Shown here piece by piece: positions 1 to 64,000 of a stretch of DNA of 64,000 nt; within the stretch, counting starts at the first letter, position 1, and the number at the start of each line of letters is the position of its first letter. The notes below the pieces were generated by a model, which was not told where the DNA came from, made no database searches, and saw only the letters and a list, made by a program, of their open reading frames with translations. A program made the translations under genes and the position numbers. The DNA comes from an uncultured Clostridia bacterium (GTDB lineage: Bacteria; Bacillota; Clostridia; Christensenellales; Borkfalkiaceae): NCBI GenBank assembly GCA_944330115.1, contig CALVIN010000002.1, positions 62,001-126,000 of the forward strand, written 5' to 3'.

Positions 1-4
1 TTAC

Positions 5-33
5 TTGCGCGCACGCCCGCGCGGTGGTATTAT
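5..33 (+). promoter_or_regulatory. Sigma-A-type promoter of the carboxypeptidase
   Basis: TTGCGC (5-10), a 17-bp spacer, then TATTAT (28-33) preceded by TGG, which gives an extended -10. The predicted start is near 40, leaving a leader of about 35 nt with the SD GAGGTGA before the ATG at 75. The -35 is weak and the call rests on spacing and the extended -10. Confidence 0.45.
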
Positions 34-74
34 AGATATCGTAAAAAATAAACTTTGATAAATGAGGTGAAATC

Positions 75-1592
75 ATGACCGAAAGCGTAAAGCGCGCAAA
101 GCGCACATACGATAAACTCACGCGCCGCATCAGGGCGTTCAACCTGCCCTTCTTTCTTGCAAGCTGGGAGGAGGAGAGCCTTCCGCCCGCGGCAAGGCCG
201 TACCGAGACAAGCAGCTTTTAGAGCTGTCGTCCATGCTGTATGAACTGCAGACGGGCAAGAGCTTCAAAAACGCCGTAGAGGTGCTCTATAGCGCGCGCG
301 ACGAGCTCGACCCCGTGCTCCGCCACGAGATAGAAAACGTAAAGCTCTCCGCCGACAAACTTGCCAAAGTGCCCAAAAAGGAGTACCTCGCCTACCAGAA
401 CGTAATTTTAGACAGCTACCCCGCAAAGTTCGTAAAGGCCAAAACTACGGGCGATTTTTCGGTGGTGAAGCCCTGCCTCGAAAAGATAATAGCCTACAAC
501 CGCAAGTATGCGGAGTGGGAGCAGACCGAAAGTTTAAAGGGCTACGACGTGCTGTTGGACGAGTATGAAAAGGGCATGACTGTGCAAAAGTACGACGAAT
601 TTTTCGGGCTTATAAAGAGCGAGCTCATACCATTCATAAAGAGGGCGCTGCCCGCGCAGAAGCCCGTTCACCCCGCGTTCGCTTCGCAGAAGTTCGATGT
701 CGAAAAGCAAAAGCAGTTCTGCAAGTACCTCGGCGGCGTAATGCTCTTCGACAATGACAAGACGATGATGGGCGAGAGCGAGCACCCTTACACAAACAAC
801 AACGGCAACTGCGACGTGCGCATAACCGACCACTATTACGAGGACGACCTCGCAAGCGCCATCTTCAGCGCCATTCACGAGATGGGCCACGGCCTGTACG
901 AACTTCAGGTCTCCGACGACCTGCAATACACCATGTCGGGCGGCGGCGTTTCCATGGCCGTGCACGAGAGCCAGTCGCGCTTCTTCGAAAATAACGTGGG
1001 CAGGAGCAGGCAGTTCTGGCAGCGCCACTTCCCTGTGCTCAAAGATATCTTCAGAGAGGAGCTCAAGGACGTCGAACTCGACGACTTCGTGCACTACATC
1101 AACCACGCAAAGGCGGGCTTCGTGCGCACCGAGGCCGACGAACTCACCTATCCGCTGCACGTGCTCATTCGCTACGAGCTCGAAAAGGGCATGTTCGAGG
1201 GCACCGTCACCGCCGACAACGTCGAAAAACTCTGGAACGAGAAGTATAAGGAGTATCTCGGGCTGGACGTGCCAAACGCCGGCAAGGGCGTGGTGCAGGA
1301 TATGCACTGGTACGGCGGCAACATAGGCTACTTCCCAACATACGCGCTCGGCTCGGCGTATGCGGCGCAGATACTCTTCGCCATGCAAAAAGATTTCGAT
1401 GTGTACGCCGCCATGGGCGAGGAGAACGTCGGCAAAATAGCCGCCTGGCTCAAAGAGCACATCCACAAATACGGCTCCTCGAAGGACCCCGCCGAAATAA
1501 TAGAGGGAGCGGTGGGCGGTCCCTTCGATCCGCACTATTATATAAAGTATTTAAAGGACAAGTATTCCGCCCTCTGCGGCATATCGGAGTAA
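75..1592 (+). CDS. M32-family metallocarboxypeptidase (Taq carboxypeptidase type)
   Basis: Cytoplasmic zinc/cobalt carboxypeptidase that removes C-terminal residues from peptides; probable role in peptide turnover. The 505 aa is normal for family M32. The zinc motif is HEMGH (His268, Glu269, His272). The family motif HESQSR follows at about 297-302, and its Glu298 should be the third metal ligand. The C-terminal part has the family-typical motifs DMHWYGG and IGYFPTYALG. The start is fixed by GAGGTGA a few bases upstream of the ATG. It appears monocistronic: about 350 bp separate it from the exporter operon, which has its own promoter. No signal peptide is visible. Family assignment is secure; the physiological substrate is not known. 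Confidence 0.95.
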   Translation: MTESVKRAKRTYDKLTRRIRAFNLPFFLASWEEESLPPAARPYRDKQLLELSSMLYELQTGKSFKNAVEVLYSARDELDPVLRHEIENVKLSADKLAKVPKKEYLAYQNVILDSYPAKFVKAKTTGDFSVVKPCLEKIIAYNRKYAEWEQTESLKGYDVLLDEYEKGMTVQKYDEFFGLIKSELIPFIKRALPAQKPVHPAFASQKFDVEKQKQFCKYLGGVMLFDNDKTMMGESEHPYTNNNGNCDVRITDHYYEDDLASAIFSAIHEMGHGLYELQVSDDLQYTMSGGGVSMAVHESQSRFFENNVGRSRQFWQRHFPVLKDIFREELKDVELDDFVHYINHAKAGFVRTEADELTYPLHVLIRYELEKGMFEGTVTADNVEKLWNEKYKEYLGLDVPNAGKGVVQDMHWYGGNIGYFPTYALGSAYAAQILFAMQKDFDVYAAMGEENVGKIAAWLKEHIHKYGSSKDPAEIIEGAVGGPFDPHYYIKYLKDKYSALCGISE

Positions 1593-1719
1593 GGCTAATT
1601 TGCCTCTCAAATTTTGCCGCCCCGCAATAAAAAAACGCCGCAATGCGGCTGTAAAAGAGGCGCAGATCGCATGCGCCGCGGCGCAATATATATTTAACAA
1701 AAATCGTGCTGTTTTATCG

Positions 1720-1748
1720 TTGACATATTATATAATATATAGTACAAT
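1720..1748 (+). promoter_or_regulatory. Consensus sigma-A promoter of the ABC exporter operon
   Basis: TTGACA (1720-1725), 17-bp spacer, TACAAT (1743-1748). The predicted start is near 1755, so the transcript carries a leader of about 195 nt before the first transporter gene. The rest of the 1593-1948 gap holds the leader ORF and attenuator listed separately; nothing else is recognised there. Confidence 0.85.
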
Positions 1749-1782
1749 AGCCTCCGTCGAACAGACGTAATTGTTTGCCGGA

Positions 1783-1830
1783 GAACTTGCGGCTATATGG
1801 CCGCAACAGAACTTGCGGCCGCTGCCGCGA
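1783..1830 (+). promoter_or_regulatory. Tandem hairpins in the exporter leader
   Basis: An exact direct repeat GAACTTGCGGC (1783-1793 and 1809-1819) starts two successive hairpins: TTGCGGC/GCCGCAA with a 6-nt loop, and TTGCGGC/GCCGCGA with a 4-nt loop. They lie between the promoter and the terminator and overlap the first codons of the leader ORF. They could be pausing or anti-termination structures; the role is inferred. Confidence 0.5.
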
Positions 1831-1952
1831 ATGTTGAGAAGGCATCGGGAGCGCCCGACTTAAAATTTCTTTTTAAGTCGGGCGCTCCTTTTGTATGTTC
1901 GGATTTTTTAAAAGACAGAATAGATAATTTTTTTAAAAGGGAGAATGTATGA
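1797..1952 (+). CDS. Leader peptide ORF (51 codons) overlapping the exporter gene
   Basis: An open frame starts MAATELAAAANVEKASG and ends ...FFKRENV, with its TGA inside the ATG of the first exporter gene (ATGA overlap). A possible SD (GGAG, 1780-1783) lies 13 nt upstream, longer than ideal. The frame runs straight through an 18-bp terminator stem. A short translated leader overlapping the first gene of a heterodimeric multidrug ABC exporter, with a terminator inside the leader, is the arrangement of Bacillus subtilis bmrB-bmrCD, where translation of the leader sets read-through. No sequence similarity to BmrB is claimed. The frame could be fortuitous; the overlap and the terminator position argue against that. 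Confidence 0.55.
   Translation: MAATELAAAAANVEKASGAPDLKFLFKSGAPFVCSDFLKDRIDNFFKRENV
1848..1892 (+). terminator. Attenuator-type terminator in the exporter leader
   Basis: A perfect 18-bp stem (1848-1865 with 1871-1888, loop TTTCT) is followed by a short U-run (TTTTGTATGTT). It lies between a consensus promoter and the exporter genes, on their strand, so it must be read through for expression. Confidence 0.8.
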
Positions 1953-3673
1953 AACTTATCCTGCGCTTTTTAAAGCCGCACCGCGGGCTGTGCGCGTTTA
2001 CCATATTTTTGCTGCTCATAGACGTAGTGGGCGCGCTCGTCGTGCCCACGTTTGCGGCCGAACTCATGAACGCCGCCGATTCGGGCGTGCAACTCTCCGA
2101 CCTCGTGCGCACGGCTGTGTATATGGGCGTCGCCTCGCTCATCTCGGTTGCGGCGGCCGTGGGCAGCGTATTCACCTGCTCGGCTCTCACCGCGCGCGTG
2201 GGCGCAGACATTCGCAACGCCTTATACGAAAAGAGCATGCAGCTCGCCGTGTCGGACTTCCGCACCTTCGGCACGGCCTCCATGACTACGCGCACCGTGT
2301 CGGACATAACCACGATACAGACGGCGCTTATAAACACGCTCATGCTCGTGGTGCCCGTGCCCCTCATCTTCGTGGTGTCGGTGGCGATGGCTTTCGCGCT
2401 CGACTGGGTGATGGGGCTGATACTTCTCGGCGTGCTCGTGGCGATAACGGTCATTGCCTCATTTATAATGAAGAGCTCGGCGCCCCTATTTAAAAAACTG
2501 CAAAAGCTGCTCGATAAAATGAGCACGGTCTTGCTCGAAAATATCACGGGCGTGCGCGTGGTGCGCGCCTTCAACAACGAAGAGCGCGAAAGGACCAGGC
2601 TTAATAGCGCTTTCGGCGACTATGCTCAAACCTCCATAAAGGCCAACCGCAAGTTCGCCGCGCTCGACGGCATATCCTTTTTTGCGGTAAACATCTTCGT
2701 CATCATAGTGTATTCTATAAGCGGCTTCCGCATACACGCGGGGCACTTTCAGATAGGCGACATCACCGCCGTAATAGAGTATGCCATGCTCGCCCTGTTC
2801 TTTCTTATGATGGCGCAGATGGTAATACTCACGCTGCCCAGGGCAATGGAGTGCTCGGAGCGAGTGCGCTGCGTGCTCGACTTCTCGCCCACGATAACCG
2901 ACGCTGAGGAGGGGGACATACCCCTTGAAAGCGGCGACGACATTCTTTCGTTCAACGGCGTAAGTTTCCGCTTTGCCGATGCCGACGAATACACGCTGCG
3001 CCGCCTCAACTTCGTATGCCGCCGCGGGCAGACCACGGCAATAATCGGCGGCACGGGCAGCGGCAAATCTACCGTCGCCTCCCTCATGCTGCGCTTCAAC
3101 GATGTTACCGAGGGCAGCGTGTCGTTTTGCGGCAAAGATATACGCTCCATGCCTCAGCGCCGGCTTCGCCAAAATATAGCCTACGTTCAGCAGCGCGCGT
3201 GGCTCTTTTCGGGCACCATTGCCGAAAATTTGCGCTTCGGCAACAGCGGCGCCACCGACGAACAGCTGTGGCACGCCCTCGAAGTGGCGCAGGCCGCCGA
3301 TTTCGTAAAAAAACTGCCCGACGGCCTAAATTCCTTCGTCGCACAGGGCGGCACAAACTTTTCTGGCGGGCAAAAGCAGCGCCTCTCCATAGCCCGCGCG
3401 CTCGTAAGGTGCCCCCTGCTGTATGTATTCGACGACAGCTTCTCGGCGCTCGACTTCAAAACGGACGCGGCGCTGAGGCATGCGCTCGTGCCCGAAACGC
3501 GTGAAAGCGCCGTGGTAATAATAGCCCAGCGCGTCAGCACCATACTCCACGCCGAGCAGATAATAGTGCTCAACGAGGGCGAGCCGGTGGGGGTGGGCAC
3601 TCACGAGCAGCTGCTGCAAAACTGCCCCGTCTATCGCGAGATATATTCTTCGCAGACAAAGGAGGAGGTATGA
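1949..3673 (+). CDS. ABC exporter half-transporter, degenerate-site subunit (BmrC/LmrC-like)
   Basis: 574 aa. An N-terminal six-helix exporter-type membrane domain (about 1-310) is fused to an ATPase domain (about 335-574). Walker A is GGTGSGKS with Lys373 and the signature is FSGGQ. The residue after the Walker B Asp is Asp496 instead of the catalytic Glu, and the switch His is Gln527 (IAQRVSTI). These substitutions mark the catalytically weak half of heterodimeric exporters such as BmrCD, LmrCD and TM287/288. The stop overlaps the start of the partner gene by 4 nt (ATGA). Expression is probably governed by the upstream leader and attenuator. The transported substrate is unknown; drugs, lipids or peptides are all possible. 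Confidence 0.9.
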   Translation: MKLILRFLKPHRGLCAFTIFLLLIDVVGALVVPTFAAELMNAADSGVQLSDLVRTAVYMGVASLISVAAAVGSVFTCSALTARVGADIRNALYEKSMQLAVSDFRTFGTASMTTRTVSDITTIQTALINTLMLVVPVPLIFVVSVAMAFALDWVMGLILLGVLVAITVIASFIMKSSAPLFKKLQKLLDKMSTVLLENITGVRVVRAFNNEERERTRLNSAFGDYAQTSIKANRKFAALDGISFFAVNIFVIIVYSISGFRIHAGHFQIGDITAVIEYAMLALFFLMMAQMVILTLPRAMECSERVRCVLDFSPTITDAEEGDIPLESGDDILSFNGVSFRFADADEYTLRRLNFVCRRGQTTAIIGGTGSGKSTVASLMLRFNDVTEGSVSFCGKDIRSMPQRRLRQNIAYVQQRAWLFSGTIAENLRFGNSGATDEQLWHALEVAQAADFVKKLPDGLNSFVAQGGTNFSGGQKQRLSIARALVRCPLLYVFDDSFSALDFKTDAALRHALVPETRESAVVIIAQRVSTILHAEQIIVLNEGEPVGVGTHEQLLQNCPVYREIYSSQTKEEV

Positions 3674-5472
3674 AGAGAAAAAAGCGCCCTTCGCGCGAAT
3701 ATGATGCGCCCCTCCATGCGGGCAAAACGGCAAGGCGGCTGTTTGCGCAGCTCGGCGACCAAAAGCTCCGCCTCTCGCTCGTAGCCGTTTCAATAGTAAT
3801 ATACACCGTGCTCAACGTATATACCCCGTACTACAGCGCGGGCGTCATCGACGCCCTCAAAGACGCCGTAGTCTCGTCCGTGCAGGGCGGGGCGTTCTCC
3901 ATTCAATGGGAGCCGCTCGGCAGGGGCATGGCGGCGCTGTTTGCAATGTATATCGCCATGGGCTGTCTATATTTCTTCCAGTCTTTCCTCATGGCGAGCG
4001 TCGCCGAAAAGCTCATACTCAGAATGCGCAGGAATATAAGCCAAAAGCTCAACAAGCTGCCCTTGCGCTTCTTCGATAAAAACAAGCCGGGCGAAATACT
4101 CAGCCGCGTGACGAGCGACTTGGATAAGGTGTCCGAAACATTGCAGACCGGCCTTTTAAAGCTGCTCGTCGCCATAGGCACGATAATCGGCTCGGTGGCG
4201 TTCATGTTCTACTACAGCTGGCTGCTCGCCCTCATCTTTTTGGCGTTCATGGCGGTGGGAGTGGTCGCCACGCAGATAGTTTCAAAAAAGACGCTGCGCG
4301 CCGCGGGCCTCCGTCAGGAGGCGATATCCCGCCTCACGGGCATTGCCGAGGAGTATTACACCGGGCGCGACATAATAAAGGCCTACAACCGCGAGGGTGA
4401 GAGCGCCAAAAAGGTGCGCGCCTGCGTCGATGAGGTGCGCGTCACCTCGCGCGATACCGATTTTTATATAAACACCATGAACCCCGTCGTGCGCTTTCTC
4501 TCGCGCATATCGCAGGCCATAATACTGCTCATCGCCGGCTATTGGATGCTCTCGGGCGCAATGACGATAGGCGTGGCGCAGGCATATTTCCAGTATATAG
4601 CACTCGCCGCCGAGCCCGTCACCGAGGCGTCGTTCATGATAAACTCGCTGCAGTCGGCGCTCGCCTCGGCAGAGCGCACCTTTGAATTTTTAGACGGCGA
4701 GGAGGAGGTGCCCGATAGCTCATCCCCCGCGGTGATAGAGCGCGCCGAGGGCAACATAGCCTTCGAGCACGTGAGCTTCGGCTATTCGCCCGATAAAATT
4801 TTGATGAAGAACATAAGTTTTTTTGCCGCGCGCGGCAAAAAGATAGCCATAGTCGGGGCCACGGGCGCGGGCAAGACCACGCTCATAAACCTGCTTATGC
4901 GCTTTTACGAGGTGAACGGCGGCAGAATAACCATTGACGGCGTGCCTACTTCCGAACTTACGCGCAGCGGCCTGCGCAAAAATTTCGGCATGGTATTGCA
5001 GGATACCTGGCTGCTTGGCGGCACCATCGCCGAAAACATAGCCTACGGCAGGCCGGACGCCACGCGCGAGGAAATAGTGCGCGCCGCAAAAATGGCCAAG
5101 GTCGACTACTTTATACGCACCATGCCGCAGGGCTACGACACCGTGATAGATAGCGACGCCGGCAACCTCTCCGTCGGTCAGCGGCAGCTCATAACCATAG
5201 CGCGAGTCTTTTTGTGCGATCCGCCCGTACTCATCCTCGACGAGGCCACGTCCTCTGTGGATACGCGCACGGAAGCGGAGATAAGCCGCGCTATGAACAG
5301 CCTCATGAGCGGCCGCACGAGCTTTGTCATCGCGCACAGGCTCTCCACCATACGCGACGCCGACAGCATCCTCTTCATGGAAAACGGCAACATCATAGAG
5401 CAGGGCACGCACGAGGAGCTCCTCAAAAAGGGAGGGGCGTACGCCGCGCTCTACAACAGCCAGTTTGCATAA
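3670..5472 (+). CDS. ABC exporter half-transporter, catalytic subunit (BmrD/LmrD-like)
   Basis: 600 aa: an exporter-type transmembrane domain (about 35-350) and an ATPase domain (about 365-600). Walker A GATGAGKT has Lys402, Walker B ends in the canonical Asp-Glu pair (Glu525) and the H-loop His is His556. The signature is LSVGQ (500-504) rather than LSGGQ. In a heterodimer this altered signature would sit opposite the degenerate Walker B of the upstream subunit, so both changes fall in the same nucleotide site, as in known asymmetric exporters. It overlaps the upstream gene by 4 nt and is surely co-expressed. Likely role: ATP-driven export by a two-gene heterodimer; substrate unknown. Confidence 0.9.
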   Translation: MKRKKRPSREYDAPLHAGKTARRLFAQLGDQKLRLSLVAVSIVIYTVLNVYTPYYSAGVIDALKDAVVSSVQGGAFSIQWEPLGRGMAALFAMYIAMGCLYFFQSFLMASVAEKLILRMRRNISQKLNKLPLRFFDKNKPGEILSRVTSDLDKVSETLQTGLLKLLVAIGTIIGSVAFMFYYSWLLALIFLAFMAVGVVATQIVSKKTLRAAGLRQEAISRLTGIAEEYYTGRDIIKAYNREGESAKKVRACVDEVRVTSRDTDFYINTMNPVVRFLSRISQAIILLIAGYWMLSGAMTIGVAQAYFQYIALAAEPVTEASFMINSLQSALASAERTFEFLDGEEEVPDSSSPAVIERAEGNIAFEHVSFGYSPDKILMKNISFFAARGKKIAIVGATGAGKTTLINLLMRFYEVNGGRITIDGVPTSELTRSGLRKNFGMVLQDTWLLGGTIAENIAYGRPDATREEIVRAAKMAKVDYFIRTMPQGYDTVIDSDAGNLSVGQRQLITIARVFLCDPPVLILDEATSSVDTRTEAEISRAMNSLMSGRTSFVIAHRLSTIRDADSILFMENGNIIEQGTHEELLKKGGAYAALYNSQFA

Positions 5473-5690
5473 AAATACATTCCAAACATCCCCGCACAGC
5501 CCTCAGGCGGCTGCCTGTGCTTTATGCGCCGCGCCCGCCGCGCGCCCTGCGGCAGTTTTCGGACACGAGCAAAAATTTGCATATTGACAAAGGTTTTTTC
5601 GGGTGATAAAATGTAAACACGGGCCGGGCATCCGGCCGTAGCGATTTTTTTACTGTGCAAAAAAATGCAGGCAACTTCAGTTGCCTGCAT
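5473..5690 (+). promoter_or_regulatory. Promoter and structured leader of the LytTR two-component operon
   Basis: TTGACA (5584-5589), 17-bp spacer and TAAAAT (5607-5612) with an extended TGA. The transcript, starting near 5619, first meets a GGCCGG/CCGGCC hairpin followed by a T-run. It then meets a perfect 12-bp inverted repeat ATGCAGGCAACT / AGTTGCCTGCAT (5665-5676, 5679-5690) with only two bases between the arms and no U-tract. The second element could be an operator or an RNA hairpin. The first 110 bp of the gap (5473-5583) shows nothing recognisable. Confidence 0.7.
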
Positions 5691-5730
5691 AAACATCATT
5701 CGCAAATGCCATAAGGAGAGCAAAAAGGGG

Positions 5731-6447
5731 ATGCTCAATGTTGCCATAGTCGACGATGAGGAAAGGGACAGGCTAAAACTTGCCGAGTGCTTTGCCTACC
5801 TCGAGCAAAAGGTGGGCGAAAAGTTCCACACGGACATGTATGCCGACGCAGCCAATTTTTTCATGCACTTCGACGGACAATACAACATGGTCTTTCTCGA
5901 TATCGAGATGCCTGAAATGGACGGCATGACGGCCGCGCGCCGCCTGCGCGAGCTCGACAAGACGGTGACGATAATTTTTGTGACCAACACCGCCCGCTAT
6001 GCTGTGCAGGGCTACGAGTTGGACGCCCTCGACTACATGGTAAAGCCCGTCGATAAGTACGCGTTCGCCTTGAAGATGCAGCGCGCCCTTTCCCGCGTGG
6101 CGCGCAGAAAGGACGCCAACATACTGCTCAAAACAAACGACGGCATAGAGTGCCTGCACGCCTCGCACATAAAGTATCTCGAGGTGGAGGGGCACTACGT
6201 CATATACCACACCTGCTTCGGCGATTATTCGGTGTATAACACCCTCTCTGCCGAGGAAAAGAAGTTGCCCGGCGACCAGTTTGTGCGCTGCAACCGCAAC
6301 TACCTCGTGAATTTAAGGTATGTCGAGTCTGTGCGCGACGGGGAGTGCGTGCTCGGCGGAGAGCAGCTGCTTATAAGCCGCCCGCAGAAAAAGAAGTTCA
6401 TTCAGGCCCTGCAGGACTATATGCACGGAGGATCGAGCAATGTTTGA
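5731..6447 (+). CDS. LytTR-family response regulator
   Basis: 238 aa. A receiver domain (about 1-120) has the acidic pair Asp8/Asp9, the phospho-acceptor Asp57 in FLDIEMPEMDG and the conserved Lys in YMVKPVDKY. It is followed by a LytTR DNA-binding domain (about 135-235) with the typical FVRCNRNYLVNL core. The start is the ATG giving MLNVAIVDDEE, with AAGGAG 12 nt upstream; an in-frame ATG further upstream lies inside the hairpin and has no SD. LytTR regulators (AgrA, VirR, ComE) bind paired direct repeats at promoters. The kinase gene overlaps it by 8 nt. Possible targets are its own operon, the exporter, or the downstream glycosidase operon, which has suitable repeats. Confidence 0.93.
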   Translation: MLNVAIVDDEERDRLKLAECFAYLEQKVGEKFHTDMYADAANFFMHFDGQYNMVFLDIEMPEMDGMTAARRLRELDKTVTIIFVTNTARYAVQGYELDALDYMVKPVDKYAFALKMQRALSRVARRKDANILLKTNDGIECLHASHIKYLEVEGHYVIYHTCFGDYSVYNTLSAEEKKLPGDQFVRCNRNYLVNLRYVESVRDGECVLGGEQLLISRPQKKKFIQALQDYMHGGSSNV

Positions 6448-7753
6448 TTGGGGAAACTGTCTGTTCGCCGCGCAGATATTTGCGGCAGAGTTCATATTTT
6501 TATATTCATATCCCAAGCGCAGTCATTTCTGGGCGCGCGTCGTGCCTGGCGTGGGGGTGCTCATATTTTTGGCGGCGCTCTATCCCAATATACCGTTCGA
6601 CGGCACTTTTGCCTACCAGGTATTCCAATTTGTAAAGTATATAGCAATGTTCGCCATATCGGTGGCATACCTTGCGTTCTGCTTCAAAGTAAAGGCAATA
6701 GCGCTCATCTCGGCGTGCGTGGCGGGGTATGCGCTGCAGCATCTGTCGTATCACCTGATGCTCATAGTTTCGCTCACGCCTCTGCTCGAAGGCGTCGCGC
6801 AGCGCTCGCATATCTTAGAGCTGATGGTCTTCCCCATAACCTACGTCTGCGCATGGGCTACCTTCGGCAGGCAGGCGGCAAAGTACGAATTCTATAAAAA
6901 CTACGACGCCCGCTTCATATTCATTTCGATATTCACCATGTTCGTGTGCCTGGTGATAAACCGCTTCTCTCGCCAGAGTTCCGGCCTTGCAAACATATAT
7001 GTATCTCTCGGCAACTCGCTTTATGCCATCTCGTGCTGCCTTTTGGCGCTGCTCATAAATTTAAGCCTCAACGTTTTAAGCATCACCAGCGCAAAAAACA
7101 AGACGCTCGAGCGCATCGGCTATGAAGAGCGCCGCCAGTTCGAGGTGAGCAAAAAGAACCGCGAGCAGCTCAACGTAAAGTATCACGACTTAAAGCACGT
7201 GCTCTCGCTCATCGATTCGGGCAGCAATGCCGAAGTCGTTGCCCAATACAAAAAGGTGATAGAGGACTACGACAGCGAGGTGCGCACCGGCAACGAGACG
7301 GTGGATATCGTCGTCAACGAAAAGGTGGATACCTGCCGTGCCGAAAATATCTCGCTCACCTTCCTGGGCGACGGCAGCCTGCTCTCGTTTGTCAGTCAGT
7401 ACGATATATATTCTCTCTTTGGCAACATTTTGGATAACGCCATAGAGGCGGTGATGAAGATAACCGACCGCGCCAAGCGCATAATCTCCGTCACCATAAA
7501 GTCGCAGGCCAACTGCGTGGCGATAAGCGCCATAAACTATTTCAACGGCGGCGATATAAAAATGTCGGGCGGCCTGCCCGCCACCACAAAGACGGCAGAC
7601 GTCGGCTCGCACGGCTACGGCATGCGCTCGGTGCAGCTCATAGCCCAAAAGTACGGCGGCGACGTTTCGGTGCGCGTCGATGGCGACATGTTCGACCTCA
7701 CCGTGTTTTTGATGGAGCCGCAAAAGCGGAAGGCGGCAGAGGAGAACGGTTAA
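6440..7753 (+). CDS. GHKL-type sensor histidine kinase (AgrC/ComD-like)
   Basis: 437 aa. The first ~215 residues are six or so hydrophobic helices forming a membrane sensor. A linker and DHp-like region carry YHDLKHVL, whose first His (249) is the likely phosphorylation site. The C-terminal ATPase domain has the N-box GNILDNAIEAV and the G-box HGYGMRSV. This matches HPK10-type kinases that pair with LytTR regulators and often sense peptides. No small peptide gene or peptide-processing protease is seen next to it, so the signal is unknown. It overlaps the regulator gene and is followed by a strong terminator. Confidence 0.92.
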   Translation: MFDWGNCLFAAQIFAAEFIFLYSYPKRSHFWARVVPGVGVLIFLAALYPNIPFDGTFAYQVFQFVKYIAMFAISVAYLAFCFKVKAIALISACVAGYALQHLSYHLMLIVSLTPLLEGVAQRSHILELMVFPITYVCAWATFGRQAAKYEFYKNYDARFIFISIFTMFVCLVINRFSRQSSGLANIYVSLGNSLYAISCCLLALLINLSLNVLSITSAKNKTLERIGYEERRQFEVSKKNREQLNVKYHDLKHVLSLIDSGSNAEVVAQYKKVIEDYDSEVRTGNETVDIVVNEKVDTCRAENISLTFLGDGSLLSFVSQYDIYSLFGNILDNAIEAVMKITDRAKRIISVTIKSQANCVAISAINYFNGGDIKMSGGLPATTKTADVGSHGYGMRSVQLIAQKYGGDVSVRVDGDMFDLTVFLMEPQKRKAAEENG

Positions 7754-7834
7754 GCGGCAAAACACGGCGCGCCCTTCTTTCAGGTAAGGCGCCAACGCCG
7801 CGGTAAAACTTTATATAATATTTCTTGGTGTTAA

Positions 7835-7862
7835 GGGCCCGCGGCAGCGCCGCGGGCCCCTT
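7835..7862 (+). terminator. Terminator after the two-component operon
   Basis: An 11-bp GC stem GGGCCCGCGGC / GCCGCGGGCCC (7835-7845, 7849-7859) with loop AGC is followed by CTTTCT. Short U-run, but the stem is very stable and the placement fits. Confidence 0.75.
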
Positions 7863-7934
7863 TCTGCGTGAAAAAGGCACGCAATGTGATAGTTACGGGC
7901 GTCGCTTTGTGTGTGCCGTGTGTTAGCTGTGTGC

Positions 7935-8110
7935 AATTTATGCTGTTTTTTGACAATTCATTCTGTTTTTCGTTTTTTTGAAAATTGAGTGATATACTGC
8001 CGTACGAACAAAAGCGGAGAGCCGTCTTTGCGCGTGAAGCGCCCCGAGGGAGGTAAAAAATAACGGGGCGGGAGCGAAACGAGGCTTTGCGGCCGGCCGC
8101 TTAAAGCTCG
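7935..8110 (+). promoter_or_regulatory. Promoter with paired direct repeats and structured leader, upstream of the GH3 operon
   Basis: Two 17-bp direct repeats, AATTTATGCTGTTTTTT (7935-7951) and AATTCATTCTGTTTTTC (7955-7971), match at 14 of 17 positions with a period of 20 bp. They end just upstream of TATACT (7993-7998), which has no good -35, as expected of an activator-dependent promoter. The spacing fits LytTR-type binding. The ~135-nt leader can fold CGCCCCG/CGGGGCG (8040-8046, 8064-8070) and a second GC-rich hairpin around GGCCGGCC. Regulation by the adjacent regulator is inference. Confidence 0.5.
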
Positions 8111-8141
8111 CAACAGCGTAAAAAAATTCAAGGAGCAAAAA

Positions 8142-8564
8142 ATGAATATCGTCAAAAACTTTTTCAAGCGGAAAAGTTACGGGTTCTATGTAACCCTCGT
8201 GGTTGCGGTGCTCACCATAATAACCATGGCGGTATATTCGTCGTCATACGGCACCGTCCCCAGGTATATGTCCTGGACGGCCATCGGCGTTATGATCGCA
8301 GGTTTAGTGGTGGGGCTCGCTCTTTCCGTTTTCAATCTCGGCCAGTGGGGTGCGGCTGTAATGGCTATATGCAACTTCGTCGGCCTCATGCAGTACATAA
8401 CCAAAATATATAACTATGTGGTAGTAGTTATAGTCGGCATCGATATAAACACCCTCAGCTCGCAGTTCATAGCCTGCACGGTGTTCTTTGCCATTCTCAT
8501 CGTAGCAAGTATAGCAAACATCTTCTTCAAGCAGGAGAAGAGCAAAGAGGAGGTGGCAGCATGA
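8142..8564 (+). CDS. Small four-helix membrane protein co-transcribed with the GH3 glycosidase
   Basis: 140 aa, not recognised as a named family. A basic N-terminus (MNIVKNFFKRKSYG) is followed by four hydrophobic segments at about 15-33, 45-65, 68-97 and 105-127, and a charged tail KQEKSKEEVAA, probably cytoplasmic. AAGGAG sets the start. Its stop overlaps the start of the GH3 gene (ATGA), so the two are translationally coupled. Coupling to a membrane-anchored hydrolase suggests a partner or assembly factor for it, but nothing in the sequence shows a catalytic or transport function. Confidence 0.75.
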   Translation: MNIVKNFFKRKSYGFYVTLVVAVLTIITMAVYSSSYGTVPRYMSWTAIGVMIAGLVVGLALSVFNLGQWGAAVMAICNFVGLMQYITKIYNYVVVVIVGIDINTLSSQFIACTVFFAILIVASIANIFFKQEKSKEEVAA

Positions 8565-11500
8565 ACGTAAAGCTTAAATTGCAGAAGGCCGCCATCACGT
8601 TCACCGGCGTGATATTCGGCGTGATGATGACGGCAACTCCCATTCTGTGGGACAACGAAAGTACCATAACCGGCGCTCTCGGCCAGCAGAGCTCCATCGT
8701 AACCGAGGTGGACGACGGCGAAGAGCACACCGCCGAAGAACTTGAATATTACAAGTCTGAATTCGGCAGCATCAAGGAGCTCGTATACAACGGCTTCCAG
8801 GTGCAGGAGCAGGAGCAGGCGGAGGGCACCGTCCTTTTAAAGAACGATAACAACGCCCTTCCCCTCGAGAAGGGCTCAAAGGTAAGCGTATTCGGCGTTG
8901 CCGGCGCGCATCCCTTCTACGGTGCGTCCGGTTCTGGCGGCATAAACACCACCGACGCCATCAACTGGTACGACGCCTTCGCGGGCTATTCATACAGCGA
9001 TCCTTCCAACCCCAACGTTGCCCAGAAGGGTGAAACTCTCCTCGACGTAAACCCCGAGCTCTCGGCAAGCTATGATGAGTGGGGCAAACCCGGCACGTCC
9101 AGCTGGACAGGTTCCACGCCCGGCGGCCCTTACTCCTCGTCGAGCAGCGTCAGCGCCGTGCATATCGGCGACGCTCCTTGGGACGTCGTTCAGACTTCCC
9201 CCGGCTACGACGACATCTCGACCTACGGCGACGCAGCCATCTACGTCATCTCCCGTTCGGGCGGCGAAGGCTACGACCTCCCCGCAACCAGCGGCAGGAG
9301 CGCGCAGTACGGCAACGAGAACAACAACTCCGTATCTGAAAACGACGGCACCTACGGCGACTATCTCCAGCTCAGCCCCGTCGAAATAAGCGTTCTCGAG
9401 GGCCTTCAGGACCTCAAGGAAGCCGGCACTATCGACAGCATCGTGCTCATCCTCAACATGGCGAGCACCATTCAGCTCGACTTCCTCAGCGAGAACACCT
9501 ATGACATCGACGCCTGCCTGTGGACGGGTTCCGTCGGCGAAGTGGGCACCGTTGCGGTTGCCAAGCTGCTCACCGGCGAATACAACTTCAGCGGCGGCGC
9601 TTCCATGACTCTCTGGAACGATCACCTGCTCAACCCTGTGAACAACAACTTCATGGATCAAAACTACTTCTTCACCTATGAAGACGCATACGACGGCGCT
9701 CACTACTACGATCAGGCCAACGTTGCGCTCACCAGCCAGTATCAGTCGTCCTTCACGACTTACACGGTATACCAGGAGGGCATGTACCTCGGCTATCGCT
9801 ACACCGAAACGAGGTATGAGGACTATGTCACCCAGTATAACGACAAGGTAGGCGACTTCGACTACAGCGAAGTAGTTGCATATCCTTTCGGCTACGGCCT
9901 CTCCTACACGACCTTTGAATTCTCCGATTTCACTGCCGTAAAGGGCGCAGACAACACCTACGACGTATCCGTAAAGGTAACCAACACCGGCGACGTTGCC
10001 GGCAAGGTGCCCGTACAGATATATGTTGCAAAGCCCTACGGCGCATATGCGGTGGAAAATGAAATACAGGTGCCCAGCGTTGAGCTCGCAGATTTCGGCA
10101 AGACCGGCATGCTCCAGCCCGGCGATTCCGAAACGGTTGAAATAACCGTAAGCGAAGACCTCTTTGCCTCCTACGACAGCAACGGCGCCAAGACCTACAT
10201 CACCATGGACGGCGACTATTACCTCATCGCCGCTCAGAACGCCCACGAGGCCGTGAACAACCTGCTTGCGGCAAAGGGCTACACTCCCGAAAATACCGAT
10301 AACAGAATGGATGCGGCCGGCAACGAAGATCTCACCGCAAGGTTCCATTATTCCTATGATGCGAACACCTTTGCATACGCCGAAGCTACCGGCATGCCCA
10401 TAACCAACCAGTTCGACTTTGCCGACATCAACAAATATGAAGGCAGGGGCGACAACTCCGTCGAGTACTACAGCCGCGAAGACTGGGCTTCCGTTCCCAT
10501 GCTCGAGCGCCTTGCCGACGGTACCCTCGTAAAGCACAACGTTGTGCTCTCCATGACCCAGCAGATGGTTGACGATATGTACAACCAGATGGATGCGGGC
10601 TATGTGATCCAGTCCGACGACGTAGAGTATCCCACCTACGGCGCAAACAACGGCCTCAAGCTCCTCGACATGATGAACGACGACGGCACTTACAGAGATT
10701 ACGACGATCCTCTGTGGGACGACCTCCTCGATCAGCTCACCTGGGCAGATACCGTTGAGCTCCTCTCCAACGGCAGGCATAAGACTGTTGCCATCGACTC
10801 CGTTCAGAAGCCCTCCACGGGCGATGAAAACGGCCCCAACGGCTTCAACCAGTCCTACAATGCGGCCAGCGGCGGCAGCGCTTACAGCGGCCCCACCAAT
10901 CCCTATGCCGAGCGCGTTGGCGGCTTCGACGAGAACGGCGAATACATCCCCGATCCCGACCTCGGCCAGGGCTACACGACTACCGGCTTCTCCTCCAACG
11001 GCGTGCTTGCGGCAACCTTCAACAAGGAACTTGCAAGGGAAGTGGGCGAGCAGATAGGTGAAGAGGGTCTCTGGGCAGGCCAGGCAGGCCTCCTCGGCAT
11101 CGGCCTCAACATCATTCGCAGCCCCTATGCAGGCCGTACGGCCGAATACTACAGCGAATGTGGCACACTCACCGGCCTCATCGGCGCACCCGAAATTGCC
11201 GGCATCGAGTCCAAGGGCGTTCACTGCTTCATCAAACACGCAGCCATGAACGAGTGTGAGACTGCCCGTCACGGCGTGAATACCTGGGCTACCGAGCAGT
11301 CTATGCGCGAGCTCTATTTCCGTCCCTTCGAGATGGGCATCGTTGACGGCGGCTCCTTCGCTGTCATGACCTCCTTCAGCCGTATGGGTACCACCGCGGT
11401 TGCCAACTGCGTTGAATTTGCCGAGTGGCTGCGCAACGAATGCGACCTTCAGGGCATAATCGAAACCGACTGCGCGGGCGACATGACCGACGGCGCACAC

Positions 11501-11881
11501 GGCGAGGCTTATGTATCGCGTATCGTAAACGTATATACCCAGGCGAGCGACCTCAACGAGTACAACTACGGCGACGGCGTTGCCGACTACACCGGCAGCT
11601 CCTACAACTACGACTACTTCGCACCCGGCAACTCCAACGGCAACTACGGCCAGCTCGGCCAGTCGATGAGGGAGTCGGCGAAGAGGATACTCTATCATAC
11701 GCTCACTTCCAACGCCATGAACAGCTACTCGTCCAACACCGTTATAACTGCGGTAACCCCTCCTTGGGAAACTGCGGTAATAGCTGTCGACGTTGTGTTC
11801 GGCGTATTGCTCGGCGCATCTGTTGTATGGTTTGTGGTTGATAACGTTGTACGCATCGTTAAGGAACGCAAATCTAAATAA
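8561..11881 (+). CDS. Membrane-anchored GH3-family glycosidase with permuted domain order
   Basis: 1106 aa. An N-terminal hydrophobic segment (about 10-30) precedes a GH3 C-domain-like region containing EGTVLLKNDNNALPL (about 87-101). A fibronectin-III-like region follows YPFGYGLSYTTFEF. Only then comes the (beta/alpha)8 GH3 N-domain, which contains FIKHAAMNE and IIETDCAGD; Asp970 sits where the GH3 nucleophile is expected. Normal GH3 enzymes have the barrel first. Reversed order is known in some ruminal beta-glucosidases. A C-terminal hydrophobic helix (about 1070-1092) and basic tail give a second anchor, so the catalytic part should be extracytoplasmic. Codon use favours ATC over ATA, suggesting high expression. 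Substrate unknown; beta-glucoside or beta-xyloside hydrolysis is likely. Confidence 0.88.
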   Translation: MNVKLKLQKAAITFTGVIFGVMMTATPILWDNESTITGALGQQSSIVTEVDDGEEHTAEELEYYKSEFGSIKELVYNGFQVQEQEQAEGTVLLKNDNNALPLEKGSKVSVFGVAGAHPFYGASGSGGINTTDAINWYDAFAGYSYSDPSNPNVAQKGETLLDVNPELSASYDEWGKPGTSSWTGSTPGGPYSSSSSVSAVHIGDAPWDVVQTSPGYDDISTYGDAAIYVISRSGGEGYDLPATSGRSAQYGNENNNSVSENDGTYGDYLQLSPVEISVLEGLQDLKEAGTIDSIVLILNMASTIQLDFLSENTYDIDACLWTGSVGEVGTVAVAKLLTGEYNFSGGASMTLWNDHLLNPVNNNFMDQNYFFTYEDAYDGAHYYDQANVALTSQYQSSFTTYTVYQEGMYLGYRYTETRYEDYVTQYNDKVGDFDYSEVVAYPFGYGLSYTTFEFSDFTAVKGADNTYDVSVKVTNTGDVAGKVPVQIYVAKPYGAYAVENEIQVPSVELADFGKTGMLQPGDSETVEITVSEDLFASYDSNGAKTYITMDGDYYLIAAQNAHEAVNNLLAAKGYTPENTDNRMDAAGNEDLTARFHYSYDANTFAYAEATGMPITNQFDFADINKYEGRGDNSVEYYSREDWASVPMLERLADGTLVKHNVVLSMTQQMVDDMYNQMDAGYVIQSDDVEYPTYGANNGLKLLDMMNDDGTYRDYDDPLWDDLLDQLTWADTVELLSNGRHKTVAIDSVQKPSTGDENGPNGFNQSYNAASGGSAYSGPTNPYAERVGGFDENGEYIPDPDLGQGYTTTGFSSNGVLAATFNKELAREVGEQIGEEGLWAGQAGLLGIGLNIIRSPYAGRTAEYYSECGTLTGLIGAPEIAGIESKGVHCFIKHAAMNECETARHGVNTWATEQSMRELYFRPFEMGIVDGGSFAVMTSFSRMGTTAVANCVEFAEWLRNECDLQGIIETDCAGDMTDGAHGEAYVSRIVNVYTQASDLNEYNYGDGVADYTGSSYNYDYFAPGNSNGNYGQLGQSMRESAKRILYHTLTSNAMNSYSSNTVITAVTPPWETAVIAVDVVFGVLLGASVVWFVVDNVVRIVKERKSK

Positions 11882-11936
11882 TCAAGTCCACAGTTTTTAG
11901 CCGTCTTCATTGCTCCACGGTTAAAACATTCCAAAA

Positions 11937-11968
11937 GCCGCGGCCTGCCCTCAGGCCGCGGCAATTTT
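11937..11968 (+). terminator. Terminator of the GH3 operon
   Basis: An 11-bp stem GCCGCGGCCTG / CAGGCCGCGGC (11937-11947, 11952-11962) is followed by AATTTTTT. Classic intrinsic terminator. Confidence 0.9.
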
Positions 11969-11978
11969 TTGTAAGTAA

Positions 11979-12019
11979 AGCTCCCCGCGGCACGGGCAAA
12001 ACCCATGCCGCGGGGAGCT
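11979..12019. terminator. Second long hairpin between convergent genes
   Basis: A 14-bp stem AGCTCCCCGCGGCA / TGCCGCGGGGAGCT with a 13-nt loop. On the minus strand it is followed by TTTACTTACAAAAAA, so it may terminate the acetyltransferase remnant reading toward it. The interval 12020-12111 shows nothing else. Confidence 0.5.
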
Positions 12020-12111
12020 GATGATGATATTTTCCGATAAATTGTCACTCAATTTTTTAGTATGCATAACGGTGGGGGCCCGCCGCTCCGATGTGCCGCA
12101 TCGCCGGACGG

Positions 12112-12354
12112 CTATTTTATCCATTTATCCTTGCCGTTATCGCGCGCAAATCCTGCGGTTATACTGTTTATTTTGGCTACAAAAATGCCGTCATAATCAA
12201 AAAAATGTTCCCTTTCGGCGGCGATTTTAAAGGGTATAAACGCCTTTTCCGACCGGGCGTAGCCAAGCTCAATTTTTCTCGCCCTGTCGTGTATGGCCTC
12301 GATAGCCTCAAGGTCGGTGTCTTTATAAGGGCGGATATATATCGTGTGCTGCAT
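12112..12354 (-). pseudogene. Truncated GNAT acetyltransferase remnant
   Basis: 80 aa beginning MQHTIYIRPYKDTDLEAI, which is the N-terminal part of a GNAT domain (beta1-alpha1 through about beta3, ending ...FVAKINSITAGFA). GNAT proteins are usually 140-170 aa, and the acetyl-CoA binding motif (Q/RxxGxG/A) and everything after it are missing. No other minus-strand frame downstream continues the domain. The ribosome binding site (GGAG, 8 nt before ATG) is intact, so a short product may still be made. Most likely a gene truncated by deletion. Catalytic activity is not expected. Confidence 0.7.
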
Positions 12355-12516
12355 ATTGTCGTTCTCCGTATCTATAGTAGCAAAAAGGCAAGCCGCTGTC
12401 TATTCTTTTGTGCATGTATCAAGACGGCAATAATTGCGATAAACTATTTGGCTTTTAAAAAAGTATCGTAAAATTTTTTATAAGAGGAGAAGCAGTTAAA
12501 ATAATTCACCTCCCCT

Positions 12517-12674
12517 TCGAGGGACGAGCGAGGCATTTCATAGCACAGCGGGTGTCCGCTGTGCGTGCCGAGCGAGATGAGTGAGCGCATATATCAGGCG
12601 CGAACGGTGACCGAGTGCGGTGTTTACCTTGCACTGCGCGAGAAGGGTAGGGTGGGGTTTCACTCGTCCCTCGA
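12517..12674. repeat. 158-bp structured element with 12-bp terminal inverted repeats, next to tRNA-Ser
   Basis: TCGAGGGACGAG (12517-12528) and its exact inverse CTCGTCCCTCGA (12663-12674) bound a non-coding segment. Inside is the hairpin CACAGCGG-gtgt-CCGCTGTG (12544-12563) followed by CGTGCCGAGCG. The same hairpin core (CGG-4 nt-CCG with changed but still paired arms) and flanks recur at 24831-24852 and 32789-32812. No transposase gene is present, so this would be a MITE- or REP-like element. The rest of the gap 12355-12735 has no gene. Confidence 0.6.
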
Positions 12675-12696
12675 GTCCCTCTCAGTTATCAGTTCA

Positions 12697-12740
12697 CGCC
12701 ACAAAAAAAGGCAGACGAGTGTCTGCCTTTTTTTGTGGCG
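12697..12740 (-). terminator. Terminator of tRNA-Ser; its stem includes the tRNA 3' end
   Basis: A perfect 20-bp inverted repeat (12697-12716 with 12721-12740, loop GAGT). Read on the minus strand it starts at the last acceptor base, discriminator and CCA of the tRNA and ends in a T7 run, an intrinsic terminator directly after the tRNA. The far arm therefore carries an inverted copy of the tRNA end. Confidence 0.8.
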
Positions 12741-12825
12741 CAGAGAGAGGGATTCGAACCCCCGTACGTGTTCCCACGTAACACGATTTCGAGTCGTGCG
12801 CGTTCGACCACTCCGCCATCTCTGC
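12736..12825 (-). tRNA. tRNA-Ser (anticodon CGA)
   Basis: 90 nt including encoded CCA. Acceptor GCAGAGA pairs with TCTCTGC, followed by G and CCA. The anticodon arm is CACGA-CTCGAAA-TCGTG with anticodon CGA, reading UCG. A long variable arm around ACGTGGGAACACGT is typical of class II tRNA-Ser. The T-arm contains GGTTCGAATCC. It decodes a codon used often in this GC-rich genome. Confidence 0.95.
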
Positions 12826-12925
12826 GTGACCATTAAATTCTATAACATTTTCGCTCAAATTTCAAGCGTTTTACCGCCGTTTACGCAATTTTTATTTTTT
12901 GAACTGCCAAATTTTTGCTTTGATG

Positions 12926-12954
12926 TTGCCTACGGCGGTCAAATATGTTATAAT
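12926..12954 (+). promoter_or_regulatory. Promoter of the DtxR/MntR-type regulator gene
   Basis: TTGCCT (12926-12931), 17-bp spacer, TATAAT (12949-12954) with an extended TGT. The start would be near 12961, giving a leader of about 107 nt. No clear regulator box is visible. Confidence 0.75.
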
Positions 12955-13067
12955 GATACGGAAAAAAGCAGAAAAACGTGCCGCGCCGTCCGTTTTAAGA
13001 GCAAAACTCATGAGCGAACCTGCGTGTGGCCGTGCGCCATAACCTGCGCGATATAAGGAGAAATGCA

Positions 13068-13442
13068 ATGGCAAGAAGAAGCAACCGCGAATCGGAGGAG
13101 ATGTATCTTGAGGCGATACTCATTTTGCGCCGCAAAAGCGCAAACGTGCACTCGGTGGACGTTATGAACGAACTCGGCTTTGCCAAGTCGAGCACTTCGC
13201 GCGGGCTGCACCTTCTCATGCAAAAGGGCTACATCACCATGGATCCGTCGGGCGCGATAGAGTTCACCGCCGAGGGAAAAAAGAGGGCGGAGGGAGTGTA
13301 CGAGCGTCACCAGGTGCTCACCGCCGCCATAATGAAGCTGGGCGGCAGCAGGGAACTTGCCGAGCGTGACGGTTGCCGCATAGAGCACGTTGTCTCGGAC
13401 GAGCTGCTCGAGCTGTTAAAAAAGTTTGTGGCCGAGGGATAA
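13068..13442 (+). CDS. DtxR/MntR-family metal-dependent repressor
   Basis: 124 aa. A winged helix-turn-helix domain (about 1-65; VHSVDVMNELGFAKSS is the recognition region) is followed by a helical dimerisation and metal-binding domain with ERHQVL and the cluster ERDGCRIEHV. This Glu-x-Asp-x-Cys-x-x-Glu-His pattern is the family's metal site. There is no SH3-like C-terminal domain, so the size resembles MntR more than DtxR. AAGGAG with 7-nt spacing selects the ATG of MARRSNRE over an in-frame upstream ATG without an SD. It lies directly upstream of the YgbA/ABC/ECF operon and is a good candidate to regulate it in response to Fe(II) or Mn(II); that link is inferred from position. Confidence 0.92.
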   Translation: MARRSNRESEEMYLEAILILRRKSANVHSVDVMNELGFAKSSTSRGLHLLMQKGYITMDPSGAIEFTAEGKKRAEGVYERHQVLTAAIMKLGGSRELAERDGCRIEHVVSDELLELLKKFVAEG

Positions 13443-13549
13443 GCTCCGCTTAAAAGGGAGAGGTTATTTTTCACGGCATGGCATTTATATTTGACCATGT
13501 ATCTGTTTTTTATATATGTCACCGCACCCCGCAAATAGTATAAGCAGAT

Positions 13550-13582
13550 TTTGCGAAGTACTATGTCACGCATAATATATAC
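13550..13582. repeat. Dispersed palindromic repeat, copy A
   Basis: Contains AGTACTATGTCACGCATAAT. The copy at 21113-21145 matches it almost fully, including the preceding TTTTGC. The core TACTATG-N5-CATAA is an imperfect palindrome also found at about 32393 and, inverted, at about 57621. It lies in the gap between the regulator gene and the next promoter. Confidence 0.65.
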
Positions 13583-13693
13583 ATTATAATATATAATGCG
13601 CCGCACATTTTGATTTTGCGGCGGCGTAAAAAAGTGACGGGCGGCCCGATTTGGGCCGTTTTTTCATTTGTTTTCAAAGTAAAAAGTTTATAA

Positions 13694-13743
13694 GTTTACC
13701 ATGGTGTATTTTATTTGACATCGCGCGCCGCCGATGATATAAT
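13694..13743 (+). promoter_or_regulatory. Promoter of the YgbA/ABC/ECF operon with an upstream small palindrome
   Basis: TTGACA (13715-13720), 17-bp spacer and TATAAT (13738-13743) with an extended TGA: a perfect consensus promoter. Just upstream lies TTTACCATGGTGTA, centred on the palindrome ACCATGGT, which could be an operator for the adjacent metalloregulator. The leader to the ATG at 14057 is about 300 nt. A promoter this strong makes sense if it is normally repressed. Confidence 0.75.
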
Positions 13744-13886
13744 CTTTGAACGGTAGGGGTAGGCCCGCTTGCAGTTTGCGATACGCTTTAAGAGCGTATT
13801 TATTTTAAGGCGCTTTGTTCGCGTAAGGGAACTGCGTGTGGGGAGGCAATGCCGTTTTGAGCAACGCGGCGAAGTTTTTGGCTGCG

Positions 13887-13976
13887 GGTAAGCATATGCG
13901 AACGATATGTATTTTACCTATTGGTAAGCATATGCGAACTACCCGTTTTTCCGTCCTGCTGTTCTCATGTGCGAAC
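13887..13976. repeat. Three direct repeats in the leader of the ECF operon
   Basis: GGTAAGCATATGCGAAC occurs exactly at 13887-13903 and 13923-13939. A partial third copy CATGTGCGAAC is at 13966-13976, giving periods of 36 and 37 bp. GCATATGC is itself palindromic. Short frames through the repeats exist on both strands but none has a ribosome binding site. Beyond this and copy A of the palindromic repeat, nothing else is recognised in the gap 13443-14056. Confidence 0.6.
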
Positions 13977-14056
13977 GGTTCACCCAAAACATTTTACAAA
14001 AAACGACTATGCGGCGGCGTGCCGCCGCGCTTTATGCTTTAACACAGAAGGGTTTT

Positions 14057-14638
14057 ATGATGGAAGAGGAGATGGGCACATCTGCGCCCGAAAAGTCAGA
14101 TGCGGTAAATAATGCCGCCATGCCCGTAGAGGGACAAACCGCCTTGCCCGAAGGGCTGAAGGCTTCGATGCCGGCCGCGACGCAAAGGCAAAGAACGCAA
14201 AACTCAGGCGCTGCGCCTGCCGCCGCCCGGTCGGTCGCGTCCGCCGTAAATGAGGATAAGGCGGCGCGCAAAAAGGCCGAAAAGCAGCTCAAGGCGTGGA
14301 GAAAGGAGAGGGAGCTCATCCCCGTGATGATACGCTCCTACTGCCACGCAAAGCACGGCACAAAGGGCAAGGTCGTGTGCGAAGAATGCATGGCGCTCAC
14401 CGAATATGCCCTTTTCAGGCTGGATAAGTGCCCCTTCAAGGTAAATAAAAAATTCTGCTCGTTCTGCAAAATACATTGCTACAAGCCCGACATGCGGGAG
14501 AAGATAAAGGACGTGATGAAGTTCGCGGGCCCGAGGATGCTGCCCACGCACCCCGTGTTTGCCTTCAAGCACGTCTTTCAGATGATAAGCTATAAACGTA
14601 AGTTAAGGAGTAAGGCGAAGGCCAAAAAAGATGTTTGA
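14057..14638 (+). CDS. YgbA_NO-family protein (nitrous oxide-stimulated promoter family)
   Basis: 193 aa. The first ~75 residues are low-complexity, Ala/Glu/Pro-rich. The rest matches the small cysteine-rich YgbA_NO family: PVMIRSYCHAKHG, VVCEECMALTEYALFRLDKCPF, KKFCSFCKIHCYKPDMRE and a GPRMLPTHP motif. At least six Cys and two His could bind metal or an iron-sulfur cluster. The family is known from E. coli YgbA, whose expression responds to nitric oxide and iron regulators; its biochemical role is unsettled. The start ATG (ATGATG) has AGAAGGG a few bases upstream. It overlaps the first ABC gene by 8 nt, making it the lead gene of a metal/heme-type transport operon. Confidence 0.88.
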   Translation: MMEEEMGTSAPEKSDAVNNAAMPVEGQTALPEGLKASMPAATQRQRTQNSGAAPAAARSVASAVNEDKAARKKAEKQLKAWRKERELIPVMIRSYCHAKHGTKGKVVCEECMALTEYALFRLDKCPFKVNKKFCSFCKIHCYKPDMREKIKDVMKFAGPRMLPTHPVFAFKHVFQMISYKRKLRSKAKAKKDV

Positions 14639-16379
14639 TAAAGACCTGTTAAAACTTATCGGCGGAAACAAAAAGTACGTCGTATACACCGTCCTTCTTA
14701 TGGTGCTCGGCATGCTTGCCAACATAGGCATAACGGCGAGCATCTGCTGGGCGGTGTATCTGCTCATCGGGGGCGCGCAGCCCTTAAACTACATTTACCC
14801 GGCAATAACGGCGGCCGCCGCGATCATAGTGCGCTACATCGCCTCGCGCTGCACGGGCAATTTAAAGGACATGCTCGGCCGAAAGGTAAAAAAGGACCTG
14901 CGCGAGCGCACATATGACAAGATATTAAAGCTCGGCGTGCGCTCCACCGACGGCATGAGCATGGCGGGGCTCACCCAGGTGAGCATGGAGGGGATAGAGC
15001 AGCTCGATCTGTACTATTCCACATACCTCCCGCAGTTCTTCTTTTCCATGCTCGCGCCCGTAATACTCTTCTGCATATGCGTGGGCATCGACTGGCGCAC
15101 CTCGCTCGTGCTGCTCGCCTGCGTGCCGCTCATACCGCTCTCGATAGTGGCGGTATCCAGGTACGCTAAAAAGGTGTTTGCAAAGTATTGGGGCAAATAT
15201 ACCTCCATGGGCGACGGCTTTTTAGACAGCGTGCAGGGCTTAAAGGAGCTCAAAATTTTTAAGGCCGACGCCACCCGCCACCAAAAGATGAACAAAAGCG
15301 CCGAGGAGTTCCGCAAGATAACCATGAAGGTGCTCGTAATGCAGCTTGCCAGCACTACCATAATGGACCTCGTCGCATACGGCGGCGCGGGCGCGGGCAT
15401 CGCGCTCACGGTAGTGGGCCTTATCAACGGCTGGCTTGAGCCCGCCGCGGCGCTCTTTCTGGTGCTCGTCGCTGTCGAGTTCTTCCTGCCGCTGCGTTCC
15501 CTCGGCTCGGCATTCCACGTCGCCATGAACGGCGCAAGCGCAGGCCGCAAGATAATCTCCCTTCTCAACGTTCCCGATCCCGTCTGGGGAGACGAAGAGG
15601 TGGAGGGCACCTCGCTCGCGCTCAATAACGTCACTTTTTCCTACGACGGCAAGCGCGACGTTTTAAAGAATGTAAGCGCCGCTTTCCCCGAGCGCGGCAT
15701 GACTGCCATTGTGGGCGAGAGCGGCTGCGGAAAGAGCACGATAGTAAATATGCTCATAGGCGCATACCGCCCCAAGTCGGGCACGGTGACGGTGGGCGGT
15801 AAGCCGCTCGAAAGCCTTTCGCGCAGTTCGTACTATTCCCATCTCGCCGCGGTGTCATACAACACCTATATATTCAACGACACCGTCCGTTCCAACTTCC
15901 GCCTCGCCAAAGAGGACGTCACCGACGGTGAAATTTGGGACGCCCTCAAAAAGGTAAATCTCGCCGCATTTATCGAGGAGAACGGCGGGCTCGACAAGGT
16001 GATAACCGAAGACGCCAACAACGTCTCGGGCGGGCAGAAGCAGCGCCTGGCGCTCGCCGTAAACCTCGTCGCCGATAAAGATATCTATGTGTTCGACGAG
16101 GCGACGAGCAATATCGATATCGAGTCCGAGGCCATAATCATGGACAACATAAAGGCCATGAGCAGGTCAAAGAGCGTTATAGTAATTTCCCACCGCCTTG
16201 CAAACGTCGTCCCCGCCGACGGCATACTCTACATGGAGGAGGGTGAAATAAAGGAGCGCGGCACCCACTCGCAGCTGATGGCTGCGGGCGGCGGCTATGC
16301 CAAGCTATACACCGCGCAGAAGGGGCTGGAGGAGGGGTATCGCAATATCAACGTGCGCCCCGCGGAGGTGAATGTATGA
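14631..16379 (+). CDS. CydD/SiaD-like ABC half-transporter
   Basis: 582 aa: six-helix exporter-fold membrane domain (about 15-300) plus ATPase (about 325-560). Walker A ESGCGKST has Lys368, the signature is VSGGQKQR, and the Walker B pair is Asp489-Glu490 in YVFDEATSN. The sequence type is that of CydD-like proteins and of the two half-transporters accompanying heme ECF importers in streptococci (siaDE with siaFGH). Exporter-fold importers for siderophores (IrtAB, YbtPQ) are another precedent. It overlaps the YgbA_NO gene and the next half-transporter (ATGA), so the two probably form a heterodimer. Direction and substrate are not determined by sequence. Confidence 0.85.
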   Translation: MFDKDLLKLIGGNKKYVVYTVLLMVLGMLANIGITASICWAVYLLIGGAQPLNYIYPAITAAAAIIVRYIASRCTGNLKDMLGRKVKKDLRERTYDKILKLGVRSTDGMSMAGLTQVSMEGIEQLDLYYSTYLPQFFFSMLAPVILFCICVGIDWRTSLVLLACVPLIPLSIVAVSRYAKKVFAKYWGKYTSMGDGFLDSVQGLKELKIFKADATRHQKMNKSAEEFRKITMKVLVMQLASTTIMDLVAYGGAGAGIALTVVGLINGWLEPAAALFLVLVAVEFFLPLRSLGSAFHVAMNGASAGRKIISLLNVPDPVWGDEEVEGTSLALNNVTFSYDGKRDVLKNVSAAFPERGMTAIVGESGCGKSTIVNMLIGAYRPKSGTVTVGGKPLESLSRSSYYSHLAAVSYNTYIFNDTVRSNFRLAKEDVTDGEIWDALKKVNLAAFIEENGGLDKVITEDANNVSGGQKQRLALAVNLVADKDIYVFDEATSNIDIESEAIIMDNIKAMSRSKSVIVISHRLANVVPADGILYMEEGEIKERGTHSQLMAAGGGYAKLYTAQKGLEEGYRNINVRPAEVNV

Positions 16380-18070
16380 AGCAAAAACTTCGCCGCAGCG
16401 GCGCAAGGATAATGGCCAGCCTTATAGTTTTGCTTGGCTCGCTCTCGTATATAATGATACTCGCCGTAATAAACGGCAGCGCCGGCTTCATCACCGCAAT
16501 GGGCGTAACGGTGTTCGGCGCAACGGGCGTTGCCAAGGCGCTCGGAATAATGGGGCTGTGCGCGCCCGTGACCCTCTCGTGGGGCTGGATAATAGGCCTC
16601 GCCGTGGGCTGCGGCGTCGTGCGCGGCGGACTCAGGTATCTGGAGCAATACTCCAACCACTATATAGCCTTCAAGCTGCTCGCAGTTCTGCGCGATAAAA
16701 TTTTCGCTGCCCTGCGCGTGCTCTGCCCCGCCAAGCTCGAAAGCAAGCAAAAGGGCAGCATAATCGCCATGCTCACCTCCGATATCGAAACGCTGGAGGT
16801 GTTCTACGCGCACACCATATCGCCCATATGCATTGCCGTGCTCGTGTCGGTTGCGGTGTTCCTGTTCGTCGGCTTTGTATCCAGCTGGTATCTCGCCCTC
16901 GTGGCGCTCTGCGGCTATATCGTGATAGGCATAGTCGTGCCCGTCATCTCCTCGTCCCGCCTCAAAGAGTCGGGCGTAAACTACCGCAGGGAATTCGCCT
17001 CCTTCAACTCGTACTTTCTCGACAGCATCAAGGGCATTAAGGACATCGTCATAAACAACGCCGAAAGCGAGAGGGAGAATGAGGTCAACCGCCGCTCCGA
17101 CATTCTTTTAAAAGAGACCAAGCGCATGAAGAACGGCATAACGCGCGCAAGCGCCGCCACCGAACTGATAGTTAGCCTGTTTATCGCGGCCGCGCTCGTC
17201 GCAGGCATCGTGCTCGTGAGTGCAGATATGCTCGACCTCGGCGCAATGATAATAGGCGTAGTCGCCATATTCGGCAGCTTCGGCCCCGTGCTGGCCGTAT
17301 CGGCGCTGCCCGGCAACCTCACCCAGACATTTGCCAGCGGCGACCGCGTGCTCAACCTGCTGCAGGAAAAGCCCGCCGTCACCCCCGTAAAGGGCGGCAA
17401 GACCTTCGACTATCGGCAGCTCGATGTGGATAAGCTCACCTTCGGTTACGAGCGCAACGCGCCCGTACTCAAAGAGGTGTGCATGCATGCAAAGCGCGGC
17501 GAAATAATAGGCATCGTCGGCGAGAGCGGCTGCGGCAAATCTACCTTCTTAAAGCTGCTGCTCCGCTTTTGGGAAAAGGACGGCGGCACTATCGCCTACA
17601 ACGGCACGGATATCGACCAAATAAATTCCGATAACCTGCTCGATAACGTCACCATGGTGTCGCAGACGACATACCTCTTCGACGAGAGCATAGAGGACAA
17701 CCTGCGCATAGCCAAGCCGGACGCCACCATGGAGGAGATAGAGCGCGCCTGCAAGATGGCGTCGGTGCACGACTTTATAGTGAGCCTGCCCGAGGGCTAT
17801 AAAACGCAGGCGGGCGCCATGGGCGACAACCTCTCCGCGGGCGAAAAGCAGCGCATAGGGCTTGCCCGCGCCTTCTTAAAGGGCAGCGAACTCATACTGT
17901 TAGACGAGCCGACCAGCAATGTCGACAGCATAAACGAGGGCATGATACTGCGCTCGCTCGCCGAACAGAAGAGCAAAAAGAGCATAATTTTGGTATCGCA
18001 CCGCGAATCTACAATGGCCATAGCGGATAGGATATATCGCGTTGAAAACGGCGTTATGACCGAGGTGTAA
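16376..18070 (+). CDS. CydC/SiaE-like ABC half-transporter
   Basis: 564 aa: membrane domain (about 10-310) and ATPase (about 340-564). Walker A ESGCGKST has Lys388, the signature region is LSAGEKQRIGLARAF, and Walker B is LILLDEPTSNVD. The membrane domain has the CydC-type stretch YLEQYSNHYIAFKLLAVLRD. The signature reads LSAGE instead of LSGGQ, hinting at an asymmetric pair with the upstream subunit. Start overlaps the upstream stop by 4 nt. Proposed partner of the 14631 product in moving heme, thiols or a metal chelate; CydDC of E. coli has been assigned both thiol export and heme transport. Confidence 0.85.
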   Translation: MKQKLRRSGARIMASLIVLLGSLSYIMILAVINGSAGFITAMGVTVFGATGVAKALGIMGLCAPVTLSWGWIIGLAVGCGVVRGGLRYLEQYSNHYIAFKLLAVLRDKIFAALRVLCPAKLESKQKGSIIAMLTSDIETLEVFYAHTISPICIAVLVSVAVFLFVGFVSSWYLALVALCGYIVIGIVVPVISSSRLKESGVNYRREFASFNSYFLDSIKGIKDIVINNAESERENEVNRRSDILLKETKRMKNGITRASAATELIVSLFIAAALVAGIVLVSADMLDLGAMIIGVVAIFGSFGPVLAVSALPGNLTQTFASGDRVLNLLQEKPAVTPVKGGKTFDYRQLDVDKLTFGYERNAPVLKEVCMHAKRGEIIGIVGESGCGKSTFLKLLLRFWEKDGGTIAYNGTDIDQINSDNLLDNVTMVSQTTYLFDESIEDNLRIAKPDATMEEIERACKMASVHDFIVSLPEGYKTQAGAMGDNLSAGEKQRIGLARAFLKGSELILLDEPTSNVDSINEGMILRSLAEQKSKKSIILVSHRESTMAIADRIYRVENGVMTEV

Positions 18071-18080
18071 AAACTGCATA

Positions 18081-18255
18081 TATGCTTCGCAATACTGTGT
18101 CACGCTTGCGTTCCGCCGCGGGTCATGTGCGTCTTTGCACACTCCCCTTGCAGAGCCGCGCGTTCCTTGTCTTGCTCGCATCTCTGCAGTTTTAAAAGCA
18201 GGGTAGTATGCTTTGCAATACGGCGGTGTCACGCTTGCGTTCTGCAGTTTTAAAA
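18081..18255. repeat. Duplicated sequence in the gap before the ECF S gene
   Basis: TCTGCAGTTTTAAAA occurs exactly twice (18183-18197, 18241-18255). A longer imperfect repeat (18081-18113 and 18207-18242) shares TGTCACGCTTGCGTTC. The half-motif TACTGTGTCACGC resembles the dispersed TACTATGTCACGC repeat. No promoter or terminator is evident, so the S gene is presumably read from the upstream promoter across this 200-bp gap. Confidence 0.55.
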
Positions 18256-18270
18256 AGTCAGGAGAGATAA

Positions 18271-18978
18271 ATGGATAATTCAGTTCAAAATAGCGCCGAT
18301 GTGGCCGCGCTTATCGAAAATACTCGTATAATGCAGGCAGCGGCGGCAAAAAAGGAGGCGGCCCTCGCCGAAAAGCTCAAAAAGCGTGCCGTGCGCGACG
18401 CCGACGAGAGCAAGATGTTCCGCCGCTTCAAAATAAAGGATATAGTGTTCCTCGCCATAATCACGGCGTGCACGCTGCTCACCAGCGCAATAATGCCGCT
18501 GCTCATACACGTCTCGGTGTTCGGCATAATTCAGCTCGGCCTGGGGCTGCAGTTCTCCATCTTCCCCGTGATAGGGCTCATGAAGGTGCGCAAGGCCGGC
18601 TCGATGACGCTGATGGGCATATTCATAGCGCTCTTCCTCGTAATGATGTTTCCGCCCATGGCGCTCATCGCCGTGTGCGCGGTGGTGGTGGAACTCATAG
18701 TATTTGCCATCTTCCGCAGCTACAAAAACGACTGGGCGTGCGTACTTGCGGGCACGCTGTATATGCCGCTCACCGTGCCCCTTTTATATCTGTATTACAA
18801 CGTAAACTACACGGTGACGGGCGCCGAGAACGAGGCGGTCAGCATGTTCCTCGGCGCTACCGATCCCTGGGTGATAGTCGGCATGACGGCGGCCATAGTC
18901 GCGCTGTGCTTTGTGGGCTCGGTGATAGGCATGCTCATCTCGCGCGAACTCAAAAAGGCGGGGGTGCTCAAAAAATGA
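18271..18978 (+). CDS. ECF transporter S component (MptE/Trep_Strep type)
   Basis: 235 aa. A charged, Ala/Lys-rich N-terminus (1-50) is followed by about five hydrophobic segments beginning IKDIVFLAIITACTLLTSA, typical of MptE-like substrate-binding (S) subunits. The SD AGGAG precedes the ATG. The stop overlaps the EcfT start (ATGA), and a T gene and a fused AA' gene follow, so the cluster encodes a dedicated group-I ECF importer. By gene order (two CydDC-like genes then S-T-A) it resembles the streptococcal siaDEFGH heme system; heme is therefore the leading substrate guess, with siderophores or vitamins as alternatives. Confidence 0.85.
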   Translation: MDNSVQNSADVAALIENTRIMQAAAAKKEAALAEKLKKRAVRDADESKMFRRFKIKDIVFLAIITACTLLTSAIMPLLIHVSVFGIIQLGLGLQFSIFPVIGLMKVRKAGSMTLMGIFIALFLVMMFPPMALIAVCAVVVELIVFAIFRSYKNDWACVLAGTLYMPLTVPLLYLYYNVNYTVTGAENEAVSMFLGATDPWVIVGMTAAIVALCFVGSVIGMLISRELKKAGVLKK

Positions 18979-19655
18979 AGTCCGTCCGCGTAAAAGGCAT
19001 TAAACTCTATCCGCTCTTTGCAGTGCTCGGCGCGCTGTTTATAATAATCTTCGGCCTCGTCACGGCCCGCAATCAAAATTTATGCTGGTATCTTTTGGGC
19101 GTGTTCGTTTGGCTGTGCATATTCGGTTGCTACAAGGGCTGCCTAAAAATGCTGCCCGCGTTCATAATTTTCGGCGGCGCGTTTGCCGCCATAGCCTACG
19201 CCTCGGCGGGCGGCGATCTCCCCGCGGCAATATCCATGCTCAACCGCTTCGGCGCGCTCTTTCTGGGCGTGGCGGCGAGCATGTCGGTGGAGGCCGTCCG
19301 CATGACGCGCGCCCTCTCGCAGATACATACGCCCCGCGCGATAACGCTCGGCATGCTCATCTCCATGTCGTTCGTACCCATGCTGCGTGGCGAGGTGAGG
19401 CGCGTGCGCGAGGCAATGAAGACGCGCGGCGCGGGCAGCGTGCTCAACCCCAAAATATTCTACCGCGCCTTTTTGGTGCCCTTCGTCATGCGCCTTGTGA
19501 ACATCTCCGATACTCTCGCCCTCTCGGTCGAAACGCGCGGCTTCACGCTGGGCGGCTCGCCCTATACCGTATATAAAAAGCAATACCCCGCCGTTTTAGA
19601 CGTGCTGTTCATTCTCGGCATAGTCGCGGGCGCGGTCCTCGTGGTGGTGCTATGA
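18975..19655 (+). CDS. ECF transporter T component (EcfT/CbiQ family)
   Basis: 226 aa, beginning MKSVRVKGIKLYPLFAVLG. Hydrophobic helices in the first half are followed by the coupling-helix region, which contains the family's Ala-Arg-Gly type motifs (MKTRGAG at about 155 and VETRGFTLGG at about 196). These bind the two ATPases. It is slightly shorter than the usual 260 aa. It overlaps its neighbours on both sides by 4 nt, consistent with stoichiometric production of S, T and A subunits. The start is the ATG coupled to the S-component stop; the frame is open further upstream but overlaps that gene. Confidence 0.88.
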   Translation: MKSVRVKGIKLYPLFAVLGALFIIIFGLVTARNQNLCWYLLGVFVWLCIFGCYKGCLKMLPAFIIFGGAFAAIAYASAGGDLPAAISMLNRFGALFLGVAASMSVEAVRMTRALSQIHTPRAITLGMLISMSFVPMLRGEVRRVREAMKTRGAGSVLNPKIFYRAFLVPFVMRLVNISDTLALSVETRGFTLGGSPYTVYKKQYPAVLDVLFILGIVAGAVLVVVL

Positions 19656-21070
19656 GCGCAATAACTTTGAATAAGGTAAGTTTTTCATACGACGGCAAGA
19701 CAAATATCCTCGAAGCCGCCGATTTTTCTGCCGAATACGGCAGCGTAACGCTGCTTTCCGGCCACTCGGGCGAGGGCAAGTCTACGCTTATGTATATAAT
19801 AAGCGGCATAATACCCAACGTAAACGACGGCAAGCTCTCGGGCGAGGTGCTCATCGACGGCGAAGACATAAAGGGCAAAAAGCTCGGCTACGTCTGCCGT
19901 AAGGTGGGCGTGGTGCTGCAGAACGCCGACGAACAGATAATACAAAAGGTGGTGGAGGACGAAATAGCCTTCGGCTGCGAAAATCTCGCCTTCCCGCCCG
20001 AAAATATCGAAAGGCAGATAGACCTCGTCTGCAACATAATGAAGCTGCAAAAGGGGTGGAAGTGCCGTACGCTCTCGGGCGGGCAAAAGCAGCGCCTCAT
20101 CACGGCGTCCACGCTCGCCATGGGGCAAAAGATAATAATTCTCGACGAGCCGCTCGCCAATCTCGATAAAGACGGCGCGGCCATGCTCATGGGCGCCCTC
20201 CGTTCGCTCGCGCAGGCGGGCTACTGCGTGCTCGTAATAGAGCACAGGCTCGACATGGTGCTGCCATTCGTCGATACTGTATGGCACATAGGCGGCAAAA
20301 CTGTGAAAAGGGTGCAGAACACACGCGAATACCTGCAGCAGCAGACTGCAAAGATCGCCGACAGCTGCCCGCCCTTCGCCGGCGGCGAGCCGCTTTTTAA
20401 GTTGAACGACGTCGCCTTTTCGGTAAAAAAGGAGAGGGACATCTTAAAGGGCGTAACGCTGAATATCCCCAGGGGCAGCAGGGTGGTGCTGCTCGGCGAA
20501 AACGGCTGCGGCAAGACGACGCTAATGCGCCTCATCGCCAGGCTGTATAAGCCCACGGGCGGCAGCATAGAGCAGTCGCTAGGCATAAAGGGGCGCCGCG
20601 CAAGCCGCGCTTGGTTCAAACGCGTGGGAGTGGTGTATCAGAACCCCGACTACCAGCTGTTCATGCCCACCGTGCGGCAGGAGATAGCCTTCGGCGCCGA
20701 GAGCGAGCAGTACGCCGCCGAAATAGCCGAACTGTTCGGTGTAAAACATCTGTGGAAAAGGCACCCGCAGTCGCTCTCCGAAGGGCAGAAGAGGAGGGTG
20801 TCGATAGCTGCCGTTGCGGCATGCAAGCCCGAGGTGCTCCTCTTGGACGAGCCCACCGTCGGCCAGGACTACGACGGCCTGTGCGCTATGGTAAACATAC
20901 TAAATAAGCTGCACGAGGAGACGGGTAACACCATGATAACGGTCACGCACGACGTGCGCTGCGGCGAGGCGCTGTGCGATATAGCCTATCTCATCGCGGG
21001 CGGAGTGTTGGCAAAGAGCGGCTCTAAAGAGCTCGTGCGCGAATATTTTTCCTCGGTGCAGGGTGTTTAA
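19652..21070 (+). CDS. ECF transporter fused ATPase (EcfA1-EcfA2)
   Basis: 472 aa carrying two complete ABC ATPase domains. Domain 1 (about 1-225): GHSGEGKST with Lys43, LSGGQKQRL, ILDEPLANLD. Domain 2 (about 245-472): GENGCGKTT with Lys288, LSEGQKRRV, LLDEPTVGQD, and a final TVTHD switch. Tandem fusion supplies both ATPases needed per EcfT and is common in group-I ECF modules. It is the last gene of the operon; no clear terminator follows, and the next gene has its own promoter. Confidence 0.92.
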   Translation: MSAITLNKVSFSYDGKTNILEAADFSAEYGSVTLLSGHSGEGKSTLMYIISGIIPNVNDGKLSGEVLIDGEDIKGKKLGYVCRKVGVVLQNADEQIIQKVVEDEIAFGCENLAFPPENIERQIDLVCNIMKLQKGWKCRTLSGGQKQRLITASTLAMGQKIIILDEPLANLDKDGAAMLMGALRSLAQAGYCVLVIEHRLDMVLPFVDTVWHIGGKTVKRVQNTREYLQQQTAKIADSCPPFAGGEPLFKLNDVAFSVKKERDILKGVTLNIPRGSRVVLLGENGCGKTTLMRLIARLYKPTGGSIEQSLGIKGRRASRAWFKRVGVVYQNPDYQLFMPTVRQEIAFGAESEQYAAEIAELFGVKHLWKRHPQSLSEGQKRRVSIAAVAACKPEVLLLDEPTVGQDYDGLCAMVNILNKLHEETGNTMITVTHDVRCGEALCDIAYLIAGGVLAKSGSKELVREYFSSVQGV

Positions 21071-21112
21071 GGGTGCGCCGGATGCGGGCAAAATACTCAT
21101 ATAAACGGTTTT

Positions 21113-21145
21113 GCAGAGTACTATGTCACGCATAATGTACCCGTT
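21113..21145. repeat. Dispersed palindromic repeat, copy B
   Basis: AGTACTATGTCACGCATAAT with the upstream TTTTGCA, nearly identical to copy A at 13550. It lies just after the ECF operon. The two A/B copies flank that operon. Confidence 0.65.
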
Positions 21146-21234
21146 TTGCGCAAGTTTTGCCGCCCCTCTTCGCGGTATATTTATCCCAAAGTTGTAAAAT
21201 TTTAAAATTGCGCCCCGCTCATCTCTTCATATGC

Positions 21235-21263
21235 TTGACGTATACCGCAGTCGGTTGTATAAT
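21235..21263 (+). promoter_or_regulatory. Promoter of the zinc-ribbon membrane protein
   Basis: TTGACG (21235-21240), 17-bp spacer, TATAAT (21258-21263). Short leader with CGGAGGGTA before the ATG at 21293. Confidence 0.85.
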
Positions 21264-21292
21264 TTAACTGATTAAAGTAATCGGAGGGTAAT

Positions 21293-21634
21293 ATGAAATA
21301 TTGCAAGTATTGCGGCAGTCAGCTCGATGACGACGCCGTGGTATGCGTAAACTGCGGACGCGCCACCGACGAGTTCGTTGCGGCAGGCGCCGAGAGCGAT
21401 ACCAACAAAACGCTCAACATAGTTATCAAAGTGTTTATGGTACTCGGCTGCATAGCGTACGGCTGGACGCTCATTCCGCTCATCTGGTGCATTCCCATGA
21501 CGGTCAGCTTCTTCCGCAAGGTGAGCGACGGCCGCAAGGTGGGCGTGGGCTTCAAGGTGTGCACGCTGCTGTTTGTGAACATCATTGCGGGCATATGCCT
21601 TCTTTGCAGAGACGAAAACTGCTACAAAGACTAA
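21293..21634 (+). CDS. Zinc-ribbon membrane protein
   Basis: 113 aa. The N-terminal zinc ribbon has two CxxC knuckles (YCKYCGSQL and VCVNCGRA). A short acidic linker leads to two hydrophobic segments (about 42-72 and 85-105). Small zinc-ribbon/TM proteins of this kind are common in Firmicutes and of unknown function. A pair of C-terminal Cys (LLCRDENCY) may add another metal or disulfide site. Promoter and terminator closely frame it, so it is a single-gene unit. Confidence 0.8.
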   Translation: MKYCKYCGSQLDDDAVVCVNCGRATDEFVAAGAESDTNKTLNIVIKVFMVLGCIAYGWTLIPLIWCIPMTVSFFRKVSDGRKVGVGFKVCTLLFVNIIAGICLLCRDENCYKD

Positions 21635-21653
21635 AATTCAAAAACAATAAAAT

Positions 21654-21689
21654 GCGCCTGCGGCAAAACCTGCCGCAGGCGCGTTTTTT
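21654..21689 (+). terminator. Terminator after the zinc-ribbon gene
   Basis: A 12-bp stem GCGCCTGCGGCA / TGCCGCAGGCGC with a 5-nt loop, followed by GTTTTTT. Confidence 0.92.
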
Positions 21690-21735
21690 CGCGGCGCGCC
21701 CATCTTCGCGCCGCGCCGCAAACTTATTTTCGGGC

Positions 21736-21764
21736 TTGAAAAAACTCGTCTGCCGTGTTACAAT
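21736..21764 (+). promoter_or_regulatory. Promoter abutting the amidohydrolase start codon
   Basis: TTGAAA (21736-21741), 17-bp spacer, TACAAT (21759-21764) with an extended TGT. Seven bases beyond the -10 lies position 21771, the A of the ATG, so the mRNA is predicted to be leaderless. Confidence 0.75.
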
Positions 21765-21770
21765 GTTGGC

Positions 21771-22685
21771 ATGAAAAGGATAATCGATGCGCACGCACAC
21801 GTCGTGCAATACATTGCAGGTTTTACCTCGCGCGGGGAGCTGCGGGGAGTGGGCGGCGGCAGGGCGCGCTATGCCGACGGCAGCGAATTTCAGATGCTCC
21901 CGCCCGAAGTGGGCGAATACGGCGCCTCGCCCGAGGACCTCATAAAAATAATGGACCAAAACGGAGTGGAGAGGGCGGTGCTGTTGCAGGGGCAGTTCTT
22001 CGGCTTTCAGAACGAATACACCGCCATGGCGGTAAAAAAGTACCCGCACCGCTTTGTCGGCGCGGGCTCGTACGATCCCTTCTGCAATAAGGCGGAGGGC
22101 GTGCGGCACAGGCTGTTCAAGGAGCTCGGCTTCAAGGCCGTGAAGTTCGAGGTGAGCAACGGCTCGGGGCTCATGGCCTATCACCCGCCCATCGACCTCA
22201 ACGGCGAGGTGATGAACGGGTGTTACCGCCACGCCGCCGAAAACGGCCTCACCGTCGTTATGGATATAGGCCGCCCGCGCAACTGCTGCTGGCAGCCGGA
22301 TAACCTCGCCGCCGCCATAAAAAAGTACCCGGGCGTGCGTTTTGTGATATGTCACCTGCTCGCGCCGCAGCGCACCGACGGCGATCTGCTTGAGGAGGCT
22401 CTCCAAAAACTTGCCCTGCCCAACGTGTGGTTCGACCTCGCCTCGCTCGCGGCAAATCAGCAGCCTGAGGCCTACCCGTACCCCACGGCTGTCGGGCATC
22501 TCAAAAGGGCAAAGCGCATAGTGGGGGCGGAGAGGCTGATGTTCGGCACCGATATGCCCGGCAACCTCTGCCGCGACAGCTACGCCCACCTTACCGACTA
22601 TATAACCCTCTCGGGCGTTTTCACCGAAGCCGAGCTCGAAGATATATTCTATAACACCGCGCTAAAAGTATATTTCGGCGGGTAA
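21771..22685 (+). CDS. Amidohydrolase-2 family metal-dependent hydrolase
   Basis: 304 aa TIM-barrel hydrolase of the Amidohydro_2 type. The metal motif DAHAH is at residues 6-10. Further family motifs are VKFEVSNGSG, the His in VICHLLAP, and the C-terminal metal Asp in MFGTDMPGN. Members hydrolyse or decarboxylate small organic acids and lactones; the substrate cannot be read from sequence. The DAHAH motif starts six codons in, so translation must begin at this ATG. There is no Shine-Dalgarno sequence: a promoter ends six bases before it. It is not in an operon with neighbours. Confidence 0.88.
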   Translation: MKRIIDAHAHVVQYIAGFTSRGELRGVGGGRARYADGSEFQMLPPEVGEYGASPEDLIKIMDQNGVERAVLLQGQFFGFQNEYTAMAVKKYPHRFVGAGSYDPFCNKAEGVRHRLFKELGFKAVKFEVSNGSGLMAYHPPIDLNGEVMNGCYRHAAENGLTVVMDIGRPRNCCWQPDNLAAAIKKYPGVRFVICHLLAPQRTDGDLLEEALQKLALPNVWFDLASLAANQQPEAYPYPTAVGHLKRAKRIVGAERLMFGTDMPGNLCRDSYAHLTDYITLSGVFTEAELEDIFYNTALKVYFGG

Positions 22686-24306
<1,621 letters not shown>

Positions 24307-24341
24307 TTTACCTGCAAAGCTAAAAAGCTCTGTATAAAAAG

Positions 24342-24380
24342 CGGCGGGACTGCATTCTTGCGGTTCCGTCGTTTATTTTA
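24342..24380 (+). terminator. Terminator of gdhA
   Basis: A 12-bp stem with three G-U pairs (24342-24353 with 24360-24371), loop ATTCTT, followed by TTTATTTTA. Confidence 0.75.
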
Positions 24381-24389
24381 ACGCCTCAC

Positions 24390-25165
24390 AAAATTCTTCG
24401 GCTGGTGCCGCCGAAGAATTTTCGTGAATTTTGGAGAGCCCTTCTCGCGCGGCGAGCGGTATAGTACCGCCGCGTTCTGCCGTTTCCCAAAGGGAACCCT
24501 CGGCAGAGTGTCGTCGCATATGCTCCTCGCGCGGTCACCGCTCGGGCTTGCGTTTGCCCTCGCTCATCTCACAATGCGCAAACAGCGCGTGTGTGCTGTT
24601 TGCAGAAATGCATTGTTCGACCCCCTTGCCCCGATTTTAGGGGCTCTCATATTATATAATCGGGGCAATTCCCCCTTTGGTGCGCGAGCGAAGCGCTGCT
24701 TTGCCGTGCGAACATAGTGCTGCTCTGCCGAGGGTCCATACAAAGTATGGAAACGGCAGATGAGCTCCCGCTTGCGGGAAACGGCAAAACGTGCTGACCG
24801 CAGCAAATAGGGACGAGCGGCACGTTCATAGAAAGGCGGACACCCGCCTTTCGTGTGCCGCGGAGAGACCGAGACATGCCGAGCAAAGCGTGAGGCGTCT
24901 TGGGGACGACCAACGAGGCACGAGGCGACCTTTCGGCGCAGGGAAACCCTGCTTGAAACGTAATTTATTTTAGAATTTAATGCCGTGCAGCCGCACGGCA
25001 TTTTTGCCGCATTTTTCACCTCCCCTTTGAGCGGGAGGTGGATTTGCCGAGCGGAGCGAGGCAAAGACGGAGGGGTTACACAAGCGGCACAGCCGCTTTA
25101 TCGTCTCCCCTGAAGGGGAGGTGGCGCAGTTGCACCTTTGGCGCAACTGCGTCGGAAGGGTTAAT
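24390..25165. repeat. Repeat-rich non-coding region between gdhA and proB
   Basis: Contains a 13-bp hairpin AAAATTCTTCGGC/GCCGAAGAATTTT (24390-24422) and a GCAAACAGC/GCTGTTTGC inverted repeat. It also has a second copy of the tRNA-linked element core: GGGACGAGCG, then TTCATAG, then GAAAGGCGG-acac-CCGCCTTTC at 24831-24852, then CGTGTGCCG. From 25020 there are two REP-like units that begin with self-complementary CTCCCCT...AGGGGAG or similar and end GGAGGGGTT or GGAAGGGTT. Short frames exist in several phases but none has family similarity or a ribosome binding site. No gene is supported here. Confidence 0.6.
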
Positions 25166-25187
25166 TTTCAACGCCGCTGCACTTTAC

Positions 25188-25216
25188 TTGACTAAACAGT
25201 TGATATATTATAAAAT
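25188..25216 (+). promoter_or_regulatory. Promoter of proBA
   Basis: TTGACT (25188-25193), 17-bp spacer, TAAAAT (25211-25216). The leader is very short, with GTGAGG upstream of the ATG at 25235. Confidence 0.8.
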
Positions 25217-25234
25217 ATCAAGTGAGGTAAATTT

Positions 25235-26002
25235 ATGCGTCTTGTAATAAAGGTGGGCACGTCTACGCTTGCCCACAGTTCGGGCAAACTGAATATACGC
25301 AGGGTGGAGTCGCTCTGCAAGGTGATAAGCGACCTTAAAAACGCCGGCAACGAGATAGTGCTCGTCTCCTCGGGCGCGATAGGCATGGGGGTGGGTAAAC
25401 TCAACCTTTCATGCCGTCCGTCGGATATGCCCACAAAGCAGGCGGCGGCGGCCGTAGGCCAGTGCGAGCTTATGTATACATACGACAGGCTCTTTTCGGA
25501 ATACAATCACACCGTCGCGCAGATACTCATCACGGGCGACGATATCGAAAACAGTTCCAGGCGCACCCACTTCATAAACACCATGGAGCGCCTGCTTGAA
25601 CTCGGCGCCCTGCCGGTAATAAACGAAAACGACACGGTGGCCACCGCCGAGATAGCCGTCGGCGACAACGACACCCTCGCCGCGATAGTGGCGGTGAGCA
25701 TAAAGGCCGACCTCTTGGTCCTTCTCACCGACATCGACGGGCTGTATTCGGCCGACCCCAAAAAGGACAGTTCGGCAAAGCTGATATCGGTAGTCGAAAA
25801 TATAGACGACGGCATCCGTTCGCTTGCGGGCGGCGCGGGCAGCGCCCTCGGCACGGGCGGCATGGCCACCAAGATACACGCCGCCGAGATATGCACCTCG
25901 GGCGGGATAGACATGATAATAGCCCGCGGGACCGATCCCGCCGTGCTGTACGATATTTATGAAGGTAAGGGCGCGGGCACGCGCTTTATAGGTAAAAAAT
26001 GA
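25235..26002 (+). CDS. proB: Glutamate 5-kinase
   Basis: 255 aa. First step of proline synthesis: glutamate + ATP to glutamyl-5-phosphate. The amino-acid kinase fold is complete: [10 protein letters not shown] at the N-terminus, [20 protein letters not shown] and the ATP-site [12 protein letters not shown]. It lacks the C-terminal PUA domain of E. coli ProB (367 aa); single-domain forms are common in Firmicutes. The stop overlaps the proA start by 4 nt, so the kinase and reductase are made together, which suits channelling of the unstable phosphate. Confidence 0.96.
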
Positions 26003-27261
26003 TGACCACGCGTGAAATTTTATTGCAGGCAAATTCGGTAAAGACAAGGGCGGCGCTGCTCTCCTCCGGGCAGAAGAACGCCGCGCTCCTTGCAATGGCG
26101 GAAGAACTCATATCCTCGGCAGATGAAATACTTGCGGCCAACGCCGCCGACGTAGTGGCCGCCCGCGGCAAGATATCCGACGTGATGATAGACAGGCTCA
26201 GCCTGAATAAAAGCAGGATAGAGGGCATGGCGGATGGCATCAGGCAGGTGGCCGCCCTTCCCGACCCCGTCGGCAACGTGTTAGACAGGGTGGTGCGCCC
26301 CAGCGGCATAGTCGTGCAAAAGGTGAGCGTGCCCCTCGGCGTGGTGGCAATAATATACGAAAGCCGCCCCAACGTCACATCCGACGCCGCCGCGCTCTGT
26401 TTAAAGAGCGGCAACGCCTGCGTTTTGAGGATAGGCAAGGAGGCCTACCGTTCGGCCGCGGCAATAGTTGCCGCCATGCGCAGGGGGCTCGAAAAGACGG
26501 GGCTCCCGCCCGAACTCGTGTGCCTCGTCGAGGATACCTCCCGCCAGAGCTCTGCCGACATAATGACGGCGACGGGGCTTGTAGATCTTTTGATACCCCG
26601 CGGCGGCGCCGGGCTGATAAACGCCTGTGTGCAGAACGCCAAGGTGCCCTGCATACAGACGGGCACGGGCATCTGCCATGTGTATGTGGAGGCCTCCGCC
26701 GATCAGAATATGGCGCTCAACATCATCGAAAACGCCAAAACCAGCCGCCCCTCGGTGTGCAACGCCATGGAGGTGTGCCTGGTGGACGGCGCCATAGCCG
26801 AAGGCTTCTTGCCCAAACTGTGGCAGCGGCTGGTGGCAGACCGCGCGCAAAACAAGGTGCTTTTAAAGCTCGACGGGCGCGCGTATGAAATACTTAAAGG
26901 CAGAGAAAACTGCGTTCCCGCGGGCGAGGCCGACTTCGACACCGAATTTTTGGACTATATAATGGCGGTAAAGGTGGTAGACTGCGTCCGCGAGGCGGTG
27001 GAGCACATAGCCGTGCACTCCACGGCGCACAGCGACTGCATAGTAACGCAAAACAGCGCCGCCGCCGACTACTTTGTGGGCGCGGTAGACAGCGCGGCCG
27101 TGTATGTGAACGCCTCCACGCGCTTCACCGACGGGGGCGAGTTCGGCCTCGGCTGCGAAATGGGCATCTCCACGCAAAAGCTGCACGCGCGCGGCCCCAT
27201 GGGGCTGAAGGAGCTCACCACCTACAAATACGTCGTGCGCGGCAACGGCCAGATAAGGTGA
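25999..27261 (+). CDS. proA: Gamma-glutamyl phosphate reductase
   Basis: 420 aa, normal length for ProA. It reduces glutamyl-5-phosphate to glutamate-5-semialdehyde with NADPH. The aldehyde-dehydrogenase-like fold shows [32 protein letters not shown], the catalytic-Cys region [14 protein letters not shown] and the C-terminal [18 protein letters not shown]. Start is ATGATG overlapping the proB stop. No proC or proI is in this window, so the last proline step is encoded elsewhere. Confidence 0.97.
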
Positions 27262-27287
27262 CGGCGGCTTTAACAATATATAATAAT

Positions 27288-27345
27288 ACATATTATATAT
27301 ACATATTATATATACATGGCGGCGGGCAAAAATTTTGCCCGCCGC
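27288..27345. repeat. Tandem 13-mer and hairpin after proA
   Basis: ACATATTATATAT is repeated in tandem (27288-27300, 27301-27313). A 13-bp stem GCGGCGGGCAAAA / TTTTGCCCGCCGC (27319-27345) follows. The hairpin probably ends proBA transcription, but no U-run follows it on the plus strand. Confidence 0.5.
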
Positions 27346-27368
27346 ATTAGCTTGCCGCCGCTAAAAAT

Positions 27369-27397
27369 TTGACAATATTTTGCGGGATATATATAAT
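27369..27397 (+). promoter_or_regulatory. Consensus promoter of the flavodiiron protein
   Basis: TTGACA (27369-27374), 17-bp spacer, TATAAT (27392-27397). The leader of about 38 nt has AAAAGGAA too far (18 nt) from the ATG to be a normal SD. Confidence 0.9.
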
Positions 27398-27441
27398 ATC
27401 TGTATATTAGAGTTTAAAAGGAATTTGATTGCGGTTAACTT

Positions 27442-28593
27442 ATGTTGAATATTGCAGACGGTATTTTTTATGTAGGCGTAAACGATCACGCCATCGACCT
27501 GTTCGAGGGAATGTATAAGGTGCCCAACGGCGTTTCATACAATTCCTATGTGATAGCAGATGAAAAGATCGCCGTGCTCGACACTGTCGACGCGCACTAC
27601 GGCGACGAGTGGCTCAAAAATGTAAAGGAGTCGCTCGGCTCGCGCGAGCCCGACTACCTCGTAGTTCACCACATGGAGCCCGACCACTCGGCAAACATAC
27701 AAAAATTCATAAAGGAATACCCCAACGTCCGCATAGTGGGCAACGCTAAGACCTTCGTCATGATAAAGGAGTACTTCGGTTTCGAAGTTAAAAATGCCTG
27801 CAAGGTGGAGGAGGGCAGCGTAATTAGCCTCGGCAAGCACAGTCTGCGCTTTGTGATGGCTCCCCTCGTGCACTGGCCGGAGGTAATGGTCTCCTACGAC
27901 GAGTATGTAAAAACGGTGTTCTCCGCCGACGGCTTCGGCAAGTTCGGCGCGCTCGACGCGGATGAGCCCTGGGACGACGAGGCAAGGCGCTACTATATAG
28001 GCATAGTAGGCAAATACGGCGTGCAGGTGCAGGCGCTCTTAAAAAAGCTCGCCGCGCTCGACGTTCAAAGGATATGTCCGCTGCACGGCCCCGTACTCGA
28101 AAAAGATCTTTCGCACTACATCGGCCTCTACGATACGTGGTCGTCATACCGTCCCGAAAAGGAGGCGGTGATGGTGGCGTATGCCTCCGTCTACGGCCAC
28201 ACCAAGGCAGTTGCAGAAATGCTCGCTGATATACTCAAAAAGGCGGGCAAAGAGGTGATAGTTGCCGATCTCGCCCGCTCCGACCGCTCGGAATGCGTGG
28301 CAAACGCCTTTATGTGCAGCAAACTTGTGCTTGCATCCGTCACCTACAATGCCGAAATTTTCCCCTGCATGCGCGAATTTATCGACTGCCTTGCCGAGCG
28401 CAACTTCCGTTCGCGCACGGTGGCGTTCATTGAAAACGGCACGTGGGCTCCCGTATCGGCCAAGCTCATGCGCGAAAGGCTCTCGGGCTGCAAGGATATA
28501 AACTTCCTCTCGCAGACGGTAAAGATACGCGCGGCGTTCTCCGCCGAAAACGCGCCCGAGCTTGAAGCTCTCGCCAACGAGCTCTTGAAGTAA
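27442..28593 (+). CDS. Flavodiiron protein (FprA family A-type flavoprotein)
   Basis: 383 aa. An N-terminal metallo-beta-lactamase-like diiron domain has the signature H77-x-E79-x-D81-H82, the further ligands in LVHWPEVMVSYDE and SADGFGKFG, and the final His in CPLHGP. A C-terminal flavodoxin domain (about 247-383) binds FMN at ASVYGHTKAVAE. Such enzymes reduce O2 to water and/or NO to N2O in the cytoplasm of anaerobes. There is no rubredoxin domain fused, so an external electron donor is needed. An in-frame stop two codons upstream limits the start to this ATG or the next TTG codon, and the SD is weak. It stands alone behind a consensus promoter. Confidence 0.95.
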   Translation: MLNIADGIFYVGVNDHAIDLFEGMYKVPNGVSYNSYVIADEKIAVLDTVDAHYGDEWLKNVKESLGSREPDYLVVHHMEPDHSANIQKFIKEYPNVRIVGNAKTFVMIKEYFGFEVKNACKVEEGSVISLGKHSLRFVMAPLVHWPEVMVSYDEYVKTVFSADGFGKFGALDADEPWDDEARRYYIGIVGKYGVQVQALLKKLAALDVQRICPLHGPVLEKDLSHYIGLYDTWSSYRPEKEAVMVAYASVYGHTKAVAEMLADILKKAGKEVIVADLARSDRSECVANAFMCSKLVLASVTYNAEIFPCMREFIDCLAERNFRSRTVAFIENGTWAPVSAKLMRERLSGCKDINFLSQTVKIRAAFSAENAPELEALANELLK

Positions 28594-28659
28594 AATAAGG
28601 GGGCTTGCGGCAAACCGTTTCTTTGCGCAGGCTCTTGAAATAAAAACAGGAGAAATTTT

Positions 28660-29277
28660 ATGAAAGGTTTAAAAGGCATCTGGGCTGAATTTAAAAAATT
28701 CATAACCCGCGGCAATGTGCTCGATCTTGCAGTCGGCGTTGTAGTAGGCTCCGCCTTCACGGCGATAGTCACCAGCCTCACCAACGACATTATCATGCCG
28801 CTCATCAACAGCGTCGTAGGCGATGGCGGCCTCTCGTCGCTGTGCACGGTGCTGAAGGGTGTGTATCTTGAAGACGGCACGCTCGACCTTGCAAATTCGC
28901 TGGTCATTAACTGGGGCAACTTCATTCAGGCGATATTCGATTTCATACTCATAGCCATCGTAATATTTGCCATAGTTAAAACGATAAACACCATCCGCGA
29001 CGCCGGCAACAAGTTCAACAAACAGGCCAAGCGCGATAAAGAGATAAAAAAGCGCGCCAAAAAGATGGTGAAGGAGCAGGGCATTACCTATGCAGATGCC
29101 AAGGCCAAGGCCGAGGCTCAGCTGCTTGAAGAGGAGAAGCCCGCGCCCGCGGCGCCCGCAAAGCCCACCGTCGAGGAGCTGCTCACCGACATAAAGAACC
29201 TTCTCGCCGAAAATGCGGCAAGAAGCTGCGCAAACAATTCCGAAGGCGGTGCAGAAGATACCGCCGAAAAGAAGTAA
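28660..29277 (+). CDS. mscL: Large-conductance mechanosensitive channel MscL
   Basis: 205 aa. The N-terminus (MKGLKGIWAEFKKFITRGNV) and first transmembrane helix DLAVGVVVGSAFTAIVTSLT carry the MscL signature. The second helix is about 85-110 (NFIQAIFDFILIAIVIFAIV), and the cytoplasmic bundle TVEELLTDIKNLL is present. Most MscL proteins are 130-150 aa. This one has about 55 extra residues: a Lys-rich helix (KQAKRDKEIKKRAKKM) between TM2 and the bundle, and a polar tail. The homopentamer opens under membrane tension to release solutes during hypo-osmotic shock. SD ACAGGAG precedes the ATG. Confidence 0.95.
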   Translation: MKGLKGIWAEFKKFITRGNVLDLAVGVVVGSAFTAIVTSLTNDIIMPLINSVVGDGGLSSLCTVLKGVYLEDGTLDLANSLVINWGNFIQAIFDFILIAIVIFAIVKTINTIRDAGNKFNKQAKRDKEIKKRAKKMVKEQGITYADAKAKAEAQLLEEEKPAPAAPAKPTVEELLTDIKNLLAENAARSCANNSEGGAEDTAEKK

Positions 29278-29325
29278 TTTTAAGCAAATTTTAAATTTTA
29301 AATTTTAATATACTTATATCGCGGT

Positions 29326-29358
29326 TTTCGGGATGGCTCTTTTCGGCACATCCCGAAA
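29326..29358. terminator. Hairpin after mscL
   Basis: TTTCGGGATG / CATCCCGAAA (29326-29335, 29349-29358) with a 13-nt loop. No U-run follows, so termination is uncertain. Otherwise the 170-bp gap is AT-rich and shows no clear promoter. Confidence 0.4.
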
Positions 29359-29448
29359 TCAATATAACTGTATTTTTACCGTAATTTCCCAATTTTTACT
29401 TTGTGCGCGCATGGCAAAACATACGCGCAAGGAGAAGATTTAAAGGCA

Positions 29449-31692
29449 ATGAAGCGCCTGCTGATACAAAAATCGGTATTCGCGTTGAGCTACCTTATCC
29501 TCGCCGTGCTCGTGGAGATGATAACCTTCCTCGCGATAGGCTTCGGCGTGCTGCCGCACTATTTCGGCCTGGACATGGCTCTCATGCTCATATGCTCGTT
29601 CATAATATTCATAATACCGCATAGAGTAATTCAGCTCGTCGTCTGGGGGCTCGTTCTCGGCATCCAGGTGGTCTTGTCTATCGCCAACGAGGCGCTTTAT
29701 TCCATGAGCGGCACGGTGTTCAGCTTTACCATGCTCAACCTCGTCAACGAGGTGACGGGCGTCATGGACGCCAGCTTTTTAAACTGGTGGCTCATTGCCG
29801 TATTCGTCGTGATGTTCGGCGGCGGACTGGCCGCAAACATAGTATTTGCCAAAAAATACGCAGTCCCCAAGGGACTATACACAAAAAACAGCATCTGCAT
29901 AATGCTCGTCGCATTCATTCTTGCCGATTGCTGCGCGGGCATACTCTATCTCGTCACGCTCGAGAGCTTCTCCGGCCTCGAAAAGGACGAGTATTACGAC
30001 AGGTTAAATATCTTCTACGATAAGACCGACCTCTATAACGAACAGTTCTTCACGGCAAAGGCCTTCCGCGAGTTCGGCACATACGGCTACTTCATAGTAA
30101 ATATCGGCAGGTCGATAAGCGGCGAAACGTATGTCGACGAGGTGAATGTGGGCGACGTCGACGAATACTTTGCCGAAGGGCAGATGAGCGAGAGCGTGTA
30201 TGGCGACAATATCTATACGGGCGCTATAGACGGCAAAAACGTCGTGCTCATAGTGATTGAGTCGGGCGAGTGGTACGCCATAAACAAGGAATACACGCCC
30301 ACGCTCTATTCCATGGCGGAGGACGGCATAGCCATGACCGACTTCCACGCCCGCGACAAGACCAACTGCTCGGAAGCTCTCTCCATAATGGGCAGTTACC
30401 CCTCGGTGACCTCGCTCGAGCCCGAGAGCGTGATAGAAAATTCCATGCCGTACACGCTGCCAAACATTCTCGGCGAATACGGCTACACCACAAACTACTT
30501 CCACATCAACGAAGGCAGCTACTACAGCCGCGACGAGGTGTTCGAGCGGCTCTACGGCTTCCAGAACACTCACTTCCTCGAAGATCTGCCTCTTTTGGAC
30601 GGCTACGAGCACAAGAACGGCTTTTACGACTTTGATAAAGATTCAGAGGTGTTCAAAAACTACTCCGACGAATTTACATATTCCGAGGACGGCGGTCCCT
30701 TCTTCACGCAGATGATGACGCTCATCTCACACGGAAAATATACCGACCTCCTCGACTTCGGCAACTACCCGTTCGAAACTACGCCTTCGGCGGCGGGAGA
30801 GGTATCCGAGGGCATGATGAGCGAGGAGGAACTGGAGCAGTTCTCCGAAAGGTGTCAGGTAAAGGGGCTTGAAGATTATTACAGACTGATAGACAGGTTC
30901 CCCTCGACCTATGTGAGCGGCACGCAGGGCATCGACGAGCAGTACCTCGAGGAGCAGGAGCTCTATTCCGAGATGTTTTTGCGCTACAAGCGCTATCAGG
31001 CGGGGCTTATGGATCTTGACTACGGCGTGAATATGCTCGTAAAGGAGCTCGAAGAGAGCGGCGAGCTGAAGGATACCTTCTTCATGTTTTATGCCGACCA
31101 CTCGGCCTATTACGATCAGATGAACTACGCCATGAAGGGTATCGACGCGGGCGAGTTCTACAACACCGAGCTGTATGCCGTTCCCTGCTTTATGTGGTAC
31201 GGCGGCAGCATGGATTTGAACGCCGAGGCGCTTGATATCGAGGGCTACTCCGCCATAAATTACTCGGCGCCCGCAAGCGGCCCGCTCACAAGCAAAAAAA
31301 TAACAAAGTTCTGCAACACCTACGATATTCTGCCCACGCTCTTACAGCTTCTCGACTTCAACTACAACGTAAATCTCTACCACGGCACAAGCATGTTCAG
31401 CGCTGATGAAACGCTGTTCGTCAGCCACGAGTCGGGCATCTTTGTCGACGATATATACTTCTCCACCATAAACCTCTATGTGCAGGAAGGGGAGGAGTGG
31501 ACAACCTACGACTTCGATGAAACCTATCATGCGGACGGCTTTAACAAGCGCGAACTCGACTTTTTATACAGGGCGGCCGATTATTACGACAAGCAGGCCA
31601 TGCTCGACGCTGTCATCTTAAACGATTACTTTGCCGATATAAATTTCTTCGGCGGAGAGGACGGCGTTGTGTATGTACAAAAGGTATCTTAA
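29449..31692 (+). CDS. LtaS-like phosphoglycerol transferase / sulfatase-fold membrane enzyme
   Basis: 747 aa from the ATG at MKRLLIQKS. About five N-terminal transmembrane helices (to about 190) anchor an extracellular sulfatase-fold domain. Catalytic landmarks are Glu271 in IVIESGEW (metal), Thr305 in ARDKTNCSEA (nucleophile) and Asp550-His551 in FYADHSAYY (metal). LtaS-family enzymes transfer glycerol-phosphate from phosphatidylglycerol to lipid-anchored polymers (lipoteichoic acid) or to glycans. Which polymer is made here is unknown; no glycolipid synthase is adjacent. Upstream in-frame TTG codons would extend the protein, but AAGGAG lies between them and the ATG. Confidence 0.85.
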   Translation: MKRLLIQKSVFALSYLILAVLVEMITFLAIGFGVLPHYFGLDMALMLICSFIIFIIPHRVIQLVVWGLVLGIQVVLSIANEALYSMSGTVFSFTMLNLVNEVTGVMDASFLNWWLIAVFVVMFGGGLAANIVFAKKYAVPKGLYTKNSICIMLVAFILADCCAGILYLVTLESFSGLEKDEYYDRLNIFYDKTDLYNEQFFTAKAFREFGTYGYFIVNIGRSISGETYVDEVNVGDVDEYFAEGQMSESVYGDNIYTGAIDGKNVVLIVIESGEWYAINKEYTPTLYSMAEDGIAMTDFHARDKTNCSEALSIMGSYPSVTSLEPESVIENSMPYTLPNILGEYGYTTNYFHINEGSYYSRDEVFERLYGFQNTHFLEDLPLLDGYEHKNGFYDFDKDSEVFKNYSDEFTYSEDGGPFFTQMMTLISHGKYTDLLDFGNYPFETTPSAAGEVSEGMMSEEELEQFSERCQVKGLEDYYRLIDRFPSTYVSGTQGIDEQYLEEQELYSEMFLRYKRYQAGLMDLDYGVNMLVKELEESGELKDTFFMFYADHSAYYDQMNYAMKGIDAGEFYNTELYAVPCFMWYGGSMDLNAEALDIEGYSAINYSAPASGPLTSKKITKFCNTYDILPTLLQLLDFNYNVNLYHGTSMFSADETLFVSHESGIFVDDIYFSTINLYVQEGEEWTTYDFDETYHADGFNKRELDFLYRAADYYDKQAMLDAVILNDYFADINFFGGEDGVVYVQKVS

Positions 31693-31711
31693 AATATTTT
31701 ACGGTAAGTGC

Positions 31712-31742
31712 GCCCGCCTGCAAATAAAAGTCGCAGGCGGGC
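31712..31742 (+). terminator. Hairpin after the LtaS-like gene
   Basis: GCCCGCCTGC / GCAGGCGGGC with an 11-nt loop and no U-run. Weak terminator candidate. Confidence 0.4.
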
Positions 31743-31796
31743 ATAAATACGCCGCGGTGCACCGTTGCCGCGACGCTAAAATTTAAGGTGTAACCC

Positions 31797-32366
31797 ATGT
31801 GCAAAAATTCAAAACTTGTAATACGTCCCGCAACCATATCCGACGCCGCGGCGCTCAACGCCATCTATTCCGGCTACATAGCCGACACCGCCATCACCTT
31901 TGAGGACGATATTTTAACCGACGGTCAGTTTGCGGCGCGCATGAAAGATATCATGGCGTTCTATCCCTATTTCGTGGCGGAGAGCGGCGGCGAGATAGTC
32001 GGCTATGCCTATGCGGGCAAGTTCAAAAACCGCTCGGCATACGACTGGTCGGTCGAAAGCACCGTGTATGTAAAGCGCGGCGCGCAGAGGAGGGGCACGG
32101 GCTCCGCTCTGTATGCCGCATTGGAGGAGGCGCTTAAAAGCCAGGGCATAATAAATATGTATGCCTGCATCGCCGTGCCCGAGCGCGACGACGAGTATCT
32201 CACGCACGACAGCTTCAATTTTCACAAAAAACTCGGCTTCAAAACGGTGGGCACCTTTAAAAAATGCGGCTGCAAGTTCGGAAGGTGGTACGGCATGGTG
32301 TGGATGCAAAAGCAGCTTTCCCGCCATGTAACCGAGCCCGCGCGCCCGCAGCCATACAGGGCGTAA
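31797..32366 (+). CDS. GNAT acetyltransferase, phosphinothricin-acetyltransferase (Pat/MnaT) type
   Basis: 189 aa. A full GNAT domain begins LVIRPATISDAAALNAIY and contains ITFEDDILT, YAYAGKFKNRSAYDWSVEST and the acetyl-CoA loop RGAQRRGTGSALY. The end has NFHKKLGFKTVGTFKKCGCKFGRWYGMVWM. This order is characteristic of the Pat/YncA/MnaT subfamily, which acetylates phosphinothricin, methionine sulfoximine or related amino acids. In a gut-type anaerobe a detoxification or amino-acid-modifying role is more plausible than herbicide resistance. No clear SD: GGTGTAACCC precedes the ATG. Confidence 0.88.
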   Translation: MCKNSKLVIRPATISDAAALNAIYSGYIADTAITFEDDILTDGQFAARMKDIMAFYPYFVAESGGEIVGYAYAGKFKNRSAYDWSVESTVYVKRGAQRRGTGSALYAALEEALKSQGIINMYACIAVPERDDEYLTHDSFNFHKKLGFKTVGTFKKCGCKFGRWYGMVWMQKQLSRHVTEPARPQPYRA

Positions 32367-32385
32367 TTTGCCCTTTGCGGCAAAA

Positions 32386-32420
32386 TACATAGTACTATGT
32401 GTAACATAAAGTACGGTATT
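32386..32420. repeat. Dispersed palindromic repeat, copy C
   Basis: Contains ACATAGTACTATGT, a perfect 14-bp palindrome, running into TACTATG-TGTAA-CATAA. It shares the TACTATG-N5-CATAA core with the copies at 13550, 21113 and 57614. It lies in the gap between the acetyltransferase and the tRNA promoter; nothing else is recognised there. Confidence 0.6.
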
Positions 32421-32526
32421 TTACGGTTTTTCTGCTGCAAACATCGCAATAAAGGCAACCAGTGCCGCGGTTTTTGCCCCTTTTACAAAAAGTGGCGGGC
32501 GTTTTGAATAAACTTGCCAAAATGAT

Positions 32527-32555
32527 TTGATTTTTTTTGCGATATATTGTATTAT
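32527..32555 (+). promoter_or_regulatory. Promoter of tRNA-Arg
   Basis: TTGATT (32527-32532), 17-bp spacer, TATTAT (32550-32555). The start would be about 40 nt before the mature tRNA 5' end. Confidence 0.75.
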
Positions 32556-32601
32556 ATTTGCGTTACAAAAGCGCCTGCCGCGTAAAACACAAATATAATA
32601 T

Positions 32602-32676
32602 GCTTCCGTAGTTAAATGGATATAACAGCCCCCTCCTAAGGGGCCGTTGTGGGTTCGATTCCCGCCGGGAGTACCA
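32602..32676 (+). tRNA. tRNA-Arg (anticodon CCT)
   Basis: 75 nt including encoded CCA. The anticodon arm is GCCCC-CTCCTAA-GGGGC with anticodon CCT, reading AGG, a codon used often here. The T-arm contains GGGTTCGATTCCC. The acceptor stem GCTTCCG/CGGGAGT contains two G-U pairs (1-72 and 4-69), which is slightly unusual. Its 3' end is duplicated 179 bp downstream. Confidence 0.93.
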
Positions 32677-32855
32677 AGCACAATGCCGCCGCTTTTGCGG
32701 CGGTATTGTGGTTTTAAGGCGAGCAATGCGGGAATCGAGGGGAGGCAAGCAAGCATGCTTGCGCAGGTCGGCGGGCTCTACCGCCGACAAAACAGCGGAC
32801 ACCCGCTGTTTTCCGTGCGCGTCCGCTCAAGGCGCGATTCCCGCCGGGAGTACCA
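32656..32855 (+). repeat. att-like duplication of the tRNA-Arg 3' end flanking a small element
   Basis: The last 21 nt of the tRNA (ending CCCGCCGGGAGTACCA) at 32656-32676 recur exactly at 32835-32855. The GC hairpin after each copy is also duplicated. Between them are an inverted fragment GCGGGAATCG (32728-32737), a GCAAGCATGCTTGC palindrome, a GTCGGCGG/CCGCCGAC stem and the hairpin AAAACAGCGG-acac-CCGCTGTTTT (32789-32812), the same core as at 12544 and 24831. No coding sequence is supported. Confidence 0.75.
32679..32716 (+). terminator. Terminator of tRNA-Arg
   Basis: CACAATGCCGCCGC / GCGGCGGTATTGTG, a 14-bp stem with TTTT loop, then GTTTTAA. Confidence 0.85.
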
Positions 32856-32857
32856 AT

Positions 32858-32901
32858 CAATGCCGCCGCTCTTTTTGCGGCGGCATTGTGCTTTTATTTT
32901 T
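32858..32901 (+). terminator. Duplicate of the tRNA-Arg terminator, directly before the permease gene
   Basis: CAATGCCGCCGC / GCGGCGGCATTG with a T-rich loop, then TGCTTTTATTTTTTT. It ends only a few bases before the start codon of the next gene. Confidence 0.8.
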
Positions 32902-32906
32902 TTACT

Positions 32907-34031
32907 ATGAAAAAAGTTGCTTTGGCGGTATGGAAATTTATAAAGAGCGAAGTGGTGCTGTGCGTGGCGCTGCTGCTCGCCATAGTTTCGGCGTTCTTCG
33001 TTCCGCCCAACGCCGAATACTTAAACTATATCGACTGGGACACGCTCGCCCTGCTGTTCGGGCTGATGGCGGTGATGAAGGGCTTTCAGGGTGCGGGGCT
33101 GTTTGACTTTATGGCCAACAAGCTGCTCGGCAAGGCCAATACCTCGCGCAAGCTGATGTTCGTGCTCGTCTTTCTGCCCTTCTTTTTGAGCATGGTAGTC
33201 ACCAACGACGTATCTTTAATAACTTTTGTGCCTTTCGGCATAATAGTGTTCAAATCGGCGGGGCTTGAAAAGCGCATAATACCGCTTGTCGTATTGCAGA
33301 CGCTTGCCGCAAACCTTGGCAGTATGCTCACGCCCATGGGCAACCCGCAGAACCTGTATCTCTACAACGCCTCGGGCATGTCGTTCGGCGAGCTTATTCT
33401 CATAATGCTGCCCTACGTGGCACTCTCGGGAGTGGCGCTCGCCGTCATCATCTGTTGCTTCAAATCGGAGCCCGTCGAATACGAGTGCCGCGAGTCAAAA
33501 CTGGGCGGCGCGTTTTCGCTCACCTGGCCGGCGGTATTCTTTGTTGTGTGCCTTCTGGGTCTGTTCGACGTCATCCCGCCCCTCATAATAGCGGCGGTGG
33601 TGCTCGTGTTCCTGCTCATTGCCGACCGCAAGTCGCTTGCAAAAGTCGACTATTCTCTGCTGCTCACTTTCGTCGCGCTCTTCATATTCATCGGCAACAT
33701 GAAGAATATCGACGTGTTCAAAAATTTCCTCTCGTCGGTCATATCGGGCAACGAGGAGATAGTGGCGGTGCTGGCAAGCCAGGTGATAAGCAACGTCCCC
33801 GCGGCGCTCCTGCTTTCGGGTTTTTCATCCGAGTGGCAGGCGCTTATAGTCGGGTGCAACCTGGGCGGCCTGGGCACGCTCATCGCCTCTATGGCAAGCC
33901 TCATCTCCTACAAGTCGCTCGCGCACGAATATCCGCACAAGCGCGCGGCCTACCTCGGGCAGTTCACCATATACAACGTGGCCTTCCTCGCCGTGCTCGT
34001 GGGGTTGAGCTATCTGATAGCGCTGTTCTGA
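32907..34031 (+). CDS. SLC13/ArsB-NhaD-type permease (YbiR-like)
   Basis: 374 aa from MKKVALAVWKFIKSE. About ten hydrophobic helices; the motif VVTNDVSLITFVPFGI and the later SQVISNVPAALLLSGF are the paired re-entrant signatures of the ion-transporter superfamily (DASS, ArsB, NhaD, CitM). The loop LTPMGNPQNLYLY is also typical. It moves an anion (dicarboxylate, citrate, sulfate, arsenite) or Na+/H+; the substrate cannot be told. No Shine-Dalgarno sequence precedes the ATG: the DNA immediately upstream is a terminator T-run created by the duplicated tRNA end. In-frame TTG at 32886 is an unlikely alternative because it lies in the hairpin. Confidence 0.85.
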   Translation: MKKVALAVWKFIKSEVVLCVALLLAIVSAFFVPPNAEYLNYIDWDTLALLFGLMAVMKGFQGAGLFDFMANKLLGKANTSRKLMFVLVFLPFFLSMVVTNDVSLITFVPFGIIVFKSAGLEKRIIPLVVLQTLAANLGSMLTPMGNPQNLYLYNASGMSFGELILIMLPYVALSGVALAVIICCFKSEPVEYECRESKLGGAFSLTWPAVFFVVCLLGLFDVIPPLIIAAVVLVFLLIADRKSLAKVDYSLLLTFVALFIFIGNMKNIDVFKNFLSSVISGNEEIVAVLASQVISNVPAALLLSGFSSEWQALIVGCNLGGLGTLIASMASLISYKSLAHEYPHKRAAYLGQFTIYNVAFLAVLVGLSYLIALF

Positions 34032-34053
34032 TAAAACTTTTCTTACGATAAAT

Positions 34054-34094
34054 AAAGGCGCTGCGCGGGGCTTTGGGCCCCGCGCAGCGCCTTT
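34054..34094. terminator. Bidirectional terminator between the permease and potD
   Basis: A 15-bp stem (34057-34071 with 34077-34091) flanked by AAA and TTT, so it can work on both strands for the convergent genes. A second small hairpin CCGCC-TTTTT-GGCGG with TCTTTTT follows at 34128-34148 on the plus strand. Confidence 0.88.
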
Positions 34095-34146
34095 ACATTT
34101 TATATAAATCGTATATCTTTTTCAGTCCGCCTTTTTGGCGGTCTTT

Positions 34147-35772
34147 TTATTTGCCGCGCTTTTTGCCGCTGTAGAATATCGTATATCTGAAGCGATATAA
34201 AACTATTGCAACTGCGGCAACGACTATCACAGCGGCAACTATCACCACGGTGGTGACGGGTATGTCGGCAACGTCGAGGCAGCGCACGTTTATCCACATC
34301 TGATTTATCTCGGAAAGGTCGTCGCCGAAGTCCTCCATGACAACGCTGCGCGCTATCACGTCCCCGGTGGGGTACTGCCCGAAGGCCTGCCTGCCTATGC
34401 TTATCGTTCCGCCGCTGTAGACGGGGTAGCCGGCGACGTACTCATCGTCGTCATATTCGTGCGTAAGAGTCGCGCCCTCGGCGGCAACGGTGTCCATGTC
34501 GATGTATATATAGCTGTCCTCGCCGAAGAAGTAGCTCACGTCATACACATATATGTTTTCAAACTCGTAGAAGTCCTCGCTCTCCTCGTCGGTCACCACG
34601 CCGTAGCACCAGTCGAAGTAGTTGAACACTTCGTCGGCGGCGATGGAGGAGGTGTAGCCGATGTAATACATGTTGCGCACGGCTATGTCGGGGCGGGAGA
34701 GGAAGTTTACGAATGCCTCCGCGGCTATCTGCTTCTGCTCGCTGCCATCAATGCCGTCTTTGAGCATCACCCAGCCGTCAAACCACAGGTTGGTGCACTC
34801 CTCGGGTATGGAGTACCACAGCTCCGTGTCATCCTCGTCGGCCTGATCGAGTATATACACCGCGTCGCCCGACCACTGGTAGTTGGCAATAACCTTGCCG
34901 GTCACCATGTCGGTCTTGCCGCTGTCCGTCTCAAAGGAATAAACGTTCTCCTTTATGTCCTTCAAAATGTCCTCGGCCGCGGCTATCGTCTCGGCGTCGG
35001 TGTTGTTCAAAAGCGCGCTGCGCGCCTCGGCCTTCTCGGCTTCGCTCATGCCGCTGTCGGCGTTTATGGCGTTCAGCTCGTCCTCGAAGAGTATGGAGAG
35101 GGCGGCAAAGTAGGCGTCGCGCACATTGTCTTTTACGGTGACCGACTTGAAGTAGTCGGAGTTGGTGAGTATGTGGCAGGCCGCCACGTCGGAGTTGTCA
35201 TCCACGAGCTCGGGGTTAAAGGCAAAGCCCGTAGTGCCCCACATATAGCAGGCGGCTATGCCGCTCCAGCCGTAGTCGTCGAAGATGCTGCCCTCGGCGC
35301 CGTCGATGTATGAGGATACGTTGTTTATATAGTAGTTCTGCTCGTTGTCCTCGTCCATGAAGTCTTCCGAAAAGGGCTGTATCTCGCCCTCCTCCAAAAG
35401 TTTCATTATCATGTAGTCGGAGGGGCACACGAGGTCGTATACGTCGCCCAGGTTGAGCTGGTTATAGAGGTCCTCGTTCGTGCCGAAGGTGGAGTATTCC
35501 ACGCGCACGTCAAAGCCGAAGTTCTGCGAGTTGAACCACTCGGTGAAGTCGTCTACCACGCTGTTTTCGCCGAATATATAGTCCTCGCCCGTGTAGGTAT
35601 TCTCTATGTCGATGGCCTCATCGTCGCCCCAACCGCCGAGGTCGATGTATTCTTCCCAGTTTGAAACGCGCAGCACCACCGTGTCGTCCTTTGCGGCGCA
35701 GCCTGCGAGCGCAATGGTGGGGGCCGCCATAAGGCAGGCCGCGGCAATGGCCGCTATTCTTATCTTTTTCAT
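34147..35772 (-). CDS. potD: Spermidine/putrescine-binding lipoprotein PotD, enlarged and doubly anchored
   Basis: 541 aa; PotD is usually about 350. The N-terminus MKKIRIAAIAAACLM... ends in the lipobox LAGC (Cys25), so the mature protein is a lipoprotein. The binding domain begins LRVSNWEEYIDLGG and includes DLVCPSDYMIMKLLEEG, VIANYQWSGDA and a terminal region of the PotD/PotF fold, interrupted by an acidic insertion. The last ~35 residues form a transmembrane helix (VTTVVIVAAVIVVAAVAIVLY) with a basic cytoplasmic tail, a second anchor not usual for PotD. GGAGGAG precedes the ATG and the start overlaps the potC stop. It delivers polyamines to PotBC. Last gene of the operon. Confidence 0.92.
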   Translation of the reverse strand: MKKIRIAAIAAACLMAAPTIALAGCAAKDDTVVLRVSNWEEYIDLGGWGDDEAIDIENTYTGEDYIFGENSVVDDFTEWFNSQNFGFDVRVEYSTFGTNEDLYNQLNLGDVYDLVCPSDYMIMKLLEEGEIQPFSEDFMDEDNEQNYYINNVSSYIDGAEGSIFDDYGWSGIAACYMWGTTGFAFNPELVDDNSDVAACHILTNSDYFKSVTVKDNVRDAYFAALSILFEDELNAINADSGMSEAEKAEARSALLNNTDAETIAAAEDILKDIKENVYSFETDSGKTDMVTGKVIANYQWSGDAVYILDQADEDDTELWYSIPEECTNLWFDGWVMLKDGIDGSEQKQIAAEAFVNFLSRPDIAVRNMYYIGYTSSIAADEVFNYFDWCYGVVTDEESEDFYEFENIYVYDVSYFFGEDSYIYIDMDTVAAEGATLTHEYDDDEYVAGYPVYSGGTISIGRQAFGQYPTGDVIARSVVMEDFGDDLSEINQMWINVRCLDVADIPVTTVVIVAAVIVVAAVAIVLYRFRYTIFYSGKKRGK

Positions 35773-36578
35773 ATGCGCTCCTCCGTCTTTTTCTTTACCG
35801 AGAGCACGTTCATCAGCACAACTATCACCACGACCACTATAAATATTATGGTAGAGAGCGCCCACAGCGCCGTCTTTATCTCGGTCTGTCCGCCCTTGGT
35901 GGCGTTTACAACGTAGGTGCTTATCGTGTCGAAGGTGGAGGGCTTTGTGTAGGTGGTTATAAAGTAGTCGTCGAGCGACAGCGTCACCGCCAGCATAAAG
36001 CCCGAAAGTATGCCGGGCAGCAGCTGCGGGATCACCACCTTTACGAGCGCCTGCGCGGGCGTCGCGCCCAAATCGAGCGCCGCCTCATACAGGTTGTTGT
36101 CCATAGCCTTCAGTCTGGGGATTACGGAGAGGTACACAAAGGGAGTGCACAGCACCACGTGCCCTATCACGAGGGGAACGAAGGTGTCTTTGCCTATGTT
36201 CATTAAAACTACGAGCAGCACGCACAGCGAAAAGCCGGTAACTACGTCGGCGTTTACCACGGGTATCTGGTTTGCATAGTTTATCAGGTGCTTTGCCGTC
36301 CTCTTTGAATAGAACGCGCCTATCGCGCCCAGCGTGCCGAGTATGGCCGATATGAGCGCCGAGCCGAGCGCCAGCGCTATCGTGCCGCCTATCATGCCGC
36401 GCAGTTCCTCGTTTTCGAACAGAGTTATGTAGTTTGCAAACGTGAAGCCGTCTATCGCGCCGCCCACCATGGTGGCGTCGGTGAAGGAGTAAACGGCGAG
36501 CAGCAGTATGGGAACGTATATAAAGGCAAGTATGAGCACCAGCCATACCACGCTCAAAACTTTCTTTGCTATTTTCAC
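35769..36578 (-). CDS. potC: Spermidine/putrescine ABC transporter permease PotC
   Basis: 269 aa, six hydrophobic segments. The binding-protein-dependent permease loop EAALDLGATPAQALVKVVIPQLLPGI contacts PotA. The starting helix and YSFTDATMVGG match PotC/YdcV proteins. It overlaps potB and potD by 4 nt on either side. With PotB it forms the membrane channel for polyamine uptake. Confidence 0.95.
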   Translation of the reverse strand: MKIAKKVLSVVWLVLILAFIYVPILLLAVYSFTDATMVGGAIDGFTFANYITLFENEELRGMIGGTIALALGSALISAILGTLGAIGAFYSKRTAKHLINYANQIPVVNADVVTGFSLCVLLVVLMNIGKDTFVPLVIGHVVLCTPFVYLSVIPRLKAMDNNLYEAALDLGATPAQALVKVVIPQLLPGILSGFMLAVTLSLDDYFITTYTKPSTFDTISTYVVNATKGGQTEIKTALWALSTIIFIVVVVIVVLMNVLSVKKKTEERI

Positions 36579-37381
36579 AGTATCGTCCTCCCCTCGGCCT
36601 CGCCGCTGTCGTTGAACCGGTTTGTGGCGAGGGTTATTATAAATATGATGATGAGCAGTATGAGTGATATCATCGAGCCGTTGTTCCAGTCGTAGGTGGC
36701 AAAGTAGCTGCCTATCAGGCTGCCCATTATATAGGTGCTGTTATACAGCATATCCAAAACGACGTAGTTGGTCATCGAGGGCAGCAGTACCATCGTAACG
36801 CCCGAAATTATGCCGGGTACCGAGAGGGGGAGTATCACCCTCATGAACACGGTAAACCCGTTCGCACCCAGATCTTCCGCCGCCTCGGTGAGGCTCTTGT
36901 CGAGTTTGGAGAGGGAGGTGTAGAGTGGAAGTATCATAAAGGGCATAAAGTCGTAGGTCATGCCTATCACCGTATTCAAAAAGGGATAGGCGGCGATGTT
37001 GCTCTCTATCGCGGTGAGTATCTCCTTGAGCGCCGTTATCCTCAAAGTGAAGTTTATCCACATGGGCAGCACAAAGAGCATCAAAAGCACATACTTTTTC
37101 TTGAACTTGCTCCTTGCAAGTATATACGCCACGGGATAGGCTATCACAAGGCAGATGAGCGTTGTAACGACGGCTATCGCCACGCTGTATAAAAGGGTGC
37201 CCAGCGTGTTGTCGTTTGTGAAGAACTGCACAAGGTTGTCAAAGGTGAACTGCCCCGTGCTGTTGGTGAACGCATAGTAGATTATAACGAGCAGCGGGCA
37301 TATTACAAACAGTATCAGAAAGGCTGCATAGGGTATGCACAGCTGCTTTCTGTTGAAACGCAATTTAAGGGCCTTCGTCAT
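36575..37381 (-). CDS. potB: Spermidine/putrescine ABC transporter permease PotB
   Basis: 268 aa with about six transmembrane helices. The coupling loop is EAAEDLGANGFTVFMRVILPLSVPGI, the EAA motif of type-I importers. Residues PLLVIIYYAFTNSTGQFTFDN resemble the N-terminal segment of PotB. The start overlaps the potA stop by 4 nt. Heterodimeric partner of PotC. Confidence 0.95.
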   Translation of the reverse strand: MTKALKLRFNRKQLCIPYAAFLILFVICPLLVIIYYAFTNSTGQFTFDNLVQFFTNDNTLGTLLYSVAIAVVTTLICLVIAYPVAYILARSKFKKKYVLLMLFVLPMWINFTLRITALKEILTAIESNIAAYPFLNTVIGMTYDFMPFMILPLYTSLSKLDKSLTEAAEDLGANGFTVFMRVILPLSVPGIISGVTMVLLPSMTNYVVLDMLYNSTYIMGSLIGSYFATYDWNNGSMISLILLIIIFIITLATNRFNDSGEAEGRTIL

Positions 37382-38889
37382 TTCTTTTCACCTGCCGCGG
37401 GTTTTAAAGTAAGTTTTATCTTGTCGGAGGGGATTATAAGGCTCACCTTGTCGCCTATGTTCCAAAGGTCGGGGCAGGCGAGCACATAGTCCTCCTCGTT
37501 CTCCTCCGTCCTTACTATATAGCGGTAGTGGTCGCCCTTGTATATCATGGAGATTATGCTGCCGTCAACGCCGCCTGCGTCCTTTTCGTCGCTCATCGTT
37601 ATGTCGGCAAAGCCCACTTCGGCGGTGACTTCAACGTCGGTGAGGTCTATCTTCTCGCCGGAGGCGGTTATAAGGTAGCCCTCCTCGTCGAGGTGCGAGC
37701 CGGGGTAGAGCTGGGTAACGTCGCACTCGAACTCGCCGTCGCCGAACTTTACGGTGTTGTTCTTGGTTATAACGCCGTCGTACTTGTTCTCGGTGTAAAC
37801 TTTCTCCATTATGTGGATGCCGTCGGGCTCTATCCTCATGCCTATCACCGAATCGGGCGCGGCGTAGGCGGTGGACTGTATAACAAGCTCAAACCTGCCC
37901 ACTTCCACGGTTATCTCGTAGTGCACGCCCTTGAACACGGTGGAGAGCACTTTGCCCTTCAGCTGACCCTCGCCGGGCTTGCATATTATAATGTCCTCGG
38001 GGCGCACTACCACGTCGACGTACTGGTTTATCTCGTAGTCGTCGAGGCAGTCGAACTCCGCGCCGCAGAACTTCACCTTCAGCTTGCCCGTCATCATGCC
38101 GTTGAATATGTTGCTCTCGCCTATAAAGTCGGCCACGAAGGTGTTTATAGGCTCGTTGTATATGTCGGTGGGGGAGCCTATCTGCTGTATTTCGCCGTCG
38201 TTTATCACCACTATCTTGTCGCTCATGGTGAGCGCCTCTTCCTGGTCGTGGGTGACGTATATAAAGGTTATGCCCAGCCTCCTGTGCATCTCCTTGAGCT
38301 CTATCTGCATCTCCTTCCTCATTTTGAGGTCGAGTGCGCCGAGCGGCTCGTCCAACAGCAGTATCTCGGGCTCGTTGACTATGGCTCGCGCTATCGCCAC
38401 CCTCTGCTGCTGTCCGCCCGAAAGGGTGGAGACGGAGCGCTTTTCAAAGCCCTCCAGATCTACTATGTCCAAAACGTGCTTTACCTTTTCGTCTATGTCG
38501 CGGCGGGTAAGGCGCCCCTTCTTCACCACGGTATTGCCCTTTTTGTCGGTAGCGGTATACTCCGTCTTTTTAAGGCGCAGGCCGAAGGCTATGTTCTCAT
38601 ACACGTTGAGGTGGGGGAAGAGCGCATAGCGCTGGAACACGGTGTTTACCGGGCGCTTGTTGGGCGGCAGGTTGCTTATGTCCTCGCCGTTTAAAAGTAT
38701 CTGTCCCGAAGTGGGCAGGTCAAAGCCGGCTATCATGCGCAGAGTTGTCGTCTTGCCGCAGCCCGAGGGGCCGAGGAAGGTGACGAACTCGCCCTTCTGC
38801 ACGGAGAGGTTGAAGTTTTCGACGGCTATCGTGTCGTCGAATGATTTGCACACGTTTTTAAGCTCGATAATGGTGTTGGTGTCGCTCAT
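37378..38889 (-). CDS. potA: Spermidine/putrescine ABC transporter ATPase PotA, C-terminally extended
   Basis: 503 aa; typical PotA is about 370. ATPase domain 1-240: Walker A GPSGCGKT with Lys46, Q-loop FQRYALFPHLNV, signature LSGGQQQR, Walker B LLLDEPLGALD, switch YVTHDQEEAL. TOBE-type domains follow from about 280 (DVVVRPEDIIICKPGEG). The extra ~130 residues repeat a similar beta-rich pattern and are acidic in part (EGYLITASGEKIDLTDVEV), perhaps a second regulatory TOBE unit. AAGGAG lies 7 nt before the ATG. The XRE-cupin regulator is 17 bp upstream in the same operon. Confidence 0.94.
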   Translation of the reverse strand: MSDTNTIIELKNVCKSFDDTIAVENFNLSVQKGEFVTFLGPSGCGKTTTLRMIAGFDLPTSGQILLNGEDISNLPPNKRPVNTVFQRYALFPHLNVYENIAFGLRLKKTEYTATDKKGNTVVKKGRLTRRDIDEKVKHVLDIVDLEGFEKRSVSTLSGGQQQRVAIARAIVNEPEILLLDEPLGALDLKMRKEMQIELKEMHRRLGITFIYVTHDQEEALTMSDKIVVINDGEIQQIGSPTDIYNEPINTFVADFIGESNIFNGMMTGKLKVKFCGAEFDCLDDYEINQYVDVVVRPEDIIICKPGEGQLKGKVLSTVFKGVHYEITVEVGRFELVIQSTAYAAPDSVIGMRIEPDGIHIMEKVYTENKYDGVITKNNTVKFGDGEFECDVTQLYPGSHLDEEGYLITASGEKIDLTDVEVTAEVGFADITMSDEKDAGGVDGSIISMIYKGDHYRYIVRTEENEEDYVLACPDLWNIGDKVSLIIPSDKIKLTLKPAAGEKK

Positions 38890-38906
38890 TTTTTACTCCT
38901 TAAATA

Positions 38907-39440
38907 TTAAAAGTTGGGGGGCGTGGAGATCCACAGTATCTTCGCCGTGCTCTTGCCTGCGTTGCTCACGCAGTGCGTCGTGTTTGCCTTGTAATAAAAC
39001 GTTTCGCCGCGCTTGCACACATACGCCTTTTTGCCGAGCGTTATCCTCACCCTGCCCTCTAAAACATACCCGAATTCCTCGCCGTCGTGGGGGAAGTCCT
39101 CCGAGGAGGCGGCCCCGGGCAGCAGTTCCAGAATAACGGGCTCCATCATGTTCTTCTGTGCGTTGGGTATTATCCACTTCAGCGTCATTCCGTCGTCGCG
39201 CTTTTCGATGAAGTCGTCCGCGCCGAACACCACCCGCTCGTCGTCCTCTTTTTTAAAGAACTCCGCAAGGTCGGTGCCCAGCGCCGCGAGTATGTCGCAC
39301 AGCGTGGCGATGGAGGGAGACGTTATGTCGTTCTCGAGCTGCGAAATATAGCCCTTGGTAAGTTCGCACCTGTCGGCAAGCTCGGCCTGGGACAGGTTGA
39401 GCTGCTGCCTGAGCTGCTTGATTTTACTGCCGATTTCCAT
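38907..39440 (-). CDS. XRE-family regulator with cupin domain (PuuR-like), first gene of the pot operon
   Basis: 177 aa. An N-terminal helix-turn-helix (about 5-58; LNLSQAELADRCELTKGYISQ) is followed by a C-terminal cupin domain (about 105-175; DGEEFGYVLEGRVRI, YYKANTTHCVSN). Such XRE-cupin proteins sense polyamines or amino acids in the cupin barrel and repress uptake or catabolic operons. The start chosen is the ATG of MEIGSKIKQL, 8 nt after AAAGG; a GTG three codons earlier lacks room for an SD. The operon leader upstream is full of GTTTAA/TTAAAC half-sites, which suggests autoregulation of potABCD. Confidence 0.92.
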   Translation of the reverse strand: MEIGSKIKQLRQQLNLSQAELADRCELTKGYISQLENDITSPSIATLCDILAALGTDLAEFFKKEDDERVVFGADDFIEKRDDGMTLKWIIPNAQKNMMEPVILELLPGAASSEDFPHDGEEFGYVLEGRVRITLGKKAYVCKRGETFYYKANTTHCVSNAGKSTAKILWISTPPNF

Positions 39441-39450
39441 AAATTTCACA

Positions 39451-39560
39451 CCTTTTAACTAAACTTTCCGTTTAATCACGGTAAACGCGCAATTAAACGC
39501 CGCGTTTACGATAATTAAACGGTTAGCATTTTTAAACAAAAAGTTTAGCAATAATAACCG
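39451..39560 (-). promoter_or_regulatory. Operator/promoter region of the pot operon
   Basis: At least five GTTTAA/TTAAAC half-sites occur in about 100 bp (near 39455, 39470, 39491, 39514, 39531), some arranged as CGTTTAATTAT-CGTAAACG and CCGTTTAATCACGG. One possible minus-strand promoter is TTGTTT-17-AATTAT within the cluster. The repeats are best explained as binding sites for the XRE-cupin protein. From 39561 to 39850 the DNA is AT-rich then GC-rich and shows nothing recognisable. Confidence 0.55.
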
Positions 39561-39851
39561 TGTTTGATTATAAGTGCATATGTGCACTATGTCAACTTAT
39601 TGGAAGAACTTTTTTAATGTGTAAATATTTGACAGTATTATGAACGCTTTGTGAAAATTTAACACTCTTTCAGGGCGGCAAAGGGCGGTCGCTCGCGCGC
39701 GACTTATTATTATATAGGCGCCGCAGTATAATATTACTTATCGGGCGGGTGTCGGCCGCAAACACGCACGCCGCGGCACTCATGCTGCCGCTGCCGGTCG
39801 TTCGCTGTGCCGCCGGCGCGGAGGGGGAGGCATAACACGCCTTTTAAAGCT

Positions 39852-39882
39852 AAAAAAAATCGCCCGAAGGGCTGCTTCGGGC
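39852..39882 (-). terminator. Third tandem terminator downstream of rpsT
   Basis: Minus strand: stem GCCCGAAG / CTTCGGGC with a 5-nt loop, then GATTTTTTTT. Confidence 0.8.
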
Positions 39883-39893
39883 AAAATACATAC

Positions 39894-39928
39894 AAAAAAA
39901 CGGCGCGTCGAAAATTTAAAGCGCGCCG
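39894..39928 (-). terminator. Second tandem terminator downstream of rpsT
   Basis: Minus strand: stem CGGCGCG / CGCGCCG with a 14-nt loop, then TTTTTTTG. Confidence 0.75.
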
Positions 39929-39962
39929 GAATATGAACGGTATTTCAAACTTTGCGTAACGC

Positions 39963-39992
39963 AAAAGATCGGGTGCGGAGGCACCCGATCTT
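39963..39992 (-). terminator. First terminator downstream of rpsT
   Basis: Minus strand: 12-bp stem AAGATCGGGTGC / GCACCCGATCTT with a 4-nt loop, followed by TTGC after the stem's own T-run. Confidence 0.8.
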
Positions 39993-40020
39993 CATTTGCA
40001 ATAAACTTTTATCAAGGCTC

Positions 40021-40284
40021 TTATTCCATCTCGTTGAGCCTTTTTGCAAGACCGCTCTTCTTGTTGGCGGCAGTGTTCTTTTTAAGAACTCCCTTGGAAA
40101 CTGCGCCGTCGATAACCGAGCAGGTCTCGGGGAACATAGCGGTAGCTGCTGCCTTGTCGCCGCTCTCTACAACGGCAAGAAACTTCTTCATGGCATTTTT
40201 AACCTGAGTTTTAACAACTCTGTTCCTCATGGTCTTCTTTTCGGTTACAAGAACGCGTTTCTTCGCTGACTTTATGTTAGGCAC
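40021..40284 (-). CDS. rpsT: 30S ribosomal protein S20
   Basis: 87 aa starting at a GTG codon (product MPNIKSAKKRVLV). S20 binds 16S rRNA helices in the small subunit. The basic sequence, SAKKRV start and KGVLKKNTAANKKSGLAKRLN end are diagnostic, and the length is standard. GGAG lies 8 nt before the GTG; a longer upstream reading would have no SD and no family support. It is a single-gene unit with a clear promoter and is divergent from murI. Confidence 0.97.
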   Translation of the reverse strand: MPNIKSAKKRVLVTEKKTMRNRVVKTQVKNAMKKFLAVVESGDKAAATAMFPETCSVIDGAVSKGVLKKNTAANKKSGLAKRLNEME

Positions 40285-40325
40285 TTTGATCTCTCCTTTA
40301 AGCGTATCAATGAAATTCTTGAGTA

Positions 40326-40354
40326 ATTTTATCATAAAAAAATGGCATTGTAAA
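40326..40354 (-). promoter_or_regulatory. Promoter of rpsT
   Basis: Minus strand TTTACA (40354-40349), 17-bp spacer, TAAAAT (40331-40326) with an extended TGA. Confidence 0.85.
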
Positions 40355-40381
40355 CTAATTTTTGCCGTCTTTCGCATTTTT

Positions 40382-40410
40382 TTCATATAAATTTTGGCGG
40401 CAAATAAAAT
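40382..40410 (+). promoter_or_regulatory. Promoter abutting the murI start codon
   Basis: TTCATA (40382-40387), 17-bp spacer, TAAAAT (40405-40410). The predicted start at about 40417 is the A of the murI ATG, so the mRNA may be leaderless. The -35 is poor. Confidence 0.5.
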
Positions 40411-40416
40411 ATTTGT

Positions 40417-41163
40417 ATGGATAAGCTCTCAAAGGGCGGCAGGCCGCTCGTATGCGTGTTCGACAGCGGCATCGGAGGTTTGAACCTGCTCTCGGCGTGC
40501 GTGCGCCGCCTGCCGCAGGCAGACTATTGTTACTTTGCCGATAACTACTTCGTCCCCTACGGCAACATGGCGGAGGGAGAGGTGAAGGAGCGCGTTTCCG
40601 GCTTCTTTTCGCGCATCGCCGCCCTGCGCCCCGATGCCGCCGTCGTGGCATGCAACACCGTTACGGCGGAGTGCATATCCGCCCTGCGCGCCGCCTATGA
40701 TTTCCCCATACTCGGCATGGAACCGGCGGTAAAGCAGGCGTATGAGCTGGGCGGCAGATACCTCGTTCTGGCAACAAAGGCCACCTGCCGCAGCGCCTCG
40801 TTTGCCCGCCTCATGTCGCTGTACGGAAAGGACGCAAAAGTCGTCCCGCTGGAGCATCTCGCGGGCGATATCGAGCGGGAGATTTTCTCTCCTTCGCTTT
40901 CACGCCTTGCCGAGGGGCTGCCGAAGGGAAATTACCGCTCGGTGGTGCTCGGCTGCACGCACTATGTTTTCATAAAAAATGCAATAAAAGCGCGGTATGG
41001 CGTGCCCGTGTTTGACGGCATGGCAGGGACGGCCGACCACCTGGCGGCCACTTTAGGGATTTTTGACCACTTTTTGACCACCGCGGGAAAAATCGACTTT
41101 TTTTGCGGAAATTTTGCAAAAAATCGCGCTATTTTTGAAATGCTCCAACAAAATCTTTTTTAA
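40417..41163 (+). CDS. murI: Glutamate racemase
   Basis: 248 aa. Converts L- to D-glutamate for MurD. The two catalytic cysteines are Cys79 in VVACNTVTA and Cys180 in LGCTHY. The N-terminal FDSGIGGLNLL and YFADNYFVPYG are the other family blocks; Tyr-Phe replaces the usual Asp region partly, but the overall pattern is intact. Length is a little below the usual 260-270. There is no SD upstream of the ATG, and a -10-like TAAAAT sits six bases before it. It is placed just before the dcw cluster, which fits its role in supplying D-Glu. Confidence 0.93.
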   Translation: MDKLSKGGRPLVCVFDSGIGGLNLLSACVRRLPQADYCYFADNYFVPYGNMAEGEVKERVSGFFSRIAALRPDAAVVACNTVTAECISALRAAYDFPILGMEPAVKQAYELGGRYLVLATKATCRSASFARLMSLYGKDAKVVPLEHLAGDIEREIFSPSLSRLAEGLPKGNYRSVVLGCTHYVFIKNAIKARYGVPVFDGMAGTADHLAATLGIFDHFLTTAGKIDFFCGNFAKNRAIFEMLQQNLF

Positions 41164-41239
41164 AATTTTCTTAAAAATTTTGCCGCGGGCTTCGTCACAT
41201 TGCAAAAAATTTAAAAAAATCCCAAAAAATATTGCGTTG

Positions 41240-41272
41240 GTGGTTGACAGTGGTCAGATTTTGTGGTACTAT
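41240..41272 (+). promoter_or_regulatory. mraZ promoter with three MraZ-type boxes
   Basis: TTGACA (41244-41249), 17-bp spacer, TACTAT (41267-41272) with an extended TGG. Three GTGGT repeats lie at 41240-41244, 41250-41254 and 41263-41267, overlapping the -35 and reaching the -10. MraZ proteins bind short G-rich direct repeats in their own promoters, so this should be the autoregulatory operator. Confidence 0.8.
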
Positions 41273-41301
41273 AAATTCACAGTTTATTAAGGGTAATAAA
41301 A

Positions 41302-41730
41302 ATGTATTTTCTCACAGGCGAATACAACCACCAGTTGGACGCTAAAAACAGAATACGCATACCCGCAAAGCTCAAGAAGGAGCTGGGCGACAGCTACTAC
41401 TTTGCCAAGGGTACCGACAAGTGCATTTTTATTTTCCCCGAAGAAATAGCAAAGGAGCAGTTTGCCAAGATAAACGAGGAGAAGATGTCCGACGCGGAAA
41501 AGCGCCGCGGCATAAGATCCTTCACCAAGTCGTTCTCGGCAGCTGAAGAAGACAATCAGGGGAGGGTGGTCCTTCCCGCAAATTTAAGGGAGTTTGCCCA
41601 TATCAAAAAGGACGTCGTGTTCTGCGGGGTAGGCAACAGGGCCGAGCTCTGGGCAAAGGAAGTCTACGACGAGTACTTCGCCGACGACGACGAAAACTAC
41701 AACGAATACTTCGATTCCCTCGGAATTTAA
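41302..41730 (+). CDS. mraZ: Transcriptional regulator MraZ
   Basis: 142 aa, standard length. Two AbrB/SpoVT-like halves each carry the DxxxR loop: DAKNRIRIPAKL near residue 13 and DNQGRVVLPANL near 91. MraZ rings bind repeats in the dcw promoter and modulate the whole cluster. It is the first gene of the dcw operon, followed by rsmH after 2 bp. The product starts MYFLTGEYNHQLD with an AAGGG SD. Confidence 0.97.
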   Translation: MYFLTGEYNHQLDAKNRIRIPAKLKKELGDSYYFAKGTDKCIFIFPEEIAKEQFAKINEEKMSDAEKRRGIRSFTKSFSAAEEDNQGRVVLPANLREFAHIKKDVVFCGVGNRAELWAKEVYDEYFADDDENYNEYFDSLGI

Positions 41731-41732
41731 AT

Positions 41733-42674
41733 ATGAGCGCCTTTTCACACTTCCCCGTAATGCTCGAAGAGTGCATGGAGGGGCTGAACATAAAAAGCGG
41801 AGGGGTATACTTCGACGGGACGCTCGGCGGCGCCGGGCACTCGTATGAGATACTCAGGCGCTCCTCGCCAAACGGCAAACTCATCGCCACCGACCTCGAC
41901 GACGAGGCTATAGCGGCGGCAACGGAGAGGCTCTCGGCCTTTCCCGGCAGGTTTTTTATTCACAAATCCAACTTCAAAAACTATGAACAGGTTTTGGCTG
42001 AAGAGGGTGTGGCAAGTTTAGACGGCGTGATGCTCGACTTCGGAATATCGAGCCACCAGATAGACGAGCCTGAACGCGGTTTTTCGTATATGTCGCCCGA
42101 CGCGCCGCTCGACATGCGAATGGATCAAGAGGCGGAGCTTACCGCCGAGGACGTTATAAACGAATACCCGCAAAGTGAACTCGCAAGGATACTTAAGCAA
42201 TACGGCGAAGAAAAATTCGCGCCGCAGATAGCCGCAAATGTGGTCAAAGCAAGGGCGCGCGCACGTATAAAAACCTGCGGCGAGTTCGTAAAGATAATCG
42301 AAGAAAGCATTCCCAAAAAGTTTCAGCAGAACGGCCCTGCCGCCCGTAAAAGTTTTCAGGCAGTGCGCATAGAGGTGAACGGAGAATTGAGCGGTCTGTA
42401 CGAAGCCGTGCTCGGCCTTACCCGAAGGCTGAGGGCGGGAGGAAGGATAGCCATCCTCACCTTTCATTCGCTGGAAGACAGAATAGTAAAAAATGCTTTC
42501 AGATTTTTGGAGACGGACTGTATTTGTCCGAAAGAACTTCCCGTTTGCGTTTGTGGAAAGAAAAGAGAAATAGAATTGATCACAAAAAAGCCTGTCGTGG
42601 CAAGCCCCAAGGAGATGTTGATAAATTCCCGTTCCCGCTCGGCTAAGCTGCGTATAGCGCAAAAGATCATCTGA
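41733..42674 (+). CDS. rsmH: 16S rRNA m4C1402 methyltransferase RsmH
   Basis: 313 aa. S-adenosylmethionine-dependent methylation of 16S rRNA C1402. SAM motif is FDGTLGGAGHSYEIL; further markers are DFGISSHQIDEPERGFSY, RKSFQAVRIEVNGEL and FHSLEDRIVKNAF. It begins 2 bp after mraZ, the usual dcw arrangement. The SD is weak (GGAA), suggesting translational coupling to mraZ. Confidence 0.97.
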   Translation: MSAFSHFPVMLEECMEGLNIKSGGVYFDGTLGGAGHSYEILRRSSPNGKLIATDLDDEAIAAATERLSAFPGRFFIHKSNFKNYEQVLAEEGVASLDGVMLDFGISSHQIDEPERGFSYMSPDAPLDMRMDQEAELTAEDVINEYPQSELARILKQYGEEKFAPQIAANVVKARARARIKTCGEFVKIIEESIPKKFQQNGPAARKSFQAVRIEVNGELSGLYEAVLGLTRRLRAGGRIAILTFHSLEDRIVKNAFRFLETDCICPKELPVCVCGKKREIELITKKPVVASPKEMLINSRSRSAKLRIAQKII

Positions 42675-42722
42675 CTTACCCGGGTCAGATAAATAAACCG
42701 GCACAATTTTAAGGAGTGGACT

Positions 42723-43640
42723 ATGTCAGTTGCATCATCGGTAATCGAAAGAAATACTTATTTACAACAGCCGACCAGGAATGAAGCGGCCGCGCTCGAC
42801 GCCGATCAGCTTCACAATGCACGCATGAAGAACAATCTCGCACGTCTTCTCGATCCTTCCAACACCACCGAGGACGTCGTTGCGAGCATCGACGCAGAGG
42901 GCAATCACGTCATAAGGAGCACGCCCGTAGAGGAGGAGCCCCAGGCGCCCCTCTCCGCGCACGACATGCTCTATGGGCCCAGGCGCAACACAAAGGCGAC
43001 TGTAACGAGGGGCATCGTTGCCAACAACCAGCCCGTTCAGCCCGCAGCGCCCGCGCGCCAGCCCGTATACATGGTGACCAACGCCCGCGCCGATTCAGAC
43101 TTGTTCCGTGCCGACAGCCCCATAAACCGTCAGGTATATGCGTCCACGCCTGCCGAGGCATACGCCGCGGCAAGGGCAATGGCAGACGCTATGGCTGCCG
43201 CTGCTCCCGCACCCGCTGCCGCCCCCGCGGCCGTTCAGCCCGTGCAGGTAGCCAACGACGAGAGCGAGGATCTCCGTCCCACGGCCACCACGATACAGTA
43301 TCAGACTATCGGCGCCGACGGTTCGGTGGTAATTAACTCCCCCGCAACGGCACAGCAGAACAGCACCGTGCATTCCGAGGAGAACACCGAAAAGAAGTTC
43401 ACGCTCACCAGGCGCGATAAGACGGTCATAGGCGTTATAGTCGGCCTTATCCTCGCGGTATTCGTGCTCATCATCGTAAACTCCGCCGTCATCTCCGGTC
43501 TCAACAACGACATCGAGATCCTCGAAGAGAGGGCCTCCGCCATACAGACCGAGTCTATGGACACCGCGGCCGCATACGAAGAGCTCGTATCCCACGACAA
43601 CGTATACAACGTTGCGCTCGAAATGGGCTGGATCGACTGA
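42723..43640 (+). CDS. FtsL-like division protein with a long cytoplasmic N-terminal extension
   Basis: 305 aa, at the ftsL position between rsmH and the division PBP. Residues 1-230 are hydrophilic, with Pro/Ala/Gln-rich stretches, and should be cytoplasmic. One transmembrane helix (about 234-253, GVIVGLILAVFVLIIVN) is followed by a ~52-residue outer segment with heptad-like spacing (NNDIEILEERASAIQ) and the ending NVYNVALEMGWID. That topology and ending resemble FtsL/DivIC. FtsL is normally 90-130 aa, so about 180 residues are extra. The identification rests on gene order and topology. SD AAGGAG is present. Confidence 0.7.
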   Translation: MSVASSVIERNTYLQQPTRNEAAALDADQLHNARMKNNLARLLDPSNTTEDVVASIDAEGNHVIRSTPVEEEPQAPLSAHDMLYGPRRNTKATVTRGIVANNQPVQPAAPARQPVYMVTNARADSDLFRADSPINRQVYASTPAEAYAAARAMADAMAAAAPAPAAAPAAVQPVQVANDESEDLRPTATTIQYQTIGADGSVVINSPATAQQNSTVHSEENTEKKFTLTRRDKTVIGVIVGLILAVFVLIIVNSAVISGLNNDIEILEERASAIQTESMDTAAAYEELVSHDNVYNVALEMGWID

Positions 43641-43731
43641 GCTTAAAAAATAAGTATCGGAGATCATATCTATCAAAAACAGAATAAAAAGCGAAGGCGG
43701 TTTTTCCGTCACGGTTCTACAAAAGAGGTTA

Positions 43732-45423
43732 TTGTCGGCAAGTCTGGCAATAGCCTTTATTTTTTGCGTAATTATCGGCCGCTTCTTCTATATCCAGGCG
43801 GTGTGGGGCAGCGAGCTCGTCATGCTGGCCTCCGACCAGTGGAACAGGGAGATACCCGTAATAGCCGCACGCGGAACAATATACGACAGAAACGGCGCCG
43901 TGCTCGCCGGCAACGAAAACACCTATACGGTATTCGTCCGCCCTGCCGCTGTGGATGATAAGCAGTTCTGTGCCGCCGTGCTCGCGGGCATATTTTCGCT
44001 GAACGCCTCCGACGTGCTCGAAAAGATATCAAAAAAGGGCGTATCCGAAGTTACCGTGGTGCGCCATGTCTCAAAGGAGAGCATAGAGGAGCTCATCTCG
44101 CACGACCTCGGCGGCGTGTATTACTCGCGCGACAACACGCGCAGCTACACCTACGGCGATGTGCTCTGCCAGGTGCTCGGCTTCACCTCGACGGACGGCG
44201 CGGGTATCTCCGGGCTGGAAAAGTACTACAACGGCCTGCTCTCGGGAGAAAATGGCGAAATACTGTACGCCACCGACATAGTCGGGGTGGAGAGGGAGAA
44301 CGCCGCCATAGTGTATTCCCCCGCGGAGGACGGCTCGTCGATAAGGCTGACCATCGACGCGGGCATACAGCTCGCCGCCGAGCAGGCCGTGAGGGAGGTA
44401 TACTTCTCCAGCGGCGCAAAGTCGGCTTCGTGCATAGTGCTCGATCCGCAGACTTTCGAGGTGCTCGCGCTCGTCAACTACCCCTCGTACGACCTCAACG
44501 ACGTGCCGCGCGACGATACCGAGGCGCTCAATGCCCTCTCGCGCAATAAGGCGGTGGTGGATATCTACGAACCGGGCTCCACATTCAAGGTGATAACGGC
44601 AGCCGCCGACATAGAGGAGTATTTAAACGGCAATTCCTCGGCCTTTTCGCCGAGCTATGTGTTCAACTCCTCGCGCACGCGCTCGGTAGACGGCACCACG
44701 ATAAAGTGCTGGTCCGACCACAAAAACGGCAAGCACTCCAACCAGACGCTCGCGCAGGCGCTCAACAACAGCTGCAATCCGTGCTTTACCGATATCGCCC
44801 TCTCGCTCGGCAAGGACACCTTCTATAAATACCTCTCTGCGTTCGGCTTCGGCAACGTCACGGGGCTGGACTTTTCGGGCGAGGCCGTCGGAATGCTGCT
44901 GCCGCAGTCTATGGTTAGAAACTGCGACCTGGCGCGCATAGGCTTCGGGCAGACGATAGCCGTAACTCAGCTGCAGCTGGCCTGCGCCGTGGCGGCTGCC
45001 GTCAACGGCGGCAACTACTATGTGCCGCGGCTGCTCAAAGGGGTGGTATCGGCCGACGGCAGCGTGGAGGAGATAGAGCCGCTGCTCAAAAACAAGGTGA
45101 TCAGCCAAGAGGCCTCGCGCCTGCTCGCCTCCATGCTCGAGGGGGTAGTCACCGAAGGCAGCGGCAAAAACGCCTATATCGCCGGCTACAAGGTGGGCGG
45201 CAAAACGGGCACCGCGCAGAAGTACGAGGACGGCAAGATAGCCTCGGGAAAATATGTCTCGTCGTTCGTCGGCTTCTTTCCTTCCGACGAGCCTCGCTAT
45301 CTCGCACTCATCACCGTCGACGAACCTCAGGGCACCTACTACGGTAGCGCCGTGGCGGCGCCCGTCGCAAAAAATATTTTCGAGGACATAATAGCCATAA
45401 AAAACATAGAGCCGTATGAATGA
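43732..45423 (+). CDS. Class B penicillin-binding protein (FtsI/SpoVD type transpeptidase)
   Basis: 563 aa from the TTG. Septal peptidoglycan transpeptidase. A membrane helix at the N-terminus, then the dimerisation domain (AARGTIYDRNGAVLAGN), then the catalytic domain: nucleophile Ser283 in EPGSTFKV, Ser347-Cys-Asn349 and Lys491-Thr-Gly in GGKTGTAQ. There is no PASTA domain, so FtsI/Pbp2B-like rather than full SpoVD. The start is doubtful: the frame stays open upstream through a basic segment KNRIKSEGGFSVTVLQKRL, and the best SD (TCGGAG, 43657-43662) is followed 9 nt later by an ATC, not a normal start codon. TTG 43732 has AAGAGG only 3 nt upstream. Confidence 0.92.
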   Translation: MSASLAIAFIFCVIIGRFFYIQAVWGSELVMLASDQWNREIPVIAARGTIYDRNGAVLAGNENTYTVFVRPAAVDDKQFCAAVLAGIFSLNASDVLEKISKKGVSEVTVVRHVSKESIEELISHDLGGVYYSRDNTRSYTYGDVLCQVLGFTSTDGAGISGLEKYYNGLLSGENGEILYATDIVGVERENAAIVYSPAEDGSSIRLTIDAGIQLAAEQAVREVYFSSGAKSASCIVLDPQTFEVLALVNYPSYDLNDVPRDDTEALNALSRNKAVVDIYEPGSTFKVITAAADIEEYLNGNSSAFSPSYVFNSSRTRSVDGTTIKCWSDHKNGKHSNQTLAQALNNSCNPCFTDIALSLGKDTFYKYLSAFGFGNVTGLDFSGEAVGMLLPQSMVRNCDLARIGFGQTIAVTQLQLACAVAAAVNGGNYYVPRLLKGVVSADGSVEEIEPLLKNKVISQEASRLLASMLEGVVTEGSGKNAYIAGYKVGGKTGTAQKYEDGKIASGKYVSSFVGFFPSDEPRYLALITVDEPQGTYYGSAVAAPVAKNIFEDIIAIKNIEPYE

Positions 45424-45509
45424 GTGCGGCAGCGCGGCGTCGTCCGCAGGCAGGGCGCCGTTTGGGGCGCATAATGCTGCCGCATGTTGCCGCGCACGGG
45501 GTAAAAACA

Positions 45510-46940
45510 ATGAAACTTGATCAAATTGCAAAAATATTGGGCAGCGGGGAAAGCTTCCCCGATGTGGAAATAACCGGGCTGTGCGCCGACAGCCGCAGGG
45601 CAAAGAGCGGCGATATTTTCTTCTGTTACAAGGGGAGCAGGTTCGATTCTCACTCCTGCGCAGATAAACTTCCCGCCGCGGGTGTGCGCGCTCTCGTCTG
45701 CGAACACAGGCTTGACTGCCCGCTTCCGCAGATAGTGGTAAAGGACGGCAGGGCGGCGGTGGCAAGGGCGGCGCGCGCGTTCTACGGCGAGGCCGACAGG
45801 CAGCTGAAAATAGTGGCTGTCACGGGCACCAACGGCAAGACGACTACGACTTACATGCTCGAAAGCATCTTCCGCGCCGCAGGCAAAGAGTGCGGCGTGA
45901 TAGGCACCCTCGGCATATCGTATGCCGGCCGCTTCATCGCACCCGAACTCACCACGCCCGACCCGATCTGTCTGCACTCGGTATTGCGCGACATGGCCGA
46001 CTGCGGCGTTGAGTACGTGTTCATGGAGGTATCTGCCCATGCGCTCTATTTCAACAAGACGGAGGGCATCACCTTCGGGGCGGGCATATTCACCAACTGC
46101 ACGCAGGACCACCTCGACTTTTTTCCCGATATGCCTGCCTACGCCGCCGCCAAGAAAAAGCTGTTTCAAGGCGGCAGGTGCCTGCGCTCGGTGATAAATT
46201 CCGACGACGCCCTCGGCAGGGAGATAGCCCGCTTTGCCCCGTCGCCCTCCACATACGGCCTTCAAAACCCCGCCGACGTGTTCGCCGTCGACGTGGAGGA
46301 GAGCCTCGACGGGGTGAAGTTCGTTCTCAATCTCTTCGACGAGCTTTACGAGATCGAACTCTGCATGACGGGCATGCACAACGTGTATAACGCCATGGCG
46401 GCCGCCACCTGCGCGCGGCTGTTCGGTGTGGATATCGAGGTGATAGCAAGGGGGCTCGCGCAGCTCAAAAGCGTGCCCGGCAGGCTGGAGCGCGCGGGCT
46501 GCTACAACGGCGCGCACATCTTCGTGGACTTCGCGCACACGCCCGACGGACTGGAAAAGTCGCTCAGCTCGTTAAAAAAGCTGTGCAAGGGTAAGCTGTA
46601 TTGTCTGTTCGGCTGCGGCGGCAACCGCGACAGGTCCAAGCGCCCGCTCATGGGCGCGGTGGCGGCAAAATACGCCGATTTCTGCATAATAACCTCCGAT
46701 AACCCGCGCTACGAAGACCCTTACGACATTATCCGCGAGATAGAGGAAGGCGTAAAGCCTTCCGGCAAGGCGTACGTCACCGTCACCGACCGCGAAACGG
46801 CCACGGCATACGCCGTAAACCTCCTCAAAGAGGGCGACGTGCTGCTCGTAGCCGGCAAGGGCGGCGAAAATTATCAGGAGGTAATGGGTATAAAACACAG
46901 CTATAACGACAATACGGTAATAAAAAATATAATAGGCTGA
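45510..46940 (+). CDS. murE: UDP-MurNAc-tripeptide synthetase MurE (meso-DAP adding)
   Basis: 476 aa from MKLDQIAKILG. It adds the third amino acid to UDP-MurNAc-L-Ala-D-Glu. ATP loop VTGTNGKTTTTY, the carbamylated-lysine region, HNVYNAMAAA, DFAHTPDGL and FGCGGNRDRSKRP are all present. The specificity motif is DNPR (397-400), which selects meso-diaminopimelate. An ATG at 45420 overlapping the PBP stop would add 30 Arg/Ala-rich residues not typical of MurE; it may serve coupling, but the internal ATG gives the family-like N-terminus. No murF follows. Confidence 0.96.
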   Translation: MKLDQIAKILGSGESFPDVEITGLCADSRRAKSGDIFFCYKGSRFDSHSCADKLPAAGVRALVCEHRLDCPLPQIVVKDGRAAVARAARAFYGEADRQLKIVAVTGTNGKTTTTYMLESIFRAAGKECGVIGTLGISYAGRFIAPELTTPDPICLHSVLRDMADCGVEYVFMEVSAHALYFNKTEGITFGAGIFTNCTQDHLDFFPDMPAYAAAKKKLFQGGRCLRSVINSDDALGREIARFAPSPSTYGLQNPADVFAVDVEESLDGVKFVLNLFDELYEIELCMTGMHNVYNAMAAATCARLFGVDIEVIARGLAQLKSVPGRLERAGCYNGAHIFVDFAHTPDGLEKSLSSLKKLCKGKLYCLFGCGGNRDRSKRPLMGAVAAKYADFCIITSDNPRYEDPYDIIREIEEGVKPSGKAYVTVTDRETATAYAVNLLKEGDVLLVAGKGGENYQEVMGIKHSYNDNTVIKNIIG

Positions 46941-47011
46941 TTATCGGCCGAGTGCGCCGCGGCCATGCCGCAGCGCTATCACGGCCATGACCCGATAAGG
47001 ACGTAAATTTT

Positions 47012-47956
47012 TTGATAAGTACGGCTTGCGCCGCAGCTTTGGCGGCATTTTTGATCTCCTTTGTGCTCTGCCTTGCCATACGGCCGCTGTTAAGGCGGCT
47101 TAAGGCGGGGCAGTACATTTTGGGGTATGTAAAGGAGCATATGGGCAAGAGCGGCACGCCCACCATGGGCGGGCTGGCCTTTGTGTGCGCGGCCGTCATC
47201 GTCTGCCTTATATTTTGCGGCGTGCGCTCGGTCACGGTCAATCTCACGCTCGTAATAACTTCGGGCTTCTGCCTCGTGGGCTTTGCCGATGACTTTTTAA
47301 AGATACGCCGCAAGGATAACCTCGGGCTCAAGCCCTACCAAAAGATAATCTTCCAATGCGCGATAGCCGCCATAGCCGCCGCCTATTGCTATGTAAACGG
47401 CCTCACCCGCCTCAATATCCCCTTCACCGGCCTCTCTGTGGATATAAGCTGGGGTATAATCCCCGCCGTCATCTTCATATTCCTCGCCACCGTCAACTGC
47501 GTAAACCTCACCGACGGGCTCGACGGGCTGGCGGGCGGCACGTCGGCGGCCTACCTGTTTTTTATGGGCATGCTCCTCTGCGCACATATGCAGCCGTACT
47601 TCGAGCTGCCCTTTGCCATGTGCGGTGCGCTCGCCGCCTTTCTGATATTCAACACCAACCGCGCCTCGGTATTCATGGGCGATACGGGCTCGCTCGCCCT
47701 CGGCAGCTTCATAAGCTGCGTATCCGTGTTCTCCGGCAACGCGCTCTACATCCCAATAATCGGCATAATGTTCGTCGTTTCGGGAATATCCGTAATAGTT
47801 CAGGTAATATACTATAAGCGGACAAGGCGCAGGATATTTTTAATGGCGCCCGTCCATCATCATTTTCAGAAGAAGGGCTTTGCCGAAAGCAAGATATCGT
47901 ATGCGTATTTTGCCGTAACTCTTGCGGCGGGGCTGCTCTGTCTGATATTTGCATGA
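47012..47956 (+). CDS. mraY: Phospho-MurNAc-pentapeptide transferase MraY
   Basis: 314 aa, polytopic. It transfers phospho-MurNAc-pentapeptide to undecaprenyl phosphate, forming lipid I. Family motifs: GKSGTPTMGGLAF, FADDFLKI, NLTDGLDGLAGG, FMGDTGSLALG and the histidine motif PVHHHF. It starts at TTG (MISTACAAAL) with AAGG 11 nt upstream; an in-frame stop 24 codons or fewer upstream excludes a longer protein. The 71-bp gap after murE contains an imperfect TTATCGG/CCGATAA inverted repeat. Confidence 0.96.
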   Translation: MISTACAAALAAFLISFVLCLAIRPLLRRLKAGQYILGYVKEHMGKSGTPTMGGLAFVCAAVIVCLIFCGVRSVTVNLTLVITSGFCLVGFADDFLKIRRKDNLGLKPYQKIIFQCAIAAIAAAYCYVNGLTRLNIPFTGLSVDISWGIIPAVIFIFLATVNCVNLTDGLDGLAGGTSAAYLFFMGMLLCAHMQPYFELPFAMCGALAAFLIFNTNRASVFMGDTGSLALGSFISCVSVFSGNALYIPIIGIMFVVSGISVIVQVIYYKRTRRRIFLMAPVHHHFQKKGFAESKISYAYFAVTLAAGLLCLIFA

Positions 47957-47965
47957 GGTGGGAAG

Positions 47966-49315
47966 GTGTATTTCAAAAATCAGAAGTTTTTGGTGGCGGG
48001 CATGTCGAGGTCGGGCGAAAGTTCGGCCCGATTTCTTCTTAAACGGGGCGCCGAGGTATATATGTACGACGACGTAAAGAGTCCCAAGATATCCGCCCTG
48101 ATGACCGAGCTGACTCTGCTCGGCGCTCACCCCGTGGAGGGCGACGGGTTGGAGAGGGCGATAAATGCGTGCGATATCCTGGTGCTCAGCCCGGGCATAC
48201 CCATAGACCACGCCCTGCCAGTGGCGTTCAGGCGGCAGGGCAAGTGCATAATAGGGGAGGAGGAGCTGGGCGCGCTCTTTCTGCGCGCAACGGCGGTGGC
48301 GGTCACGGGCACCAACGGCAAAACTACCACGGTATCCATGATAGACGCGGCGCTCAGGGCCGCGGGCAAAAATTCGGTGATGTGCGGCAACATAGGCGAG
48401 CCGCTCGTCGGCAAGGTCGAGGAGCTCGGCTTCGACGACTTCGCCGTCATCGAGGTATCCTCCTTTCAGCTCGAAACGCTCTCCAGCCTGCGCCCGCACG
48501 TGGCGGTCATAACCAACATAACCGAAGACCACTTAAACAGGCACTACAACATGGAGAACTACATATTTTTAAAGAGTAAACTGCTGCGCAACCTGCGCGG
48601 CAGCGAATACGCCGTGCTCAACGCCGACGACAAGATAGTGAGCTCCTTTGCTGAAAAGATACGCAGCCGCGTGATATTCTTTTCGCTCTCGCCCCGCACC
48701 GACGGCGTGTGGTGCGAAAACGGCGCCGTCTATTGCGAGGGCACGCGGGTGTTTTCGGCAAACGACATGCAGTCGGGCGGTGAGCACAACCTCGCCAACG
48801 CCCTCGCCGCCATGGCGGCTTCGTACGCCCTCGGGCTCGATTTGGGCGTCGCGGCAAAGGCGGTATGCTCCTTCAAGGGGGTGCGCCACCGGATCCAGAC
48901 TGTCTGCGAGCGCGGCGGTAAGGTTTACATAGACGACAGCAAGGGCACCAACGTCGACGCCGCCATCAAGGCGATAGACTGCATGCACCGCGAAACGGTG
49001 ATGCTGCTCGGCGGCAAGGATAAGGGGTACGAGTATTACCCGCTCTTCAAAAAGATAAAGGAGAGCAGGGTGGTGCACACCGTGCTGTACGGCGAAAACA
49101 GATTCAGACTGCTTGCGGCCGCGCAGGAGGCCGGCTACACCTCCTTTTCGCTGTGCACCGACTTTGAAATGGCTGTAAAGCTCGCCGATCACGCCGCAAA
49201 GCCCGGGCAAAACGTGCTTTTAAGCCCCGCCAGCTCGAGCTTCGACGAATTTTCGGGCTATGAAGAGCGCGGCGACGCCTTCGCGCGCATGGTGAGCGGG
49301 GATGCGGGCGCTTAA
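47966..49315 (+). CDS. murD: UDP-MurNAc-L-alanine:D-glutamate ligase MurD
   Basis: 449 aa. Adds D-glutamate (made by MurI). ATP loop VTGTNGKTTTVS, SSFQLETLSSLRPHVAV, HNLANALAA, DDSKGTNVDAA and SPASSSFDEFSGYEERG are diagnostic. The start is GTG (MYFKNQKFLV) with GAGG at 7-nt spacing. It overlaps ftsW by 14 nt. Confidence 0.97.
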   Translation: MYFKNQKFLVAGMSRSGESSARFLLKRGAEVYMYDDVKSPKISALMTELTLLGAHPVEGDGLERAINACDILVLSPGIPIDHALPVAFRRQGKCIIGEEELGALFLRATAVAVTGTNGKTTTVSMIDAALRAAGKNSVMCGNIGEPLVGKVEELGFDDFAVIEVSSFQLETLSSLRPHVAVITNITEDHLNRHYNMENYIFLKSKLLRNLRGSEYAVLNADDKIVSSFAEKIRSRVIFFSLSPRTDGVWCENGAVYCEGTRVFSANDMQSGGEHNLANALAAMAASYALGLDLGVAAKAVCSFKGVRHRIQTVCERGGKVYIDDSKGTNVDAAIKAIDCMHRETVMLLGGKDKGYEYYPLFKKIKESRVVHTVLYGENRFRLLAAAQEAGYTSFSLCTDFEMAVKLADHAAKPGQNVLLSPASSSFDEFSGYEERGDAFARMVSGDAGA

Positions 49316-50453
49316 ACGGGGCGATCGCGGCGACGTGCTGCTCATCGCGTGCGTATTTGCAATGGCGTGCTTCGGCTGCCTTATGATATATTCGGCGAGC
49401 AGCTACGTCGGCAAGGTGCAGTACGGCGACAGCCTCTATTTTGTAAAAAAGCAGATCCTCGGCGTGGTCGCGGGCAGCGCGGCAATGGCCTTTTTTTGCA
49501 TATTCCCGTACTACAAACTGTATAAGTTCAGATATGCCGCCGTCGCCGTGGCCGCCGTGCTCCTCGCCCTCGTGTTCGTGCCCGGCATAGGAGTTACCAA
49601 CTACGGCGCCACCCGCTGGATAGGCTTGGGCCCCGTCACCATACAGCCCTCCGAGATAGCAAAATACGCCTTCGCGCTGTTCGCTGCGGCGTACTTTGCC
49701 AAAAATTACCAAAAGGTAAAGAGCTTTTTCGGCGTGCTGCCCGTGCTGTGCGTGGGCGCGCTCTTCTGCGTGCTCGTAATTCTGGAGCCCAATATGTCGA
49801 TAACCATGTGCATAGGCATACTCATGCTCGCCATGGTGTTTTTGTGCGGCACAAATTTAAAGACTTTCGCCGTGGTACTCATTCCCTGCGCGCTCGCCGT
49901 GCCGGCTCTCATAATCGCCGAGCCGTACCGCTTGGAGCGGCTCTCGGCCTTTCTCGATCCTTGGTCGTCGCCGCTCGACGAGGGCTATCAGCTCATACAG
50001 TCGCTCTACGCCCTGGGCAACGGCGGGCTGTTCGGCGTGGGACTTTTCAACTCCACCCAAAAATACCGCTTTCTGCCCTTTGCCGAGAGCGACTTTATCC
50101 TCTCGGTGATGGGGGAGGAGCTCGGTTTTTTCGGCATAGCGCTCTTTTTTGCCGCCTGCGCCTTCATCATATGGCGGGGGCTGCGCATAGCGCGCTCCTG
50201 CCGCGAACCCTTCGGCTATCTGCTCGCCGCAGGCTTCACCCTCGTGTACGGCATACAGGTGGTCATAAACGCCCTCGTCGTAAGCGGCACCATACCGCCC
50301 ACCGGCCTGCCGCTGCCCCTCATCTCCAGCGGCAACACCTCGCTTATAATCACCATGGCGTCCATGGGCGTGCTCTTCAATATCTCCCGCCTCGGCAAAA
50401 GCATGCCCGCGGGCGCGCTGCCGCTTGCGGCTTCGTCGCCCGTTCACAATTAA
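49302..50453 (+). CDS. ftsW: Septal peptidoglycan polymerase FtsW (SEDS family)
   Basis: 383 aa with about ten transmembrane helices. SEDS-family glycosyltransferase that polymerises lipid II with the division PBP. The early motif MIYSASSY, the central GYQLIQSLYALGNGGLFGVG and the late PPTGLPLPLISSGNTS are the SEDS signatures. The tail is short (SMPAGALPLAAS). It follows murD directly by overlap; murG, which often follows ftsW, is absent. Confidence 0.95.
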   Translation: MRALKRGDRGDVLLIACVFAMACFGCLMIYSASSYVGKVQYGDSLYFVKKQILGVVAGSAAMAFFCIFPYYKLYKFRYAAVAVAAVLLALVFVPGIGVTNYGATRWIGLGPVTIQPSEIAKYAFALFAAAYFAKNYQKVKSFFGVLPVLCVGALFCVLVILEPNMSITMCIGILMLAMVFLCGTNLKTFAVVLIPCALAVPALIIAEPYRLERLSAFLDPWSSPLDEGYQLIQSLYALGNGGLFGVGLFNSTQKYRFLPFAESDFILSVMGEELGFFGIALFFAACAFIIWRGLRIARSCREPFGYLLAAGFTLVYGIQVVINALVVSGTIPPTGLPLPLISSGNTSLIITMASMGVLFNISRLGKSMPAGALPLAASSPVHN

Positions 50454-50575
50454 AAAGTTTTTCCCGTATAATAAATTATCATAAGGTGCGCCGCGCACCG
50501 CGCGGCGCGCGGCGGTACGCCCGTTATTTTTTCAGCGCGCCGCATTCCGTAAAGGGCCGCGGCGCGCTTATTTTT
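50444..50575 (+). ncRNA. Promoter-terminator unit between ftsW and murA (leader or small RNA)
   Basis: TTCACA (50444-50449), 17-bp spacer, TATAAT (50467-50472) lies at the end of ftsW. About 55 nt after the predicted start is a terminator: AGCGCGCCGC / GCGGCGCGCT (50534-50543, 50559-50568) then TATTTTT. In between is a very GC-rich self-complementary stretch. The unit could make a ~100-nt RNA or be an attenuated leader for murA. The terminator would also end ftsW transcripts. Confidence 0.5.
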
Positions 50576-50613
50576 CGCGCAGTCGGCCGCAATTTTACAT
50601 ACTCGGAGATAAT

Positions 50614-51870
50614 ATGGATAAGTATATCGTCAACGGAGGTAACAAGTTATACGGTGAAGTGAGGGTGCAGACGGCCAAAAACTCCGTGCTGCCCATTCTT
50701 GCGGCGGCCGTTCTCACCGACGGCGAGGTGCGCATACTCAACGCGCCGCACATATCCGACGTAAAAAATATGGTGAACATCCTCGCCTGCCTCGGCTGCC
50801 GCGCCGTGTACGACGGCGAGGACATAGTTATAAACTGCTCTTCCGCCGACTGCTGCGAGATACCGCGCGCGCTCGCCCACGAGCTGCGCTCCTCGGTATT
50901 TCTGCTCGGCCCGGTGATAGCGCGCTTCGGCAGGGCAAAGATAGCCTACCCCGGCGGCTGCGATATCGGCCTGCGCCCCGTAGATCTGCACCTCAACGGC
51001 CTCAAAAGGCTGGGCGTGGACATAAAGGAGAGCAACGGCTACATACTCTGCTCGTGCCAAAAGCTCGTCGGCAACGAGATAATGCTCGACTGCCCCAGCG
51101 TGGGCGCCACCGAAAACATAATGCTCGCCGCCGTGCTCGCCGAGGGCGAAACGGTCATAAAGAACGCCGCCCGCGAGCCTGAGATAGAGGACCTCCAAAA
51201 ATTTTTAAACGCCATAGGCGGCCGCGTCCGCGGCGCCGGCAGCGGCACGGTGGCGGTGGAGGGGGTAAAAAAACTTTCGGGCGGGGTATTTCAGCCCATG
51301 GCCGACAGGATAGAGGCGGGCACATTCCTCATCGCGGCGGCAATGTGCGGCGGCGAAGTGGCGGCAAAGGGCGTCAGCGGAGAAAATATCAGCTCGCTGC
51401 TGCATAAACTTAGGGAAAACGGTTGCAAAATATATACAAAAAATGATAAAATAGTGTTAAAAAGAGAGGGCAGGCTGACTTCGGTAAAATCTATCGAAAC
51501 GCAGCCCTACCCCGGCTTTCCCACCGACCTGCAGGCGCAGATGACGGCGCTGTGCTGTATCTGCCGCGGCCAGTCGATAGTAACCGAAAATCTCTTTGAA
51601 ACGCGCTTCAAATACGTGCCCGAGCTCAGAAAGATGGGTGCCGACATAACCGTCGTCGATCGCAACGCCTTCGTTCGCGGCGTCGAAAGGTTCAACGGCG
51701 CAACGGTAGTCGCCTGCGATCTGCGCGGCGGCGCGGCGCTCGTGCTCGCCGCCCTCTCTGCCGAGGGAAGGAGCGAGGTGCTCGACCTTTCGCATATCGA
51801 CAGGGGTTACGGCCTCTTCGAGTATAAGCTCCGCTCGCTCGGCGCCGACATCGTAAGGGTGGTCGTATAG
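50614..51870 (+). CDS. murA: UDP-GlcNAc 1-carboxyvinyltransferase MurA
   Basis: 418 aa. First committed step of peptidoglycan synthesis: transfer of enolpyruvate from PEP to UDP-GlcNAc. Lys22 in TAKNSVLPIL and the loop Cys116 in YPGGCDIGLRPVDLH are present, so fosfomycin sensitivity is expected. AREPEIEDL, RIEAGTFLIAAA and FPTDLQAQ complete the family pattern. SD CTCGGAGA. It has its own upstream terminator/promoter region, so it may be expressed independently of the murE-ftsW block. Confidence 0.97.
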   Translation: MDKYIVNGGNKLYGEVRVQTAKNSVLPILAAAVLTDGEVRILNAPHISDVKNMVNILACLGCRAVYDGEDIVINCSSADCCEIPRALAHELRSSVFLLGPVIARFGRAKIAYPGGCDIGLRPVDLHLNGLKRLGVDIKESNGYILCSCQKLVGNEIMLDCPSVGATENIMLAAVLAEGETVIKNAAREPEIEDLQKFLNAIGGRVRGAGSGTVAVEGVKKLSGGVFQPMADRIEAGTFLIAAAMCGGEVAAKGVSGENISSLLHKLRENGCKIYTKNDKIVLKREGRLTSVKSIETQPYPGFPTDLQAQMTALCCICRGQSIVTENLFETRFKYVPELRKMGADITVVDRNAFVRGVERFNGATVVACDLRGGAALVLAALSAEGRSEVLDLSHIDRGYGLFEYKLRSLGADIVRVVV

Positions 51871-51951
51871 CTGCCGTTGTCCGCCGCGGTTTTCGCGCGG
51901 GTACACACAAAAACATACATAAAAAGCCGCTTTTTTGCGGACGGAGAAACT

Positions 51952-52719
51952 ATGAAGTACATAAGAAAAGCCATAGCGCTCGTGCTCGTCGCCGTGTTCA
52001 TCGCGGCCGTGGCGATAGGATTGAGCGTGATATTTGCAGTTCGCAACCTCAATGTGTTTACCGTAGACTACACGGCCGAAGATACCGACGGCGACGACGA
52101 ATTTGCCGTCGCGGTGGCGGGCATAAGGGAGGAACTCTCTCAGTTCGAGGGCAGGACGATAGTAACTGTAAACGAGGATGATATATCGGCGATAGTGGCG
52201 GCAAGCGGCTATGCCGAATACGTCTCCTGCGAAAAGGTATATCCCTGCACGATAAACGTCACCGTAAAGGAGAGGCTGGAGGTGTTCGCCGTGCAAAACG
52301 ACGACGGCACCTGTTCGGTGCTCGACGAAAACTGCGAACTCATAACTTCAAAGTCCTCCAACCTCAACAATCTCGACGGCTCGCCCGACGTGCTTTTGAG
52401 CGCGCCCGCCGAAGATTATGCCCTGATAGCGTCGATATGCCGCGCCTTCGGCGAAAAGTTCAATTCCGTGCGCGCCTTTGCGGAGAGCGTTACGGCGGTG
52501 AACGATCAGATACTCGGCGAGCTTCTGCGCATAAAGCTGCGCTGCGGCGTTACCATGGAGATAAGGGACTACAAGCAGCACACCGATGAGAAGGCCGAGG
52601 CGCTCTTCAGCGCCTTCGACGTAACTCCCGACTATCTGAAGCTCGGCGGCACCATGTATTGCCTGGAGACCGATTCGGGCGCATTCAGGGTCATCCTGCC
52701 CGACAATACCGTGGTATAA
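51952..52719 (+). CDS. ftsQ: Division protein FtsQ/DivIB
   Basis: 255 aa: short cytoplasmic start MKYIRKA, one transmembrane helix (about 7-33), a POTRA-like domain (VRNLNVFTVDY... through INVTVKERLEVFAVQ) and a beta domain (SVLDENCELI, LLRIKLRCGVTMEI). The sequence PCTINVTVKERLEVFAVQND matches the FtsQ/DivIB consensus of inward-pointing R-P-P/K-E region. GGAG with 5-nt spacing selects this ATG over one 25 codons upstream. It scaffolds FtsL and the septal synthase. It lies between murA and ftsA, as in many dcw clusters. Confidence 0.9.
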   Translation: MKYIRKAIALVLVAVFIAAVAIGLSVIFAVRNLNVFTVDYTAEDTDGDDEFAVAVAGIREELSQFEGRTIVTVNEDDISAIVAASGYAEYVSCEKVYPCTINVTVKERLEVFAVQNDDGTCSVLDENCELITSKSSNLNNLDGSPDVLLSAPAEDYALIASICRAFGEKFNSVRAFAESVTAVNDQILGELLRIKLRCGVTMEIRDYKQHTDEKAEALFSAFDVTPDYLKLGGTMYCLETDSGAFRVILPDNTVV

Positions 52720-52842
52720 TATCTTTAAAAGCCGACAAACGGCGTTCGTTTTATGCGGGCGCCGCTTTTTCAATAATTTACAAAAAGTGACAAATTGTGC
52801 GCTTATATTACACTAACATCTGTTATTTTAATGCTTTTTTTC

Positions 52843-52871
52843 TTGACATAAAAATTGCTTTATTATATAAT
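52843..52871 (+). promoter_or_regulatory. Promoter of ftsA-ftsZ
   Basis: TTGACA (52843-52848), 17-bp spacer, TATAAT (52866-52871), a perfect consensus. A leader of about 65 nt ends in ACGGAG before the ftsA ATG. The rest of the 52720-52941 gap is AT-rich with no other signal. Confidence 0.92.
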
Positions 52872-52941
52872 AAATTTATGGTGGCACAGGACTGATAGTC
52901 TTTTGAAAAAGTTGTTTCATGGTGCCTAAAACGGAGTGTGT

Positions 52942-54099
52942 ATGCTCAATAAAAGTGTGGCGGTCATAGACGTCCGCTCCTCATCCGTGACGGCGGTGGT
53001 AGCCGAGCGCGGCGTGAACGGGACGTTTGTGATAAAAAGTAAATTTGCAAGCCAGTACGACGGCTATGCCGAGGGCGAGATGTTAGACGCGCGCAGTTTT
53101 GCCGGCGCGCTCCGCGCAGTAGTAAAAAGTACTGCCGAGGCATGCGGCGGCAGGGTAAAGACGTTCTACATCGGCGTGCCCGGCGAATTTACCAGCGTTG
53201 CCCTTTCAGACAACACCATAAGTTTCCAGTCGTCGAGGAGGGTGTCCGAAAAGGACGTAAAGTCTCTCGAAGAGAGCTCCTATCCCAAAAAGCGCAAGGG
53301 CTGGCGCCTGATACGTTCGGGCCGCCTCTACTACGTGCTCTCCGATATGCGCAGGGTAGTAGATCCAGTCGGCATGCTTACCGACAGTCTGCGCGGCAGG
53401 CTCTGCCATTATCTGTGCGCCTCGTCGTTTTGCGACCTGTGTGAAAATACCCTCTCGGAGTTCGGTTCGGTTTCGGTATACTACATACCTTCCGTCCATG
53501 CCGAATCTATGTACCTCATCTCTCCCGAAAAGAGGGACGAGTATGCGGTGCTCTTCGACTTCGGGTATATCTCCTCGTCGTTCAGCGTATCCTGCGGCAA
53601 CGGCGTCGCCTTCAGCGACAGCTTCTCTTTAGGTTCGGGGCATATAGCTCTGTATCTGAGCGAAACGCTCGGCCTTGCCTACGACGCCGCGACGGTGCTC
53701 ATGAGCAAGGTGAATCTGAACTCCGTCGAAAGTCCAAACACCACAATAGAGTTTTCAGTGGAAGACAGAACATACAGCTTCCTTCTCCGCGACGTAAAGG
53801 ACAAGATCCGCGAGGCGCTCGACGGCATATGCGAGGCCATCGAGGAGTGCGGCAGGAACTTTAACGAAAGAAACGTAGATTATAAAACTTTGTATATAAC
53901 CGGCGAGAGCACCTCATGCGTGCGCGGCGCCGTCGACTATATGAGCAGCAGGCTCGCAAGGAAGGTGGAGGTAGTCTCCCCCGGCATACCTTTCTACAAC
54001 AAGCCGCAGTTCGGGCCGCTCTTCAGCCTCATCGATACGGCTCTGAGCGACAGAGAAAATTCATCTTTGGTATCAAATATTTTAAGAATTTTTAGATAA
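52942..54099 (+). CDS. ftsA: FtsA-like actin-family division protein (divergent)
   Basis: 385 aa. The actin fold begins KSVAVIDVRSSSVTAVVAE. A 1C-like subdomain follows, and the end SSLVSNILRIFR is an amphipathic membrane-targeting helix typical of FtsA. Gene order (ftsQ-ftsA-ftsZ) supports the call. The phosphate-binding loops are divergent: VLFDFGYISSSFSV stands where FtsA usually has a Gly-rich DxGGGxT motif, and the first loop has RSSS in place of a GTSxxK-like one. ATP binding may be altered. The ATG (MLNKSV) has ACGGAG 5 nt upstream; a GTG two codons earlier is less well placed. It tethers FtsZ to the membrane. Confidence 0.85.
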   Translation: MLNKSVAVIDVRSSSVTAVVAERGVNGTFVIKSKFASQYDGYAEGEMLDARSFAGALRAVVKSTAEACGGRVKTFYIGVPGEFTSVALSDNTISFQSSRRVSEKDVKSLEESSYPKKRKGWRLIRSGRLYYVLSDMRRVVDPVGMLTDSLRGRLCHYLCASSFCDLCENTLSEFGSVSVYYIPSVHAESMYLISPEKRDEYAVLFDFGYISSSFSVSCGNGVAFSDSFSLGSGHIALYLSETLGLAYDAATVLMSKVNLNSVESPNTTIEFSVEDRTYSFLLRDVKDKIREALDGICEAIEECGRNFNERNVDYKTLYITGESTSCVRGAVDYMSSRLARKVEVVSPGIPFYNKPQFGPLFSLIDTALSDRENSSLVSNILRIFR

Positions 54100-54137
54100 G
54101 CGGCTTATCGGCCGTCAATCATACACGGAGGTTGAAA

Positions 54138-55595
54138 ATGTTTAACGATTTTAACGATAACGTTACCAACATCGCAGGCCGCGCCAAAATCAAAGTAATC
54201 GGCGTTGGCGGCGCTGGCAATAACGCTGTCAACAGAATGATAGAGGCGGGCATCATGTGCTCCGACTATTATGTAGTAAATACCGACAGCCAGATCCTCG
54301 CTCTGTCGCCCTGCGAAAACAAGATACAGATAGGCAGCGCGCTCACCAAGGGCCTCGGCGCCGGTGCAGAACCCGACGTAGGCCGCATGGCCGCCGAAGA
54401 GAGCAAGGACGCCCTCACCGAAGCGGTAAGGGATACCGACCTTCTCTTCATCACGGCAGGCATGGGCGGCGGTACCGGTACGGGCGCGGCTCCCGTAATC
54501 GCGAAGATCGCGCGCGACATGAAGATACTCACCGTTGCGGTTGTTACCGAACCCTTCGCCTTCGAGGGCAAGAAGCGTATGGAAAACACCGTTAAGGGCC
54601 TCGAGAATCTCAAAAAGTACGTCGACACCCTCATCATCATACCTAACGATAAGATACGTACGGTAGTTCCCAAGAACACCCCCATGAAGGAAGCTCTCCG
54701 CGTTGCGGACGAGATCTTAAAGCAGGGCATCAAGGGCATTGCCGAACTCATAGTAAACCCCGCGCTCATCAACCTCGACTTCGCCGATGTTAAAACCATC
54801 TTAAAGGACAAGGGCGTTGCCCACCTCGGCGTAGGCGTTGCCAAGGGCGAGAACAGGATAATCGAGGCCGTAAGAGTGGCTGTAAACTGCCCTCTGCTCA
54901 CGACGACCATCGAAGGCGCGCGCGGCGTTATTTTAAACGTAGTGGGCGGCGAAGACCTCACCTTCGACGAGGTAAACGATGCGGCCGAGCTCGTAAAGAG
55001 CGTTGTAGACGCCTCCGCCAACATAATCTTCGGCGCGAGGATCGACCCCAACGTTCAGGACGAGGTGGAAATTACTGTAATCGCCACCGGCTTCCCCGGT
55101 TACGACAATACCAAGCAGCGTGAAGACGATCAGCAGCGCGTATTCCGCAACAACTATGCGCAGCCCGCATACGGCGGTTCCCGTCTGTCTGTATCCGATC
55201 CCTACTATGCCGCTCAGCAGGCTACGGCGCAGAATGCACCCATTCCCCGTCAGCAGCCTCAGCAGCCTGTTCAGCGTCCCGCACAGCAGGCTCAGCCCCA
55301 GTATGGCCAGCAGCCCCGCCAGTATCAGCCTCAGTATCAGCAGCCCCAGCAGGCCGCTCAGCCTCAGTATGGCCAGCCCCAGTACCAGCAGCCTCAGCAG
55401 GCACAGTATCAGCAGCCTGCACAGCCTCAGTACGGCCAGCCTCAGTATCAGCAGCCCCAGCAGGCCGCTCAGCCCCAGTACCAGCAGCCTCAGCAGCAGC
55501 CCGCTCAGCCTCAGCAGACGATAGAGCGCCCTGCCGAAAAGAATGTTCCCCGCTTCGCCCAGCTTCTTAAGAACCTCGGCAGAAGGAACGACTGA
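54138..55595 (+). CDS. ftsZ: Cell division GTPase FtsZ with a long Gln/Pro-rich linker
   Basis: 485 aa. The tubulin-fold GTPase domain (about 12-320) has IGVGGAGNNAVNRM, the tubulin signature GGGTGTGAAPV and the T7-loop synergy residues NLDFADVKTIL. Residues about 325-465 are an intrinsically disordered linker, much of it repeats of Q-P-Q-Y/Q-Q. The C-terminal peptide NVPRFAQLLKNLGRRND should bind FtsA. FtsZ of most Firmicutes is 360-390 aa, so the linker is unusually long. GGAGG 6 nt before the ATG fixes the start. Confidence 0.97.
   Translation: MFNDFNDNVTNIAGRAKIKVIGVGGAGNNAVNRMIEAGIMCSDYYVVNTDSQILALSPCENKIQIGSALTKGLGAGAEPDVGRMAAEESKDALTEAVRDTDLLFITAGMGGGTGTGAAPVIAKIARDMKILTVAVVTEPFAFEGKKRMENTVKGLENLKKYVDTLIIIPNDKIRTVVPKNTPMKEALRVADEILKQGIKGIAELIVNPALINLDFADVKTILKDKGVAHLGVGVAKGENRIIEAVRVAVNCPLLTTTIEGARGVILNVVGGEDLTFDEVNDAAELVKSVVDASANIIFGARIDPNVQDEVEITVIATGFPGYDNTKQREDDQQRVFRNNYAQPAYGGSRLSVSDPYYAAQQATAQNAPIPRQQPQQPVQRPAQQAQPQYGQQPRQYQPQYQQPQQAAQPQYGQPQYQQPQQAQYQQPAQPQYGQPQYQQPQQAAQPQYQQPQQQPAQPQQTIERPAEKNVPRFAQLLKNLGRRND
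55255..55520 (+). repeat. CAG-rich in-frame repeat array encoding the FtsZ linker
   Basis: Imperfect tandem units such as CAGCCTCAGTATCAGCAG and CAGCAGGCCGCTCAGCC encode repeated QPQYQQPQQAAQ. The array is prone to copy-number change by slippage. Confidence 0.8.
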
Positions 55596-55639
55596 TCGCT
55601 TTTCGGGCCATTCAAACTGCAAATCTTATAGTAAATAAG

Positions 55640-55667
55640 AGAGACGGCATTTTTGCCGTCTCTTTTT
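55640..55667 (+). terminator. Terminator of ftsZ
   Basis: AGAGACGGC / GCCGTCTCT with loop ATTTTT, then TTTT. Confidence 0.92.
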
Positions 55668-55757
55668 GCATGTTTTTTTATGTTTTTTTGCGTTGCTCCG
55701 CTTCGTCCTCATAAAAGACCGCAATCGGCAATACTTCAGCGCAGCATTTTGCGCAAC

Positions 55758-55786
55758 GAAAAATGCGACCGGGCATCGGTCGCATT
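55758..55786 (-). terminator. Terminator of spoVG
   Basis: Minus strand stem AATGCGACCG / CGGTCGCATT with a short loop, then TTTCG after the stem. The gap 55596-55831 holds only these two terminators. Confidence 0.75.
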
Positions 55787-55831
55787 CTCCTCCTACAAAT
55801 CAAGTATTCGTCTGTTCAAACCAAAGAAAGC

Positions 55832-56095
55832 TCATTTGTTGAGTGCGTCAAAGTAAGCCGTAAGGACTGCCTCTTTTATCTTATCTCGGGTCTCGGTATT
55901 AAGCGGATGTGCAATATCCTTATATTCGCCATCATTAGTTTTTCTGCTCGGCATGGCAATAAAAACGCCGTCGTTGCCTTCGATGATCTTTATATCGTGG
56001 ACTGCAAAGCAATCTTCGATAGTTATCGAGGCCACCGCCTTAAGTTTATTGTCCTCCTTGCTGACTAATCTGATTCGTATGTCTGAGATTTTCAT
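55832..56095 (-). CDS. spoVG: SpoVG, RNA/DNA-binding regulator
   Basis: 87 aa, full length. The start [11 protein letters not shown], the core [17 protein letters not shown] and the end [17 protein letters not shown] are strongly conserved in SpoVG. The protein binds nucleic acids and influences septation, sporulation and virulence genes in Firmicutes and spirochaetes. Presence does not prove sporulation. GGAGG lies 8 nt before the ATG. It is on the strand opposite ftsZ and murC. Confidence 0.97.
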
Positions 56096-56110
56096 AGCGC
56101 TTACCTCCAG

Positions 56111-56139
56111 ACTATACTTTTATGGAATTTATTTTACAA
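56111..56139 (-). promoter_or_regulatory. Promoter of spoVG
   Basis: Minus strand TTGTAA (56139-56134), 17-bp spacer, TATAGT (56116-56111). Very AT-rich upstream DNA. A short leader ends in GGAGG. Confidence 0.65.
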
Positions 56140-56244
56140 TAAAACGTTGAAAATTTCAATAGCTTTTTCGTTAATTTTTAATATTTTTCGGTAAAATTTT
56201 ATACATAGCGTGCTAATATCTCAAATTTTTTAGTAAAATACAAT

Positions 56245-57591
56245 ATGCAAGACGATATTTTCGCACATTTCGGCAGTTTTTATTTCATCGGCATATGCGG
56301 AGTGAGCATGAGCGCGCTGGCAAAATACGCCCTTTCTCTCAAAAAAAAGGTGGGAGGGAGCGATCGCGACATGATAAATGCAGAGGCATTGAAGTCGTGC
56401 GGCATAAAAATTTATCCGCGCGGCACGCGCGCCCTCTCCGAATACGACGCTGTGGTGTATACCGACGCCGTTCCCTCAAACGATGACGAGCTCAGACTTG
56501 CCCGCTCCCTTAAAAAGGCGGTGTTTCCGCGCGCCAGATTCCTTGCGGCGGTATGCGGCCGCTTTTCCCGCGTCGTCGCGGTGGCGGGCTGTCACGGCAA
56601 AACTACGTGCACTTCCATGCTCGCCTCGGTATATCATGCCGCGGGCAGGCGCTTTACGGCGCACATCGGCGGCTATTCGCTGCAATTTTCCAACTTCTGC
56701 TCATTCGGCAACGACTGTTTCATCACCGAGGCGTGCGAATACAAAAAAAATTTTCTGGCGCTCAAACCAAACACGGCGGTGGTACTCAGCACCGAGCCCG
56801 ACCATCTCGAGTGTTACGGCGGCGCCGCCGACCTGTATTCCTGTTACCGCCGCTTTGCCTCGCGGGCGGAGCACGCCGTAGTTCCCCGCGCACTCGCCTC
56901 CGAAGTTGCGGGCGCCGTAACCTTCGGGACGGATGCATACAGTAACTTCCGCGCGGTCGATTGCGTAAGCTCCGGAGGGGCGTATTCCTTCACTCTCTCA
57001 GCCTTCGGGAGGGAGCTGGGCAGAATAAATTTAAAAGTACTCGGCAGGTACAACGTGCACAACGCGCTCGCCGCGGCCGCCGTAGCCTCGGCGGAAGGGG
57101 TGGAGTTCGAATACATCGCGGCCGGGCTGGCCTCCTTCGAAGGAGTGGAGCGCAGGATGCAGCTTTTGGGTAATTTTCACGGTGCGAGGTGCGTCGCCGA
57201 CTACGCCCATCACCCCACGGAGATAGCCGCGGCGCTCAAAACGGCGGGCAAGATAACCGAGGGCAGGCTGTTCGTAATATTCCAGCCGCACACATACTCG
57301 CGCACAAAAAATCTGTTCAAACAGTTCGTCGCGGCCCTCTCGGGAGTGCGCAGGCTTCTCATATACCGCACCTACGCCGCGCGCGAATATTTCGACGAGG
57401 AGGGCTGCGCCTTCACGCTCTCCCGTGCCGTAAAGGGAAGCCGCTACGGCGAGTGCCCGGACGACATCTTAAAGTTCATAAATTCCGCGGGCGAGGGCGA
57501 TACCGTCCTTTTTCTCGGCGCGGGCGACATATATTTTATCGCAAAGGGGGTAACAGAGGGCGCCTCGGCGGAACAGGATGCCCATCGATGA
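56245..57591 (+). CDS. murC: UDP-MurNAc:L-alanine ligase MurC
   Basis: 448 aa. Adds L-Ala to UDP-MurNAc. YFIGICGVSMSALA, the P-loop AGCHGKTTCTS (Lys119; usually AGTHGKT), VVLSTEPDHLE, YNVHNALAA, DYAHHPTEI and FQPHTYSRT are the MurC-specific set. It is separated from the other mur genes by ftsZ and spoVG. No SD is visible before the ATG; TAAAATACAAT directly precedes it, so the mRNA may be leaderless or the gene weakly translated. No better in-frame start exists because the dinucleotide motif begins at residue 12. Confidence 0.95.
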   Translation: MQDDIFAHFGSFYFIGICGVSMSALAKYALSLKKKVGGSDRDMINAEALKSCGIKIYPRGTRALSEYDAVVYTDAVPSNDDELRLARSLKKAVFPRARFLAAVCGRFSRVVAVAGCHGKTTCTSMLASVYHAAGRRFTAHIGGYSLQFSNFCSFGNDCFITEACEYKKNFLALKPNTAVVLSTEPDHLECYGGAADLYSCYRRFASRAEHAVVPRALASEVAGAVTFGTDAYSNFRAVDCVSSGGAYSFTLSAFGRELGRINLKVLGRYNVHNALAAAAVASAEGVEFEYIAAGLASFEGVERRMQLLGNFHGARCVADYAHHPTEIAAALKTAGKITEGRLFVIFQPHTYSRTKNLFKQFVAALSGVRRLLIYRTYAAREYFDEEGCAFTLSRAVKGSRYGECPDDILKFINSAGEGDTVLFLGAGDIYFIAKGVTEGASAEQDAHR

Positions 57592-57613
57592 GCGATTTTA
57601 AATGAGTGCAAAC

Positions 57614-57645
57614 GGCGGCGGTTATGTTACGCATAGTATTTAACA
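57614..57645. repeat. Dispersed palindromic repeat, copy D (inverted)
   Basis: On the minus strand it reads TACTATG-CGTAA-CATAA, sharing the core of copies A-C. It lies after murC; the rest of the gap to 57720 has no recognised feature. Confidence 0.55.
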
Positions 57646-57721
57646 AAAGTGCAAAAAAATAAAATCGGACTGCAGCAAACAGATCGTGAAAAATTGTATC
57701 ATTCTTAAAATTTTATAGTAA

Positions 57722-57749
57722 AAGAGCGCGGACGGCCGTCCGCGCTCTT
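57722..57749. terminator. Bidirectional terminator between murC and the DUF815 gene
   Basis: A perfect palindromic stem AAGAGCGCGGAC / GTCCGCGCTCTT with a GGCC loop. Short T-runs occur on both sides. Confidence 0.8.
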
Positions 57750-57825
57750 AAAGTTTTAAAATAGTAATTCGGCAAAAGTTTACGTCGCCGCGTCAGCCGT
57801 GCCCTCCGCGCTCGGTTCAACCGCC

Positions 57826-59013
57826 TTAAAAATCTATCTCGGTGCCCCGCTTTTTGCACGATACGGCAAGGTCTACAAACTGCTTCGCCCTCCTCGGCGA
57901 CCTGCCGCCCTTTACAAGCGCCCAGCGCTCGGCGAGCGCGCACAGCTTTTCGTCGGCTTCAAGCCCCGCGTCGGCGGCAAGGCTTCTAACTATTTCAAGA
58001 TAGTGCGCTTTGTCGGTTGAGGAGAACAGCACGGTTATGCCGAACCTGTCCGAAAGGGAGAGTTGCTCCTGTAGCGAGTCGCTCACATGCACCGAATTGT
58101 CCCTGTCGGTAAAGCTCTCCTTAACAATGTGCCTGCGGTTGGAGGTGGCAACTATCATTGTGTTAGCCGTGCTGCCCGCCACCGAGCCCTCGAGCGCCGC
58201 CTTAAGGCCGGATATCTTGTCGTCGTCCTCGTTCAGCGAGAGGTCATCGATGAAAATTATAAATTTGAGCGGGTTTTTAAGTATGAGCTGCTTTACCTTC
58301 GGCAGGTCGAGCATGTTCTCCTTGTTCAGCTCGATTATCCTCAGCCCGTCCCGCCAATACTTGTTGAGCATGGCGTGGATGGTGGAGGACTTGCCCGTGC
58401 CTCTGTCGCCGTACAGCAGCATGTTGCCGAAGGGCAGCCCCTTTAAAAAGTTGACTATGTTCGAATCTATCTGCGCCTTCTCCTGCTCATAGCCCTTCAG
58501 CTCGGCAAGCGTTATGGCGGAGGGACTCTCCACGGGCACGAGCTGACCGTTTTCATAGCCGAACGCGCGGTACTTTATATACTGCCCGCAGCCGTACCTC
58601 TTATAAAATTTCTTTATTCGTGCGATAAACCTTTCGTCGCCCTTCGAAAGGTCGAACAGCGCGGCGGGCTTTCCTGCGGCAAAGTACTCGCCCTCCCCGC
58701 ACGAAGGCTGAGCTATATACGAGAGTATAAGTTTTACGTCGCGCAGGTATGCGTTCACCAAAAAGGGAGAGGGCGCCTTTCCGTTCGCGCAGCATACCGA
58801 AAAGGCGTTTTCGTCGTACAAAATGGCGTTGCATACGTATGCCGCAAAGTTTTCTTCGGCGCCGCCTGAATAGAGCGCGTTAAAAAATCTGCCGTAAAGT
58901 TCGGGCGCGCGCCCCTCGTCGCCGTTCTCTTTTGCCGCGCAAAAGGCCGCAAACAGCCCGTCGGCAAGCAACCCTCTTAAAACCGTGAGTGAAAGTATAT
59001 TATTTTCTTCCAT
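57826..59013 (-). CDS. DUF815-family AAA ATPase
   Basis: 395 aa. The N-terminal ~150 residues are helical and unconserved. The C-terminal ATPase has Walker A YGDRGTGKSST, Walker B KFIIFIDDLSL and a sensor-like IVATSNRRHIV, with DRFGITVLF following. This is the DUF815 family of single-copy AAA+ ATPases, function not established. Downstream of the ATPase core the ending GRSPRRAKQFVDL is family-typical. It is convergent with murC and divergent from ilvC. The start MEENNILSL is the first good ATG; its upstream sequence is AT-rich with no strong SD. Confidence 0.88.
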   Translation of the reverse strand: MEENNILSLTVLRGLLADGLFAAFCAAKENGDEGRAPELYGRFFNALYSGGAEENFAAYVCNAILYDENAFSVCCANGKAPSPFLVNAYLRDVKLILSYIAQPSCGEGEYFAAGKPAALFDLSKGDERFIARIKKFYKRYGCGQYIKYRAFGYENGQLVPVESPSAITLAELKGYEQEKAQIDSNIVNFLKGLPFGNMLLYGDRGTGKSSTIHAMLNKYWRDGLRIIELNKENMLDLPKVKQLILKNPLKFIIFIDDLSLNEDDDKISGLKAALEGSVAGSTANTMIVATSNRRHIVKESFTDRDNSVHVSDSLQEQLSLSDRFGITVLFSSTDKAHYLEIVRSLAADAGLEADEKLCALAERWALVKGGRSPRRAKQFVDLAVSCKKRGTEIDF

Positions 59014-59103
59014 AAAAAACCGTCTTTGTGTGAATATTTTTAAGATATTATATACCGCTTTGCATAGTTATGCAATATTTTAACATCAATTTTTTAATAT
59101 CGC

Positions 59104-60196
<1,093 letters not shown>

Positions 60197-60230
60197 TTTC
60201 CCTTTAAAAATTTATAAATTCATGTGTTGC

Positions 60231-60291
60231 GGGCGCGCCGTCTTTTCGGCGCGCCCCTTATCTTTACTGCGCGCCCGTTACTGCGCGCCCG
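60231..60291 (+). terminator. Terminator of ilvC and a 14-bp tandem duplication
   Basis: GGGCGCGCC / GGCGCGCCC (60231-60239, 60248-60256) followed by CTTATCTTT. It is followed by TTACTGCGCGCCCG twice in tandem (60264-60277, 60278-60291). The remaining DNA up to 60389 shows nothing else. Confidence 0.75.
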
Positions 60292-60389
60292 TGTTTTTCG
60301 TTTAAAGCGCAGAGACGGAGGGAGAGGAGGCTTCGCACGCGCGCCCGTGACACTATTATAATATAATTTGAGAAAATACCTCTATTTTG

Positions 60390-60418
60390 TTGCCCTCGGC
60401 AAAGCAAAATGGTATAAT
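60390..60418 (+). promoter_or_regulatory. Promoter of ftsK/spoIIIE
   Basis: TTGCCC (60390-60395), 17-bp spacer, TATAAT (60413-60418) with an extended TGG. The leader of ~65 nt contains a GCGCGCGCC-type hairpin and ends in CGGAG. Confidence 0.75.
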
Positions 60419-60490
60419 TGATATTAACAAATAATGTTATGTTTTAGCGCGCGCCGGGCGCAATGTGCGCGCGCAACGGAGAAATATAAA

Positions 60491-63400
60491 GTGAAAGATA
60501 ATAATTCAGGTAGTAGATCGTTGCTTTTAACGAGGGAAACGTTCGGCATGGCGCTGCTGCTGTTCTGCCTTATCGTCACCCTCGCGCTCTGCAGTTTCGA
60601 CGTCATCTTTGCTGGCTTCGGCACGGCCATCTGTCACTTCATGTACGGCACGTTCGGCTACGGCTGCTTTTTCGTAGTCTTTTTATTTGCGTGCCTCGGC
60701 GTTTGGCTCACCTTTGAAAAGCGCATAAAGATGAAAGTGCGCCCCGCGCTCTTTCTTTCGCTCACCGTGTATATGCTCTTTTTGCTGTTCCACTCGGTGA
60801 CCACGCGCGACTTCACGGTGGACGGCAGCTATATTTCTGCCTGCTACGACGCCGCTGCCGCGGGCTTCCCCAACTATACCTTCGGCGGCGTGCTCTCGGC
60901 GATACTCGTATATCCCGTAGCCAGCCTCACCACGTTCATAGGCGCCTACATAATCTTCTCGCTGCTCACCGTTCTTTGCGGCTATTTCACCGTAAAGTCT
61001 TTCATCAAGCACTACGGCAGCGGCGCGGCAAAGCAGGGCGCTTCTGAAACAAAGGCGGTAAAGGTGCAGGCCGTTCAGCAGCAGGCGGCTCAGCCTGCCC
61101 CCGTGCAGACCGTGCCGGCCGTTCAGTCCGAACCCGTGCAGGCGGCCTATCCCGAGGCGGCAGGCGTTCAGCCCGTTCAGCCGCAGGCCGAAGCTCAGCC
61201 CTACGGCGGCTACCCCGCAGATGGCTATGCCGAAAACGGCGCCTATCCTGCCGATAATTATGCTCAGCCTGCATACCCTCAGCAGTATGATGGGCAGTAC
61301 GACCAGTACGGCAACTACGTTCAGGACGGCTATCAGGGAGGATACGCCCCCGATGGCGGCTATTCCGACGGGCAGTATATGCAGGACGCGCCCGCTTCAA
61401 ACCAGACGTATGTCGACCCGTATGCAGAGTATCTGCGCAGCGGCGCATACGGCTCTTCGGGCTCCCGCGATGAGAGGGACGACAGGTTCTCTTCCGATAA
61501 GCTCGGCAACCGCATAATCTTCGATAACGACGAATTTGCCGCCGAAAGCTACCGCAGAAACGGCATTTTCGATGAAAGTTCATATTTCAACCAGCCTGTA
61601 AAATCGGGCAATAAAAGCAGCTATATAAGCGGCTTCACGGGCAGCAAGCCCTCGTCGGGCACGAGGATAGAGGCTACATATACGGGCACTCCCGCAAAGA
61701 GCAACACCTCATATTCAAAGCCCGCGGCGCCCGCACAGCCTGCGGCGCCCGCACAGCCCGCCGCGGCGTCGCAGCCTGCTGCCTCATCGCAGCCCGTTGC
61801 CGCGCCTTCGCCGGAGCCCGCACAACCGGCACAACCCGCCGCCTCAACGACGCCCACATATACGGCCGCCTATCAGCGCAGCATAGAGAGCCGCGGAGCA
61901 ACTTCCGCGCCCGGCCTTATTTACGGCGACGCGCCCGTGCAGAAACTTATCGACGATCCCGCCGATACATATCCGCCCGCCGAGGAGGAGAGCGATCTTT
62001 CTGCGGGCGCTGACGATATGTTCGCCGAGGATGCTCCCGAAACGGAGATAGACCGCCGCGACGAAATTGCAGACGGACTTCTCGGAGGCGCATCGGGCAG
62101 GGACATCATTGCCGACAGAACGGCGCCCGCGCCCGAGCAGAGGAGGATAGACGATATGCTCTTCGGTTCCTCGGGCCGCTCGTCGGACAGGCTCGGCAAC
62201 TTCTCCCGCAGGGGCGCTGAAGGCAGTCTTTCCGCAGAAGACGGTACGCAGCCGCTCGCAGAGGAGCACGCCCTTCCCGAAGGGCTCGATCTCTCCCACA
62301 AGCTGCGCGAAGCCGAGGAGGCGTCCGCAGGTCAGGCTCCCGCCGCCGGCGAGGTACCAGACCGCAAAATAGTGGGCTTCGGCGAACCTTCTTCCGGCTC
62401 GTCGCTGCCCGCAAAACAGAATGAAGATATTACCCGCAGGGACGACAGTTCCTCCGGCCTGTTACGCTCGCGCACCGAGCAGGCGCCTGGCGATGGCAGC
62501 CGTTCTTCGGGCGGACTTTCGTCGCTGTTCTCATCATCCAATTCCCGCCTCGGCGAAAGCAGGATAGAACCCGACAGCTCCCGCCTCACAAGATCCCGCC
62601 GCACCAGCTCCGATTTATTCGACGATCCCGCGGCAGAGTCGCGCATATTCGGCGATTCGGCCGAAGACGCCTCCTTGCAGGACGGTCCCTCTGTGAGCGC
62701 GCCTGCGCCCGAGCGCAGCATGCCCGCAACAGACAATACTCCCGCTCCGGCGGCTCCCGCACCCATAGTTCCGGCACCCCTTCCTGAGCGCAGCGCGCCC
62801 GCCGCAAGCGAGCAGCCCGCACCCGCAGAGGAGAACAAGCCTCCCCATGTGTGGAAGAAATACGTCCGTCCCTCGCTCGACCTGCTCGAAGACTACCCCG
62901 AGTATAACAGCGCCGACACCGCCGAGATAGAGATAAGCAAGCGCGTGATATTGGAAACGCTCGAAAGTTTCAGGATAGAGTGCGAGATCTCCGACGTCGT
63001 AGTCGGCCCCGCCATCACCCGTTTCGACGTGATAATTCAGGACAGGACCAAGATAAAGACCTCGCTCCAGTATAAGGAGTCGATAGCCATAGCGCTCAAG
63101 CGCGAAAACGTAAATGCCTACCTCAACTATTCCAAGGGCGCTCTCTCGATAGAAGTGCCCAACGCCAAGCGCAGCATAGTCGGCTTAAAGGGCATGCTCC
63201 GCTCGGCGGCATACACAAACGCCAAGCCAAATTCGCTTACTTTCGCACTCGGCAAAAATGTCGACGGCGCCTGCATCTGCCCCGATATAACCAAGATGCC
63301 CCACCTGCTCGTGGCAGGCACCACGGGCAGCGGTAAATCTATCTGCCTCAGCTCGCTGCTCATAAGCCTTCTCTACAAATACGGGCCGGAAGAGCTCCGC

Positions 63401-64000
63401 TTTATACTCGTCGATCCCAAGCAAGTGGAGTTCATCAGTTACGATAAGCTGCCTCATCTCATGATCAACGAGATAATTTACGATGTGGACAAGGCTATAA
63501 AGGCGCTCAACTGGGCAATAAAGGAGATGGAGCGCAGATACTCGCTCTTCAAAGACATGACCGAGTCGGGCGCAAACGCCAAGGGTCACGTAAAAATTGC
63601 CACAAAGGACATAAACGAATACAACAGCCACCTCGAGGAGGGGCTTGAAAAGCTGCCCAAGATAGTCATCGTGCTCGACGAGTTCGGCGATCTCATGCTG
63701 CAGGCCAAAAAGGACATAGAGGGCAGGATAATAAAGCTCGTTCAAAAGGCGCGCGCGGCGGGCATACACCTCATTCTCGCGACGCAGCGCCCCTCGGTCG
63801 ACTGTATTACCGGCCTCATCAAGTCAAACCTGCCCACAAGGATAGGCTTCAAAGTGGGCTCCTTCGACGATTCGAGGACGATATTCGACGTTGGCGGCGC
63901 CGAAAAGCTGCTCGGCAAGGGCGATATGTACTTCCGCTCGGCCGAACGCCCCGACCTCATGCGCATACAGGGCTGCTTTGTAGATACGCCCGAAGTGCAG
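60491..64000 (+). CDS. DNA translocase FtsK/SpoIIIE, partial (3' end beyond the window)
   Basis: At least 1170 aa from a GTG start (CGGAG 9 nt upstream). Four N-terminal transmembrane helices (about 18-175) are followed by a long disordered linker (about 180-785), rich in Gln, Pro, Ala and Ser with tyrosine-rich YGGYPADGYAENGAY-like stretches. The motor's alpha domain starts about VWKKYVRPSLDLLEDYP, then the ATPase: Walker A GTTGSGKS with Lys949, Walker B IVLDEFGDLM with Asp1063-Glu1064, and LATQRPSVDCITGLIK. It pumps chromosomal DNA through the division or sporulation septum. Bacillus SpoIIIE is about 790 aa with a short linker, so this one is unusually large. The C-terminal gamma domain is not in view. 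Confidence 0.95.
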   Translation, partial: MKDNNSGSRSLLLTRETFGMALLLFCLIVTLALCSFDVIFAGFGTAICHFMYGTFGYGCFFVVFLFACLGVWLTFEKRIKMKVRPALFLSLTVYMLFLLFHSVTTRDFTVDGSYISACYDAAAAGFPNYTFGGVLSAILVYPVASLTTFIGAYIIFSLLTVLCGYFTVKSFIKHYGSGAAKQGASETKAVKVQAVQQQAAQPAPVQTVPAVQSEPVQAAYPEAAGVQPVQPQAEAQPYGGYPADGYAENGAYPADNYAQPAYPQQYDGQYDQYGNYVQDGYQGGYAPDGGYSDGQYMQDAPASNQTYVDPYAEYLRSGAYGSSGSRDERDDRFSSDKLGNRIIFDNDEFAAESYRRNGIFDESSYFNQPVKSGNKSSYISGFTGSKPSSGTRIEATYTGTPAKSNTSYSKPAAPAQPAAPAQPAAASQPAASSQPVAAPSPEPAQPAQPAASTTPTYTAAYQRSIESRGATSAPGLIYGDAPVQKLIDDPADTYPPAEEESDLSAGADDMFAEDAPETEIDRRDEIADGLLGGASGRDIIADRTAPAPEQRRIDDMLFGSSGRSSDRLGNFSRRGAEGSLSAEDGTQPLAEEHALPEGLDLSHKLREAEEASAGQAPAAGEVPDRKIVGFGEPSSGSSLPAKQNEDITRRDDSSSGLLRSRTEQAPGDGSRSSGGLSSLFSSSNSRLGESRIEPDSSRLTRSRRTSSDLFDDPAAESRIFGDSAEDASLQDGPSVSAPAPERSMPATDNTPAPAAPAPIVPAPLPERSAPAASEQPAPAEENKPPHVWKKYVRPSLDLLEDYPEYNSADTAEIEISKRVILETLESFRIECEISDVVVGPAITRFDVIIQDRTKIKTSLQYKESIAIALKRENVNAYLNYSKGALSIEVPNAKRSIVGLKGMLRSAAYTNAKPNSLTFALGKNVDGACICPDITKMPHLLVAGTTGSGKSICLSSLLISLLYKYGPEELRFILVDPKQVEFISYDKLPHLMINEIIYDVDKAIKALNWAIKEMERRYSLFKDMTESGANAKGHVKIATKDINEYNSHLEEGLEKLPKIVIVLDEFGDLMLQAKKDIEGRIIKLVQKARAAGIHLILATQRPSVDCITGLIKSNLPTRIGFKVGSFDDSRTIFDVGGAEKLLGKGDMYFRSAERPDLMRIQGCFVDTPEVQ

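Follow-up and report, generated by a model that had tools for sequence, protein, structure and literature searches.

The window analysed here, a stretch of 64,000 nucleotides from an uncultured Clostridia bacterium of the family Borkfalkiaceae, carries a tRNA-Arg(CCT) gene with a GNAT acetyltransferase gene upstream and a CitMHS transporter gene downstream. Behind the tRNA gene stands a single unit, with no tandem array, in which a GC-rich core is enclosed between two copies of the tRNA 3' part. The features of the locus are the following.

32527..32555, +, sigma-70-type promoter-like site of the tRNA gene (TTGATT-17-TATTAT), 9 of 12 matches; weak when taken alone, with 0.7 such sites expected in shuffles
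32602..32676, +, tRNA-Arg(CCT) gene, its CCA encoded; T-loop position C56 at 32656
32656..32676, +, tRNA 3' part, first copy (positions 56-76)
32679..32715, +, terminator-like hairpin 1 with T-rich tail
32725..32855, +, entire RtT-like unit, matched by covariance model R1 at 150.7 bits; the window copy is among the 16 sequences of R1 and so matches by construction
32728..32738, +, inverted copy of tRNA positions 55-65 (11 nt), 5' strand of the outer helix P1
32749..32762, +, core hairpin 1
32767..32788, +, core hairpin 2; 5 of the 16 aligned units have G-A and A-G in place of two G-C pairs
32789..32812, +, core hairpin 3, with loop ACAC (AAAACAGCGG-ACAC-CCGCTGTTTT)
32819..32835, +, hairpin 4, immediately 5' of the 3' copy
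32835..32855, +, tRNA 3' part, second copy (positions 56-76, with CCA), 3' strand of P1
32858..32903, +, terminator-like hairpin 2 with T-rich tail

As the earlier note on this DNA had it, the last 21 nt of the tRNA recur exactly 179 bp downstream (32656-32676 and 32835-32855), without a single change, and 24 of 25 nt agree when the comparison is extended to 25 nt. Its observation that a similar hairpin follows each copy also holds, the two terminator hairpins being 84% alike over 32 nt and both ending in T-rich tails, as does that of an inverted T-arm piece inside the insert (11 nt, 32728-32738), and the 158 bp between the copies leave indeed no room for an integrase. The statement that the insert shares a CGG-ACAC-CCG hairpin with an element at a tRNA-Ser gene was borne out with one qualification: the hairpin is found in the Arg insert and behind tRNA-Ser(CGA) (12543-12564, minus strand), but the Ser locus lacks a direct 3' copy. 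Judged by eye, the hairpin module at tRNA-Ser(CGA) appears to be of another repeat type, here called type B. The stretch behind this tRNA (12543-12736, minus strand) consists of a terminator-like hairpin, an inverted T-arm (12671-12683, with one mismatch) and the type-B module, and looks like a half unit or a decayed unit.

Structure and covariation of the unit

Sixteen units from Arg, Pro, Leu, Val, Ser and Gly tRNAs (16 of 27 rows) make up the class-I alignment. The class-I unit is composed of an outer helix, formed by the inverted and the direct tRNA copy, and of four hairpins, giving 34 pairs, and 96.6% of the 531 cells across the 16 units are paired. Changes on both sides were found in 19 of the 34 pairs (6 of 9 in the outer helix alone), and covariation in the 16 units reached 0.381, as compared to 0.125 in shuffled and 0.056-0.083 in slid alignments. 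Besides the five units with G-A and A-G at two pairs of hairpin 2, a sixth has one such pair. The window unit folds with a z of -4.78 and the complement strand with a z of -4.02; since the complement folds nearly as well, the RNA strand is favoured rather than proven, and room is left for hairpins that act in DNA.

When the whole 306 nt are folded, the inverted copy pairs with the T-arm of the tRNA itself and not with the second copy. The unit fold differs therefore from the energy minimum of a full readthrough transcript, and such a transcript could misfold its own tRNA; the second 3' copy may, on this folding model, act there as a harmless partner. A resemblance of the right junction to a ribozyme end was dropped for lack of Rfam support. 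Rfam searches at E 1 of eight unit-bearing loci returned only tRNA and sub-threshold matches, with no credible family for the cores.

Unit ends and their host tRNAs

In a set of 64 units of all classes, which includes near-duplicates and was picked for resemblance to the tRNA, so that it cannot itself show tRNA matching, 26 units showed 9 nt or more of strict complementarity to the end of their own tRNA, against 1% for other tRNAs, while in the other 38 the longest strict complementarity was below 9 nt. Pairing begins at position 56 in 27 of the 32 units with at least 8 nt of complementarity, the remaining 32 having shorter stretches. The host tRNA does not enter model R1, and a check on the ends of its hits is hence free of that choice by likeness. 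Fifty-one hits, hand-picked mostly from loci with a tRNA, some of them belonging to the model or to overlapping loci, were set against the closest upstream tRNA of the same strand, which 50 of them have within 1500 nt; its last 20 nt are matched at 16 or more places in 47 of the 50, the three exceptions matching at 9, 14 and 15 of 20 places.

In the genome of the window (G000), the cores at Arg, Pro and Leu are 95-97% alike and their ends match three different tRNAs. Core identity, compared as a test for concerted evolution, was 0.79 in 8 within-genome pairs, 0.73 in 8 pairs at the same tRNA across genomes and 0.74 in 104 other pairs.

Occurrence in the genome and in relatives

The Arg insert matches eight other places in G000, six of which adjoin tRNA genes (Pro three times, Leu-TAG, Ser-TGA and Leu-CAG), while of the other two one lies at the end of a contig and one has no tRNA. 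Downstream direct copies of their own 3' part were found at 12 of 36 G000 tRNAs against 0.8 expected, the null being the comparison of each tRNA with the flanks of other tRNAs, with other tRNAs masked, and the denominators being the tRNAs that ARAGORN found in the stretches read. By the same masked comparison such copies stand at 6 of 34 tRNAs in G001 (leaving out one internal match, at Asp), 6 of 51 in G025, 6 of 37 in G041, which belongs to another family, and 0 of 38 in G037, with foreign flanks giving 0 to 0.8 per genome in all five; as the assemblies are drafts and arrays sometimes end contigs, counts in relatives may be low. The copies at Ile in G041 are more closely spaced (82-84 nt). 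When the search was tightened to the last 20 nt with no more than 4 mismatches within 3 kb, 10 of the 36 G000 tRNAs were retained, Tyr and Leu-CAA being missed.

Among 51 downstream 3' copies in G000, G001, G025 and G041, 24 start at C56, 8 at 44 or 45, 14 at 57-61 and 5 elsewhere. Nine direct copies in G000 start at 56, and four of the inverted copies found there reach exactly to 55; upstream copies end at 57, 34/35 and other positions. The first unit starts 46-56 nt behind the tRNA in most loci, and tandem units, mostly of 157-211 nt and up to 309, were seen in G000 behind the tRNAs for Pro, Trp, Lys and Leu and in a relative behind tRNA-Gly. Upstream copies of the 5' part were detected by strict score at 5 of 25 tRNA-Arg(CCT) loci. 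Copies of this kind precede tRNA-Arg, instead or also, in L072, L080, L086, L088 and L064, where they end at 57 or 58 and run into another core; in these loci and in L074 the copied 5' part ends in the T-loop, several copies having a changed anticodon arm, which carries CCTTTCG in L064, L072 and L074.

Another core class, with a direct copy starting at 44, stands behind tRNA-Thr(CGT) in G000, G001, G025 and G041, and its strict pattern occurs in 4 of 297 genomes, from three families. In L306 (1150-1782, genome G173), tandem Thr-type units follow the 3' half of a tRNA-Thr whose 5' part is missing, which is how the distal end of an island would look, and ARAGORN calls an odd 85-nt tRNA-Thr inside one of them. 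Elsewhere in G000 (L009, about 10390-10480; G000:C2 near 260.4 kb), an ORF that by eye looks like rubredoxin is followed by a core end and two 3' fragments resembling tRNA-Leu, with no tRNA found nearby.

Hairpin 3 also occurs away from tRNA genes: in 80 of the 96 stretches listed, cut-off stretches included, 67 of 90 matches have no ARAGORN tRNA within 1500 nt, and the carriers among these 80 stretches are Clostridia MAGs, including Candidatus Coproplasma and Candidatus Borkfalkia. Dispersed intergenic type-B modules, with GAGATGAG and GGTGMCCGAG between their hairpins, were observed in L093-L171 (e.g., L093, L096, L101), from Clostridia MAGs, many of them of isolate Lapin-025. By eye, type-B modules are nested in class-I units at L064 (1623-1770) and L203 (about 1700-1965), one in the loop of hairpin 4 and one after GGG, an arrangement that suggests small hairpin modules inserted into one another.

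The R1 search detected nine units in G000, and units in 17 of the 297 sampled genomes of the order, all 17 belonging to the same family as G000, which has 23 members in the sample. ARAGORN found a tRNA in 26 of the 36 loci brought in by R1; six of the other ten lie within 500 nt of a contig end and four inside contigs (L271, L286, L289, L293). All that precedes the unit in L293 is the final bases of a tRNA-Pro, whereas those in L286 and L289 abut, according to Pfam, a tyrosine integrase and a large serine recombinase, respectively. The recombinase gene of L289 (1680-3065, minus strand) runs up to a GCACCA end and a terminator-like hairpin, and this end looks like that of a tRNA-Leu unit. The unit in L271 abuts an ORF that by eye resembles the L289 protein and has no Pfam hit. 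We read L286 and L289 as putative islands that split a tRNA-plus-unit locus. As to the larger elements with the same ends and an integrase that the earlier note proposed to look for in relatives, a limited search revealed none using the core as its own end.

Presence and absence at tRNA-Arg(CCT)

An orthologous locus without the insert, as the earlier note had envisaged, exists in G029, where both neighbour genes are kept (66% and 79% identical), no unit stands downstream of tRNA-Arg(CCT), and the distance from tRNA to transporter is 71 nt as compared to 230 nt in the window; two units stand upstream of the tRNA instead. In G014 the upstream neighbour is retained, and the class-I unit found there pairs its hairpins differently. 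By the strict rule, a downstream 3' copy is present in 8 of 25 tRNA-Arg(CCT) loci, some of which have short flanks and two of which are from other families, the degraded copy of L064 being uncounted. At one fixed position the Arg(CCT) unit either occurs or is missing, and since units vary between species they have no essential role.

Comparison with RtT

The arrangement has a known counterpart in E. coli K-12, where the tyrT locus gave four matches to RtT RNA (RF00391; the tyrT/tyrV repeats, rttR/tpr), in units of 175-178 bp behind the tRNA gene. Their parts follow one another as described here, from a tRNA 3' piece in inverted orientation through a core of several hairpins to a direct copy of the tRNA 3' end with CCA, and they fold with the same kind of outer helix, which the Rfam consensus also shows. 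The clostridial unit shares with RtT its place behind a tRNA gene, its orientation, the outer helix of inverted and direct 3' ends and the CCA end, as well as, at tRNAs other than that of the window locus, which has one unit, the occurrence of tandem units of comparable size (about 178 bp in RtT). Unlike RtT, the clostridial units have more than one core class, occur at ten tRNAs of one genome read, have an outer helix that follows the host tRNA and, in the copies read, are preceded by a terminator-like hairpin.

RtT has been described from enterobacteria (PMC2965389) and Pasteurellaceae (PMC4986893). Passages of the latter source report its release from tRNA operon transcripts and Northern signals for two members upstream of A. 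pleuropneumoniae tRNA-Asn and tRNA-Lys genes (PMC4986893), while passages of the former assign the rtT-like repeats of enterobacteria to the BIMEs and propose them as attenuators (PMC2965389).

At the level of homology, RtT gave no match in the window at the Rfam gathering score and none in the eight unit-bearing loci at E 1, nor was any match over the cut-off found in 61 genomes (that of the window and its relatives), with the E. coli control detected. A sole RtT match of 25.4 bits in G000 was dropped, since it sits in a histidine-biosynthesis ORF with Pfam PRA-CH and PRA-PH. In the opposite direction, R1 run at E 10 against two E. coli tRNA-Tyr loci returned nothing, so that homology of its core to RtT was not detected. 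Judged from sequence, the window unit is RtT-like in its anatomy but fails the test of homology with RtT. The arrangement is known from the RtT repeats of E. coli, but here, in a clostridial lineage, it is found at many tRNA genes of different kinds; among the matches listed in the literature, no title describes such units in this lineage.

Discussion

In our view the Arg insert is probably one unit of an RtT-like, tRNA-templated structured RNA element, whose expression we infer. The inverted and direct copies rebuild a T-stem-like helix, with the core in the place of the T-loop. RNA polymerase reading through terminator 1 would make the unit RNA on the tRNA transcript, although with a 14-bp hairpin at terminator 1 readthrough may be rare, and terminator 2 would end the transcript. 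The tRNA-like base and the CCA end would expose the unit RNA to tRNA-processing enzymes, which might then release it, by analogy with what is reported for RtT in E. coli. Recombination between direct copies could expand and shrink the number of units, and the core may have spread between tRNA genes with its ends copied from the local tRNA. As to the origin of the inverted and direct copies, the candidates are still an integrase crossover at the T-loop, a mobile core inserted with ends templated by the target, and gene conversion between long-established units.

The earlier note took the duplicated tRNA end for the footprint of integration at a tRNA gene, flanked by attL and attR. The locus is insertion-like in so far as an empty site exists in G029, other tRNAs have duplicated 3' ends as well (12 of 36 in G000) and the copies start at known crossover subsites, but a plain attL/attR scar does not fit a covarying unit of RtT anatomy, without integrase, with an inverted copy in its outer helix and with ends matched to the tRNA at different tRNAs. 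Site-specific integration, in which small circles or larger islands entered the T-loop by means of a tyrosine (or serine) integrase, the insert being a minimal satellite or what remained once an island was lost, appears improbable to us for related reasons: there is no integrase in the insert, plain integration makes no inverted copy, and the core structure is conserved at different tRNAs, yet the 3' copy fits the local tRNA (47 of 50), which a moving circle would not leave behind. Moreover, the core had no match in the phages and plasmids searched, and the exact hairpin had none in viral contigs. The breakpoints argue for it, with downstream copies starting at the T-loop (56), the variable loop (44/45) and nearby positions and upstream copies ending at 57, 34/35 and elsewhere, in agreement with the crossover subsites (anticodon loop, T-loop and T/acceptor junction) and additional 5' fragments given for tRNA-targeting integrases in passages of PMC4383910, and so do the integrase and serine recombinase genes adjoining the units of L286 and L289; in the same passages, tyrosine integrases are the sole kind known to target tRNA genes (PMC4383910). 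Islander-type islands and satellites resemble the unit in having a displaced tRNA 3' fragment and breakpoints at the T-loop or anticodon loop, whereas the unit is a 160-bp insert without integrase, with a covarying core and an extra inverted copy. A non-autonomous mobile element is a possible origin, which we nevertheless rate as unlikely and which, concerning origin, partly overlaps with the RtT-like explanation: its core would have entered at hairpin loops, and the tRNA 3' half would have been copied from the broken end once in each orientation, by snap-back over the terminator hairpin. The closely similar cores of G000 with ends matching three tRNAs, the meeting of its inverted and direct copies at 55 and 56, the type-B modules seen by eye inside class-I units at L064 and L203, and the tRNA-Leu fragment with a core end where no tRNA was found nearby are consistent with such an element; no enzyme was identified, however, the identity of cores within the genome barely exceeds that at the same tRNA across genomes (0.79 vs. 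0.73, 8 pairs each), the picture could equally have come from gene conversion between old units, and the Thr type, common to three families, looks old and vertical. A broader conjecture, put forward tentatively and held to be rather unlikely, is that small mobile structured RNAs home to the hairpin loops of tRNA genes, copy the 3' half of the target both ways and rebuild their own T-stem and CCA, with E. coli RtT as one outlying example.

That the insert is a reinforced terminator or a BIME-like palindromic DNA repeat behind tRNA genes, with no specific RNA product, would agree with the terminator-like hairpins flanking the unit, with the matches of hairpin 3 far from tRNAs (67 of 90, in 80 of 96 stretches) and with the placing of enterobacterial rtT-like repeats among the BIMEs, as proposed attenuators, in passages of PMC2965389; we consider it decidedly improbable, as it leaves unexplained the outer helix made from the host tRNA, the CCA end and the frequent start at C56. 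BIME and REP-like repeats are, as the units described here, short intergenic multi-hairpin modules, some of them nested, but the ends of the units are copied from the host tRNA, and a tRNA is found in 26 of the 36 R1 loci, while of the remaining ten six lie close to a contig end and at least two adjoin an integrase or recombinase gene. BIME/REP repeats are mobilised by the RAYT transposase. A one-off tandem duplication of the tRNA 3' end is compatible with the presence of only two copies at the window locus, yet it is scarcely credible when the same architecture stands at other tRNAs, in this and in other species, and when an orthologous empty site exists in G029.

Islander rejects candidates below 2 kb according to passages of PMC4383910, and would thus not report units as short as these. 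With an RtT-like, tRNA-templated structured RNA element as the preferred reading, the different tRNAs, core classes and empty sites of this lineage constitute natural replicates for testing function and origin. The same anatomy without detectable homology suggests a general route by which tRNA genes may gain processed by-product RNAs, or a general kind of insertion aimed at tRNA loops.
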